A stretch of 46,186 bases of DNA, from the NCBI GenBank assembly GCA_003152315.1, contig PLZV01000007.1:1-46186 (forward strand), written 5' to 3'. Every line of letters begins with the position of its first letter. Within the stretch, counting starts at the first letter, position 1. Position numbers and translations under genes: made by a program. Under the pieces are notes generated by a model. That model saw nothing but the letters and a program-made list of their open reading frames with translations. It was not told where the DNA came from and made no database searches. Of this stretch, positions 1 through 46,186 are shown one piece after another. The stretch is from Verrucomicrobiota bacterium (GTDB lineage Bacteria; Verrucomicrobiota; Verrucomicrobiia; Palsa-1439).

Positions 1-379
1 CGTTGACCGGGTGAAGCGCGAAGATCGCCGCAGCCAACCACGCACCCCTCATCTCCAGCCGTCGCAGCACGCGCCAGAGCAGAATCGCATTCAATGCGTG
101 CAACAGAACGTTGACCAGATGATATCCCAGAGGCTGCAACCCCCAGAGATGGTATTCCACCCAGAAACTGGTGAAGACCAATGGGTAGTATTGGACGGTG
201 GTACCGGGCTTGACCCAGATCCCTCTCAGACCATCCACCGACCGCAGTGCTGGATTCTCGCTGACATAACAATCATCATCCCAGATGAAGCCCGCGTGCC
301 ACACCGGCTGATAGGCCAGGACGGTCAGGAACAGGATTGCCGCCGCCAACAGCCATTGCTTGGATTGTCCCGCTTTCAT
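1..379 (-). CDS. TPR/polytopic membrane protein (TMTC-like), N-terminal part
   Basis: The reverse strand is open from an ATG at 379 to the window edge (about 126 codons; the rest lies outside). The product starts with a short basic stretch and a hydrophobic segment (residues about 8-22). Then come the motifs HAGFIWDDD, QYYPLVFTSFWVEYHLWG and LGYHLVNVLLHALNA, and it reaches FALHPVN at the edge. These are hallmarks of the large bacterial membrane proteins related to TMTC/GT39-type glycosyltransferases, which usually carry C-terminal TPR repeats. The acidic WDDD in the first extracytoplasmic loop sits where this fold has its catalytic acidic residues. The role in this organism is unknown; protein glycosylation is the usual guess. 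No strong ribosome-binding site is visible, and the frame stays open upstream, so the start is chosen on the hydrophobic N-terminus. Confidence 0.75.
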   Translation of the reverse strand, partial: MKAGQSKQWLLAAAILFLTVLAYQPVWHAGFIWDDDCYVSENPALRSVDGLRGIWVKPGTTVQYYPLVFTSFWVEYHLWGLQPLGYHLVNVLLHALNAILLWRVLRRLEMRGAWLAAAIFALHPVN

Positions 380-628
380 GCATTCGATCTCGGCGGCGAG
401 AAGTGAAACACGGTTTATGCTACGGTAGAAGGCAAAACTGACCCCTCGCCGACGCGAACCATATAACCTGAAGTCCGAGTTGGGGTTGGATTCGATGCAC
501 AAGTGGCCACTGTGTTTCCCACCTTTCTTCCTGCATTTTGGCCATTTATGCCCCACTTCCGCATATACCTCCCCATTCAGCCGGCCGACCCCACGCCGCC
601 CCAGATGTACAACCCCTGCGCATGATAA

Positions 629-692
629 CATTTGCAGAATCGTTCGATGATGCATAATGCTACTTAATAGGACGCACTGGCTTCTGCAAATG
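629..692. repeat. 11-bp inverted repeat with 42-nt spacer
   Basis: CATTTGCAGAA at 629-639 is matched exactly by its reverse complement TTCTGCAAATG at 682-692. The arms are perfect. The spacing is large for one dimer site but suits two half-sites or DNA looping upstream of a promoter. It lies about 65 bases upstream of the sigma-54-like element and about 155 bases upstream of the PEP-CTERM start, where an enhancer-binding protein would sit. That function is inferred from position only. Confidence 0.5.
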
Positions 693-754
693 TCTTGCAA
701 CTTTTGTGCAAAATTCATAGACTGCTAAAGTAATTTAATAGCCCAATAGCGAGT

Positions 755-770
755 GGGCACGTAGTCAGCG
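755..770 (+). promoter_or_regulatory. Candidate sigma-54 (-24/-12) promoter
   Basis: The sequence GGGCACGTAGTCAGCG keeps the invariant GG (756-757) and GC (768-769) at the required ten-base gap, and the -24 box GGCACG is perfect. The -12 box is imperfect (CAGC instead of TTGC). Transcription would start near 781, giving a 5' leader of about 65 bases before the ATG at 846. PEP-CTERM/exosortase systems often include the PrsK/PrsR sensor and sigma-54-type regulator, which makes this promoter class plausible here. It remains a weak match. Confidence 0.35.
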
Positions 771-845
771 GAGAACGTTGTAAGCGATTACAGCGTTTGC
801 GATGTCAAAGGGATGCGAGTCAAAAACACGGGAAAGGGTGAGGTA

Positions 846-1652
846 ATGAATCTTAAGAATCTACTGTCTTCTTCCACAATCCGGCTGGCACTTGTTGCGG
901 GTGCGAGCTGCTTGATTTTGCAGAGCGCCAACGCCACACTGCTCTTTTCAGAGGCATTCAACTACACGCCAGGGACGGCCCTTAGTGGGAATGGCCCTTG
1001 GACCACCGGTAGCAGCCCCGGTCTTACGATTGGCAGCGGCAACCTGACTTATTCAGGTTTGGCGGATCAGGGTGGCAACGACCTTGTAATCGTTAACGGG
1101 ACCGCTACAAGCGGCATCGCTACATACGCCAATCAGACTGCGGGACAGGTCTACTATTCATTCCTGTTTGATCCACAGGTAGTCAACGGTGGCAACAACT
1201 ACGTCACCGCGCTGAATCCGGGCACCGGAGCTCCGAATGGCGGCAGCGACGCAATTGATGTGTATTCCTACGCCAACGGCAAGGTTGAATTGCGAGCAAA
1301 CGCCGCAGCCGCAACCGCTGGTACCGGCACCGCCTTGACGCTAGGTACGACGTATCTCATCGTTGAAGAAATTGACCTCGATGCAAAAACCGCCAACCTT
1401 TGGATTAATCCAACCCCAGGTGCCGCCGCGCCTACCGCCACTGCGAGCATTTCAGGTATCACAGCGACGGCGGTAGACGATGTCGGGTTCAAAGCTGCAG
1501 CCAGCACGGGTAGCTTTCTCGTTGATAACCTGCTTATTGGCACAACCTGGGCGGATGTGACTCCAGCAGCGGTTCCTGAGCCTTCGTCAATCCTCTTGGC
1601 GGGCGCCGGAATTGGCATGATGGTCATGATGATCCGTCGTCGTCGTAGCTAG
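846..1652 (+). CDS. PEP-CTERM sorting domain exported protein
   Basis: This is a 268-residue exported protein. The ATG at 846 is preferred to an in-frame ATG at 813 because AGGGTGAGG lies just upstream and the product then begins with a normal signal peptide (MNLKNLL, hydrophobic core, SANA cleavage region). The body (about 30-230) is rich in Gly, Thr, Ala and Asn and resembles the lectin-like beta-sandwich of many Verrucomicrobiota PEP-CTERM proteins. The C-terminus shows the full sorting signal: VPEPSS, a hydrophobic stretch and RRRRS. Exosortase would cleave it there and release or anchor the protein at the surface. No exosortase gene lies in the window. The gene stands alone and is followed by a strong terminator. 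The substrate or partner is unknown. Confidence 0.9.
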   Translation: MNLKNLLSSSTIRLALVAGASCLILQSANATLLFSEAFNYTPGTALSGNGPWTTGSSPGLTIGSGNLTYSGLADQGGNDLVIVNGTATSGIATYANQTAGQVYYSFLFDPQVVNGGNNYVTALNPGTGAPNGGSDAIDVYSYANGKVELRANAAAATAGTGTALTLGTTYLIVEEIDLDAKTANLWINPTPGAAAPTATASISGITATAVDDVGFKAAASTGSFLVDNLLIGTTWADVTPAAVPEPSSILLAGAGIGMMVMMIRRRRS

Positions 1653-1672
1653 ATCCAGCAAGTTTCCAGAGG

Positions 1673-1709
1673 GGCTTTCGGACCGTGTTCCGAAAGCCTT
1701 TCTGTTTTT
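1673..1709 (+). terminator. Rho-independent terminator of the PEP-CTERM gene
   Basis: The arms GGCTTTCGGA (1673-1682) and TCCGAAAGCC (1689-1698) form a perfect 10-bp stem with a six-base loop. A T-rich tract (TTTCTGTTTTT, 1699-1709) follows. It starts 20 bases after the stop codon of the PEP-CTERM gene. Confidence 0.9.
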
Positions 1710-1854
1710 CATCGCATGTTTCGCAGCCGCGCTAGTGCGTTCTGTGCCTCGGTGCAATCGTGTTTGAGCCGCGCTGCTCCCTTAATACTGCCGGACCGCC
1801 TCCGGCTCCCGGAGAAGGATTGCAGACCGCTCGCGGAAATGGGACACTGGCTGT

Positions 1855-3039
1855 ATGTTTTCCGCACCGCGTTGGCTGGTAACAGCCGTCCTCGCCGCTG
1901 AATTGATGCTCGTTGCCGAAACCTGGGGTACTGAATCAGTCGCCACGAATAGGGCATCGCCCGTCGTGCCCCCTCCAACGGAGATTACCCAGAAGGCGGT
2001 GCTGGCGACCATGAAGCGGGTCGCCAATTGGCAACTCGCCAACCCGAGCGTGCATCCGGCAACCGACTGGACCCAAGGCGCGTATTACGCAGGCATGATG
2101 GCGCTGGCATCGATCTCCGATGATCCCAGGTACCACGATGCCATGATGGAGATGGGGCAAAAGAACGATTGGAAACCCTCTACCAATCTTCTCTATCACG
2201 CGGACAATCACTGTGTGCTGCAGACGTATCTCGAACTCTTCCTCCAACATCGCGACTTCCAGATGCTCGAGCCCGCCAAACAGCGTTGTGACCAGATCAT
2301 GGCGACTCCGCCAAAGGATGAGAATAACCTGGATTTCACCGCGCCCCGAGCGCACGAAAAGTGGGTGTGGTGCGATGCGTTGTTCATGTCGCCTCCCGTG
2401 TGGGCGCGGCTCTCCGCGGTCACGGGCGACAAGAAGTATCTGGATTTCATGAATCAGCGGTGGTGGCGGACCTCCGATCACCTCTATGACAAGCAGGAGC
2501 ATCTCTACTACCGCGACGACCGTTTTCTGACGATGCATGAGGCGAACGGCCGGAAGGTCTTCTGGGGCCGGGGCAATGGATGGGTGATGGGCGGGCTCGT
2601 GCGCGTCTTACAATTCATGCCCGCCGATTATCCCGACCGACAGCGATATGTCGGCCAGTTCAAGGAAATGGCGGCGCGGCTCGTGGATCTCCAGGGCGAA
2701 GACGGCCTCTGGCGTGCGAGCCTCCTGGATCCCGGCAGTTTTCCCGCGCCGGAGAGCAGCGGGAGCGGTCTTATTCTGTACGGGCTGGCCTGGGGTGTGA
2801 ATCAAAAACTGCTGACACGCGCGGACTACGAACCGTCTATCCGCAAGGCCTGGCAAGGGTTGGCGCGCTGTGTGGATGCCAACGGTCGGCTTGGATTTGT
2901 CCAGCCAATTGGAGCCAACCCGGCGTCGTTAAGCGCGACCAATACCGAAGTGTACGGTACGGGCGCATTCTTGCTGGCCGGCAGCGAGGTCTACCACTTC
3001 GCCTGGCCACCCGGCCCGGAACCGCCTCTTGGTCGGTAA
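1855..3039 (+). CDS. GH88/GH105 unsaturated rhamnogalacturonyl/glucuronyl hydrolase
   Basis: The 394-residue product begins with a signal-like segment (residues about 1-22) and continues as an (alpha/alpha)6 barrel of the GH88/GH105 type. Family motifs are WTQGAYYAGMMA, the aromatic/His segment around LYHADNHCV, WCDALFMSPPVWARL with the likely catalytic Asp, FWGRGNGWVMGGL and YGTGAFLLAGSEVY. These enzymes remove the 4,5-unsaturated uronic acid left at the non-reducing end by pectin or rhamnogalacturonan lyases, by hydrating the double bond. The released 4-deoxy-5-keto-uronate is the substrate of KduI, encoded next. The signal peptide suggests a periplasmic location. No good Shine-Dalgarno site precedes the ATG, so the exact start is less certain than the family call. 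Confidence 0.9.
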   Translation: MFSAPRWLVTAVLAAELMLVAETWGTESVATNRASPVVPPPTEITQKAVLATMKRVANWQLANPSVHPATDWTQGAYYAGMMALASISDDPRYHDAMMEMGQKNDWKPSTNLLYHADNHCVLQTYLELFLQHRDFQMLEPAKQRCDQIMATPPKDENNLDFTAPRAHEKWVWCDALFMSPPVWARLSAVTGDKKYLDFMNQRWWRTSDHLYDKQEHLYYRDDRFLTMHEANGRKVFWGRGNGWVMGGLVRVLQFMPADYPDRQRYVGQFKEMAARLVDLQGEDGLWRASLLDPGSFPAPESSGSGLILYGLAWGVNQKLLTRADYEPSIRKAWQGLARCVDANGRLGFVQPIGANPASLSATNTEVYGTGAFLLAGSEVYHFAWPPGPEPPLGR

Positions 3040-3116
3040 TGCTACGAAAAACCCTTTAGGTTTGTTGCCGTAACCAAGTGAACCTGATAGCCTTAAGATT
3101 TTAGAAAAGGACTGCT

Positions 3117-3947
3117 ATGCAAACCAAAACTGTCGCCGATGCGACGCGGATGATGCGGATGACCACCGCCGAACTGCGCGCCAGCTACCTTGTCGAAAAT
3201 CTGTTTCAACCGGGAACCGTGCAACTGGTCTATACCGATGTGGACCGCGCGGTTGTCGGCGGGATTGTGCCCACGACGCAAAAGATTGCGCTCGAAGCCT
3301 CCAAGGAATTGGCGGCGACCTACTTTGCCGAGCGGCGTGAGATTGGGATCCTCAATCTCGGTGGCAAGGGTGCGATCACGGTTGACGGCAAGGAATTTGC
3401 GCTGGCGAAGCGTTCTTGCCTGTATATCGGGCGCGGGAGCCAGAAGATTGATTTCAGCAGCACGGATCCGAAGGAGCCGGCGTGGTTTTACCTGATCAGT
3501 TACCCGGCCCACACGTCCCACCCCACGCGGCTGGCCACCGAAGCGGATGCTGAACCCGTGGAGCTGGGCTCGCAACGGGACGCCAATCAACGGACAATCC
3601 GTAAATACATTCACACCAAGGGAATCCCGAGCTGCCAGTTGGTGATGGGCTTCACGATCCTCAAGGAAGGCAGCATCTGGAACACGATGCCGCCACACAC
3701 GCACGCCCGGCGGTCGGAGGTTTACCTGTACATTGATATCGCCCCGGACGCCGCCGTATTTCACTGCATGGGCACCGCGCAGGAAACGCGTCATCTGGTC
3801 GTGCGCAACGGTGAGGCCGTCTTGTCGCCTCCGTGGTCCATCCACTGCGGCGCGGGAACACGGAACTACGGTTTCGTCTGGGCCATGGGTGGAGAGAACC
3901 AGGAGTTTACTGACATGGACCAGATCGCCGTGAAAGATTTGCAATGA
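3117..3947 (+). CDS. kduI: 5-dehydro-4-deoxy-D-glucuronate isomerase (KduI)
   Basis: The 276-residue cupin-type isomerase converts 5-keto-4-deoxyuronate to 2,5-diketo-3-deoxygluconate in pectin breakdown, in the cytoplasm. The length matches the family. The zinc ligands are visible: His194 and His196 in PPHTHARRSEVY, Glu201, and His243 in WSIHCGAGTRNYGF. The N-terminal YLVENLF and VGGIVP motifs also fit. AAAAGGA lies about seven bases upstream of the ATG. The next gene, kduD, starts inside the stop codon (ATGA overlap), so the two are translationally coupled. The order GH105-kduI-kduD-transporter is a typical pectin-utilisation operon. Confidence 0.96.
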   Translation: MQTKTVADATRMMRMTTAELRASYLVENLFQPGTVQLVYTDVDRAVVGGIVPTTQKIALEASKELAATYFAERREIGILNLGGKGAITVDGKEFALAKRSCLYIGRGSQKIDFSSTDPKEPAWFYLISYPAHTSHPTRLATEADAEPVELGSQRDANQRTIRKYIHTKGIPSCQLVMGFTILKEGSIWNTMPPHTHARRSEVYLYIDIAPDAAVFHCMGTAQETRHLVVRNGEAVLSPPWSIHCGAGTRNYGFVWAMGGENQEFTDMDQIAVKDLQ

Positions 3948-4711
3948 TTCAGGACCGCTTCCGACTCGATGGGCAAACCGCGCTGGTGACCGGCTGCCGC
4001 CGCGGCATCGGCCTCGCCCTGACGGAAGCGTTGGCCGAGGCCGGGGCGGACATCATTGGCGTCAGCGCCTCGCTCAAGGAGAGCGGCGAGGAAGTCGCGC
4101 AACGCGTGACCGCAGTTGGACGCAAATTCTCCGCGTACAGTTGCGACTTTGGCGACCGACAGGCGCTTTACGAATTCACCCGCCGCGTTATCGTCGAGAA
4201 TGCGCCGATTGACATTTTGGTCAACAACGCGGGCACGATTCGCCGCGCGCCGGCGGCCCAGCACTCCGACGAAGATTGGGACAAGGTCATCGAGGTGAAC
4301 CTCTCGGCGCAGTTCGTCCTCTCCCGCGAACTGGGCAAGTTGATGCTCGCGCGTGGACGCGGGAAAATTATCTTCATCGCCTCGTTGTTGTCGTTTCAAG
4401 GCGGCATCACCATCCCCGGTTACGCCGCGAGCAAGGGTGGGATCGCGCAATTGACCATGGCATTGTCGAACGAGTGGGCCAGCAAGGGCGTGAACGTCAA
4501 CGCGATTGCGCCGGGCTATATCGAAACCGACAATACAGCCGCGCTCCAAGCCGATCCCGTGCGGTCAAAGGCGATCGTCGATCGGATTCCCGCGGGTCGC
4601 TGGGGTCGGCCCGAGGACTTGCAGGGTGCCGCGGTCTTCCTGGCGTCCCGCGCCTCGGACTACGTGAACGGAACCATCCTCACCGTTGACGGCGGTTGGA
4701 TGGGGAGATAA
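3944..4711 (+). CDS. kduD: 2-dehydro-3-deoxy-D-gluconate 5-dehydrogenase (KduD)
   Basis: This is a 255-residue classical short-chain dehydrogenase. Visible elements are the dinucleotide-binding TGCRRGIG (residues 16-23), NNAG (94-97), a catalytic Ser near 147, the YAASK active site (Tyr160, Lys164) and a C-terminal LTVDGGW. Other SDR activities are possible from sequence alone, but overlap with kduI (ATGA at 3944-3947) and the downstream hexuronate transporter point to KduD, which reduces 2,5-diketo-3-deoxygluconate to 2-keto-3-deoxygluconate with NAD(P)H. KDG would then be phosphorylated and split by enzymes encoded outside this window. Confidence 0.93.
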   Translation: MIQDRFRLDGQTALVTGCRRGIGLALTEALAEAGADIIGVSASLKESGEEVAQRVTAVGRKFSAYSCDFGDRQALYEFTRRVIVENAPIDILVNNAGTIRRAPAAQHSDEDWDKVIEVNLSAQFVLSRELGKLMLARGRGKIIFIASLLSFQGGITIPGYAASKGGIAQLTMALSNEWASKGVNVNAIAPGYIETDNTAALQADPVRSKAIVDRIPAGRWGRPEDLQGAAVFLASRASDYVNGTILTVDGGWMGR

Positions 4712-4713
4712 CG

Positions 4714-6078
4714 ATGACATCTCAAACAACTGCAGACGACGGAAAGTCCATCAACTACCGCTGGGTAATTTGTGGGCTGCTGTTTTTTGCAACTACCTTC
4801 AATTACCTGGACCGGCAGGTCATCAGCTATCTAAAGCAGTTTTTTTGTACACCGGTGGAACAAGGCGGGTTTGGGTGGACCAACACCGATTTCTCCTATC
4901 TGACCTCCTTCTTCACGGGATTTTATGCCGGCATGACACTCCTGATGGGCTGGGTCATTGACAAGATCGGGACCAAGCTGGGTCTGGCCCTGTCGCTTGT
5001 CGTCTGGTCGTTGTGTGGGGCTGCCAATGCCTTTGTTGGACAGGCGGTGACAATGCACCTCGTCATCCGCAGCGCGTTCGCCGTGGGAGAAGCGGGCAAT
5101 TTCCCCGCGTCCATCAAAACAGTGGCCGAGTGGTTTCCCAAGCGGGAACGGGCCCTGGCCACCGGCATCTTCAACAGTGGTTCAAACTTTGGCGCGATGG
5201 TGGCCGCGCTGTTCGTACCCTGGTGCATGATCTATTTCGGCGACCAGCTCGGATGGAAGTTGGCATTCATCTTCACGGGTGCCTCCGGTTTTCTCTGGCT
5301 GATTTTCTGGTTCTGGCTCTATGACACACCCCACAAACAAAGGCGGGTTACCAAAGCCGAACTGGACTACATTCACATCGACGATGAATTCGCGGTTAGC
5401 ACCGCCGATGGAGACAAGGGGGCGGTTTCCTGGTGGAGGCTCTTTGGCTATCGCCAGGCTTGGGCCTTTGTTTTCGGTAAATTCATGACCGACGGCATCT
5501 GGTGGTTCTACCTGTTCTGGCTGCCGGATTATTTAATCAAACAATTTCACATGACCAAGACGCAAATCATCATGCCAACGTTCATCGTCTATGGCGTGGC
5601 GATCATCGGCAGCGTTTATGGCGGCAGCATTCCCATGACCCTTATCAAAAAGGGCATGCAGGTTTACAAGGCCCGCATGACGGCGATGTTCCTCATCGCT
5701 GTGGCCCCGCTCACCGTACTGAGCACGCAATACTTTGGCAATGTTGATCATTTTGGAAAGATGGCCGTCGTGCTGGCTGTCGCGACGATCTGCATCGGGA
5801 CCGCCGCGCATCAGGCGTGGTCGGCCAATCTTTTTACGACCGTTTCCGACATGTTTCCGAAGAAAGCTGTCGGCTCTGTCACCGGCATTGGGACCACAGC
5901 CGGTGGCATTGGCGGCGTGATCATCCAACTGCTGGCGGGCCGGCTTACGGACGCTTTCAAACAAACCCCGCAGATCGCCTACCTCATCATGTTCACCATC
6001 TGCGCCTTAAGCTATTTGATGGCTTGGAGCATTATGAAAATACTGGTTCCCCGTCATAAACCGATCACCGACCTGTAA
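4714..6078 (+). CDS. MFS hexuronate transporter (ExuT-like, ACS family)
   Basis: The ATG at 4714 is chosen over an in-frame ATG at 4696 because GGGGAG lies seven bases before it and it starts just after the kduD stop. The 454-residue protein has about 12 hydrophobic segments and the marks of the anion:cation symporter branch of the major facilitator superfamily: an early YLDRQ motif, GWVIDKIGTKLG (the loop 2-3 motif), GEAGNFPASIKTVAEWFPK and a second-half VSDMFPKKAVGSVTGIG. These are typical of transporters for galacturonate, glucuronate and related acids. Together with the upstream genes it would import the products of pectin depolymerisation across the inner membrane. The exact substrate cannot be read from sequence. 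Confidence 0.92.
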   Translation: MTSQTTADDGKSINYRWVICGLLFFATTFNYLDRQVISYLKQFFCTPVEQGGFGWTNTDFSYLTSFFTGFYAGMTLLMGWVIDKIGTKLGLALSLVVWSLCGAANAFVGQAVTMHLVIRSAFAVGEAGNFPASIKTVAEWFPKRERALATGIFNSGSNFGAMVAALFVPWCMIYFGDQLGWKLAFIFTGASGFLWLIFWFWLYDTPHKQRRVTKAELDYIHIDDEFAVSTADGDKGAVSWWRLFGYRQAWAFVFGKFMTDGIWWFYLFWLPDYLIKQFHMTKTQIIMPTFIVYGVAIIGSVYGGSIPMTLIKKGMQVYKARMTAMFLIAVAPLTVLSTQYFGNVDHFGKMAVVLAVATICIGTAAHQAWSANLFTTVSDMFPKKAVGSVTGIGTTAGGIGGVIIQLLAGRLTDAFKQTPQIAYLIMFTICALSYLMAWSIMKILVPRHKPITDL

Positions 6079-6168
6079 GGCTTCAACGGAAACGCGGCTA
6101 CATGTTCCTTTGTCGGTTCGTCGACTCGGTAACGGGATTGGGCGGTATGGTTGGGGCGTTCGGCTCCG

Positions 6169-7023
6169 CTACTCCCGACAAGACTTCGGGCTCTTCCCAA
6201 CGAAATGCTTGAACGCGCGGCTGAAGTCGTTCGGGTGTTTGTAGCCCAGTGCGTAGGCAATTTCCTTGACCGAGAAACGGTCCGTCTCGAGCAACTCTTG
6301 CGCTCGGGCCATCTTCATCCGCTGATGATATGTTGCGGGTGACTCGCCATGATGGGTTTGAAACATCCGGGCGAGTGTCGCCGGGGAAACTTGCAGATAT
6401 TCGCAGAGGGCGCGGACCGGGTTCCGTTCCGCGAGGTTCTGCGCCATCCAACGAATGGCCAACTCCATCCGGACCGACGGCTCGGGTGGTTGTGTCTTGG
6501 GACGGATGAGCCGCGCCACTGTGACATCAATCGCGATGTGCAGTTGTTCGATTGCCAGTTTCGTCAATTCGTCCGGCCGCTCCACCTCCTGACGGCACAG
6601 TGTGTGAAGCTGCTCCAACTTGTGCTGCAGCCGCGGGTCGATCGTCCACTGCCGATACTCACCCGTGTTTGCGGCGCATTCCGTGCACCGCGGGCCAGTG
6701 CGCCAGATCCAGACAAGGAGATCACACACCGCATCCGGTTTGTCCGTCCAACCGCTGGCACAGTCAGGGTCAATCACCAGAAAATCTCCCGGATTCAAGA
6801 CCTTTTGTTCCTGTTCCAGTATCAGGGTTGGACTGCCCCGACTCACGAGCACATAATGCCAACCGGGGTGGCGGGACATGGGGATTGGATTGCGTCCGTA
6901 CAATCGATGCCCCCAAGCCAGATAGAGAAGATCCAGCTGGGCGCTTTCAGCGCAAACCCAGCGCGGCCGGCCCGGCGGCGGCAGATGTAGCGCATTTGGA
7001 AGCGTGCTCATGGATTCAGTCAC
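6169..7023 (-). CDS. AraC-family transcriptional regulator
   Basis: The 284-residue protein has an N-terminal cupin-like sensing domain (about 20-110; HPGWHYVLVSRGSPTLIL, NPGDFLVI). Its C-terminal AraC DNA-binding domain has two helix-turn-helix units (about 195-284; LCEYLQVSPATLARMFQ, then FSVKEIAYALGYKHPNDFSRAFK and the terminal GKSP). The start is a GTG at 7023 with GGAG five bases upstream. An in-frame ATG at 7011 with AGGTGA upstream is an equally possible start. It is divergent from uxaE and converges on the hexuronate transporter, so it probably senses a uronate or uronate-derived sugar and controls one or both halves of the cluster. The ligand is not known. Confidence 0.93.
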   Translation of the reverse strand: MTESMSTLPNALHLPPPGRPRWVCAESAQLDLLYLAWGHRLYGRNPIPMSRHPGWHYVLVSRGSPTLILEQEQKVLNPGDFLVIDPDCASGWTDKPDAVCDLLVWIWRTGPRCTECAANTGEYRQWTIDPRLQHKLEQLHTLCRQEVERPDELTKLAIEQLHIAIDVTVARLIRPKTQPPEPSVRMELAIRWMAQNLAERNPVRALCEYLQVSPATLARMFQTHHGESPATYHQRMKMARAQELLETDRFSVKEIAYALGYKHPNDFSRAFKHFVGKSPKSCRE

Positions 7024-7135
7024 CTAGTCTCCACAATTATGCTCCAAAATACTATCAGAATCCTATTGGCGAGGGAAGCCCCGCGTAGTAAGATGCGCCT
7101 GCACTGACGGTGTTCTTCAATTGATTGTCAATACA
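7024..7135. promoter_or_regulatory. Divergent control region between araC-type gene and uxaE
   Basis: These 112 bases separate the divergently transcribed regulator and uxaE and must carry both promoters. A short dyad ATTGA-TTG-TCAAT lies at about 7119-7131, directly before the uxaE ATG. No classical AraC-type direct repeat stands out by eye. It is the most likely place for an operator, though I cannot define one. Confidence 0.45.
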
Positions 7136-8314
7136 ATGAATACAGCATCACCTACTCCACTCGGCCTTAAGAAGTCATTCGGTTTCGGCGATCGGTTAGG
7201 GCTGGCAACGCCCGGGCATCTCGCGGCGGCCCGCAAATTTGATTTCGCCCCGATTTTTGCCCAGCAATCCATCCGCGAAATGGAACGCACCCAGCGCACA
7301 CCGCAGGACGTGATCCAGGCGGCAACCACGGCGCTTCGTAATCTCGGCTACACCAACGCGTGGGGGGCGGACGCCGACCACCTGAAACTGCCCGAGCACG
7401 TCGAGCGCACGGCGGCAGCGGGGTTCTGCTTCTTCACGATCGACCCCTCCGAATATGTCGGCAAAGGCGCGCTGACGCCGGAGTTGGAGGCCGCATACCT
7501 AGGGCGGAAGTTCGAGATCCCGGGCCTTGGGATGTTGCAGTTCGACCGCGGGACATTGCAGGGCGCCGCGGTCAAATATGGTCGCTCGCTCGAACACTGC
7601 GGCTTCATGGGCACCCACATCGCAAAAGTCATGGGAAAGCGCCCGTTCGAGATCGAGGTGAGCGTAGATGAAACCGAGGATCCGACCAGCGCGCTGGAGC
7701 ATCTCTTTATCGGCTTGGAACTCCGCCGTCACAAAGTCCCCAACGTGGTCAGCATCGCGCCGCGGTTTGTCGGAGATTTTGAAAAGGGTATCGACTACAA
7801 GGGCGACCTGAAGAAGTTCGAGGCCTCGCTACGCGACCATGTCGCCATCGCGAAGCATTGCGGCCCGTACAAGATCAGCGTTCATAGCGGCTCGGACAAG
7901 TTCACCGCGTACCCCATCATCGGGCGTGTGTGTGGCGAGTTGCTCCACGTAAAAACGGCGGGCACCAGCTATCTCGAAGCCCTGCGCGTCGTGGCTCGGA
8001 CATCGACACCCTTGTTCAACGAAATTGTCGAGTTTTGCCGCGGCCGTTTTGCGACCGATCGGCACAGCTATCATATCTCCACGACGGAAGCGCAGGTCAG
8101 GTCGTTACCGAAATTCAGCGGGCCGAAAGAGGAGGCCGTGTTTCTGGATGAGGTGCCGGGACGACAGCTACTGCATGTAACCTTCGGTTCCGTACTGACC
8201 AACCCGACCTTGAAGCCAAAAATCCTGGAAGCGCTGCAACGTCACGCGTCGCTACATGAAGAGTTGCTCGATCGGCACCTCACGAAGCACCTCTCGTTAC
8301 TGACCAAGGGCTGA
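7136..8314 (+). CDS. uxaE: Tagaturonate epimerase (UxaE family)
   Basis: The 392-residue protein shows features I associate with the UxaE family: KSFGFGDRLGLATPGHLAAA near the N-terminus, WGADADHLK, FFTIDPSEYVG, and KISVHSGSDKFTAYPIIG in the centre. UxaE interconverts D-tagaturonate and D-fructuronate, letting galacturonate enter the glucuronate branch without the tagaturonate reductase/altronate dehydratase route. The ATG at 7136 is preferred to an upstream in-frame TTG at 7121; neither has a clear ribosome-binding site. It lies four bases upstream of uxaC, which makes tagaturonate from galacturonate, so the two adjacent steps are co-transcribed. The length is somewhat below that of the Thermotoga enzyme as I recall it. 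Confidence 0.85.
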   Translation: MNTASPTPLGLKKSFGFGDRLGLATPGHLAAARKFDFAPIFAQQSIREMERTQRTPQDVIQAATTALRNLGYTNAWGADADHLKLPEHVERTAAAGFCFFTIDPSEYVGKGALTPELEAAYLGRKFEIPGLGMLQFDRGTLQGAAVKYGRSLEHCGFMGTHIAKVMGKRPFEIEVSVDETEDPTSALEHLFIGLELRRHKVPNVVSIAPRFVGDFEKGIDYKGDLKKFEASLRDHVAIAKHCGPYKISVHSGSDKFTAYPIIGRVCGELLHVKTAGTSYLEALRVVARTSTPLFNEIVEFCRGRFATDRHSYHISTTEAQVRSLPKFSGPKEEAVFLDEVPGRQLLHVTFGSVLTNPTLKPKILEALQRHASLHEELLDRHLTKHLSLLTKG

Positions 8315-8318
8315 GACC

Positions 8319-9716
8319 ATGTCCCCGTTCATCACCGAGGATTTTCTCCTCCAAAACGAACTGGCGCGTGAGCTGTACCACGAACACGCCGAGCACGAGC
8401 CCATCTTCGATTATCACTGCCATCTGCCACCCGACCAACTCGCGGAAAACAAGACGTTCCGCAACCTTTATGAAATCTGGTTGGCAGGCGATCACTATAA
8501 GTGGCGCGCCATGCGTTCCAACGGTGTCCCGGAGAAATACTGTACGGGCGATGCGAGCGATTGGGAGAAATTTCTCGCCTTTGCCCGCACCGTTCCCCAC
8601 ACCCTGCGCAATCCGCTGTACCATTGGACGCATATCGAGCTGAGACGGTTTTTCGGTATCCAGAAGTTGCTGAACGAAACCACCGCCAAAGAAATTTGGG
8701 AAGAAGCGAATGCGAAGCTGGCGACTTTACCGGTCCAACGCATTCTCGAATCGAACCGCGTTGCCGTGGTTTGCACAACGGACGACCCGACGGACTCGCT
8801 GGAGCAGCATCGCCGTATTCGAGAATCCGACAAGTTCTCCACTCGCATCTATCCGGCCTTTCGCCCCGACAAGGCCTTGGCGGTGGACCAGCCCGCACCC
8901 TGGAACGCATGGGTGGACAAGCTCGGGGAATGCCGTGACCTGTCCGTTTTCTTCGCGGCCCTGCAGAGGCGGCTCGATTTCTTTCACGAGAATGGCTGCC
9001 GCCTGTCCGACCACGGATTGAACCATGCCTACGCGGACGATTGCACGGAAGCCACCGCCGCAAAGATCTTCGCCAGCGCCCGCGCCGGCAAGCCCGTGAC
9101 GCCTGCCGAAGCCGATCAATTCCGTAGCGTCGTCATGTTGTGGCTGGGGGAGCAGTACCAAGCGCGCGGCTGGGTCATGCAGCTACATCTCGGGGCGTTG
9201 CGCAACAACAACACGCGCATGATGCGGACACTGGGTGCGGATACAGGCTTCGACTCAATTGGCGACTGGCCACAGGCCGCTTCCTTGGCCCGGTACCTCG
9301 ACAAGCTCGATCAAAACAACCGGCTGCCGAAGACGATCCTCTACAACCTGAACCCCGCCGATAATTACGCGTTTGCCACGATGCTTGGCAATTTCCAGGA
9401 CGGCAGCGTGCCCGGAAAACTGCAATTCGGCAGCAGTTGGTGGTTCCTCGACCAGAAGGAAGGAATCGAGTGGCAGCTCAATGCCCTGTCCAACCTCGGC
9501 CTGCTCAGCCGTTTCGTCGGCATGATCACCGACTCACGCTGTTTCCTGAGCTACAGCCGGCACGAGTATTTCCGTCGCGTCCTCTGCAATCTCATCGGCC
9601 GTGACGTGGCAAATGGCGAGCTCCCGCACGACAGCAAACTGCTCGGCGGGATCGTGCGCGACATCTGCTACCACAACGCCAGGAATTACTTCCCGCTGAC
9701 CCCCGGTAAGGTCTAA
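8319..9716 (+). CDS. uxaC: Glucuronate (uronate) isomerase UxaC
   Basis: The 465-residue protein is a full-length uronate isomerase of the amidohydrolase-like superfamily. The metal-binding DYHCHL motif sits near residue 28, followed by family segments FRNLYEIWLAGDHYKWRAMR, NPLYHWTHIELRRFFGI, QLHLGALRNNNTRM and the C-terminal GMITDSRCFLSYSRHEYFRR. It converts D-galacturonate to D-tagaturonate and D-glucuronate to D-fructuronate in the cytoplasm. It is the second gene of the uxaE-uxaC pair, starting four bases after the uxaE stop. No uxaA, uxaB, uxuA or uxuB gene is present in the window. Confidence 0.97.
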   Translation: MSPFITEDFLLQNELARELYHEHAEHEPIFDYHCHLPPDQLAENKTFRNLYEIWLAGDHYKWRAMRSNGVPEKYCTGDASDWEKFLAFARTVPHTLRNPLYHWTHIELRRFFGIQKLLNETTAKEIWEEANAKLATLPVQRILESNRVAVVCTTDDPTDSLEQHRRIRESDKFSTRIYPAFRPDKALAVDQPAPWNAWVDKLGECRDLSVFFAALQRRLDFFHENGCRLSDHGLNHAYADDCTEATAAKIFASARAGKPVTPAEADQFRSVVMLWLGEQYQARGWVMQLHLGALRNNNTRMMRTLGADTGFDSIGDWPQAASLARYLDKLDQNNRLPKTILYNLNPADNYAFATMLGNFQDGSVPGKLQFGSSWWFLDQKEGIEWQLNALSNLGLLSRFVGMITDSRCFLSYSRHEYFRRVLCNLIGRDVANGELPHDSKLLGGIVRDICYHNARNYFPLTPGKV

Positions 9717-9787
9717 CCGCCCCCATCTGGCTTGCGGGGATTGCGTTTGCAAACCATCGTACGGTTCGTTACGGTTGTCTCCACAGA

Positions 9788-10591
9788 ATGATTGGCACGA
9801 CTTTCGCCAACTACACCGTTCTTGAAAAGATCAACCGCGGTGGGATGGCAGACATTTATCTGGTCACTGACAAACTCGACCAGCGCCTGGTTTTACGGGT
9901 ACTGCTGCCGGAGTTTCGCTTCCACTGGGGCCGCAAACGCCAGTTCAAATGGGGCTGCAGGGTCATGCAACAGCTTGACCACCCTAACGTAGTCCATTAC
10001 TACGGGCACGGATGTTTCCACGGCCTGTGGTATGCGGTCATCGAATGCGTCGACGGCCCGAATCTCAAGGAAGCGATTCTGCGCAACGACGCGAATCTCC
10101 GCGCCAATCAACTCAAGATGCTCACCAGCATGGCGGCCGGGCTCGCCCATGTTCATGAACGCGGTTTTCTCCACCTCGATTTCAAACCCGAGAACATTCT
10201 CGTGCCAAAAACGTACGACGCGAAGCTCGTCGATTTCGATCTGGCGATTCCCCGGCCCTCAAGACCACGGAAGGCCTCCATTCTTTCCGGCACGCCGCTC
10301 TATCTTGCGCCCGAGCAACTAGCCCGCCAACCCGTCGATGAGCGCGCGGATATTTTCTCGTTCGGCGTCACCGCGTACGAAATGCTCACAGGCAAAAAGC
10401 CGATCGCCGGCAACACGCGTGACGAGATTCTGAAGAAGTACGTCGACTTCAACGCTCATTTGCGCCCGCCACGGACGCTGGTTCCCGACATCCCTCACGC
10501 CATCGAACGCGTGATCCTCAAATGTCTTGAAAAGGAGCCTGACCGCCGCTACCCTGCCATGAGTCTGGTGGTTCGCGACTTGCAGACATGA
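9788..10591 (+). CDS. Ser/Thr protein kinase-like protein, probable pseudokinase
   Basis: The 267-residue protein is a bare bacterial Hanks-type kinase domain with no transmembrane or sensor extension. The overall fold is clear (HPNVVHYYGHG, PENILV, GTPLYLAPEQLA, DIFSFGVTAYEMLTGKKP), but key positions are changed. The beta-3 lysine is Arg37 (LVLRVLLPE), the alpha-C glutamate position is Gly56, the HRD motif is HLD (129-131), and DFG is DFD (149-151). The glycine-rich loop is also reduced (NRGGMA). The HxD aspartate and PEN asparagine remain. Loss of both partners of the Lys-Glu bridge suggests weak or no phosphotransfer and a binding or scaffold role. Its TGA overlaps the ATG of the following L,D-transpeptidase gene, implying coupled expression and a link to cell-wall biology. 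Confidence 0.9.
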   Translation: MIGTTFANYTVLEKINRGGMADIYLVTDKLDQRLVLRVLLPEFRFHWGRKRQFKWGCRVMQQLDHPNVVHYYGHGCFHGLWYAVIECVDGPNLKEAILRNDANLRANQLKMLTSMAAGLAHVHERGFLHLDFKPENILVPKTYDAKLVDFDLAIPRPSRPRKASILSGTPLYLAPEQLARQPVDERADIFSFGVTAYEMLTGKKPIAGNTRDEILKKYVDFNAHLRPPRTLVPDIPHAIERVILKCLEKEPDRRYPAMSLVVRDLQT

Positions 10592-11451
10592 AACCTTGGC
10601 TCAGTCTGGTCGTTCTGACATCCTGGCTGGCGGGTTGTGACCGACTTCCGAGTTCGTCAACTTCCTCTTCCACAACCGCGCCCGAAAAACAGGCCACGAA
10701 CGCCGTGGTCGTGGCACCTACCATGGCCACGACCAGCCGACCACCGGCGCCCGCCGAATCCAATACCGAGCAATACCAACAGGCGCTCGCACTGGAAAAC
10801 GAAGGCAAACTGGCCGAAGCCCGTACGTTGTTGCAACCGCTGGGCGACGGCGGCGACGCTTCGGACAAAGTGCTGGATTTGCTCGGTGCGATCGACACGA
10901 AGATCCTCTTTACGGCCGCGTCGGCACCCGAGAAAACCGACTACACCATCGTGGCGGGTGATACTCTCGGCAAGCTGGCGCAGAAATTCGCCACAACGAT
11001 CGATTTAATTAAGAAATCCAACAACCTTACGCGCGACGTGATCCGGGTCGGCGACAGGTTGCGTATTTATCAGGGCCACTTTGCGGTCACCGTCAATAAA
11101 GCGACCAACGAGTTGCGACTGACCGACAATGGCAAATTCTTCAAGCGTTACCACGTCGGCACCGGCGAGTATAGCAAGACGCCTGTCGGGGATTTCAAAA
11201 TCATCACCCGCCTGGTGAACCCGCCTTGGTGGCGCGCCGATGGAAAAACCATTCCTTTCGGTGATCCCGAAAACATCCTCGGCACGCATTGGCTCGGGTT
11301 GAACGTCACCGGCTACGGCATCCACGGCACGTGGGACACCAATTCCATCGGCAAGCAGGCCACGGCGGGTTGCATTCGCCTGTTGAACGATGACATCGCC
11401 GAGTTGTACGTAATTTTGCCGGTCGGGAGTCCCGTCGGCATTCACGACTGA
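10588..11451 (+). CDS. LysM and YkuD-domain L,D-transpeptidase lipoprotein
   Basis: The 287-residue product has a lipoprotein signal peptide with lipobox LAGC (Cys17), a low-complexity Ser/Thr/Pro linker, a short helical segment (about 60-105), a LysM peptidoglycan-binding domain (about 118-161) and a YkuD catalytic domain (about 165-285). The catalytic region keeps IHGT (His246) and TAGCIR (Cys262, Arg264), the form of the HxxxSxGCxR motif. Such enzymes make 3-3 cross-links in peptidoglycan or attach proteins to it, on the outer side of the inner membrane. The ATG overlaps the stop codon of the kinase-like gene. It is followed 18 bases later by accA on the same strand. Confidence 0.93.
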   Translation: MKPWLSLVVLTSWLAGCDRLPSSSTSSSTTAPEKQATNAVVVAPTMATTSRPPAPAESNTEQYQQALALENEGKLAEARTLLQPLGDGGDASDKVLDLLGAIDTKILFTAASAPEKTDYTIVAGDTLGKLAQKFATTIDLIKKSNNLTRDVIRVGDRLRIYQGHFAVTVNKATNELRLTDNGKFFKRYHVGTGEYSKTPVGDFKIITRLVNPPWWRADGKTIPFGDPENILGTHWLGLNVTGYGIHGTWDTNSIGKQATAGCIRLLNDDIAELYVILPVGSPVGIHD

Positions 11452-11469
11452 TTTCAAGCGAGGCCACTC

Positions 11470-12495
11470 ATGAAAATTTACACGCTGGAATTCGAGAAGC
11501 CCATCACCGAACTGGAGCAAACGCTCGAGGCCCTCCGCAAGCAGGCAGACGAGCAAAAGATCGATCTCTCCGCCCAAATTCAGTCCATTGAGGAGAAGCT
11601 GGAGACTACGAAAAAGGAGATCTTTACCAGCCTCACCCCGTGGCAGCGCGTCCAACTCGCCCGCCATCCGAAGCGACCGTACATGTTGGATTATTTGCAG
11701 CGCATCGCCACGGAGTTTATCGAGTTGCATGGCGACCGCCGCTTCGCCGACGACCATGCGATCATCGGAGGCCTCGCCACGATCGGTGAGCGCCGCGTGA
11801 TGGCCATCGGCCAACAGAAAGGCCGCGACACCAAAGAGAATTTGATGCGCAATTTTGGCAGCCCGCACCCCGAGGGCTACCGCAAGGCGCTGCGCCTAAT
11901 GCAGCTCGCTGAAAAATTCGAGATCCCGGTGGTCTGTTTCATCGACACGCCGGGCGCCTACCCCGGCGTCGGCGCCGAGGAACGCCACATCGCCGAGGCA
12001 ATTGCCGTCAACCTGCGCGAAATGATGGTGCTCAAGACGCCGTCGATCGCCGTGATCATCGGCGAAGGTGGTTCGGGCGGCGCGCTCGGCATCGGCGTGT
12101 GCGATCGCGTACTCATTCTCGAAAACGCGTACTATTCCGTGATCTCGCCCGAGGGTTGCGCCGCGATCCTGTGGAAGGATCGGGCCAACGCCGCGCAAGC
12201 GGCCGCTGCGCTCAAGATCACCGCAAAGGATTTGCTCGAACTCGACGTTGTGGACGAGGTCATTCCCGAACCGCTCGGTGGCGCCCACAAGGATTATGAC
12301 GAAACTGCGACAACGCTCAAGAAAGCGATTCTCAAGAACCTCGATAAGCTCTGGGATGTAAAAATGTCGGATTTGCTGGAGGCTCGTTACAAGAAATATC
12401 GCAAGATGGGGGTCTTCACGCGCGCCGAACCAAAGAAGCGTGGACGCGTTCGGAAAGCGCCGGCACCAACTTCACCGGCGGCGAGTGCGACGTGA
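11470..12495 (+). CDS. accA: Acetyl-CoA carboxylase carboxyltransferase subunit alpha
   Basis: The 341-residue protein is a standard AccA: an N-terminal helical region (LEFEKPITELEQ), WQRVQLARHPKRPYMLDYL, the carboxyltransferase crotonase fold with GRDTKENLMRNFGSPHPEGY, CFIDTPGAYPGVGAEERH and the oxyanion-loop GEGGSGGALGIG, and SPEGCAAILWKD. With AccD it transfers the carboxyl group from biotin to acetyl-CoA, the first step of fatty acid synthesis. It is slightly longer than the E. coli protein because of a Lys/Arg/Ala/Pro-rich tail (about the last 25 residues). accD is not nearby. Confidence 0.98.
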   Translation: MKIYTLEFEKPITELEQTLEALRKQADEQKIDLSAQIQSIEEKLETTKKEIFTSLTPWQRVQLARHPKRPYMLDYLQRIATEFIELHGDRRFADDHAIIGGLATIGERRVMAIGQQKGRDTKENLMRNFGSPHPEGYRKALRLMQLAEKFEIPVVCFIDTPGAYPGVGAEERHIAEAIAVNLREMMVLKTPSIAVIIGEGGSGGALGIGVCDRVLILENAYYSVISPEGCAAILWKDRANAAQAAAALKITAKDLLELDVVDEVIPEPLGGAHKDYDETATTLKKAILKNLDKLWDVKMSDLLEARYKKYRKMGVFTRAEPKKRGRVRKAPAPTSPAASAT

Positions 12496-12624
12496 GGTGG
12501 CCTGCGTTTCCTTGGGGGCCAGCTGTTTTCTCCTTCCCAAATCAATTCGGTCTGTGCTAAAGCAGGGCCGGTCGGTGCGGGTGAGGTTCCAACAACTAGC
12601 GTTCACCAAACGACAGGGGAAAAA

Positions 12625-13278
12625 ATGAAACCATGGCTCTGTGCGGTAGGACTGGCATTATCTCTCGGTTGCGCAACGGCGGTCGTCCGTCCGTACGTCG
12701 GCGATCAACAGGCCTGGCCCACGGCCAGCGGCGGCATTGTCAATACCAAGTACGGCCTCCCCATTTTCACTTCTCTCCCGCCGGCCTCGTATGATGTGTT
12801 GGCGGAGTTGCGTATCAGCAGCCCGTTCTACGCGCAGCCTGAGGAGGGCCACATGTCCCGAGTCGTGAAGAAGGCGCAGGAAATCGGCGCGGACGCCATC
12901 ATATTCGTTCAGGGCAAGATTTTCTTCAGCACGAACTACGGTGCGCGTAACGGCGTCAGCCTGGACACTGGCGACCAGAAACAACCGACCTTGACCACCG
13001 TCAATACGTTCAACCCCGAGTCTTTCGCACCGGAAGTCACCATCCTTGCCATCCGCTGGACGAGCCAACCGCCGCCAGGATTGCCTTCCCATCAAGGCGC
13101 CACTGCCGTTGAATCAAAACCGGCAACGATTCCAGCGCCAGCCGAGGCTGCGCCGGAAACGCCGCCAGCCGCTCCGGAGAAGAAAGTCGAGGCGCCGAAA
13201 GCGGAAGAGTCCAATACAAACTCGGTGCCGATTCCCCCCACGACTAATTTCGAGCCGGGCAACTCGTCCAACCAGTAG
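12625..13278 (+). CDS. Putative lipoprotein with Pro/Ala-rich tail
   Basis: The 217-residue protein has a short signal peptide ending in the lipobox LSLGC, so it is probably lipid-anchored. The middle part (about 30-130) contains a compact domain (YDVLAELRIS, VVKKAQEIGADAIIFVQGKI) resembling small lipoproteins in which a Cys-anchored domain uses an ADA(I/V)I strand; I cannot name the family. The last 70 residues are rich in Pro, Ala, Glu and Lys and look disordered. AGGGGA lies five bases before the ATG, supporting this start. It converges on aspS with only 11 bases between stop codons. Function unknown. Confidence 0.8.
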   Translation: MKPWLCAVGLALSLGCATAVVRPYVGDQQAWPTASGGIVNTKYGLPIFTSLPPASYDVLAELRISSPFYAQPEEGHMSRVVKKAQEIGADAIIFVQGKIFFSTNYGARNGVSLDTGDQKQPTLTTVNTFNPESFAPEVTILAIRWTSQPPPGLPSHQGATAVESKPATIPAPAEAAPETPPAAPEKKVEAPKAEESNTNSVPIPPTTNFEPGNSSNQ

Positions 13279-13289
13279 GGCCACGAGCC

Positions 13290-15083
13290 TCAGCCAGCGT
13301 CTTCCACATCCAGCTTGATGTGCAGGTCGCGTAATTGCTTCGGCTCGACCTCGCTTGGCGAGTTCGTCATCAAATCCACCGCCTTCGCTGTCTTGGGGAA
13401 GGCGATCACGTCGCGGATGTTCGGCGTGCCGCACAGAATCGCGCACAAACGGTCAAAGCCCAGCGCGATACCGCCGTGGGGGGGGGCGCCGTACCGGAAC
13501 GCTTGCAACATGTACCCGAACCGCGATTGCGCGACCTCCGGCGGGATCTGCAGTACTTGCTCGAAGATTTTCTTCTGCAATTCCGGCTGATGAATACGAA
13601 TCGAGCCGCCACCAAGTTCCACTCCATTCAACACAATATCATAGTGCTGCCCACGGACCTTCGTCGGCTCCCTGTCGAGCAGCGGCACGTCCTCAACCAC
13701 GGGCGAGGTGAACGGATGATGGGTGGCCACGTGTCGTTTCGACTCCGGGTTGTACGTAATCAGCGGGAAATCGATCACCCAAAGGAAATTCCATTGGTCC
13801 TCGGGCACCTTGAGTTTGCCCTCCTTTTTGAGGATCTCGGCGATGATTAAGCGCAACCGCCCAAGCACTTCCCAAACTGTCTCGCGCTTGTCCGCCCCGA
13901 AGAGGATCAGGTCGCCCTCCTCGATCTTCAGTTTTTCAGTCAGCGCCTTCTTCTCCTCGTCGTTGAAGAATTTCACAATCGGCGATTTCCATTCGCCGCC
14001 TTCGACCTTGATGAAGGCGAGCCCTTTCGCCCCGAAACTCTTTGCGGTCTCCGTTAGCGTTTCGATTTGTCCCTGAGTCACGCTCGCGAGCCCCTTTGCA
14101 TTGATCGCTTTCACGACTCCGCCCGAATCCACCGCACCGCGAAACACCTTGAACTTGCTTTGCGCGAATTCCTTCGTGAAATCGACCAACTCCAACCCAA
14201 AACGCGTGTCCGGCTTGTCACTGCCGAACCGCTCCATCGCTTCCAGGAACTGCATCCGCGGGAACGGCGTCGGGATTTTCTCCCCGCGCGCCGCCAGCCA
14301 GACGGTGGCGAGCAACCCTTCCATCAGCGCATACATGTCTTCGCGGGTGATAAAGCTGAGTTCGACGTCGATCTGCGTAAATTCCGGTTGTCGGTCCGCG
14401 CGCAGGTCTTCGTCACGAAAACACTTCGCAATTTGGAAGTAGCGGTCCACCCCCGCCACCATCAGCATTTGCTTGAACTGTTGTGGTGACTGCGGCAGCG
14501 CATAGAACTTCCCGGGGTTCACGCGCGACGGTACCAGATACTCGCGGGCGCCTTCCGGCGTGCTCTTGAAGAGGATCGGCGTTTCCACTTCGAGGAAGCC
14601 GTTCGTGTCGAAATAATCACGCGCGGCCTTCGCGACGCGATGGCGCAGCTTCAAGTTTTTGGTCATGCTGGGCCGCCGCAGGTCAAGGTAGCGGTATTGC
14701 AGGCGCAACTCCTCGTTCGCCTGCGCGCTACCCGTCTCGTCGAGTTGAAAGGGCGGCGTCTCGCTCGGGTTGAGGATCTCCAGGTGATCCACCAGCAGCT
14801 CGACTTCGCCCGTCGGCAATTTCAGATTTTGCGTACCTTCCGGGCGTTTGCGCACGAACCCTTCCACGGCCACCACGAATTCGCTCCGCAGGCTCTGGGC
14901 GAGTTCCCAGGATGGCTTGTTATGTTGGGGATCGAAGACCACCTGGGTATTGCCCTCGCGGTCGCGCAGTTCGATAAACACAATTCCGCCCAAATCGCGC
15001 CGCGCGTGCACCCACCCCATGAGGATGGCCTTTTGTCCCACGTGTGCCGCGCGCAGTTCACCGCAATGCTGTGTCCGTTTCAT
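13290..15083 (-). CDS. aspS: Aspartyl-tRNA synthetase
   Basis: The 597-residue protein has the full bacterial-type AspRS layout. An N-terminal OB-fold anticodon-binding domain (MGWVHARRDLGGIVFIELRDR) is followed by the class II core split by the GAD insertion found in bacterial enzymes. Motif 2 is FRDEDLRADRQPEFTQIDVE and motif 3 is GGIALGFDRLCAILCG. It charges tRNA-Asp; whether it also acts on tRNA-Asn cannot be read by eye. It is followed upstream on the same strand by hisS, 33 bases away, so the two synthetases probably form an operon with hisS first. Confidence 0.98.
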   Translation of the reverse strand: MKRTQHCGELRAAHVGQKAILMGWVHARRDLGGIVFIELRDREGNTQVVFDPQHNKPSWELAQSLRSEFVVAVEGFVRKRPEGTQNLKLPTGEVELLVDHLEILNPSETPPFQLDETGSAQANEELRLQYRYLDLRRPSMTKNLKLRHRVAKAARDYFDTNGFLEVETPILFKSTPEGAREYLVPSRVNPGKFYALPQSPQQFKQMLMVAGVDRYFQIAKCFRDEDLRADRQPEFTQIDVELSFITREDMYALMEGLLATVWLAARGEKIPTPFPRMQFLEAMERFGSDKPDTRFGLELVDFTKEFAQSKFKVFRGAVDSGGVVKAINAKGLASVTQGQIETLTETAKSFGAKGLAFIKVEGGEWKSPIVKFFNDEEKKALTEKLKIEEGDLILFGADKRETVWEVLGRLRLIIAEILKKEGKLKVPEDQWNFLWVIDFPLITYNPESKRHVATHHPFTSPVVEDVPLLDREPTKVRGQHYDIVLNGVELGGGSIRIHQPELQKKIFEQVLQIPPEVAQSRFGYMLQAFRYGAPPHGGIALGFDRLCAILCGTPNIRDVIAFPKTAKAVDLMTNSPSEVEPKQLRDLHIKLDVEDAG

Positions 15084-15116
15084 AGAAAAATCCCCTCACC
15101 GCAAACCAACCGAAAA

Positions 15117-16355
15117 TCACAATGGCTTCTTGAGCCGGGCTGCCACATCCGCGACCCGTATCCGCTCTTCAGTCCCCGCCGCCAAATCTTTAAGCTTCAC
15201 TTCGCCCGTGCTCCATTCGTCGGGACCAATCGTCAACGCGAAGCGCGCTCCCGCGGCGACGGCCACTTGAAATTGTTTGCCTACTTTCGTCGGCGCGAGC
15301 GCGTAGTCTACCGCAATTCCCACATCACGCAACTGGTGAATGAGTTTGAGCGCCGCGGCACGGAGAGCTTCATCGGCAATCACAACATAGCAGTCCAGTT
15401 CACCGCCCGACTTTGGCAACAAACCCCGATCCTTCAGCAATTCACCCAACACAACGTCCCCCATCCCGAATCCCAGCGCGGGCAAACTCACGCCACTGAC
15501 CTGTTCCAGCAAATTGTCGTAACGACCGCCACCGGCAACGGCGCGGAGTTCTCCTTTGCAGTCGTGAATTTCCCAAACAATTCCCGTGTAGTACGCCAAC
15601 CCGCGGACGATCTTGAAATCGACTTTGCAGAACGCGGCCAGATCGCCGAGCTTCTGCAGTACCTGCTGCAACTCCGGCGCGTCCGGCGATATTTTCCCTG
15701 CCGCGATCCCCAGGACCTCTTCAACCTTATGAACTGGCAACCCCGCTGCCACCAGTTTCTCATGGGTCTTCTCCACTGGCTCACGCTCCAGCTTGTCGAT
15801 GGCCTGGAAGGCAGCGTACTGCTTGTCTTCGGCGATACCGGCGGCTGTCAGGTATCGTTGCCACACGCGGCGGTCGGAGACGCGGACGACGAAATCTTTT
15901 TCGGTCAGCCCGAAACTGCGGAGTGTGTCGATCGCCAGCGCGATGAGCTCGGCATCCGCGCTGACATCGGTCTCAGCGATGATATCGGCGTTGAATTGAA
16001 AATGTTCGCGCAACCGGCCCCGCTGCTGCTTCTCGTAACGGAACAGTTGCGGGATGGCGAACCATTTGATCGGCTTCTTGTAGTCGCGGTGATGCGCGCC
16101 GACCATTCGCGCCAGCGTGGGTGTCATCTCGGGCCGCAACGCCACCGCGCGGTCGCCTTTATCGACGAAGTTGAAGAGTTGCCCGACAATCTCGTCGCCC
16201 GATTTCTGCGTGTAGAGTTCAAGCGGTTCCAGCGGCGGGCCGTCGTACTCGCGAAAACCATAGCGCCGTGCCGCGTCGCGCCACTTGTCGAAGATGTAGC
16301 GACGGACGGCGAGTGCTTCCGGATAAAAGTCGCGAAAACCGGGCAACGGATTCAT
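15117..16355 (-). CDS. hisS: Histidyl-tRNA synthetase
   Basis: The 412-residue class II synthetase shows LPGFRDFYPEA at the N-terminus, RPEMTPTLARM, motif 2 FRYEKQQRGRLREHFQFN, the histidine-binding GLAYYTGIVWEIHD (HisA motif), motif 3 LGFGMGDVVLGELL and a C-terminal anticodon-binding domain (DCYVVIADEA to the end). It attaches histidine to tRNA-His in the cytoplasm. The gene lies between an HU/IHF-type gene upstream and aspS downstream on the same strand; a strong hairpin separates it from the HU/IHF gene. Confidence 0.97.
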   Translation of the reverse strand: MNPLPGFRDFYPEALAVRRYIFDKWRDAARRYGFREYDGPPLEPLELYTQKSGDEIVGQLFNFVDKGDRAVALRPEMTPTLARMVGAHHRDYKKPIKWFAIPQLFRYEKQQRGRLREHFQFNADIIAETDVSADAELIALAIDTLRSFGLTEKDFVVRVSDRRVWQRYLTAAGIAEDKQYAAFQAIDKLEREPVEKTHEKLVAAGLPVHKVEEVLGIAAGKISPDAPELQQVLQKLGDLAAFCKVDFKIVRGLAYYTGIVWEIHDCKGELRAVAGGGRYDNLLEQVSGVSLPALGFGMGDVVLGELLKDRGLLPKSGGELDCYVVIADEALRAAALKLIHQLRDVGIAVDYALAPTKVGKQFQVAVAAGARFALTIGPDEWSTGEVKLKDLAAGTEERIRVADVAARLKKPL

Positions 16356-16377
16356 TGGATTAGCTCAAAAGTCATCG

Positions 16378-16404
16378 GGCGCGAAGCCCACCGGGTTTCG
16401 CGCC
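16378..16404. promoter_or_regulatory. Strong hairpin between the HU/IHF gene and hisS
   Basis: GGCGCGAA at 16378-16385 pairs with TTCGCGCC at 16397-16404. The stem continues through a G-T pair and CCC/GGG, leaving a three-base loop (ACC), so twelve pairs in all. On the reverse strand it is followed by only a short T stretch (ACTTTTG), so it is a weak terminator or an RNA-processing/attenuation hairpin between the HU/IHF gene and hisS. Confidence 0.5.
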
Positions 16405-16452
16405 GTCGACATCGTCGGCTGGAAACCCTGGGGCCGCCAGCCTTGTAAAACC

Positions 16453-16773
16453 TCAGGCGTGCGGCGGGTTCTGGGGCGGGTTGTACTTCTCCGTGAGCCG
16501 CAGTACCTGTTCGCGCATTTCCTTGCCCGGTTTGAACTTCACGACCGCGCGGGCGGGAATCTGCACGTCCTTACCCGGATCGTTCGGGTTGCGGCCCACG
16601 CGCGGCTTGCGCAGCTTGACCTCGAAGACGCCGAAGTTGCGCAACTCGACGGTCTCGCCCTTGATAAGCGCCTCCGTGACGTAATCCAGGGTCTTTTGCA
16701 CGACCGTCAGCACGTCCTGCTGAATAAGGTTCGTGTCATTACTGATACGAATTACCAGGTCTCGCTTCGTCAT
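16453..16773 (-). CDS. HU/IHF-family DNA-binding protein
   Basis: The 106-residue product is a bacterial histone-like protein. MTKRDLVIRIS and the dimerising helices come first, then the conserved LRNFGVFEVKLRKPRVGRNP, with the DNA-intercalating proline region, and FKPGKEMRE. It bends or packs DNA as a dimer. The ATG at 16773 is chosen because GGAGAAGAG lies just upstream; a longer reading from 16821 would add a non-family N-terminus. The ATG overlaps the stop codon of the upstream membrane protein gene (TAATG), so the two are translationally coupled. HU and IHF subunits cannot be separated with certainty here. Confidence 0.95.
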   Translation of the reverse strand: MTKRDLVIRISNDTNLIQQDVLTVVQKTLDYVTEALIKGETVELRNFGVFEVKLRKPRVGRNPNDPGKDVQIPARAVVKFKPGKEMREQVLRLTEKYNPPQNPPHA

Positions 16774-17294
16774 TATCTCTTCTCCATTTGGTCCTTCAGT
16801 TGCGTCAATTTCGGAATCCAATCCTCCGCAAACCGATACACTCCGTACGACGCCGTGATCATCACCAACAAAATCACCAGGGGGTTGGCAAACACATGCG
16901 ACAACCCCACGCGTAACGTGCTGACTCCACGGAGTTGCGCCTGCCGTCCCCGTAACCGCCCCAACAATGCCTGCAGTCCCAGATACGTGCTATGCCACTC
17001 GGTCGCGAGTTTCTTCGACATGCCATCGGGCAGCTCCTTGAACGCCGACAGGCTGGGCACGCTGTTCAGCATCCGCAACGCCCGGTCATCCCGTTCCGAC
17101 TCGGAGGCGAGCGTAACACTCAACAACTCGTGCTCCTGAGCAATCCGACTCTTCAGTTCGAGGAACGCCGCCTCTTCCTCACCCGCAAAACTCTCACTCT
17201 TGAAACCGCGATCCAAAAACTGACTCAACTGACTCCACGATTCGATGAATGCCTCGACTCGCTGAATGTTCCTTTCCAGATTGCGGTCGCGCAT
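16773..17294 (-). CDS. Hypothetical protein with C-terminal membrane anchor
   Basis: The 173-residue protein is mostly helical and charged (residues 1-130, with Leu/Arg/Gln-rich helices such as LGLQALLGRLRGRQAQLRG), followed by one hydrophobic segment (about 136-153, ANPLVILLVMITASYGVY) and a short charged tail. It looks like a tail-anchored cytoplasmic coiled-coil or helical-bundle protein. I do not recognise the family. Its stop codon overlaps the start of the HU/IHF gene (TAATG), so both are made from one transcript. The role is unknown. Confidence 0.7.
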   Translation of the reverse strand: MRDRNLERNIQRVEAFIESWSQLSQFLDRGFKSESFAGEEEAAFLELKSRIAQEHELLSVTLASESERDDRALRMLNSVPSLSAFKELPDGMSKKLATEWHSTYLGLQALLGRLRGRQAQLRGVSTLRVGLSHVFANPLVILLVMITASYGVYRFAEDWIPKLTQLKDQMEKR

Positions 17295-17448
17295 CGATCT
17301 CTCATTCCCTTCCTTGTCCTGTTCTCGGGACTCCGCCAGCGCGGAGCTCGTAACGGCTCACGGGCTCTGAAACCATGCTGTGCGTCAATGTAGTGGCGGT
17401 GCGCTCAGCCGTCAAGCCAAATGGCTTGTGTACCAACGACTTCAGCAA

Positions 17449-18381
17449 TCAGCCGCGCGGGACGCCCCACAACTGCTCAATTGCGGCGCGCACATTGGCT
17501 ACATCCTGCTCGCCAATTTGCACTACGCGCGTGTGTTGGCCGAGCGGTTCCCAAATCGGGAGCGAGGCCGTACCAAACACCGCCACCGTGGGCGTTCCGA
17601 CAGCAGCAGCCAAATGCGTGATGCCGGAGTCATTGCCTAAAAACAGCACACATCGTTCCAATACAGCGGCCAATTCGACCAATTTCAGGCCTTTTGCCAC
17701 GGTGATTGGGCGTTCGCCGAGCAACTCCGTCAGCTTCTGCGTCGCCCGCTCATCCGCCTCCCCCCGCACGATCAACAGTTGCGCCGCCAATTCGTCGGTC
17801 AGCCACCGCGACAACGCCGCAAACTTCTCCACGGGCCAGTTCTTCTTCTCGCTGCCGCTGCCGGCATGAATCGCCACCAGCGGCTCGCGTCCGACCATCT
17901 TCAGAAACTTCGCCGCAGCTTCGCGGTCGGACTCATTCGGATGAATTCGGGGGTACGGCGCCTCCACATAAATCGCCAACGACTTCAACGGTCGACAATA
18001 ATGCTCCGCCGCGTGCGTATCTTCCGGCCGTGGCGACGCGTCAATCACCTGCTTGACGCCGCAGGCGCGCACATTGTTGGAAAAGATCCGGTCCGGATCG
18101 AACAGGTAGGAAATAACGACATTGAATCCGCCAAAATACTCCATGAGTGCGGGATCCAACACGCCATGGGGAACAAAAAAGCCCGTCATCGCCTTCGCGT
18201 CGATCGAACGCACCGCATCGGCATAATGACGTTTGTGCGCCAGCTCCGCGATATGCGGGTATCCGAGAATCTCAATATGCGCCTCCGGCCAACGCTCGCG
18301 CAAGGCACCGATAGCCGGCAGCGTCATGATGAAGTCCCCAATCGCCCCACCTCGCACAACCAGTATCCGCGGTTTCTTCAC
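17449..18381 (-). CDS. Glycosyltransferase family 9 (heptosyltransferase-like)
   Basis: The product carries the GT9 features: ILVVRGGAIGDFIMTLPAI at the N-terminus (first Rossmann domain), the ADP-sugar-binding region HAGSGSEKKNWPVEKF, and GNDSGITHLAAAVGTPTVAVFG in the second domain. Such enzymes add heptose or related sugars to lipopolysaccharide core on the cytoplasmic face of the inner membrane. The frame is open much further upstream (to 18573), but that extra part is Arg/Cys-rich and not family-like, so I place the start at a GTG at 18381 just before the first beta strand (310 residues). No strong ribosome-binding site supports it. No other LPS genes are adjacent. Confidence 0.88.
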   Translation of the reverse strand: MKKPRILVVRGGAIGDFIMTLPAIGALRERWPEAHIEILGYPHIAELAHKRHYADAVRSIDAKAMTGFFVPHGVLDPALMEYFGGFNVVISYLFDPDRIFSNNVRACGVKQVIDASPRPEDTHAAEHYCRPLKSLAIYVEAPYPRIHPNESDREAAAKFLKMVGREPLVAIHAGSGSEKKNWPVEKFAALSRWLTDELAAQLLIVRGEADERATQKLTELLGERPITVAKGLKLVELAAVLERCVLFLGNDSGITHLAAAVGTPTVAVFGTASLPIWEPLGQHTRVVQIGEQDVANVRAAIEQLWGVPRG

Positions 18382-18554
18382 GTTTGCTTGTAGTCGAAAT
18401 CCGTCGTGTGGGTGAACTGCAGCAAATACAGGTCGAGCTTGTCGGTCGCCTGCCACCGCCGCGACACTACACTTCCGAGTGTGCCGATTCAACCACTTCC
18501 GCGTTCTGCAGCGGTACTGCCGGCTACAACTTGCGGCTTCCCCTTTGGCCTGCC

Positions 18555-18974
18555 ATGGAGTATGTCCTGCCACCAGATATGAGAATTGAGCATGCAGCGT
18601 TCAACGTCGCCGAGCCCGTTGCCATGGCGCACTGGTACACGAAGCATCTGCAAATGCGTGTGGTGCGGATCTCCGGCCCACCGTGGCATGCACATTTTCT
18701 CGCCGATGCCGCCAATCAGTCGATGATTGAGATCTATTACAACTCGAAAGCACCGGTACCCCCATACGCCACGATGGATCCGCTGGTGTTGCACCTCGCG
18801 TTCGCCGTGGACGATGTTCCTGCGACGCGCGCGCGATTGATACAGGCCGGGGCAACCGCCGAAGGCGAAGTGGACACCAATCCCCTTGGCGACAACCTGG
18901 CCATGCTGCGCGACCCGTGGGGATTCGCCATTCAATTGGTGAAGCGCGCAACGCCCATGCCCGGGCCGAAGTAA
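18555..18974 (+). CDS. VOC (glyoxalase/bleomycin-resistance) family protein
   Basis: The product of about 139 residues shows the paired beta-alpha-beta-beta-beta units of the vicinal oxygen chelate fold: IEHAAFNVAEPVAMAHWYTKHLQMRVVR in the first half and LHLAFAVDDVPATRARLIQAGA, then LRDPWGFAIQLVKR in the second. Likely metal ligands are His in IEHAAF, Glu in MIEIYYN, His in LHLAF and a Gln/Glu near the end. The specific reaction is unknown. Starts at 18555 or 18579 are possible; the open frame reaches back to 18384, but that part lacks family resemblance and overlaps the divergent GT9 gene. Confidence 0.85.
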   Translation: MEYVLPPDMRIEHAAFNVAEPVAMAHWYTKHLQMRVVRISGPPWHAHFLADAANQSMIEIYYNSKAPVPPYATMDPLVLHLAFAVDDVPATRARLIQAGATAEGEVDTNPLGDNLAMLRDPWGFAIQLVKRATPMPGPK

Positions 18975-19587
18975 CAGGGTCTCTCACCGACGGCCTTTTC
19001 CAGCAGCGTCCTGGTTTCGCCCATGTATCGGCAATCGATGTTTTTTGCTGGACACGATCTGCTTGGACGGCTATAGTCGAGGAAACTGATGAACGCTAAA
19101 CTTTCACCCCTCTTCGATGAGGCCATGGCGGGAGCCTACTTCGCTAAAGCTACGAAGGCCGGGCAAAATGGCACGGATGCACTGCTGTTGGCAACTTGGG
19201 TCCGCCTTCGCCAAGGCTACGGCGCGACTCGCTGCTGTGCGCAGCTCGGGCCCCTATATGTTTCTGCGAAACGAACCCACCGATTTTGGAGGAAGAATCT
19301 TATGGAACATCCTTATGTAAAAATACTTATGTTGTTTGCAGAGGAGATTTGCAGGTGGGTTCGTTTTCCAAAACGAACCCACCGGGAGGGGGTTTTGAGG
19401 GGGTTCTGGGAGCAAATTGGGGCGAATTTTGTCGAGACTTTGTTACTCCAGCCAACGCCGTGCTCCGCCCCCGGTGCGGTTGCCTTTCGGCTCGGGATTC
19501 GGTACAACACTGCGGTTCGACGGGTGAGGCTACTACGGGGCAGTATTAAACAGAATCGATAGCACCAACGGAAAAGGAGACACCGTC
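18975..19587. other. Intergenic region with dispersed repeat copy A
   Basis: This 613-base gap upstream of mscL holds no convincing gene. A frame open at 19089-19562 mostly translates the dispersed repeat and has no family resemblance. The central part (about 19195-19420) is repeat copy A with its 30-base palindrome; the remainder shows nothing I recognise. Confidence 0.6.
19195..19420 (+). repeat. Dispersed palindromic repeat, copy A
   Basis: This block matches, in the opposite orientation, the element at about 26160-26765 and, more loosely, the one at about 43690-43945. Its modules in order are TCCGCCTTCGCCAAGGCT...CGCTGCTGTGCGCAGCTCGGG (19201-19250), TTTCTGCGAAACGAACCCACCG (19261-19282), a variable spacer ending in CTTATG, and a perfect palindrome with 14-base arms (GGTGGGTTCGTTTT and its complement) around CC at 19354-19383. 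It has no transposase gene, so it is either non-autonomous or a structural repeat family. Confidence 0.75.
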
Positions 19588-20040
19588 ATGGGTATGCTTA
19601 AAGAGTTCAAAGAGTTTGCGATGCGCGGCAGCGTGGTCGACCTGGCGGTCGGTGTTATCATCGGCGGTGCATTTGGCAAGATCGTCACTTCGGCTGTCAA
19701 CGACATCATCATGCCGCCGATTGGCAGGGCAATGGGCAATGTCAACTTCAGCGACTTGTTCATTAACCTCGATAGCAGTAAGGGGCCGTTCAAATCACTG
19801 GCCGACGCCAAAGCGGCCGGGGCGGCGGTACTCGCGTACGGCTCGTTTATCAATACGGTGATCGATTTTCTCATCGTGGCGTTGTGCATATTCGTGGCCG
19901 TCAAAGCCATGAACTCACTGCAGCGCAAAGAAGCAGCGGCTCCCACGCCTGCGCCGTCCACTAAATTATGCGAGTACTGTGTATCGGAGATTCCGATCAA
20001 AGCCACGCGGTGCCCGCACTGCACGTCGCAGGTCAAATAG
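19588..20040 (+). CDS. mscL: Large-conductance mechanosensitive channel MscL with zinc ribbon
   Basis: The 150-residue protein is a typical MscL up to about residue 110: an amphipathic N-terminal helix ([20 protein letters not shown]), TM1 with [12 protein letters not shown], the periplasmic loop with PPIGR, and TM2 (about 86-107). It opens under high membrane tension to release solutes during hypo-osmotic shock. After a Pro/Ala linker, the usual cytoplasmic helix is replaced by a small zinc ribbon with two CxxC knuckles (Cys128/131 and Cys142/145). AAAGGAG sits about nine bases upstream of the ATG. The gene stands alone downstream of a repeat. Confidence 0.96.
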
Positions 20041-20082
20041 CGAAGGCGGCTGACGCGCCGATTTGCGGCTACAATTGACAAC

Positions 20083-21282
20083 ATGGCCAAAGCGAACCCC
20101 GTCGATGAGTTTGCACAGCGACTATCGAGCAGTCTGCAGGACGGCACGTTTGTGCGCGTGGTGTTTTCCCGGCCAGTCGCAGCAGACGGCGCCCCGGAGA
20201 AAGTGTTGGGCAGACTGGTCACGCTGAAAGCCGGCCCGCATCTGTCGCTGACCCACCGGCACGCGACTCACGACGTCACCAAGAACCTGCCGGTTAGCGA
20301 AGTGGCGAGCTGGGCGAAGGAACACGTTGGCGTGCATTTTCGCAGCGCGCTCCTCAGCACCACGAAACGGGACTGGCAATTCTTCGCGCCGGAGTCTGGC
20401 GACGCGAGACTGACTACTCACAAACCGACTTCGACCGCAGTCCCCTCACGCACACACGACCAGCCGCGGCAGACAATCCTCGACGATTCAGCGCGCGATT
20501 GGCTCGAAGGATTGGGCGTAGTTAATGATCGGGGACAGGTTCGTCCCGCGATGGCCGACAAATACGCACAGATCAACCACTATCTGGATATTTTCACACA
20601 CCTCGCGAAGGACTGCGGTTGGACGGAGGGTAGAAATGATGGACTAACGATCGCAGACATGGGTTGTGGCAAGGGCTATTTGACGTTTGGTCTTTGGCAT
20701 TTGTTTGCGCGTTTTTGGAAACTACCAGTTCGGGTGCTTGGCGTCGAGGTGCGGCCGGAACTGGTCAACTCGACAAACGGACTCGCCCGAAGAATTCGGG
20801 CGGAAGGGTTGGAGTTCATGGCGGGCACGATTGAGAGCGCAGCCTTGCCCAAGATCGACGCGTTGATTGCCCTGCACGCCTGTGACACCGCCACGGACGA
20901 CGCGATCCGCCGCGGGATTGAGCTGGGCGCAAAGTTGATTATCGTGGCCCCGTGCTGTCACAAGGAGGTACGTCCACAACTCGGCCGCCCCACTCCACTC
21001 GCACCCGTATTGGAACACGGTCTTATGGCCGAACGCATGGCGGAATGGTCCACCGATGGCTTGCGCGCGCTGTTCTTGGAATGGGCCGGGTATCAAACAA
21101 AGATGATCGAATTCGTATCCACCGAGCACACACCCAAGAACTTGATGATCGCGGCTGTGCGCCACGCGGAGCCATTTTCCTCAAAAGCCGCTCGCGACCA
21201 GATCGATCAGTTCAAGGGGTTCTTCGGAATCAAACACCACTCTTTGGATTCGCTACTGACACATGGACTGGGAGAAAGTTGA
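20083..21282 (+). CDS. SAM-dependent methyltransferase (Methyltransf_32-like)
   Basis: The 399-residue protein has an N-terminal region of about 150 residues and a C-terminal Rossmann methyltransferase. The SAM motif is IADMGCGKGYLTFGLWHLF and the second acidic strand is VLGVEVRPELV. The segment ALHACDTATDDAI...IIVAPCCHKEV resembles the GSTCD/Methyltransf_32 group, where HACD and PCCHK recur. The substrate is unknown; a nucleic acid or tRNA target is plausible by family. It overlaps the next gene, another methyltransferase, by 20 bases in a different frame, so both are co-expressed. Confidence 0.85.
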   Translation: MAKANPVDEFAQRLSSSLQDGTFVRVVFSRPVAADGAPEKVLGRLVTLKAGPHLSLTHRHATHDVTKNLPVSEVASWAKEHVGVHFRSALLSTTKRDWQFFAPESGDARLTTHKPTSTAVPSRTHDQPRQTILDDSARDWLEGLGVVNDRGQVRPAMADKYAQINHYLDIFTHLAKDCGWTEGRNDGLTIADMGCGKGYLTFGLWHLFARFWKLPVRVLGVEVRPELVNSTNGLARRIRAEGLEFMAGTIESAALPKIDALIALHACDTATDDAIRRGIELGAKLIIVAPCCHKEVRPQLGRPTPLAPVLEHGLMAERMAEWSTDGLRALFLEWAGYQTKMIEFVSTEHTPKNLMIAAVRHAEPFSSKAARDQIDQFKGFFGIKHHSLDSLLTHGLGES

Positions 21283-22231
21283 CTGGAAGGCGCTGGAGAG
21301 ACTGCGTACGGCGTTTCTTGACGGGACCGCTGGCGCGCAGGATTACTGGCGTAACGAGAATGACCTGGAGAGCTACGACCAGACCTTCGGCCAGCGCATT
21401 CTCTGGAAGTGGAACTACGTTCTCAACGAACTGAAGCAGCGGGGCTGGTCGCCCGCAACTGCAGGAGAAGTCATCGACTGGGGATGCGGCAGCGGCATCG
21501 CTACACGCTCGTACCTGGATCATTTCGGCCCGGATCCATCCGCGACGTTTCTCTTCTGGGATCGCTCGTCCTTGGCCATGCAATACGCCGCGCGCAAAGC
21601 GCGCGAAGCCTTTCCCGATATTAAGGTCTGGCTGGAAAGACCGCCCGAGCGAATGTCCGGCACGCTCCTGATCAGCCACGCGCTTACGGAACTGGCGGAC
21701 GCTCAACTCGACGAACTCCTTGGTTTGGCCGCACACGCAACGGTGGTGATCTGGGTCGAACCCGGAACCTACGACGCGAGCCGCAAGCTGATTGCGGTCA
21801 GGGAGCGGCTGCACAGTGTGTTTCAGGTTGTGGCGCCCTGCACGCATCAGGCCGCGTGTGGAATGCTGACACCGGAAAACGAGCGGCATTGGTGCCACCA
21901 CTTCGCGCCGTCGCCACCGGAAGTTTTCATGGACGGCCATTGGGCACGATTCGCGAAAATCGCCGGCGTGGATCTTCGCAGCCTGCCCTTGAGCTTTCTC
22001 GTGCTGGATAAACGGCCCGCGCCACAGACTGGCGGGATACGTGTTATCGGTCGACCCCGTGTTTACAAAGCGCACGCACTTTTGCTGGGTTGTGATTCCA
22101 GCGGAGTGCAGGATTATCGGCAAACGAAACGCGAACAGCCGGATCAGTTCCGTCACTTGAAAAAGGGCAAAATTCCGACCTATTTTACAAACCCTGGCAA
22201 AGCTCCCTCGATTCCGACAGACAAGCTGTGA
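21263..22231 (+). CDS. Rsm22-family ribosomal small-subunit methyltransferase-like protein
   Basis: The 322-residue protein matches the mitochondrial Rsm22 / bacterial Rsm22-like family. It has a SAM-binding strand VIDWGCGSGIATRSYLDHFG, an acidic second strand (FLFWDRSSLAMQYA), SHALTELADAQL, VVIWVEPGTYDASRKLI, and a Cys-rich segment APCTHQAACGM...RHWCHHFAPSP that in this family is proposed to bind an Fe-S cluster or zinc. It is thought to act on the small ribosomal subunit; direct activity in bacteria is not well defined. It begins inside the preceding methyltransferase gene. The last 60 residues are basic. Confidence 0.88.
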   Translation: MDWEKVDWKALERLRTAFLDGTAGAQDYWRNENDLESYDQTFGQRILWKWNYVLNELKQRGWSPATAGEVIDWGCGSGIATRSYLDHFGPDPSATFLFWDRSSLAMQYAARKAREAFPDIKVWLERPPERMSGTLLISHALTELADAQLDELLGLAAHATVVIWVEPGTYDASRKLIAVRERLHSVFQVVAPCTHQAACGMLTPENERHWCHHFAPSPPEVFMDGHWARFAKIAGVDLRSLPLSFLVLDKRPAPQTGGIRVIGRPRVYKAHALLLGCDSSGVQDYRQTKREQPDQFRHLKKGKIPTYFTNPGKAPSIPTDKL

Positions 22232-22270
22232 AAAAAGGAACCCCCACGCAACTTGCGTTGCCGGGGGTTC
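22231..22270 (-). terminator. Rho-independent terminator of the cold-shock gene
   Basis: Arms GAACCCCC (22238-22245) and GGGGGTTC (22263-22270) enclose a second small stem (ACGCAA/TTGCGT). On the reverse strand the hairpin is followed by a T tract (complement of AAAAAA at 22231-22236). It lies about 18 bases after the cold-shock gene stop. On the forward strand it sits just past the Rsm22-like gene but lacks a T tract in that direction. Confidence 0.85.
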
Positions 22271-22287
22271 GTGTGTCGTAATATTGT

Positions 22288-22488
22288 TTATTTTGCCGTG
22301 ACGTTGGACGCTTTCGGACCCTTGGGGGAATCGACCAACTCAAACTCCACGGGCTGACCTTCCTCAAGATTTTTGAAGCCGTTACCGGAGATGCTCGTGT
22401 AATGCACGAACACGTCAGGGCCGCCTTCTTGTTGAATGAACCCAAAACCCTTTTTCGTATCGAACCACTTCACTTTACCAGATGCCAT
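22288..22488 (-). CDS. Cold-shock domain protein (CspA family)
   Basis: The 66-residue protein is a single cold-shock domain: [15 protein letters not shown] (RNP1), DVFVHYTSI (RNP2) and the terminal [10 protein letters not shown]. It binds single-stranded RNA or DNA and acts as an RNA chaperone. The ATG at 22488 is chosen because GGAGAGG lies just upstream; a longer frame reaching 22668 has no family resemblance. A terminator follows the gene. Whether it is cold-induced cannot be told from sequence. Confidence 0.97.
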
Positions 22489-22642
22489 AGCCTCTCCATT
22501 CGCCTTTCTTCGTTCAGTCCTGATATGGCAAACCGCCGTTCCAAAAACTCCAAAACGGCGGTGCACTTCCAAAGACTTCGGTGGGAAGTATAGAAAAAGG
22601 GCCAGCCTTGTCAACGCCGGAGTTGGAGCCGATCCTTCCGCA

Positions 22643-23446
22643 TTAGAGCAGCGTTCCCTCGAAAGCATATTCGGCGGGGCCAGCGAGAGTTACGGCGCCA
22701 AATCGCTCACCGGCGCGCGAGAAATTCACTTCCAACACTCGCCCGCTTTGCACCGTCACCTTTACGGGCAGCGGCACGCCACGCACAAGATGCGCAACGA
22801 TTCCCGACGCGACCACACCTGTGCCGCAAGCCAGGGTCTCGGCTTCCACACCGCGCTCGTACGTGCGCACACGGATCGCGTCACCCCCGAGTCGCTGCAC
22901 CCAATCGACATTCGTCCCGCGCGGGGAAAAATCTTTGTGGTGGCGCACTTCCGCCCCGACATCCTGCACCATCTCGCGGTCAGCATTGTCCGTAAAAAAA
23001 ACGGCGTGCGGAACTCCTGTGTTAATAAAATGATATTCACGCGGTCCGCCATTGAGTTGAATCTTCTGGTGAAGCCGCAGATCGTGTGGTTCGCTCATCG
23101 TCAGACGAACGTGCGAACTGCTGACGGTGGCCTCGATGAGGCCTGCGCGGGTCTCGAACCTAAGATCGCGCCGGGTTGTCCCGCAGCGCTCGCTATAGAA
23201 ACGCGCAATGCAACGCGCCCCGTTGCCGCACATCTCCGCTTCGCTACCGTCTGCGTTGTAGTAGCGCATGAAGAAATCGGCGGTTTTTGACGGCTCGACC
23301 AGCAACAGCCCATCCGCTCCCACCCCAAAGCGTCGGTCACAAATGCGCGCCACGATCGCCGGATCTGGTCGAAAATCGCCGCCGCGGTTGTCCGCCACGA
23401 CAAAATCGTTCCCCGCCCCACTCATTTTTACGAATTTAAGCTGCAT
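22643..23446 (-). CDS. dapF: Diaminopimelate epimerase
   Basis: The 267-residue protein has the two mirrored halves of Dap[18 protein letters not shown] is at the N-terminus. The first catalytic cysteine lies in EMCGNGARC and the second in [10 protein letters not shown]. It converts LL- to meso-diaminopimelate for lysine and peptidoglycan synthesis. I choose the ATG at 23446; an upstream in-frame TTG at 23467 would overlap the divergent receiver gene region. The gene is alone on its strand between the cold-shock gene and the divergent response regulator. Confidence 0.97.
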
Positions 23447-23533
23447 AACACCGTTCTTATGCTCCAATTACCAGCTCCCTGCAAGGTTGAGATGCGACGG
23501 TTGGCACTTGAGTTGCTATCTCTATGCCATGCC

Positions 23534-23950
23534 ATGGACTTGCACAACCAACCTGATTTAGCGGTGCGACCGTCAGACACCATTGAGTTCAAGGCCGTTC
23601 TGCTGGTCGACGACGACAAGCAGTTGGCCCAAGCCCTCCAATGGATCCTCGCGGACGCAAATTTCCTTGTCGATGTCGCCAACGACGGCGCGGAGGCCCT
23701 CGTCAAGGTAAAGGCCAACGAATACGACGCCGTGGTTTGCGACGTCATGATGCCGAAGCTGCGCGGCGATGAATTCTATCTCCAGGCCCGCGAGTTGCGC
23801 CCTCATTTGGCCGACCGCTTCATCTTCATCACCGGCTTCGCTGCCGACGCCAAGATCAACCTGTTCTTGACGCAGACCGATTCAAAATACCTCGTCAAGC
23901 CGTTCCCCATTCAGCACCTCATCAACTGCCTCAAGCAATTGCTCGACTAA
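23534..23950 (+). CDS. Stand-alone receiver-domain response regulator
   Basis: The product (about 138 residues from the ATG at 23534; the frame is open back to 23459) is a single CheY-like receiver domain with no output domain. Visible are the acidic pocket in VLLVDDDKQL, the phospho-acceptor Asp in VVCDVMMPKLRGDEF, the Thr of FITGFA and the Lys of YLVKPF. It would be phosphorylated by a histidine kinase, none of which is encoded here. It is divergent from dapF. Starts at 23459 or 23492 would add residues with no receiver resemblance. Confidence 0.88.
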   Translation: MDLHNQPDLAVRPSDTIEFKAVLLVDDDKQLAQALQWILADANFLVDVANDGAEALVKVKANEYDAVVCDVMMPKLRGDEFYLQARELRPHLADRFIFITGFAADAKINLFLTQTDSKYLVKPFPIQHLINCLKQLLD

Positions 23951-23987
23951 GCAGCCTCACCGGACCACTCGGCTCGATCTGTCAGAC

Positions 23988-24794
23988 CTACAGCCAGCGC
24001 GCGATTCGCTCCACGACATCCTTGCTGCAATCACTTCCCAGCCCCACGCGAACGCGCTCCCTCGACTGCTCGCGATTATAGGCCACCTCATACTTCTCAA
24101 TGCGCCAGTCGTTGCTGTCTGTCTCGTCGAGAATTAGAAACTCAGGATGGCGTTGGGGATTGGTCGGGAAGCCAACGGAGCCGGCGCCGATCCACCCCAT
24201 ATCTCGCGGTTGCAAATGGAGCGGATGTGGATCGATCCCGTCGGTTTCGTGAGCGGTCATCGGCGCCAGAACGACGGCCATCTCTCCCTTGGTCATTTCC
24301 GCCCGCATCTTATGCGTGTGCCCGTAGAAGCAAACACGCCCCTGCTCGTACCGCAAGCACGCCAACTCACTTTTCGCATTTTGCGGCCAGCGGTGATAGC
24401 CCCCGCTGCTCGGGTCCGCCAGCGAATCATGCGCCAGCCAGATCAAATCATTCGCGACCGAGGTCAGGTGACCCGACGCCAGGAAATTCTTCGCCGCCAG
24501 ATTGCCCTCGACCAGCTTTCGCGTCCATTCGAGCGTCTCGAGAGCTTCGGCGCTGTAGCCAATCGGCTCGATGTCCCCGCGAACCACCAGTTCATGATTC
24601 CCCAGCACCCATGCCAGGCTCCCGCATTGCGCCAGCGGCAAGAGGCGTTCAATGCATTCCAGCGGATTCGGGCCGTAACCGACAAGATCCCCGACAAAGA
24701 GATAGCCTTCGGCGCCGCGGGCACGGCCGGCCTCCAGCACCGTGTCGAGCGCCAACAAGTTACCGTGAACGTCTCCAAAAACCAGGTATCGCAT
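23988..24794 (-). CDS. Calcineurin-like metallophosphoesterase
   Basis: The 268-residue protein has the metal-binding motifs of the calcineurin-like fold: FGDVHGN (Asp8, His10), VGDLVGYGPNP (Asp36), LGNHE (Asn66, His67), a mid-protein WLAHDS and VCFYGHTHKM near residue 155. It resembles the small YfcE/diadenosine-type phosphodiesterases; the substrate is unknown. It starts three bases after the stop of the ROK kinase gene, so the two form an operon. The last quarter (about 200-268) is a less conserved beta-rich tail. Confidence 0.92.
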   Translation of the reverse strand: MRYLVFGDVHGNLLALDTVLEAGRARGAEGYLFVGDLVGYGPNPLECIERLLPLAQCGSLAWVLGNHELVVRGDIEPIGYSAEALETLEWTRKLVEGNLAAKNFLASGHLTSVANDLIWLAHDSLADPSSGGYHRWPQNAKSELACLRYEQGRVCFYGHTHKMRAEMTKGEMAVVLAPMTAHETDGIDPHPLHLQPRDMGWIGAGSVGFPTNPQRHPEFLILDETDSNDWRIEKYEVAYNREQSRERVRVGLGSDCSKDVVERIARWL

Positions 24795-24797
24795 GGT

Positions 24798-25595
24798 TCA
24801 AATCTCGCGCGACGCCAGCAGCGCCGCGCCCACAATCACCACCGTCTCCCCCAGCCCCGCCGGCACGATCCGGTAATTCCCGCGAAACGGGCCGAACATC
24901 AATCGCGCGACGGTTTCGCGAACCGGCCCCAAAAACCTCTCTCCTGCCAGTGACACGCCGCCGCCAACCACGACAATGTCCGGATTGAGCAGCATGATCG
25001 CGTTGGCGAGCGCCACCCCGTAATACTTTGCCGATTGCGCCAGCGTCGTCTTGCCGCGTTCGATGGACAACCCCGACGACAACTCTTCCAGGATGCGCCA
25101 CCGCCCCCGAACGAAGTACCGCGTGTGGCCGATCTCCGTTGCGCCGAAGCGTCCGTTCTGAATGCTCCCGTCCACCACAAACCCACCTCCAATCCCGGTG
25201 CCGACATTCGAGTATAGCACAGCCCTTCGTCCCCTACCCGCCCCGACCAGCGCTTCCGCCAACCCCGCCGCATTCGTGTCGTTCTCCACGATCGTCGGAA
25301 GTTTGAAGCGCTGCACAAACCACCGCCGCAACTGAAACCCGTCCCAACCCTTGATATGAAACGAGCGAACAACGCGCCCGCGCGGGGAATCGACCGGCCC
25401 GCCAAACCCAACCCCGATGGCCTTCACCCGATGCGCTGCGAGCAGCGGTGGAATTATTATCTCCAGTTGCCTGAGAATCCCGCGCGCACCGTTGCGTCGC
25501 ACCACCGCGACGCGCACCAGTTGCACGATGTGCCCGCGTTTGTCGCAGACTCCAACCTGCAACTTGGTCCCCCCTATTTCTACGCCGAGAAGCAT
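24798..25595 (-). CDS. ROK-family sugar kinase / regulator-like protein
   Basis: The 265-residue protein is a ROK-family ASKHA-fold kinase. The phosphate-binding loop is GVEIGGTKLQVGV, followed by GVGFGGPVD, ENDTNAAGLAEA with the catalytic Asp, SNVGTGIGGGFVVDG and EIGHTRY with the ROK histidine. The usual zinc-binding CxCGxxGCxE motif after that His is missing; here it reads FVRGRWRILEELSSG. No DNA-binding domain is present, so it is probably a sugar kinase (glucokinase is the common guess) rather than a repressor. The ATG at 25595 is chosen because the protein then starts at the first strand; the frame is open to 25643. Confidence 0.9.
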   Translation of the reverse strand: MLLGVEIGGTKLQVGVCDKRGHIVQLVRVAVVRRNGARGILRQLEIIIPPLLAAHRVKAIGVGFGGPVDSPRGRVVRSFHIKGWDGFQLRRWFVQRFKLPTIVENDTNAAGLAEALVGAGRGRRAVLYSNVGTGIGGGFVVDGSIQNGRFGATEIGHTRYFVRGRWRILEELSSGLSIERGKTTLAQSAKYYGVALANAIMLLNPDIVVVGGGVSLAGERFLGPVRETVARLMFGPFRGNYRIVPAGLGETVVIVGAALLASREI

Positions 25596-25783
25596 AAATA
25601 TCCGTCTGATTCTACCCACCACCCGCAATGATTGGAAGTGCACTCATACCGTATATGCTGTAAACACCTGTCTTTTCGCCTACTTTGCACCACATTCACT
25701 CGGCAAATAATTCCCATCTGAAAAAGGTTGCACTCCAATCGCCGCTTGTGGGAAAATTCCAACTTACCCAAAAAGGAGCGTGC

Positions 25784-26080
25784 ATGATGGCTGGTTACGT
25801 CTTGCTGTTTCAATACACCGACCAGGGAATCCGCAACGTCGTGGATACGATCAAACGGGCCGCCGCCGCCAAGGAAATGGCCGGCAAATTCGGCATCCGC
25901 ATTGTCGAATTCCTCTGGACCATGGGCCAATACGACGGCGTCATCCTCGCCGAAGCCCCCAGCGAGGAAGCAATTGCCGCTTTCTCCAAAAGCACCTCTT
26001 CCCTGGGTTACTTCAAAACCCAAATCCTCCGCGCCTTCCGCACCAGCGAATTCGATTCCGTCCTCGCTACCTTCCAGTAG
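25784..26080 (+). CDS. GYD-domain protein
   Basis: The product of 98 residues belongs to the small GYD family: YVLLFQYTDQGIRNVVDTIKRA at the start, then FGIRIVEFLWTMGQYDGVILAEAP, with the GQYD segment giving the family its name. It folds as a ferredoxin-like dimer; function is unknown. AAGGAG lies five bases before the ATG at 25784, which fixes the start against an open frame reaching back to 25685. The gene stands alone before a large repeat region. Confidence 0.9.
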   Translation: MMAGYVLLFQYTDQGIRNVVDTIKRAAAAKEMAGKFGIRIVEFLWTMGQYDGVILAEAPSEEAIAAFSKSTSSLGYFKTQILRAFRTSEFDSVLATFQ

Positions 26081-26159
26081 CAGGCAAAAATCGCTCAAAA
26101 ACCTATTACAGGGCATGCGCCCCCGTGCCGTCGCTTGGCTGTCTCCCAATTGTAGGGCG

Positions 26160-26765
26160 ACCGGCCCGGTCGCCGTCGTTTTGGATTCGGCTTCGCCAAA
26201 CGAACCCGAATTGCCTCCCTCACTTTTCATCACATAACTCCTTGTAGTCCTGACGGATAAATGCGGTTTTTGAAGCCAAACAATTCGGGTTCGTTTCGCA
26301 GAAACACATGTTTTCGAAGTCCTCCCCGTCCGCCATTCTGTCCGCCATAGCTCGAAGAGCGGCGGCGGACCTGTCCACCATAGCGCGTAGCGCGACGGCG
26401 GCAGCATCCTCGCGACCTCCCCGGTGCCCCCCTCGTTTCTCCCCAAACGAACCCAACTTTCCACGAACACCCCCAAAAAACACCCCTCCGGTGGGTTCGT
26501 TTTCCAAACCGAGTCCGACGAGATGCCGCGAAGTAGTTGTCGCGGCAACCGAACCCCACCAAAATACCCCTCCCGGTGGGTTCGTTTTCCAAAACGAACC
26601 CACCGATTTTGCCGAAATTTTTCCAGCATAAGTCCTTGTTGCCCTGTTGGATAAATGCTGTTTTCTCTCCGAAAAACGGTGGGTTCGTTTCGCAGAAACG
26701 TATATAGGCCCGAGCTGCGCACAGCAGCGCGTCGCGCCGAAGCCTTGGCGAAGGCGGACCAAGCT
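26160..26765 (-). repeat. Dispersed palindromic repeat, copy B (extended)
   Basis: Read on the reverse strand from 26761, this copy follows copy A closely: the TCCGCCTTCGCCAAGGCT module, TTTCTGCGAAACGAACCCACCG, a spacer ending ACTTATG and the 30-base perfect palindrome (26575-26604). It then continues about 400 bases further. A second TTTCTGCGAAACGAACCC with its own spacer (CGCATTTATCC...GTTATG) near 26240-26310 shows an internal duplication, and several partial GGGTTCGTTT boxes occur (near 26450 and 26500). Confidence 0.75.
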
Positions 26766-26948
26766 TTGGCCTTCAAAGAGGTCCCGATAAGGCGAACTCT
26801 TTAGCGAAGGAGCAGGGTTTACGGCAAAGAAGGAAGCGATTGCCCCGCCGCTCGACCTCTTCTTCTGACGGTTAGAGAACATGCCCCCACTATACAACTA
26901 TCGGAATACGATGTCAAGCAGGCTACTTGCGATGGAAGGCCACAGCCT

Positions 26949-26970
26949 GCCCCGAATCCTTTTTCGGGGC
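26949..26970. other. Small inverted repeat (hairpin)
   Basis: GCCCCGAA (26949-26956) pairs with TTCGGGGC (26963-26970) across a six-base loop. It lies about 70 bases beyond the stop codon of the reverse-strand secreted repeat protein. No T tract follows on that strand, so its role as a terminator is doubtful. Confidence 0.4.
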
Positions 26971-27042
26971 TCCGTCGCGGCGGCCTTCGCCGTAGCGGCG
27001 GCGGGCGACTGCCTGCGTCAGACCGAAGAGACCACCATCCGT

Positions 27043-28467
27043 CTACGGTGCCAGCCGCGCGCGGTAATACCGACCAGGTGCGTTCGTTGCCCCGCCAACA
27101 TCCAGGTAATTGGTCACGGTTCCCGCCATCGTGTTGTTCGTCACGATAAAGATATCGGTGAAACCGTTGGTGTTGTAGCCGGCACTTCCATTACCCGCAA
27201 CGGCTTGCAACGCGTTGATCCCACCCGGCCCCATCATCCACGTGACCAGCATGTCATTCCCCTGCCGGGTGATGGAGACAATACGAAACGTGTTCGGATT
27301 GAGGATCACGCTGCCGGCAAGGATCACTCCGCCGGTGTGAACGAGTTGACTGCAGCCATTCGTTAGTACAAGGATATCCGCCCGCAGCGTGCCACCGCTG
27401 ACGATGAGCTTTCCGTAACGCACCTCCAACACGGCGTCCGCGGTCGCGTTCGTGACCAGCACGGTGCCGCTGTCCAACTGGAGCAGGTTGTTGCACACAG
27501 TGGCGGGGAAGCCGATGACAATGTTGGTCGACAGAAGCGATCCACCCGCCACGACCACGGTATTGCTTGCCTTTTCATCACCGATGCGAAGTACGTCGCT
27601 CTGCCAAACGCCGCTCTCAACTATGCGCACGCTATTATTGGACGCACTCAGCGTCCCGTAAGCACAAATCACCTGGCCCCCATTGCTGATGACCATGCTG
27701 CTGCCTTTAAAGCCGCCGAAATCCAGGTAGCTGCCGTTGGACCAAACCGAACCCGGGTCCGTAACGAGTATGGTCCCGCTTCCAAGGGCCACAGAGCTTG
27801 AGCCGCTGATCACTTGCCCTCCGTCTTGGATGACAAGCTGGTTGCCTGCGACGTAAAGCTGAATGGAAAAGGAATTGCTCCAAACCGAGCCCAGGCCCGT
27901 GACCAGGACGCTGTTGCCGAAGGAATTGAAACCGATGGTGGCGTAGCTGGTCGTCACCCAACCGCCATTGCTGATCACCAGTGTGTTGGCCGAACCATAG
28001 CCGCCGACTTCGAGGTCGCTACTGTTCTTCCACAGCGAACCCGGGCCAGTTACCAGCGCAGTGTTACTGCTGCTGCCAATGAAATTGTCGCCGAGAACGC
28101 CGTGCGAGTTGAACACTTGTCCGCCGTTACTGATTACCAGGCTATTATGCCAGCCACCGTTGCCAACAGTCAGCCCACCGTTGTTATTCCATACCGATCC
28201 GGGCCCGCTGACCACCGCACAGTTGTTGGAGGCTGATCCGTTGCCCAATACGCCGGACCCGTTGGAGAGCACCCCCGCGCTCTGGATCAGAAGCGCATCG
28301 GCGGAGCTGCCATTTCCGACGAAGTAGTTGCCAACCCAGTTGCTCGTGACGCCGCTGATGAGGTTGGTTTGGGAACTGCCACTGAATTGCGCTTCGGAAG
28401 TATTGGCCCCAATGACCAGCCCGACGAACAATCCAACGACTAGATGACCGCGTCGCATTCGGTCCAT
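27043..28467 (-). CDS. Secreted NGG-repeat (autotransporter passenger-like) protein
   Basis: The 474-residue protein has a signal peptide (MRRGHLVVGLFVGLVIGANTSEAQ) and then several imperfect repeats of about 40-55 residues with the pattern NxLxISNGGxV...VTGxGSVWxN. Clear copies are SLVISNGGQVFNS, TLVISNGGWVTTS, QLVIQDGGQVISG and SMVISNGGQVICA. Such repeats form right-handed beta-helices as in autotransporter passengers. No beta-barrel translocator and no PEP-CTERM tail follow. Instead the last 80 residues form a compact domain (RIVSITRQGNDMLVTWMM...YYRARLAP) of a type often ending Verrucomicrobiota secreted proteins. The ATG at 28467 has GAAAGGG six bases upstream; ATGs at 28473 and 28503 are less well placed. 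Confidence 0.8.
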   Translation of the reverse strand: MDRMRRGHLVVGLFVGLVIGANTSEAQFSGSSQTNLISGVTSNWVGNYFVGNGSSADALLIQSAGVLSNGSGVLGNGSASNNCAVVSGPGSVWNNNGGLTVGNGGWHNSLVISNGGQVFNSHGVLGDNFIGSSSNTALVTGPGSLWKNSSDLEVGGYGSANTLVISNGGWVTTSYATIGFNSFGNSVLVTGLGSVWSNSFSIQLYVAGNQLVIQDGGQVISGSSSVALGSGTILVTDPGSVWSNGSYLDFGGFKGSSMVISNGGQVICAYGTLSASNNSVRIVESGVWQSDVLRIGDEKASNTVVVAGGSLLSTNIVIGFPATVCNNLLQLDSGTVLVTNATADAVLEVRYGKLIVSGGTLRADILVLTNGCSQLVHTGGVILAGSVILNPNTFRIVSITRQGNDMLVTWMMGPGGINALQAVAGNGSAGYNTNGFTDIFIVTNNTMAGTVTNYLDVGGATNAPGRYYRARLAP

Positions 28468-28761
28468 GACCATCCCTTTCAACCGCCGGCGGCCGCAAAT
28501 CACTTGGGGGTGAAACCAAGCCTCGCGCTCACACTAGCTTTCTAGTGGTATCGAAGCAAGGCAATACAGGCTTCGCATCGCGTGCGGAAAACTACCCCCA
28601 CCTAAAATTGTGCGCCTCGACAACCACAGCCTTGGCGACCGCCCTCTCCTTGTTCCCCTCCTCGGAGGGCAGGGGTGGGTATTCACACTTTCCGGCACAC
28701 CTGATCCGCCCGCCCCTCGCAACCGTGTTTCACCGCGACCTCCACCCGGCCTGTCTTCAAT

Positions 28762-28786
28762 CGATACATGGTACTACCATGTATCG
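28762..28786. repeat. REP-like palindrome 1
   Basis: CGATACATGGTA and TACCATGTATCG are perfect 12-base arms around a single C. The core ATGGTACTACCAT is shared in style with the second palindrome at 28902-28925 (ATGG...TACTA...CCAT), so the two look like members of one extragenic palindrome family. Confidence 0.7.
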
Positions 28787-28901
28787 CGCGCTTCATCCTC
28801 TCAGCGTCCTGCCCGCAAACGTACCAGCAGGGGTCAGTAAACAGAGTCAGACCTGGATTCTTAACGGCTTCACCTTTGCACCGAACTTTTCCCACCGCCG
28901 G

Positions 28902-28925
28902 TTTATGGATAGTACTATCCATAAA
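28902..28925. repeat. REP-like palindrome 2
   Basis: TTTATGGATAGT is followed immediately by its exact reverse complement ACTATCCATAAA, a 24-base perfect palindrome. It lies 115 bases after the first palindrome and about 30 bases before the argH fragment. Confidence 0.7.
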
Positions 28926-28954
28926 TCCCTCACCACACGCCGCACTACCCGGAT

Positions 28955-29235
28955 TTACTTCAGCAACTTCTTCCACCGCTTGATCTGCGCCGCCACATTC
29001 TTCGGCGACGGGGCGCCGATGGCGGTGCGGCCGTTGAGAGCGCGGCGGACATCAAACACTTTGCCGGCGGCGGGGCCGTACTTCTTGGCGGCGAGCTTGG
29101 GCAATGAGCTGTGGGTCTTTTCCGCCTCACCACAGAGCGCGCCAACGGCGTGATGGGCTTCGCGGAACGGCATCCCTTTCATCACGAGGAAATCAACGAG
29201 GTCCGTCGCGAGCATCATCGGGTCGCTCGCAGCCC
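28955..29235 (-). pseudogene. argH 3' fragment (truncated copy)
   Basis: This piece encodes about 92 residues matching the C-terminus of the intact ArgH at 38453-39820: DLVDFLVMKGMPFREAHHAV, LPKLAAKKYGPAAGK, VFDVRRAL and the end AAQIKRWKKLLK. By eye roughly nine in ten bases agree with the intact gene. Upstream of about 29235 the similarity stops abruptly and the frame runs into unrelated sequence (a truncated XRE regulator frame). It lacks the catalytic parts of argininosuccinate lyase and has no start region of its own, so it is a non-functional partial duplicate lying in the same orientation as argH. Confidence 0.88.
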
Positions 29236-29385
29236 CGGCCAGGACCGTCTCTTTGGCGTAGCTTGACCACGCTCCCATCTCCCGATGGCGCTTAGGGTCA
29301 CCCTGAGCTTGACAGCCAGCGCGGTCTGACTCAGATTTGCCTGTAGGCGGTACTTTCTGAGGGATTCGGGGAAGGTCTGGGGCAT
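29215..29385 (-). pseudogene. Truncated XRE-family helix-turn-helix regulator
   Basis: The reverse frame from the ATG at 29385 gives PQTFPESLRKYRLQANLSQT, then ALAVKLRVTLSAIGRWERGQ and ATPKR. This is a clear XRE-type HTH (helix 2 LSQTALAVKL, helix 3 LSAIGRWERG). After about 29240 the frame crosses into the argH fragment and stops at 29215. The protein of about 56 residues therefore ends in foreign residues and was probably cut by the event that produced the junction. It might still be expressed as a very small DNA-binding protein. Confidence 0.55.
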
Positions 29386-29741
29386 ATCAGCCCAGGATGG
29401 CGAATCCACCCCCTTATGGCCCGGAGCACGAGATGGCAAAAAGGGCGCAGAACGGTCCCCCTCCGCCAGTCTTCGACCAGAGCCGAGCGTAGATCACCCG
29501 ATGATTGGAAACCGGCGGAACATCGAGAATCAAGCGTTGATCCCTTTCACGGGCGTTGACCCCTGTCACGAAAGCTCCATCGCCGATGCTGGCCTTGCGC
29601 AGTAATGCAACGTACGCGCCTCAACGTCTACCGCGACGGCAAACAGGTGGGCCAGTGTCTACCGCAGGATGGAGAACAGCGCGCCGAATAACCTGTTCAA
29701 GGCCCGCAGTCCGATGTAATGAAGTTGCCTTCGATCCTGGC
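29386..29741. other. Intergenic stretch upstream of the GT39-like gene
   Basis: About 350 bases between the XRE fragment and the glycosyltransferase gene. There is no clear gene; one very short frame near 29609-29695 does not match a family I know. The phrase TTGACCCCTGTCACG near 29555 has the GGGGTCA look of other repeat junctions here. Confidence 0.4.
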
Positions 29742-31433
29742 ATGAATTCATCGATCGCTACCGACACCTGCCGGCCGGAATGCCGGTCCGCTGTATTCTG
29801 GTCTGTGGCTACCGTGTTGCTGATTCTTTCATTGGCGCTGCATGTCTGGAGGATTGATTCCGCGCCGCCGGGGTTCAACATCGACGAGAGTTCCAACGCC
29901 TACAACGCCTACTGCATCGCCCGGACCGGGGCGGATGAATATGGAACCAGGTTCCCGATGTTCTTTCGTTGCTTCGATGATTACTCTCATGATCCAGTGG
30001 TGATTTACACCATGGCCCCCGTGGTCGGAATGTTCGGGCTGCAACGGTGGGCGGTGCGCCTGCCGAGCGCGCTCTTCGGCATTCTCGCCTCCATCGCGTT
30101 CGCGTTTCTGGTGCAGCAGCATTGCCGGAGACGATGGCTCTCTCTGTTGTCCGGGTTTTGCTTCTCGGTCATCCCCTGGCTCTTTCCGGCCAGCCGAAGC
30201 GCCGTGAGCGGCTACACGCCATTGGTCTGGGAAATGATCATGGGCTGGCTGCTGGCGCTGGTGGCGTTGCGGAAACGGTCGTGTGTCCTGGCGGTCTGCG
30301 CCGGCCTCCTCTGGGCACTCCCCATCTATACCTACAGTCTCGGTCGCCCCATGTCAGTATTGACCCTCTTGTGCTTCGGGCTGGCATTCGTCCGCGTGCT
30401 CGTAAAGAGATGGAAGGTGGGGCTGGCATTCGTGTTCAGCTTTACGGCTGTAACCCTGCCGTTGATCCCGATCGTGTTCCACAATCAGGCGGCCCTTACC
30501 AAACGCTTCCAGGACGTGTGGATCAAGACCGCTGAGCATCCGAGGGTTGGGCTGATTGTATCCAATTTCCTGTCCCGGTACCCGGACTATTTCAGCCCTG
30601 CGTTCCTGTTCTTCAAAGGCGACCAAAACCTGCGCCAGCACACGGGGCGCGGCGGCGAACTGTTTGTATTCCTCGCGCCCCTGGTCCTCGCCGGCCTGTA
30701 TTGCCTGGCGCGGTTCGTCCGGAGCCGGCCCTGTTACCGTTTTATCGGTCTAGGGCTGGTGGTCTATCCGCTGGCTGCCGCGCTGACGCCCGACCGGATG
30801 CACAGCGGCCGCTGCGTGCAAGGCGTCGTTTTCTGGTTGTTGACGGCGGCGATCGGCGCGGATTTCCTGTGGCGGCGGCGCGTGATGGGACGAGCGATCC
30901 TGCTGGCAGCCTGCTGCGCCGGAGTGTTCGAAACGGGGTGGTACTTGTGGGATTATTTCGGCCCCTACCAGGTCCGCAGCCGGTCAGAATTCCAAGCCAA
31001 CATTATCGTGGCGCTGCAAGACTGCTTCCGGGCCGTCGGCGACAACAAGACTCTCTACATTTCCGCAAGTACCTTTTCGCCTTTCAACATGATCCCGGGC
31101 GCGGACTTCAAACCGTACTTCTATATCCATCTCCTCTTCTTTGGACGCATCGACCCTCTCACCTACCAACACAGCGGTATTCCCCGGGATCGCGTGCTCC
31201 TGTACGATGGGTCGATCACAAACCCGGGGCTGCTGCTTCGTTGCACGATGAGCATCATCCCGCCCACAGAGGGCCGCACGTTACCTTTGGCCGGGGCAAC
31301 ATATATCCCCGGGAACCCCACCTACGTCCATAATCAGGAACCCGTCCCCCCGAACGCCACGCTCGTGGAAACGAAACCCGTTGACGGTCCATTTCCCGCC
31401 GAAGTCAGGTACGAGGTCTACGAGGTCAAATAA
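29742..31433 (+). CDS. GT39/ArnT-like polytopic glycosyltransferase
   Basis: The product of 563 residues from the ATG at 29742 begins with a transmembrane helix (about 17-36) and then HVWRIDSAPPGFNIDESSNA, where Asp48-Glu49 lie at the catalytic acidic position of the first periplasmic loop of PMT/ArnT-type enzymes. About ten further hydrophobic segments follow up to residue 415, then a soluble C-terminal region of about 150 residues. Such enzymes move a sugar from a polyprenyl phosphate donor to a lipid or protein on the periplasmic side. The acceptor is unknown. The open frame extends upstream to 29556 with an Arg-rich non-membrane sequence, which I exclude. Confidence 0.83.
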   Translation: MNSSIATDTCRPECRSAVFWSVATVLLILSLALHVWRIDSAPPGFNIDESSNAYNAYCIARTGADEYGTRFPMFFRCFDDYSHDPVVIYTMAPVVGMFGLQRWAVRLPSALFGILASIAFAFLVQQHCRRRWLSLLSGFCFSVIPWLFPASRSAVSGYTPLVWEMIMGWLLALVALRKRSCVLAVCAGLLWALPIYTYSLGRPMSVLTLLCFGLAFVRVLVKRWKVGLAFVFSFTAVTLPLIPIVFHNQAALTKRFQDVWIKTAEHPRVGLIVSNFLSRYPDYFSPAFLFFKGDQNLRQHTGRGGELFVFLAPLVLAGLYCLARFVRSRPCYRFIGLGLVVYPLAAALTPDRMHSGRCVQGVVFWLLTAAIGADFLWRRRVMGRAILLAACCAGVFETGWYLWDYFGPYQVRSRSEFQANIIVALQDCFRAVGDNKTLYISASTFSPFNMIPGADFKPYFYIHLLFFGRIDPLTYQHSGIPRDRVLLYDGSITNPGLLLRCTMSIIPPTEGRTLPLAGATYIPGNPTYVHNQEPVPPNATLVETKPVDGPFPAEVRYEVYEVK

Positions 31434-31897
31434 GGAGCGTTCCCCGCCTTGTCCAAACTGACCGCTTTGGCGAAAGTGAAGGGCAGTTCAGAAGGCCACA
31501 ATCCAGACGGTCACTTCACTATTTCGGATGGTCGATCAGACGTATCTGGCTGGGGGTGCCGACACCACAACGGTAGCAGCATCCAGATGTCATCGGGGTG
31601 TCATTGGGGTCAACTCTGTAGAGGCTGTTGAAAAACGGGTGACGCTTTTGCCTGGCATGGGTTAGTTCCAGCCGATGACCAGTGGCCCGGAAACGGCGAG
31701 GGATCGCCGCCACGAATTAACCAGACGCTCCAGCATCGGTCGTAGCCCATTCGGTGACGGAGCCGCCACTGCCGGTTGTCGGAACCGCGTGGCCACGATG
31801 CGTTTGATGTTTTGCACCAACGCGGTCAGCAGACATTGCTCCAATACTTGCGAAGGTCTCAACATCAAACAATTCGGCCTCTCCTGCGCGTCCGCAA
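31434..31897. other. Intergenic region containing an IS remnant
   Basis: The left 190 bases (31434-31620) have no recognisable feature apart from a GGGGTCA phrase near 31606. From 31621 on, the sequence looks like the end of an IS1182-type element. Confidence 0.5.
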
Positions 31898-31901
31898 TCA
31901 A
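31621..31901 (-). mobile_element. IS1182-type insertion sequence remnant (3' end)
   Basis: GAGGCTGTTGAAAAAC at 31621-31636 looks like the terminal inverted repeat end typical of this IS group. On the reverse strand the frame 31662-31901 encodes LEQCLLTALVQNIKRIVATR, then FRQPAV, which resembles the C-terminal helix of IS1182-type DDE transposases (QxLLTAxVQNxKR). Only about 75 residues remain and the catalytic core is missing, so the element is dead. It abuts the 3' end of the secreted protein gene on the same strand. Confidence 0.6.
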
Positions 31902-33766
31902 CGCGCTGCTTGACGCGTGACGATGGGGACATAGCCCAACTCCAAACCCTCGGGCGGCGTCACGAGCAGGGCTGGATCGAGTGTCACCAGTACGCCCCGA
32001 CTGGGAGGCGGCATATAAGCCCGGTCAATCGGCCAGGTCGCGTGGATCTTTTCCACCATCGCCTGCAACTGCGCCTTCCTCGTCTCGCTCCAACCGTATT
32101 GCTGGAAGGATGGTTGATCGACAAAGCGGTACCAGGAGTAGGTCACCAAAGAACCGTCGGCAAGTTTGACCGTAAACGGCCCACGTTTCGGGCCGGGCAA
32201 GCTCCAGGCACCTGTCGTCGGTGAAGTGTAGGGTCGGCCCTGCCCTGCCCGTTTGAACTCCTGCGCCTGCAACTCCGTCTCCGCTGGCACGTCCGCTGCC
32301 GCTACGGCGACGCATTCCTCTCCGACGTGTTTGAAATACTGCGGGAACAAACCTTTGGGGCTGATGTCGCTGTTGAACCACTCCAGACCCCACGCGTTGC
32401 CCTCGAAAACTCGGGTATCAAACACGCGCTGAACACCGGTCATTTTCTTGTGATCCTGGTCGTAGCCCGTGGCGTTCGCCGTCAGCCTGGGCTTCCACTC
32501 GTTCCTCTCGTCGAATCGTCCGGAGCAGGCGGGTCCCCCGTTCCGCCAGGCCTTGAAGGCCTCGGCGAGTGCCGCCTTCGAGTAGAAGGTCATATCCTGC
32601 AAGAGCAGGGTTCGCCCCTGACCATCCACCGGGAATTGCAGCTTTGGTATTTTCGAATAGACCACCCCACGCGTGTCCTGGGCATCGTAACGCGGCACGG
32701 TATTGATCTCCATGGCGCCGCCGCCCATGGTACCCGGGTGCGCGTCGAGCCCGCGTCCATAGAGGAATGGATTCTTGAACAGCTTGCCGATCTTGCTCCA
32801 GCTCTCCGGAATGTAATAGGCGATCGGTCCCTTGAAGTTGGCCGCGCTCAGGAAACAAGTCCAGCTCTGGTCGCCGGTCGGCGGGTCTCCAGTAGTGGGA
32901 TCGGTGAAGGGCAAAGCCATCCAGCTATAACCCAGAAACTGGCCATTGGGACTCCCCTGGAACGGCAGCCCATCGGGAGGAATCAGCAGCCGGTTGCTCA
33001 ATTGGGCCATGCTCAAGCGATTGTCCGGCAGGGCCTCTCGGCCGCCGAAGAAAGCCCACCCCGGCGACCCAACCATGTAGTCGTAACATTGCGGTGTGGC
33101 GTTCATGCTGAACTTCGGCGAACCGTAGCGAAAGCGGTTGCCTGCCCAGTAGCCCGGACTGCCTTCAATCGTTTGGAATACGCTCGCCCATGTGGGACCA
33201 CGTTCCGGCATCGTCTTCCGCGCCTCCGTGCCCTCCGGAGCGAGCGGCGTAGCCTTGTCATCGGTGTTGTCCGGAAGGATCCAGGAACTCGCCAAACCTA
33301 CCTGGAACCCGTCGAGCGGTTGGTCAATCAACGACCAGACCGCGGAATAGAACCCCATGCCCGCACCATACTTGGGCTGTGCGGGCGGGCTGGCCGCGCT
33401 AAAAGCAATGTAACCGTGCAGTCCGTTGGAATGGGCCGTGGTCTTGGCAGTTGAAACTTTCTCTTTTTGCGTCTTCTCTGGTTCTGCTGGTTGTGCCTTC
33501 TGCCGGCCTTCTTGCCCGACAACTCGATATTGCGCCGCCTTTTGAGGGTCGTAACCGAATCTCTTCTGCAACTCCGGCGGCAACTCTCCCAGCGGTATCG
33601 AAGCCGCGCCAGTGCTGTGGCGAATGCTCACCCAGGATGGCGTCACCGTGCCAAACGTGACGTTTGAGTAGGTGATGCCGCCCACCGTAAGCGTCAGGTT
33701 GGTGTCATCAGCAAGAGCCGATTGCGCCGCAACACAACACAGAATCAAGAAGCCCGCTCTTCTCAT
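31898..33766 (-). CDS. Secreted protein of unknown function
   Basis: The product has a signal peptide (MRRAGFLILCCVAAQSALAD) and then a short N-terminal module (TLTVGGITYSNVTFGTVTPS, GAASIPLGELPPELQKRFGYD) that I recognise as recurring in Verrucomicrobiota exported proteins. It is followed by a charged linker with Lys/Glu/Pro and a body of about 490 residues with Trp-, Tyr- and Gly-rich segments. I cannot assign the body to a family. The ATG at 33766 puts the signal peptide at the N-terminus; an in-frame ATG at 33817 would add 17 residues. It is divergent from the first sigma-factor gene, sharing about 190 bases of upstream DNA. Confidence 0.75.
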   Translation of the reverse strand: MRRAGFLILCCVAAQSALADDTNLTLTVGGITYSNVTFGTVTPSWVSIRHSTGAASIPLGELPPELQKRFGYDPQKAAQYRVVGQEGRQKAQPAEPEKTQKEKVSTAKTTAHSNGLHGYIAFSAASPPAQPKYGAGMGFYSAVWSLIDQPLDGFQVGLASSWILPDNTDDKATPLAPEGTEARKTMPERGPTWASVFQTIEGSPGYWAGNRFRYGSPKFSMNATPQCYDYMVGSPGWAFFGGREALPDNRLSMAQLSNRLLIPPDGLPFQGSPNGQFLGYSWMALPFTDPTTGDPPTGDQSWTCFLSAANFKGPIAYYIPESWSKIGKLFKNPFLYGRGLDAHPGTMGGGAMEINTVPRYDAQDTRGVVYSKIPKLQFPVDGQGRTLLLQDMTFYSKAALAEAFKAWRNGGPACSGRFDERNEWKPRLTANATGYDQDHKKMTGVQRVFDTRVFEGNAWGLEWFNSDISPKGLFPQYFKHVGEECVAVAAADVPAETELQAQEFKRAGQGRPYTSPTTGAWSLPGPKRGPFTVKLADGSLVTYSWYRFVDQPSFQQYGWSETRKAQLQAMVEKIHATWPIDRAYMPPPSRGVLVTLDPALLVTPPEGLELGYVPIVTRQAAR

Positions 33767-33953
33767 GCACGCTCGTACAGTTTTCGTGTGCCATGATATT
33801 CCCTTCAGATGACGCATTCAATGGATGATTACAGCAGCAATGGACATAGGCCCCCCACTAAAGCACTCTCCTCCAATCCTCGATCTGCGTCGCCACCTCA
33901 CACCTTTTTTGTTCGGTTTTGCCTTCCAGCGGGGCTTTACTAGTGAACAGGAG

Positions 33954-35975
33954 ATGACGGACACCCGACAGTTGCTTGCCGAATACGCAGTGAACGGCTC
34001 AGAAGCGGCCTTTCGCGAGTTGGTTGCGCGCTACATCAACTTTGTCTATTCGGTGGCGCTACGCCTCGTCGATGGGGATACGCAGTTGGCCGAGGACGTG
34101 ACCCAAACGGTTTTCATCGCCCTGGCAAGGAAGGGCCACACGCTTTCCAGTGACGTCATGTTGGGCGGATGGCTGCATCAGCACACGTATCACGTTGCCA
34201 CCCGGGCCGTGCGCGGCGAGCACCGCCGTCAATCTCGTGAACGCGAGGCCGTAGAAATGAACACGCTGCAGGACGACTCCGCTGCCAACTGGCGACAGGT
34301 TGCGCCAATTCTTGATGAAGCCATCACTCAACTCGGTAGCGAGGACCGCACCGCGATTCTGCTCCGCTTCTTCGAGCAACACGATTTCCGTTCGGTGGGC
34401 GAAGTGTTGGGAAGCAATGAAGACGCCGCGCGCATGCGAGTGAACCGCGCATTGGAGAAGTTGCATTCTCTACTGACACGCCGAGGCGTCGCTTTGTCAG
34501 TTGCGGCGTTGGCAACCGTCCTGGCCGCCAAGGCCATCACTGCCGCGCCCGCCGGCCTGGCAGTCACTGCTTCCAGCGTTGCCCGCGCCGGCGCAGCGGC
34601 GGGAACCAAAACCACCCTCTCCTTTCTGAAAACAATGACTATGGCAAAGTCTCAGGTTGGTATTGTCGGCGCCATTCTCGTGGCAAGCGTGTTGACACTT
34701 CTGGTGGTTCAACATCAAGCCCACGTCAACCTGGGCGAAGAACATCAATCTTTGCGCCAACAACCCGGCCCTGCTGGGGCAAGCGATACAGCAGGACCAC
34801 CTCTACCCGCCGATTATTCAAAGGGAGCAGTAGATCAACCAGGCGCTTCCCGACCCGCTTCGATAAGTGAGATTAACCAGTTGTTTGAGCTAAGTATTGC
34901 CAGACCTGAACGCTCTCGGTTTATCGCCGATATTGAATTGATCGAGCCTGCGGCAACTGAAGATCAGATTGTTGCTGCGCTGAAATCCCAAAATGAACTA
35001 CTAAAAGCTAGGGACAGCCGATTGTCCCCAACCCAGATGGCAGATTTGATAACCGTTCGCTCCAACGGCATTGTTCGCGCTAGGTCAGGCACGAGAATCC
35101 AACACGTCGAAGAATGGTATTCCGGTCATTACAATCGTATGGATGAAACTGATGAGGCAGTTGTGTCACCTGATTATTTGCAGGCACATTCAAATCAGTA
35201 CCACGATACCTTTGTGAATATTCATGATCCAACATTTTCTCCCTACACGAGCTTTATTGTGAACCATCAATTACGGGACGTGATGTTGACCGAAGATCCA
35301 GAAACATATTATAGGGTTCCAAATAATCTTTGGCGCGTGCTAGGACTCGATCAACCGGTTGGAATTCCACTATTCCTTGCGCTGGCGGACATTCATTCAA
35401 TGAACACCAATGCGAGCCATTCACTTAATCTTATTGATCGTGACTCATTGTTGAGTAGTGTGAAGGCTGATTCTCGGAAAGTGGAAAGCCTTCATAATGG
35501 TTCGGACGCTAACTGGCATTTGGCGGCTAGCGACGACAGTCTTGATGGCATTCCCGTTACTCGATTTGAGCTTGATGGGAAATATCATGCGCCCGAGTCG
35601 CCGATGCCTCTGTCCTCAATTCAAGCTATCTACTGGATTGGCCAGATGTTGAATCGAACTGTCTGCCTGCAGGCTACGTTAACCAATTTGACGCAGGGGA
35701 GTTCCTTTTTCTCCAAACGTGAACAGCTTGATTATAACGGGTATCCGCATGTGTGGAGGACTTCTGATGCGAAAAACGGTGTCATTAAAGAGTTTCATGT
35801 TGTTTTCAAAGAAATTGATCCCAATCCCACGTTTACAGATGCAGAGATTTTCACCCCGAGTTTTCCAGCCGATTATAATGTTTCCGACATGACATCCGGA
35901 ACCGCCAAGATTCTACAAAGAGCTATGCCAGAACCCCTATGCCAGAGCCCGCCCCTAACAGGGGTCAACCCGTAG
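33954..35975 (+). CDS. ECF sigma factor fused to membrane anchor and large C-terminal domain
   Basis: The 673-residue protein from the ATG at 33954 has three parts. Residues about 1-170 form an ECF sigma factor: region 2 (EAAFRELVARYINFVYSVAL, AEDVTQTVFIALARK, GGWLHQHTYHVATRAVR) and region 4 (LDEAITQLGSEDRTAILLRF, LGSNEDAARMRVNRALEKLH). An Ala-rich segment and one transmembrane helix follow (about 228-248, SQVGIVGAILVASVLTLLVV). Then come about 420 residues that should lie outside the cytoplasm. The external part is visibly AT-richer than the sigma part and belongs to no family I know. No anti-sigma gene is adjacent, so the external domain may itself control the sigma domain. AGGAG directly abuts the ATG; the frame is open back to 33825. 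Confidence 0.88.
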   Translation: MTDTRQLLAEYAVNGSEAAFRELVARYINFVYSVALRLVDGDTQLAEDVTQTVFIALARKGHTLSSDVMLGGWLHQHTYHVATRAVRGEHRRQSREREAVEMNTLQDDSAANWRQVAPILDEAITQLGSEDRTAILLRFFEQHDFRSVGEVLGSNEDAARMRVNRALEKLHSLLTRRGVALSVAALATVLAAKAITAAPAGLAVTASSVARAGAAAGTKTTLSFLKTMTMAKSQVGIVGAILVASVLTLLVVQHQAHVNLGEEHQSLRQQPGPAGASDTAGPPLPADYSKGAVDQPGASRPASISEINQLFELSIARPERSRFIADIELIEPAATEDQIVAALKSQNELLKARDSRLSPTQMADLITVRSNGIVRARSGTRIQHVEEWYSGHYNRMDETDEAVVSPDYLQAHSNQYHDTFVNIHDPTFSPYTSFIVNHQLRDVMLTEDPETYYRVPNNLWRVLGLDQPVGIPLFLALADIHSMNTNASHSLNLIDRDSLLSSVKADSRKVESLHNGSDANWHLAASDDSLDGIPVTRFELDGKYHAPESPMPLSSIQAIYWIGQMLNRTVCLQATLTNLTQGSSFFSKREQLDYNGYPHVWRTSDAKNGVIKEFHVVFKEIDPNPTFTDAEIFTPSFPADYNVSDMTSGTAKILQRAMPEPLCQSPPLTGVNP

Positions 35976-36095
35976 CAGGGTCAGGGTCACCGCCTTGCTC
36001 CTGACGTCAAGTTCAGCGCTCATATATGTGCGCCACCGAAATGGGTTCTCCTCTTTCCCTGTCCGTTTTGAGCGTCGGCGGTTACTATTCTATGG

Positions 36096-37538
36096 GTGAA
36101 CAGTCTGGCCGACCAACAGCTTTTGCGCGATTACACCGAGCGCCACTCGGAAGCGGCGTTTGCCGAACTTGTGCGCCGGCACGTTGACCTTGTCCATTCC
36201 GCCGCGTTGCGAATGGTTCGCGATGCGCATCTGGCTGAGGACGTGACGCAGGGTGTGTTTCTGGCCTTGGCGCGGAATGCCGCGCAACTCACGAACCGCC
36301 CCGTTTTGTCTGGCTGGCTGCATCGCACGGCGCAAAACCTCGCGGCCAACACCGTCCGCTCCGATGTGCGCCGCCGTGCCCGCGAGCAGGAGGCCGCCGC
36401 CATGAACGAATCGCTTGCCCCCGAACACGACTCTGTCTGGGAAGACATCGCCCCGTATCTCGACGCGGCGCTGGGCGAGTTGAGCGAACCGGACCGCGAC
36501 GCGCTATTGCTGCGCTACTTTGAACGCAAGTCTGCCCGCGAAATGGCGCAAACCCTGGGCACAAGCGAGGACGCCGCGCAGAAACGCATCAGCCGCGCCG
36601 TCGAACGCCTGCGCGAATTCTTTGCCAAACGCGGCATCACGGTCGGCGTGAGTGGACTTGTTGTCGTCATCTCTGCGAACGCTGTCCAAGCGGCGCCCGC
36701 AGGACTCGCGGTCACGATGTCCAGCGCTGCCCTGGCGAGCGTGGCTGCGGGAACCGGAACAATACTCACCTTTCTGAAAGTGATGACTATGACAAAGGTT
36801 CAGGCTGGAATTGTGTGTGGCATCGTTGTCGCCAGTGCGGTGACTTCTTTGCAGATTGAACATCAAGCCCAGGCCAAAATGCGCCAGGTGGACGTGTCCT
36901 TGCAGCAACAAACCAGTCAACTGGCCCAATTGCAGGCCCAGAACGAGCGGCTTTCGAATCTCCTGACACAGGCAAGCAGCCCGAACAGCCCGGGCGACCT
37001 GGTGAAACTGCGCGACGAGGTGGCAATCCTGCGTAGTCAAACCAAAGAACTGACGGTCTTGCAGGACGAAAAACGCCGGCTACAGGCATCACTGCCAGAA
37101 TCCCGACATGATTGGGGGGTCCATTCAGACGGGGACGATTCCGAATGGAGCGACAAGTTATCCGCCAAACTGAATTACATGAGCCTACTGGGGCTTGCGA
37201 TCCGCGAATACGCCAGGAACAACCAGGGTTGGCCTCCCACCAGCTTTGAGGAGGCGGCGGCTTTCCTGTCAGACCGAGCCCGTAACGAAACCAACTTTAC
37301 GCCGGCTCAATTTGAAATCGTTTACCACGGAAACATGTTTGGCGCGTACAACAAATATGCGCATCCGAAACGCGTCCTCTTCATCCGGGAACGGGAGCCC
37401 TGGAAGAACACGGACGGGAAGTGGGTGAAACTCTACGAAGCGATAAACGGTTTGAGGTGGAACGTCAGTCTGCCGTACGGCGATTTTGAGGCCTGGGAAG
37501 AGCAGCGCATCGTCCCACCCGAATCATCGAACGAATGA
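36096..37538 (+). CDS. ECF sigma factor fused to membrane anchor and coiled coil
   Basis: The 480-residue protein starts at a GTG. Residues 1-175 are an ECF sigma factor: region 2 (EAAFAELVRRHVDLVHSAAL, AEDVTQGVFLALARN, GWLHRTAQNLAAN) and region 4 (LGELSEPDRDALLLRYFERK, LGTSEDAAQKRISRAVERL). An Ala-rich linker, a transmembrane helix in MTKVQAGIVCGIVVASAVTS (about 232-250), a coiled coil (about 255-330) and an external domain of about 120 residues follow. The last part (IREYARNNQGWPP, HPKRVLFIRE, DGKWVKLYEA) resembles pilin-like Verrucomicrobiota modules. It shares the linker (APAGLAVT) and the LKxMTM segment with the preceding sigma gene. Its stop codon overlaps the start of the next gene. 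Confidence 0.9.
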   Translation: MNSLADQQLLRDYTERHSEAAFAELVRRHVDLVHSAALRMVRDAHLAEDVTQGVFLALARNAAQLTNRPVLSGWLHRTAQNLAANTVRSDVRRRAREQEAAAMNESLAPEHDSVWEDIAPYLDAALGELSEPDRDALLLRYFERKSAREMAQTLGTSEDAAQKRISRAVERLREFFAKRGITVGVSGLVVVISANAVQAAPAGLAVTMSSAALASVAAGTGTILTFLKVMTMTKVQAGIVCGIVVASAVTSLQIEHQAQAKMRQVDVSLQQQTSQLAQLQAQNERLSNLLTQASSPNSPGDLVKLRDEVAILRSQTKELTVLQDEKRRLQASLPESRHDWGVHSDGDDSEWSDKLSAKLNYMSLLGLAIREYARNNQGWPPTSFEEAAAFLSDRARNETNFTPAQFEIVYHGNMFGAYNKYAHPKRVLFIREREPWKNTDGKWVKLYEAINGLRWNVSLPYGDFEAWEEQRIVPPESSNE

Positions 37539-38401
37539 AAACACTTAAACTCGGCATCATCGGCGCGGTTGTGGCCGTCGCTCTGGCGTCCCCGTTGCTG
37601 GTTCAACATCGTACGGAAGTCCGCTGGCGCGCGCAGCAGCAAACCCTGCGGCAGCAGGCGGTTCTCCTGGACCAATGGTCGGCAGAGAATGCACGGCTCT
37701 CGAATGCTGTTGCTCAGGTCAAGAGTTCGCAATCTTTTTCCGACGCGCAACTCGCGAACTTGGTGAAACTGCGAAACGAATTCGGGGAGCTTCAACAGAC
37801 CATTCAAGAGATGGAACAGCTTCGGCACCAGATACAGCGATTGCGCGACCGCTTGCAGGATGCGGCCAAGGAGGAGGAGGATGGCCGTGACAACTACACC
37901 GCCCTTTTGGCAGACGAGATGCCGCGGAGGCAGGCGCGGGTGGCCCGGCTTAGACAGTGGCTGGAGGAAATGCCGGAGGAAAAGATTCCGGAACTGCGAT
38001 TCCTTTCCGAGGACGACTGGATAGCGGAGGTGGACGATCCATTGGTCACGGACGAGGACTATCGCAGCGCAATGTATGCTTTGCGGGCCGACGCCGACTG
38101 CGAGTTTGCCCGGAGGGCATTCCGGGCGCTCCGGCAATATGCCCAGATCAACAATGGCCAATTCCCAACCGATCTCTCGCAATTGAAACCCTATTTCGAG
38201 TCCCCCATTGACGATGCGATTCTGCAACGGTACGAGATCGTCCCAACGAAAAGCCTGGTCTCATCCCTCGCCGAGTTGGGCGGAGATCGGCTGATAACCG
38301 AGAAAGCTCCGGTTAACAAAGAATTGGATCTGCGCACGGCCATAGGCACAAACACGTGGCGCAACACTATGGAGGGGGGCCGGTGGGATCCAGTGCAATA
38401 G
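37535..38401 (+). CDS. Membrane-anchored coiled-coil protein, stand-alone sensor-like module
   Basis: The 288-residue protein has an N-terminal transmembrane segment (LGIIGAVVAVALASPLLVQH), a long coiled coil (about 25-120) and a C-terminal domain with RALRQYAQINNGQFPTDLSQ and LKPYFESP, which resembles pilin-like modules. It looks like the part of the upstream sigma fusion that follows the sigma domain: both have a TM segment, a Gln-rich coil with SAENARLSN or QNERLSN, and a similar end domain. Its ATG overlaps the sigma gene stop (ATGA), so it is coupled to it. It may partner the sigma fusion through the coil, perhaps as a regulator. This is inference. Confidence 0.8.
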   Translation: MKTLKLGIIGAVVAVALASPLLVQHRTEVRWRAQQQTLRQQAVLLDQWSAENARLSNAVAQVKSSQSFSDAQLANLVKLRNEFGELQQTIQEMEQLRHQIQRLRDRLQDAAKEEEDGRDNYTALLADEMPRRQARVARLRQWLEEMPEEKIPELRFLSEDDWIAEVDDPLVTDEDYRSAMYALRADADCEFARRAFRALRQYAQINNGQFPTDLSQLKPYFESPIDDAILQRYEIVPTKSLVSSLAELGGDRLITEKAPVNKELDLRTAIGTNTWRNTMEGGRWDPVQ

Positions 38402-38452
38402 GATCAGGCAGTTCCCAGCCATCGCCGATCATTTGGGCATGCCAAGAAGGGG

Positions 38453-39820
38453 TCACCCATTCAGCAACTTCTTCCACCGCTTGATCTGCGCCGCCACATT
38501 CTTTGGCGAGGGCGCGCCGATGGCGGTGCGGGCGGCCAGGGCCCGGCGGACGTCGAACACCTTACCGGCGGCGGGTCCGTACTTCTTGGCGGCGAGCTTG
38601 GGCAGCGAGATGTGGGTCTTTTCCACCTCGGCGACGAGCGCGCCGACGGCGTGATGGGCTTCGCGGAACGGCATCCCTTTCATCACCAGAAAATCAACAA
38701 GGTCGGTCGCGAGCATCAGCGGGTCGCTGGCGGCGGCTTCGCATTTGACGTGGTTCACATGGATGTGGCCCATCATTTCTGCCACCATGTGCAGCGTGGA
38801 CAATAAAACATCAGCCGACTTGAATAGCGGTTGCTTGTCTTCCTGCAAATCGCGGTTGTAGGTCAACGGCAGCGACTTCAGGAGCGTCAATGCCTGCACG
38901 AGGTTGCCGTAAAGCCGCGCCGTCTTGCCACGCGCCAGCTCGGCGATGTCGGGATTCTTCTTCTGCGGCATCAGCGACGAACCGGTCGTGTAGGCGTCGG
39001 CAATCGTGATGAAACCGAACTCCGCGCTCGACCAGAGAATCAAGTCCTCCGCCAGCCGCGATAAATGCGCGCCCGTGAGCGCCGCCGTCGCGTGAAATTC
39101 CACAATGAAATCGCGGTCGCCAACGGCATCCATCGAGTTCTGCGTCACACCCGCGAAACCGAGCAGCTTGGCAACATACGCGCGGTCGAGCTTCAGCGTG
39201 CTGCCGGCGATCGCGCCGGAGCCCAGCGGGCAAATGTTGGCGCGTTTGGCGCAGTCGGCAAAGCGCTCGGCGTCGCGACCCAACATCTCGACGTACGCAA
39301 GAAGATGGTGCGCCAGCAAGACGGGCTGGGCCCGCTGCAGGTGCGTGTAGCCCGGAATGACCGTGTCGCACTCCTTCTCCGCCAGCGTGACAAGTGCACC
39401 CTGCAAGTTTCGGATCTCGAAGTTCGTGCTGCGAATTTTTGCGACGAGCCAGAGGCGAATATCAGTGGCGATTTGGTCATTCCGGCTCCGGCCCGTGTGC
39501 AGCTTCTTGCCCGCCGCGCCAATCTTGCGAATCAGCGCCGCCTCGATGTTCATGTGGACGTCTTCGCAGTCAAAATCCCACTTGAATTTACCGGATTCGA
39601 TCTCGTGCTGAATGGCACGCAAGCCGCGCTCGATCTTCTTCACTTCCGCCCGGGTGAGCAGGCCGACCTTCGCCAGCCCTTTCGCATGGGCAATGGACCC
39701 GGCGATGTCGTGGTTGAACAACCGCCAATCGAAGCTGACGCTCTCGGTGTAAGCCTTGACGGCTTCCGCCGGCCCGGCCGAGAAACGACCGCCCCACGTT
39801 GACTGCGACGTTTTCTTCAT
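38453..39820 (-). CDS. argH: Argininosuccinate lyase
   Basis: The 455-residue protein is a full argininosuccinate lyase: WGGRFSAGPAEAVKAYTESV at the N-terminus, EDVHMNIEAAL, HTGRSRNDQIATDIRLWL, GYTHLQRAQPVLLAHHLL, and the signature loop GSSLMPQKKNPDIAELARGK with the flexible Ser. It splits argininosuccinate into arginine and fumarate. The downstream gene on the same strand side (39833-40636) lies 13 bases upstream of its start, so the two may be co-transcribed. A truncated copy of its 3' end lies at 28955-29235, 9.2 kb away in the same orientation. Confidence 0.98.
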   Translation of the reverse strand: MKKTSQSTWGGRFSAGPAEAVKAYTESVSFDWRLFNHDIAGSIAHAKGLAKVGLLTRAEVKKIERGLRAIQHEIESGKFKWDFDCEDVHMNIEAALIRKIGAAGKKLHTGRSRNDQIATDIRLWLVAKIRSTNFEIRNLQGALVTLAEKECDTVIPGYTHLQRAQPVLLAHHLLAYVEMLGRDAERFADCAKRANICPLGSGAIAGSTLKLDRAYVAKLLGFAGVTQNSMDAVGDRDFIVEFHATAALTGAHLSRLAEDLILWSSAEFGFITIADAYTTGSSLMPQKKNPDIAELARGKTARLYGNLVQALTLLKSLPLTYNRDLQEDKQPLFKSADVLLSTLHMVAEMMGHIHVNHVKCEAAASDPLMLATDLVDFLVMKGMPFREAHHAVGALVAEVEKTHISLPKLAAKKYGPAAGKVFDVRRALAARTAIGAPSPKNVAAQIKRWKKLLNG

Positions 39821-39832
39821 GAAGAGACGCTG

Positions 39833-40636
39833 TTAGTTATTGCCGCCGCCTTGTGGAGGCACCGCACCACCTGGCGGCATCCCGCTTGGCGGCATCATGC
39901 GCTGCATATTGGCCATCATCATTTCTTGCATGCTGCTGTACGCCTTGAAGTCGCTCGGCGGATCGAAGAGCGATGCGTCCGGCGCCGACAACTTGATGTC
40001 GCGGAGGTGAGTGGTGATGGTCGCACCCCCGCTCTGCATTTCGGTCTGGATTGGGAAGTCTTTCAGGTCGCTGGCCTTCCACACAATCATTTCATGCTGC
40101 TTGCCGTCATCAGTGGTAATGGTGACCTTGTTCTTCACGCAGGGATGACCATCCACGGTGTCCTTGCCAATCACGGTGCTCTCAACCGTCGGCTCCTTCG
40201 GTTCGGGCTTGCCCGGCGGCTGCATCTCCGCCGGAGTGATTTCGCAATACGCCTTCAGTCCCGGATACACCAGGTACATCAGCTTCTTGTCGCTCCGATA
40301 AATGCTGACCGTGCGATCCATGCCCATCTGCTTCATCTGGGCAAGGACTTGCGGCGGCATGTTGGCACCCTTCATGGATGTCATGTCCGTCTCCGTGCGC
40401 ACATTGCCCTTGAGGACCGCATAGGCCGACTCCATCTGCAGCGGCGCGGGCCGCGATTTGTCCGTGATCGTCACGTCCGCGGTCGCCGTGAACGACTGGT
40501 TCATCCCGAAAATCTTCGCCATCTGGCCGTTGCCGAAATCGCGCATCCCTCCGCCAAACATCCGTTGTCCAAAGACCACCGGCATCGTCAGACACACCGC
40601 CGCCAAAATCATTGCATAAATCCGAAATGCCTTCAT
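39833..40636 (-). CDS. Exported DUF4412-like protein
   Basis: The 267-residue protein has a signal peptide (MKAFRIYAMILAAVCLTMPV, VFGQ). Its domain of about 190 residues resembles DUF4412/LolA-like lipid-binding beta-sheets: FTATADVTITDKS, YRSDKKLMYLVYPGLKAY, GKDTVDGHPCVKNKVTITTD and VWKASDLKDFPIQTEM. A Met/Gly/Pro-rich tail (SMQEMMMANMQRMMPPSG and on) ends it. AAAGGAG lies seven bases before the ATG at 40636, so the longer frame to 40864 is rejected. It may bind a hydrophobic ligand in the periplasm. It sits 13 bases upstream of argH on the same strand. Confidence 0.85.
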   Translation of the reverse strand: MKAFRIYAMILAAVCLTMPVVFGQRMFGGGMRDFGNGQMAKIFGMNQSFTATADVTITDKSRPAPLQMESAYAVLKGNVRTETDMTSMKGANMPPQVLAQMKQMGMDRTVSIYRSDKKLMYLVYPGLKAYCEITPAEMQPPGKPEPKEPTVESTVIGKDTVDGHPCVKNKVTITTDDGKQHEMIVWKASDLKDFPIQTEMQSGGATITTHLRDIKLSAPDASLFDPPSDFKAYSSMQEMMMANMQRMMPPSGMPPGGAVPPQGGGNN

Positions 40637-40701
40637 GTCTCGTTCTCCTTTGTTGATACCACCGACCGTAGCAAGCGCGTCGCCGTCACACCAACAAAAA
40701 A

Positions 40702-41388
40702 ATGGCCCCTCACCGCGTCCTTGAGTACCATGCTCCCGTGAAACACGATATCCGCGCCGTTCTCTTCGATCTCGACGGGACCCTGGCTGACTCGCTGGCC
40801 GATTTGGCGAACGCCACCAACTGGGCGCTGGCGCAACTCGGTTGCCCCACGCATCCGGCAGCAAGCTATCGTTACTTCGTCGGCGACGGCGCCCGCGAGC
40901 TTTGCGCCCGCGCCTTGTCCGCTAACAAGCAGAATCTGGTGGACGAAACCCTGCGCCTGATGCGTGAGCGTTACGACGCGCACTGCTTCGACTTGACGAA
41001 ACTCTACCCGGGAATCCCCGAACTGATTTCGGCGCTCGTGAAACGCCGCTACCGCCTGGCGGTGCTGTCCAATAAACCCGACGTATTCACAAAGCGCATG
41101 ATCGGACACTATTTCAATCCATCACCCTTCGCAGTCGTACGCGGCCAATTGCCCAATGTCCCGCTGAAACCCGATCCGACTGCCGCGCTGCAGATCGCCC
41201 AGGAACTCGGCGTGCCGCCCGCGCAATGGCTCTACCTGGGCGACACCAACACCGACATGCGCACCGCGCTCGCCGCCGGCATGCACCCGGTCGGCGTCCT
41301 CTGGGGTTTTCGCGACCGCGAAGAGTTGGCCGCGAGCGGCGCGGAACACATCGTCGCAAAACCGGAAGAGGTGCTGGCTCTGCTATAG
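40702..41388 (+). CDS. gph: HAD hydrolase, phosphoglycolate phosphatase-like
   Basis: The 228-residue protein is a HAD-superfamily phosphatase with all four motifs: VLFDLDGTLADS (nucleophile Asp and acid/base Asp), LAVLSNKPD (Thr/Ser motif), Lys in PLKPDPT and GDTNTDMRTALAAG. The helical cap follows motif 1. This pattern fits Gph, which removes 2-phosphoglycolate formed in DNA repair; pyrophosphatase (PpaX-like) activity is also possible. The ATG at 40702 is used; a GTG at 40738 just before the first beta strand is a reasonable alternative, and neither has a clear ribosome-binding site. It is divergent from the DUF4412-like gene. Confidence 0.88.
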   Translation: MAPHRVLEYHAPVKHDIRAVLFDLDGTLADSLADLANATNWALAQLGCPTHPAASYRYFVGDGARELCARALSANKQNLVDETLRLMRERYDAHCFDLTKLYPGIPELISALVKRRYRLAVLSNKPDVFTKRMIGHYFNPSPFAVVRGQLPNVPLKPDPTAALQIAQELGVPPAQWLYLGDTNTDMRTALAAGMHPVGVLWGFRDREELAASGAEHIVAKPEEVLALL

Positions 41389-41431
41389 TGAGGGAAGACA
41401 ATAAGTTTTGACAGCAGGGTCCACATTTCGG

Positions 41432-42169
41432 ATGTTGCCACAAATGCGCAAGGATTTGATCACGTTTGGTTGCGGTTTTGTGGCCGGTGCAATCGCCGTC
41501 TGGTGCGTCGCCAGAGTTCATGGCGTCTCCGGCAATTCGAGCATACCAACACCACCCCCTTCTCCCGCTGGGCTTGCTCAAAGCCATCCTCCCCTCCCAC
41601 CTCGGCAAGAGGGGGAGCAAAAGAGTGATCGGCCGGGCAGTGGGCCGGTTCCCGTTGACCAGGGCCCCCCCACGATGCCGCTTCAAGCCAATGCAACGAA
41701 TGTGGCCGATGTGGCGCAAACGATTCTCATCCAGCACCTGCATCCGCAATTGCAGGCCGCGCTCAAGCAGTATTCATCGCTGGATAACAAGGACGGCCGC
41801 AGCTCCCTGGCGGATGATGTCGCCAACCTGGTCGACGACGATGTGCCAATCCGTGAGGTGGTGGAGGCTTTGGGGGTGATGTTCCATCAGGAACCGAGCA
41901 TTGAGGTAAGAATCGACATCCTCAATAATCTGCTCAACCTCGACGACCCTTCGTCCTACCAACTTCTCGTCCAGGGCGCCGATCCCAACCAACCCCAGGA
42001 AGTGCGCAAAGCGGCTATCTCCGTCCTGGGAGATTATGACGATACCTGGGCGGTGCCAACCCTCCAACAGCTTCTCTCGGACGGCGACGCGGAAATCAGG
42101 CAGGCGGCTCAAGAGGCCTTGACGCAGAAAACCAACCAAACACCCGGCTCAATTTTCTCGGCGCACTGA
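41432..42169 (+). CDS. HEAT-repeat protein with N-terminal membrane anchor
   Basis: The product of about 245 residues has a short N-terminus, a hydrophobic segment (ITFGCGFVAGAIAVWCVARV), a Pro/Ser-rich linker (about 32-85) and a C-terminal helical domain with PBS/HEAT-type repeats (VADVAQTILIQHLHPQLQAA, VRKAAISVLGDYDDTWAVPT, then IRQAAQEALTQ). It is probably anchored in the inner membrane with the repeats outside. The ATG at 41432 is chosen; 41444 is also possible, and an upstream TTG (41408) is less likely. The repeats suggest a protein-binding scaffold. It follows gph by about 40 bases on the same strand. Confidence 0.78.
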   Translation: MLPQMRKDLITFGCGFVAGAIAVWCVARVHGVSGNSSIPTPPPSPAGLAQSHPPLPPRQEGEQKSDRPGSGPVPVDQGPPTMPLQANATNVADVAQTILIQHLHPQLQAALKQYSSLDNKDGRSSLADDVANLVDDDVPIREVVEALGVMFHQEPSIEVRIDILNNLLNLDDPSSYQLLVQGADPNQPQEVRKAAISVLGDYDDTWAVPTLQQLLSDGDAEIRQAAQEALTQKTNQTPGSIFSAH

Positions 42170-42260
42170 CGATTGGTTGTCGCCACGTTGGTCTCGTCGT
42201 TCTCCATTGACAGTTGTGGTCCCGCCAGGCCCCTGCGCCGGTTACCGGTCATCACCAAAG

Positions 42261-42293
42261 CAAGAGGCGGTGGAATTGATCCACCGCCTCTTG
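42261..42293. terminator. Strong hairpin between convergent genes
   Basis: CAAGAGGCGGTGGA (42261-42274) and TCCACCGCCTCTTG (42280-42293) form a perfect 14-bp stem with a five-base loop. It lies between the HEAT-repeat gene (ending 42169) and the reverse-strand exported protein (ending 42310). It has only a weak T tract on either side, but would stop or stabilise both transcripts. Confidence 0.75.
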
Positions 42294-42309
42294 CGCGAAA
42301 AACAACTTA

Positions 42310-42804
42310 TTATGGGCAGCCTGCAGCCTTCTTAAACGCCGAGCTCGTCGTGACCTTGCCGGCGATGATTGCTCCATTGACCGCAATCGTAAATGTCTCA
42401 GTTGCCTTGAACGTCTTGTCATCTGACGTGGTGACAACGGCGGTCCCATTCGTCGCGCCGGTGCCTCCGAATGACAACAGCACAGCGTCCACTTCGTTAC
42501 TCTTTGCGTCTGGGCCCACCGTCAGGGAGGTGCCGATGATGGTCACTATGTTGGTGATCAGGTTCCCGCATTTGTCAACCGCTTCAAGCGCACCCGTGGT
42601 CGAATCAACAACCAGCTTCGCCGTCTTGCTGGTTGTGACACCACTGATAACGTCCTTGCTCGAGAAGCTCTTCGTGGTGACCACCCCGCTGGTCAGCTTC
42701 GTCTGCTTCCCGGTGATGTTCGCATTAAACAAACCGGCTTGAACCGTCGCGGCCACCAAGCCAACCAACACTCCCGCTACCACCGCTATGCGCATTACTT
42801 TCAT
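42310..42804 (-). CDS. Small exported protein of unknown function
   Basis: The 164-residue protein starts with a clear signal peptide (MKVMRIAVVAGVLVGLVAAT, VQAG). The mature part is rich in Thr, Val, Ser and Lys in alternating patterns (LTSGVVTTKSFSSKDVISGV), suggesting beta structure, with few Cys (DKCGN, AAGC). GGGAGGA lies just before the ATG at 42804, which fixes the start. I do not recognise a family. The next gene upstream, 277 bases away on the same strand, is the RRM protein. Confidence 0.75.
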   Translation of the reverse strand: MKVMRIAVVAGVLVGLVAATVQAGLFNANITGKQTKLTSGVVTTKSFSSKDVISGVTTSKTAKLVVDSTTGALEAVDKCGNLITNIVTIIGTSLTVGPDAKSNEVDAVLLSFGGTGATNGTAVVTTSDDKTFKATETFTIAVNGAIIAGKVTTSSAFKKAAGCP

Positions 42805-43009
42805 TCGGAATCCTCCCTTGACTATGTTTTTGTTAACTGGGCAAAGTTGTAACCGCGCGATGCGGCGCAAACTGCCTGCCCTTTCAATCTAAATCCCCTG
42901 ACCGTGGATGGTAGGTGCGCCACCCCGGTGTGTCAAGGCTCCAAGCCCGGATAAATAGATTACAATTCTGTAATGCGTGAGGCCGTGAATCTCATTCGCG
43001 CCAACCTCA

Positions 43010-43050
43010 CCAAAGAAAAAGGGCGTCCCGCCTTCGCGGGACACCCTTTG
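43010..43050 (-). terminator. Rho-independent terminator of the RRM gene
   Basis: Arms AAAGGGCGTCCCGC (43018-43031) and GCGGGACACCCTTT (43036-43049) pair with one mismatch around a CTTC loop. On the reverse strand a T tract follows (complement of the AAAAA at 43016-43020). It lies about 30 bases after the RRM gene stop. Confidence 0.85.
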
Positions 43051-43080
43051 CGTAATTACTCTCTTGTGGTTGCGCGAGCC

Positions 43081-43452
43081 TTAACGACGACCGCGGCCAC
43101 CGCCACCGAAGTCGCGTTTGCCGCCGCCTCCGCCGCCACGACCGCCACCACCGCCGCCGAATCCGCCACCACCACCGCCGCCGAAGTCACCGCGGGGACG
43201 TTCCTCACGGGGACGGGCTTCGTTGACGGTCAGCGCACGGCCGTCCAGTTCCTTGCCGTTGAAATCAGTCACGGCTTTGTTGGCTTCTTCTTGAGTGCCC
43301 ATCTGGACGAACGCAAATCCGCGGGACTTGCCCGTGAACTTGTCCATGATGAGTTCGCAACTGGTGACATTGCCGGCCTGTTTGAACAGGTCGAGAATGT
43401 CGCCTTCGGTCGTGTTAAACGACAGGTTGCCCACGAATAGCTTGGTTGCCAT
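43081..43452 (-). CDS. Glycine-rich RRM RNA-binding protein
   Basis: The 123-residue protein has one RNA recognition motif (about 3-80) with RNP2 KLFVGNLSF and RNP1 [10 protein letters not shown], then an Arg/Glu linker and a Gly/Arg-rich tail (about 90-123) ending in RGRR. This single-RRM, glycine-rich form occurs in cyanobacteria and in Verrucomicrobiota. It binds single-stranded RNA and is often cold-regulated; regulation cannot be judged here. AAGGAAAT lies upstream of the ATG. A terminator follows. Confidence 0.95.
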
Positions 43453-44080
43453 AGGGGTTTAGTATTTCCTTCTGCTGCGGTAGGGAGGCTTCAGTGACTG
43501 TTCCCGCTCGTCGGGTTTCGGACTGCCACCAGGCAAACAAGGCGTGACTGACATTCCACCAATCTCACTGCGCTCTTCTTCCATATGCTAGCTGCCAAAA
43601 ACTATACGCAAATCGGTTGAATTGGCAACAAGAATTTTCCAGCGCCCCCAGTGGGAATTCCTCCCACCACCCTCCTTCGAGGCGAACGAGATCAAAGCCT
43701 CCCATGTAGTTATCGCGCCAAACGAACCCGATTCAAGAATTGATCATCCTCGTCATAAGTCCCTATCTCTCTGTGGGATGCACCGGAAATTACGACATGG
43801 CAAATCGGGTTCGTTTCGCAGAAAGCATGTTTTTGCGGCCACTCCCTTTCCTGAAGGAGCGCTGCCCCGTCGAGCCCACGCTCCCCAAGCTGCGTACAGC
43901 AGCGAGTCGCGCCGAAGCTTTAGCGAAGGCGGATGTCAAAGAACTGAGCCCACTGTAGCAAGCCCACCGCTCGCCGTCCAGCAAAATTATCTCTTTACGA
44001 TATACGAAATACCAGACGGCCATGTTCCCCTCCTCGGAGGGGATTAACGGGTGGGTGCTTTGTGAAAAGAGTAACCGCGC
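43453..44080. other. Intergenic region with dispersed repeat copy C
   Basis: This region of 628 bases holds no convincing gene. The left part is the upstream region of the RRM gene (to about 43620). The middle (43690-43945) is repeat copy C. The right part contains the phrase CCCCTCCTCGGAGGGG near 44025-44040, a short palindrome also seen in similar form near 28650-28670. Confidence 0.55.
43690..43945 (-). repeat. Dispersed palindromic repeat, copy C (diverged)
   Basis: Read on the reverse strand from about 43940 it has the same module order as copies A and B: ATCCGCCTTCGCTAAAGCTTC, GCGCGACTCGCTGCTGTACG, TTTCTGCGAAACGAACCC, a spacer ending GACTTATGAC and a half palindrome GGGTTCGTTTGG. The full 30-base palindrome is not preserved, and about 50 extra bases sit between the first two modules. 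Confidence 0.65.
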
Positions 44081-44128
44081 TTGCGTTTGAGGAGGGGCAG
44101 AGCAAGAGAGCTGCGGCGTATAGGCTTG

Positions 44129-44525
44129 CCGCCGTCGCCTTGGGATCAGTTGCAGGAACGAATGCTGCCGGGCGGCGCGGAATTTGTGGCGCGCATGCGC
44201 CGACTCGCGCACAGGGATGAGAAAGAACAGTCCGCCCTGCGAGAATTACGCCTGCGTACGTCATTGGAACAAGTGGTGGCAGCGGTTGAGGAGCAGAAAG
44301 GCGAGAACTGGGCGCAGTGGCGGGATCGGCATGGTGATTGGGGGGCGGGATGCGGTATTATGGTTGGCAAGGAAGCGATGCGCGATGACGCTGAACGAAC
44401 TTGGCAAAGCCATTGGCGGGGCCGATTATCGCTGTGTGAGCGCCGCCGTCGGAAGATTTGAGAGACAATTACACCGAGATCGACGACTACTCCAGACGCT
44501 GGCAACAATAGAACGTCAATTGTAG
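44129..44525 (+). pseudogene. RAYT (Y1 transposase) C-terminal remnant, frameshifted
   Basis: About 130 residues of the C-terminal part of a REP-associated tyrosine transposase are readable. The first frame gives SPWDQLQERMLPGGAEFVAR, SLEQVVAAVEEQKGENWAQW and RDRHGDWG. After a run of six Gs (44340-44345) the match continues in the next frame: RDAVLWLARKR, TLNELGKAIGGADYRCVSAA and RRLLQTLATIERQL, ending in a stop at 44525. One extra G in the run accounts for the shift. The N-terminal catalytic HUH region is missing, so this is a dead copy. The terminal inverted sequence starts at its stop codon. Confidence 0.75.
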
Positions 44526-44542
44526 AAAATAGAGATGTGACC
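44518..44542. repeat. RAYT-associated inverted end sequence (right end)
   Basis: The 25 bases AATTGTAGAAAATAGAGATG followed by TGACC are the reverse complement, with one mismatch, of the sequences at 45342-45366 and (two mismatches) 45646-45670. They span the stop codon of the RAYT remnant. This suggests that intact copies of this transposase gene carry inverted ends of about 25 bases. Confidence 0.7.
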
Positions 44543-44581
44543 CTGTTTTCCCTGAAACCTGACCCTGTTTTCCCTGAAACC
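44538..44581 (+). repeat. Tandem 22-bp direct repeat
   Basis: The 22-base unit TGACCCTGTTTTCCCTGAAA plus CC occurs twice in a row without change (44538-44559 and 44560-44581). It lies right after the RAYT remnant and partly overlaps the inverted end. Confidence 0.85.
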
Positions 44582-44646
44582 GTGGCCTTATGGTTGGAAG
44601 GGATGGGTCGGAATAGCGGGCGTATTCGTCGGCGGGGGACCAGCCC

Positions 44647-44934
44647 ATGAACAACCCTGACCTCAAGAAGGATCGCGTAGGCCTGAACGAGTCCGAGTTG
44701 GAGATTGTTGCAAAATTGGAGCGCAGGGAGCCACGCTTGCGCATCTATTACTTTCTCTCGGCGGTTTATTTTCTAATTGCGCTTGTGCTTATTGGGGCAG
44801 GACTGATGCTTCACAGCGAGGCGCTTTTTCTGGGAGGGATATGCGTGGCGTTGGCGACAGGAAGTTTATTCGGCATGGTTTGGAATGACTCCAAGTATCT
44901 CAGGCTTATTCGCAAGCTTCTTTCGCAAGGTTGA
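44647..44934 (+). CDS. Small two-TM membrane protein
   Basis: The 95-residue product has a charged N-terminus (LNESELEIVAKLERREPRLR), two close hydrophobic segments (about 33-55 and 58-80) and a basic C-terminus (LRLIRKLLSQG). I do not recognise a family. GGGGGACC lies a few bases upstream of the ATG. It sits with the next gene in an AT-richer block between transposase-derived repeats, so it may be cargo of a mobile element. Confidence 0.65.
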   Translation: MNNPDLKKDRVGLNESELEIVAKLERREPRLRIYYFLSAVYFLIALVLIGAGLMLHSEALFLGGICVALATGSLFGMVWNDSKYLRLIRKLLSQG

Positions 44935-44938
44935 CACC

Positions 44939-45304
44939 GTGGATAATATAGGAGCTTGCAGATATCGGAATTCAACCTTGGACATTCTCTTTGGCTTGTC
45001 TTTTATAATAGTGTTCGTGGTCTGTGTTAGCGGAATGGTCCTTCAATCAGTATTCCTGAACATGCTTAAGCGGAGGCACCCTCAAGCTTGGAACGACCTG
45101 GGATGCCCTTCTTTTTTGAATAATTCAATTCGCTCGTGCTGGAACGTCATGCGCTTTATTAAACGCGAGCGCTTCCGGGATCTCGGCGATAAGCAGCTAA
45201 CCTCTTTTGGTATATTCTTAAAATGGTTCACTTTGGCATACTTATTATTGTTTCTACTGACATTGGTGCAATTCTTTTGGCCCATATTCAGCCGGTTCAT
45301 GTAA
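44939..45304 (+). CDS. Small membrane protein, UspB-like architecture
   Basis: From a GTG at 44939, four bases after the previous stop, the product has about 121 residues. TM1 lies at about 14-36 (ILFGLSFIIVFVVCVSGMV). A central soluble part has LKRRHPQAWNDLGCPSFLNN and FRDLGDKQLTSFGIFLKWFT, and TM2 lies near the end (LAYLLLFLLTLVQFFW). The two-TM form with a HPxxWxxLGxP centre resembles small bacterial membrane proteins of the universal-stress B type in layout only. The frame is open from 44885, which would overlap the previous gene by 50 bases. AAGG eight bases upstream supports the GTG. Confidence 0.6.
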   Translation: MDNIGACRYRNSTLDILFGLSFIIVFVVCVSGMVLQSVFLNMLKRRHPQAWNDLGCPSFLNNSIRSCWNVMRFIKRERFRDLGDKQLTSFGIFLKWFTLAYLLLFLLTLVQFFWPIFSRFM

Positions 45305-45710
45305 GGGCAGAGTGTGCGTACTAGGGATTCCAGAGAATTGGGGTCACATCTCTATTTTCCACAATTAGCTTGACGGATACTACTGCACTTCATATCGGTT
45401 TTGGGGATGGCGCGGCCTCTACGCATTAGGGCTGATGTGGGGTCACGTCTAATCATTGTAACAATTTGATCCTCACTTGGGAGTAGTAGCTCATCCCCCC
45501 CTACATCAATATCAATCCGGTAGCCAAAGCTGCACGAAATCCATGTGATGGTTCGCTCTGCAGTTCTTCCCCTGTCAGCCTTCTGCGCCGCTCGTTTTCC
45601 AAAAACAAGCCTTTCCGTACAAGAATTTTTCCATGGGAGAATTGGGGTCATATCTCTATTTTCCACAATTAGCTTGACCGATACGGCGGCACTTCGTATC
45701 GGCTTTGGGG
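45305..45710. other. Intergenic region with duplicated RAYT leader
   Basis: This region holds two copies of the RAYT leader and about 210 bases between them (45428-45636). The reverse frame 45352-45666 gives a protein-like stretch (TWISCSFGYRIDIDVGGDEL), but it overlaps the leader repeats at both ends and has no family I know, so I do not call a gene. Confidence 0.55.
45333..45427 (+). repeat. Truncated RAYT leader copy (LE1)
   Basis: This 95-base block is a direct repeat of 45637-45731 (304 bases further). It includes the inverted end GGTCACATCTCTATTTTCCA (from 45342), a leader with a degenerate hairpin, and the first codons of the transposase (ATGGCGCGGCCTCTACGCAT at 45407), after which the match ends. 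It is a remnant of another insertion or a duplicated target of the same element. Confidence 0.85.
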
Positions 45711-45731
45711 ATGGCGCGGCCTCTACGCATT
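45637..45731 (+). repeat. RAYT leader copy (LE2) with REP-like hairpin
   Basis: The second copy of the leader precedes the RAYT gene directly. It holds the inverted end (45646-45670), then CCGATACG and CGTATCGG, perfect 8-base arms around a nine-base loop (about 45678-45702), which is the kind of hairpin recognised by this transposase family, and it runs into the start codon at 45711. Confidence 0.85.
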
Positions 45732-46186
45732 GAAATCCCCGGCGGATGGTATCACGTGACCGCTCGTGGCAACGAGCGCCGCGCGATCTGGCGCGATGAC
45801 AGAGACCGGCGGCATTTTCTGGCCCTCCTGGAAAAGTTCGTCGAGCGATTCCGTGTTTCAGTTCACGCGTACGTCTTGATGGATAACCACTATCATCTGC
45901 TGCTCCGCACGGGTGAGTCCAACCTGAGCCGGGCCATGCAATGGCTGGGTGTAAGCTACACTGTGTACTTCAACCGCCGGCATCGTCGCGCAGGGCATTT
46001 ATTCCAAGGGCGCTTCCATGCCCTGCTGATGGAAGAGGACGTAGCCTGGGAGGTCAGTCGCTATGTACATCTAAACCCCATACGCCTACGAGCCTTCAAG
46101 CTGGACAAAACGGAGCAGCAACGAAGTCGCTCGGGCTTGATCGAGCGGCCCGACGCCACTCTGGTGCGGCAGCGACTTCAGCACTT
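45711..46186 (+). CDS. REP-associated tyrosine transposase (Y1/RAYT), N-terminal part
   Basis: The frame is open from the ATG at 45711 to the window end (158 codons; the 3' part is outside). The product has the Y1 transposase hallmarks: ARPLRIEIPGGWYHVTARGN at the N-terminus, the HUH metal site in VLMDNHYHLLLRT (His60, His62), RRAGHLFQGRFHALL and the catalytic Tyr in SRYVHLNPIRL (Tyr118). Such enzymes cut and join single-stranded DNA at hairpins and are linked to the spread of REP sequences. Its leader is duplicated upstream and a dead copy of its C-terminus lies at 44129-44525. The copy looks intact as far as visible. Confidence 0.93.
   Translation, partial: MARPLRIEIPGGWYHVTARGNERRAIWRDDRDRRHFLALLEKFVERFRVSVHAYVLMDNHYHLLLRTGESNLSRAMQWLGVSYTVYFNRRHRRAGHLFQGRFHALLMEEDVAWEVSRYVHLNPIRLRAFKLDKTEQQRSRSGLIERPDATLVRQRLQH

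Follow-up and report, generated by a model that had tools for sequence, protein, structure and literature searches.

ECF sigma factors with a membrane extension of their own have been described before. In Pseudomonas putida, IutY (ECF243) combines a sigma factor with a membrane anti-sigma factor, takes part in cell-surface signalling and is freed by proteolysis, and in ECF48, ECF52 and ECF53 of Actinobacteria (SCO4117) the sigma part is followed by a linker, one or two TM segments and an extracytoplasmic domain (PMC8999054). How ECF sigma factors without a nearby anti-sigma gene are controlled is a question raised in the review PMC8103513. ECF41 and ECF42 carry a soluble C-terminal domain, SnoaL_2 or TPR, that is attached directly to the sigma part. 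Planctomycete ECFs with C-terminal TM extensions are said to have been described by Jogler in 2012; we know of no headless partner and no exchange of heads and tails among them. Fused membrane ECFs are known, and what appears to be new in the locus presented here is a headless partner, which consists of the part behind the sigma factor only, and a pair of sensors that travels together. Among the papers searched, none dealt with the Verrucomicrobial family or with partners of the headless kind; novelty was judged from reviews and general knowledge.

The window, meaning the whole stretch of 46,186 nucleotides that was analysed, is contig C1 of a 4.9-Mb genome, the relatives of which are Verrucomicrobiota labelled mostly as Limisphaerales, Verrucomicrobiales or Pedosphaera. 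Coordinates and reading frames of the three genes studied were rechecked and are right. The locus has the following features:

31898–33817, minus strand: gene 5´ of P0001
33910–33942, plus strand: promoter-like element before P0001, TGTTCGGTTTTGCCTTCCAGCGGGGCTTTACTA, fits the family upstream motif
33954–35975, plus strand: P0001 (gene 1), 673 aa, ECF sigma head, AP linker, TM and rare low-GC, probably extracytoplasmic tail (Pfam, family alignment)
34656–34712, plus strand: predicted TM helix of P0001, residues 235–253 (hydropathy 2.48, best segment of the region)
36060–36089, plus strand: promoter-like element before P0002, TGTCCGTTTTGAGCGTCGGCGGTTACTATT, 6 nt ahead of the GTG start, fits the family upstream motif
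36096–37538, plus strand: P0002 (gene 2), 480 aa, GTG start, ECF sigma head, AP linker, TM, coil and putative pilin-like tail of type A
36630–36779, plus strand: linker of P0002, residues 179–228, with the invariant AP; site of head/tail exchange in relatives
36804–36860, plus strand: predicted TM helix of P0002, residues 237–255 (hydropathy 1.68; helix 243–293 in the model)
37535–37538, plus strand: ATGA, start of P0003 overlapping the stop of P0002
37535–38401, plus strand: P0003 (gene 3), 288 aa, headless TM, coil and putative pilin-like tail of type B
37550–37606, plus strand: predicted TM helix of P0003, residues 6–24 (hydropathy 2.18)
37988–38374, plus strand: putative pilin-like domain of P0003, about residues 152–280 (AlphaFold pLDDT mostly 75–96; weak type IV pilin matches)
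38453–39820, minus strand: gene 3´ of P0003, which we take from its sequence to be argininosuccinate lyase-like

P0001 and P0002 are genuine ECF sigma factors, and in each of them an AP linker joins the sigma part to a single TM helix with a C-terminal extension behind it. Both exceed the Pfam cut-offs for Sigma70_r2 (PF04542, cut-off 24 bits; 33.7 bits for P0001 and 46.4 bits for P0002) and r4_2 (PF08281, cut-off 25.7 bits; 28.5 and 45.2 bits), TIGR02937 (sigma70-ECF) is above its cut-off as well, and the matches are to regions 2 and 4 only, with no region 1.1 or 3. The sigma residues that are invariant throughout the family alignment are present in both proteins. In addition, the P0002 model superposes on sigmaE, sigmaL, sigmaH and AlgU, its sigma4 part with a Z of about 10 against sigmaE, sigmaL and others. 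The sigma regions proposed in the first-pass annotation are thus borne out.

Region 4 is followed by the linker, with an A-P that is invariant in 23 family members, by a nearly invariant Met-Thr, by one TM and by the tail. P0001 and P0002 are 48% identical over residues 1–272, linker and TM included; the common plan attributed to both genes from the letters alone therefore holds for sigma regions 2 and 4, the AP linker and the TM, but the likeness ends after the TM. Simple scales point to the segment behind MTMTK as the most probable TM, the linker being only moderately hydrophobic. A second TM in the linker was considered and rejected, since a residue-cost scale is unfavourable for it in nearly all members, the linker segment of P0001 being borderline on these simple, untrained scales. 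The family alignment shows a single TM with a Lys on its N-terminal side, which following the positive-inside rule suggests an N-inside, C-outside topology, and the tail is probably located outside the cell with the sigma factor tethered inside. The P0002 model (mean pLDDT 64, 19 sequences) shows TM and coil as helix and the tail as a small sheet next to a long helix; confidence in the linker is very low.

The likeness to IutY lies in an ECF sigma factor with a C-terminal membrane extension and a probable extracytoplasmic input; the difference is that IutY contains an anti-sigma part, whereas here we find the AP linker and a headless paralogue of the tail as neighbour. A FecR-like anti-sigma part, as in IutY and ECF243, gave no Pfam match in the C-terminal extensions at E up to 1. 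ECF48, ECF52 and ECF53 differ in having a zinc-finger (ZAS) part before the TM, and no headless partner is described for them in the passages of PMC8999054 used for this comparison. A search for a zinc finger or ZAS segment before the TM gave no match at E up to 1, and the P0002 linker (residues 179–228) contains neither Cys nor His. Unlike in ECF41 and ECF42, a TM lies between sigma factor and tail, and Pfam gave no SnoaL or TPR match in P0001 or P0002. None of the Pfam and NCBIfam names for the tails was convincing. Neither between P0001, P0002 and P0003 nor immediately next to them is there a candidate anti-sigma gene, in agreement with what had been noted at first.

The tail of P0001 is unlike that of P0002 and represents a different, rare, low-GC domain. 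Its coding region (34794–35972) has a GC content of 47% and a GC3 of 44%, compared with 61% and 69% for the head, and its one distant homologue in 384 genomes is a stand-alone frame of 323 aa. It is probably a recently captured domain. With this difference in GC3 between head and tail, P0001 fits the picture of exchange between heads and tails that is presented below.

P0003 is the post-sigma part alone and is homologous over its full length to tails that are fused to sigma factors elsewhere. Its residues 7–273 share 38% identity (E 1.7e-35) with a tail that is fused to a sigma factor in a genome from this genus. An alignment with nine sigma-fused tails covers P0003 from one end to the other and places its first Met on the conserved Met before the TM. 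Within the window, its similarity to P0002 extends from MTMTK across TM and coil (29% identity, E 4e-12), and that to P0001 covers 41 residues. The first-pass annotation had read the third gene in exactly this way, coupled to the second gene, and had made this reading depend on a similarity to the C-terminal parts of the sigma fusions; both the similarity and, with the ATGA overlap, the coupling were found. An internal start at the conserved Met, which would yield a free module from a fused gene, was also considered but is unsupported: inspection by eye revealed no Shine-Dalgarno-like sequence upstream of it in 23 fused genes.

The model of P0003 (mean pLDDT 75) consists of a TM-coil helix, a break, a coil helix and a long helix with four strands. 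Among the structures compared with VIA-align, the type IV pilins PilA1, PilA5 and PilX matched residues 170–284 weakly (Z 2.7–4.8), whereas Foldseek alone found nothing significant; a pilin-like fold, as had been assumed for the end of the third protein, is thus weakly suggested. Compared with the sequences of solved structures, the tail-B profile gave only coiled-coil-type matches. P0003 resembles type IV pilins and pseudopilins in its N-terminal TM helix, long helix and predicted beta-sheet head, but differs from them in the long coil between TM and head, in being fused to sigma factors in relatives and in lacking a prepilin peptidase motif: its start, MKTLKLGIIGAVV, does not contain the cleavage motif G-F-x3-E before the TM. 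Comparison of P0003 with the partner in locus L001 gave a dN/dS of 0.36 at a dS of 0.9, and comparison of tail A gave 0.45; these are simple Nei-Gojobori values near saturation, and they do not look like those of a decaying gene.

The distribution of the family was determined in a sample of 384 genomes of the class, representing 171 genera (an order-level search gave the same 11 genomes as the family search). The sigma and linker part was found in at least 91 of the 384 genomes and at least 59 of the 171 genera, with up to seven candidates scored in each genome. The tail profile matched in 40 genomes, often in frames of 260–390 aa located directly behind a longer frame, and ten further pairs of sigma gene and headless neighbour were verified at these loci. 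For 32 of 144 non-redundant family sigma genes a headless homologue adjoins on the same strand; 30 of these automatically assigned pairs are convincing, while two are doubtful, L194 because its genes are separated by 308 nt and L220 because it has no TM and resembles a frameshifted tail. At 100 further sigma loci, taken without regard to their neighbours, the headless tail gene was located directly downstream in 13 cases (11 without L194 and L220), upstream in one and on the opposite strand in one. Since 87 of these 100 loci have no detectable partner next door, the partner is not generally required.

With the exception of L194 and L220, partners start between −19 and +51 nt from the sigma stop; the start in L010 is about 10 nt after it, eight pairs overlap as ATGA and two as TAATG. 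The partner is often of the same tail type as its sigma factor, with TPR/TPR (59% identical), NTF2-like/NTF2-like (named by eye), B/B and A/A combinations; in the relative L097 the TPR tail lies behind the TM. Headless tails without an adjoining sigma gene were observed too (L083, L084, L085, L087–L090 and L100:1938-2906), and those of tail type B fall mainly into two clades of their own.

Three other loci, L001, L002 and L082 (genome G078), have the same arrangement as the window, a sigma factor with tail A together with a free tail B. The free B tails of these three loci and P0003 form a clade with 97% SH-aLRT support, and the A tails of P0002 and of the sigma factors just upstream of the three free tails form one with 99%. 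The four sigma heads, a group defined from the tail trees and not from the head tree, do not group together (lnL difference 256, AU p 8.6e-9). Thus, the two sensors have been inherited together while the sigma factor was exchanged. A search of relatives for the same triplet of genes had been suggested; what the evidence supports as the unit is the pair of genes 2 and 3. A separate promoter-like motif precedes gene 2, and gene 1 is a neighbouring paralogue, the tail of which is unrelated.

An exchange can be followed directly in L001:4001-5500, a chimera with the head of L002:2463-4115 and the tail of L002:4755-6269, in which the switch lies in the linker SANAVQAAPVGLAVT. The reverse arrangement, a sigma factor with tail B and a free tail A, is present in L008, L012, L175 and L002. 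Free forms are scattered among fused ones in the B-tail tree, and well-supported branches force at least four changes between them, so headless partners are of several origins in this tree. Partners in L095, L081 and L010 are sister to the tail of their own sigma factor, showing that duplication was followed by head loss more than once; the window pair is older than these according to the trees. The partners in L010 and L097 carry linker-like residues, AIA or SAIA, in frame just ahead of their start Met. The C-terminus of the L002 partner is different and apparently frameshifted, and the free A gene of L001 is split between frames; some partners may therefore decay.

Taking these observations together, we think it somewhat probable that genes 2 and 3 form a two-gene unit, in which the tethered tail and the free module would together make up a two-part receptor that would hold the sigma factor until a signal triggers its release. 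The TM of P0002 would anchor the protein on the inner side of the cytoplasmic membrane, with its coil and pilin-like sensor outside, and P0003, a headless paralogue of this kind of tail, would be made from the same mRNA by translational coupling. TM and coil of P0003 would pair with the P0002 tail to give an extracytoplasmic receptor, and the heads of the paired tails would sense. A signal might change the complex and free the sigma factor, probably by regulated intramembrane proteolysis; this step is borrowed from IutY (PMC8999054). The freed sigma factor would then transcribe its target genes, its own probably among them. Cooperation of the free module with the fused one, which the first-pass annotation had considered, has strong indirect support from sequence comparison, because the pair recurs and both halves of the sensor are passed on together whereas the sigma head changes. 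A wider reading would be a distinct class of sigma control without any anti-sigma factor: the membrane tail would inhibit its own sigma factor in cis, a headless paralogue of the tail would regulate it in trans, and the sensors would form one cassette into which different heads are plugged by recombination in the conserved linker. We would give this reading slightly less than even weight.

It might also be that P0003 is a functionless leftover of a tandem duplication of the sigma fusion that subsequently lost its head. Duplication and head loss do describe a route of origin, as seen from the AIA and SAIA residues in L010 and L097 and from the several partners that are sister to the tail of their own sigma, and the free genes of L002 and L001 show frame damage. 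However, the frame of P0003 is intact and of full length, its dN/dS against a distant orthologue is about 0.36, the same pair has been kept in other lineages in clades with 97–99% support, and same-strand downstream placement is far above the controls, with repeated ATGA coupling, which makes a mere leftover quite unlikely. A role as dominant-negative protein or decoy, without any part in sensing, would demand that P0003 either lowers signalling by entering into mixed oligomers with the tail of P0002 or acts as a competitor for the site-1 protease. A headless copy in which TM, coil and sensor are retained looks as expected for a decoy, and many partners share the tail type of their sigma factor; in the window pair, though, types A and B are joined stably over distant genomes, which suits a heteromeric receptor better, and we regard a decoy as unlikely.

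Regulators of the ToxR/CadC type are tethered one-component proteins with a single TM and a coil. By analogy, the sigma factor might act while bound to the membrane, without release, and the free module might tune its dimerisation. The single TM and coil of the family would agree with this, and neither a protease site nor a protease gene was identified in the window. Nevertheless, a sigma factor must join core RNA polymerase, and the studied fused ECF, IutY, is freed by proteolysis (PMC8999054), and action at the membrane therefore seems very unlikely to us. Against the two-part receptor speak the many family sigma genes without a partner next door, the headless genes away from any sigma gene, the damaged free genes of L002 and L001, and L001:907-2256 (L001:898), a sigma fusion nearly identical to L002:189-1652 (92% in the head) that is without exactly the TM segment and has kept its partner gene. 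This last case does not fit an obligate membrane pair unless the copy is broken; it could be a natural soluble variant or an assembly error.

If the two-part receptor is correct, the recurring pair points to a way of gene control that works without the usual inhibitor protein and has not yet been described. A family with many members and a recurrent headless partner makes the question posed in PMC8103513 testable in one two-gene unit. Because heads and tails have been swapped in nature at a fixed linker, the family also illustrates how a sensor can be connected to a different regulon.

The promoter-like elements belong to a family motif, TGTYSGRTTT followed after about 9 nt by GGCGGYTACTAT, located mostly 35–40 nt ahead of the start. 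In its loose form, the motif is present upstream of 88 of 143 sigma genes, with 3.5 expected from shuffles. The strict form has 28 matches in 384 genomes (7 for the reversed control); eight of them lie before family sigma genes and the others mostly in unrelated or coding places. A regulon search of the own genome with the exact pattern gave nothing, and no further target genes were found by the motif in the own genome or class-wide in the 384 genomes. From the position of the element at 36060–36089, transcription of P0002 would start at or near the GTG. As the motif is common to the sigma genes themselves, it suggests auto- or cross-regulation within the family.

Several relatives show how variable the parts behind the sigma head can be. 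In L003 and L013, four to five sigma genes of the family stand in tandem, and their tails differ. Members of about 1,100 aa, with tails of carboxypeptidase-regulatory-like repeats (domain assigned by eye), are conserved within the genus (G000:C34:92141, locus L028, and G010:C4, locus L049). The genome of the window itself encodes further long ECF sigma proteins of a different subfamily (L029, L032 and L035), in which region 4 is followed by several hydrophobic segments. With the planctomycete ECFs the family shares its occurrence in PVC bacteria and the order of sigma factor, TM and probable outside domain. A related sigma head with AP linker and TM was found in a 1,266-aa protein from Planctomycetota (L015:4007-7804), so this plan reaches beyond the Verrucomicrobiota.
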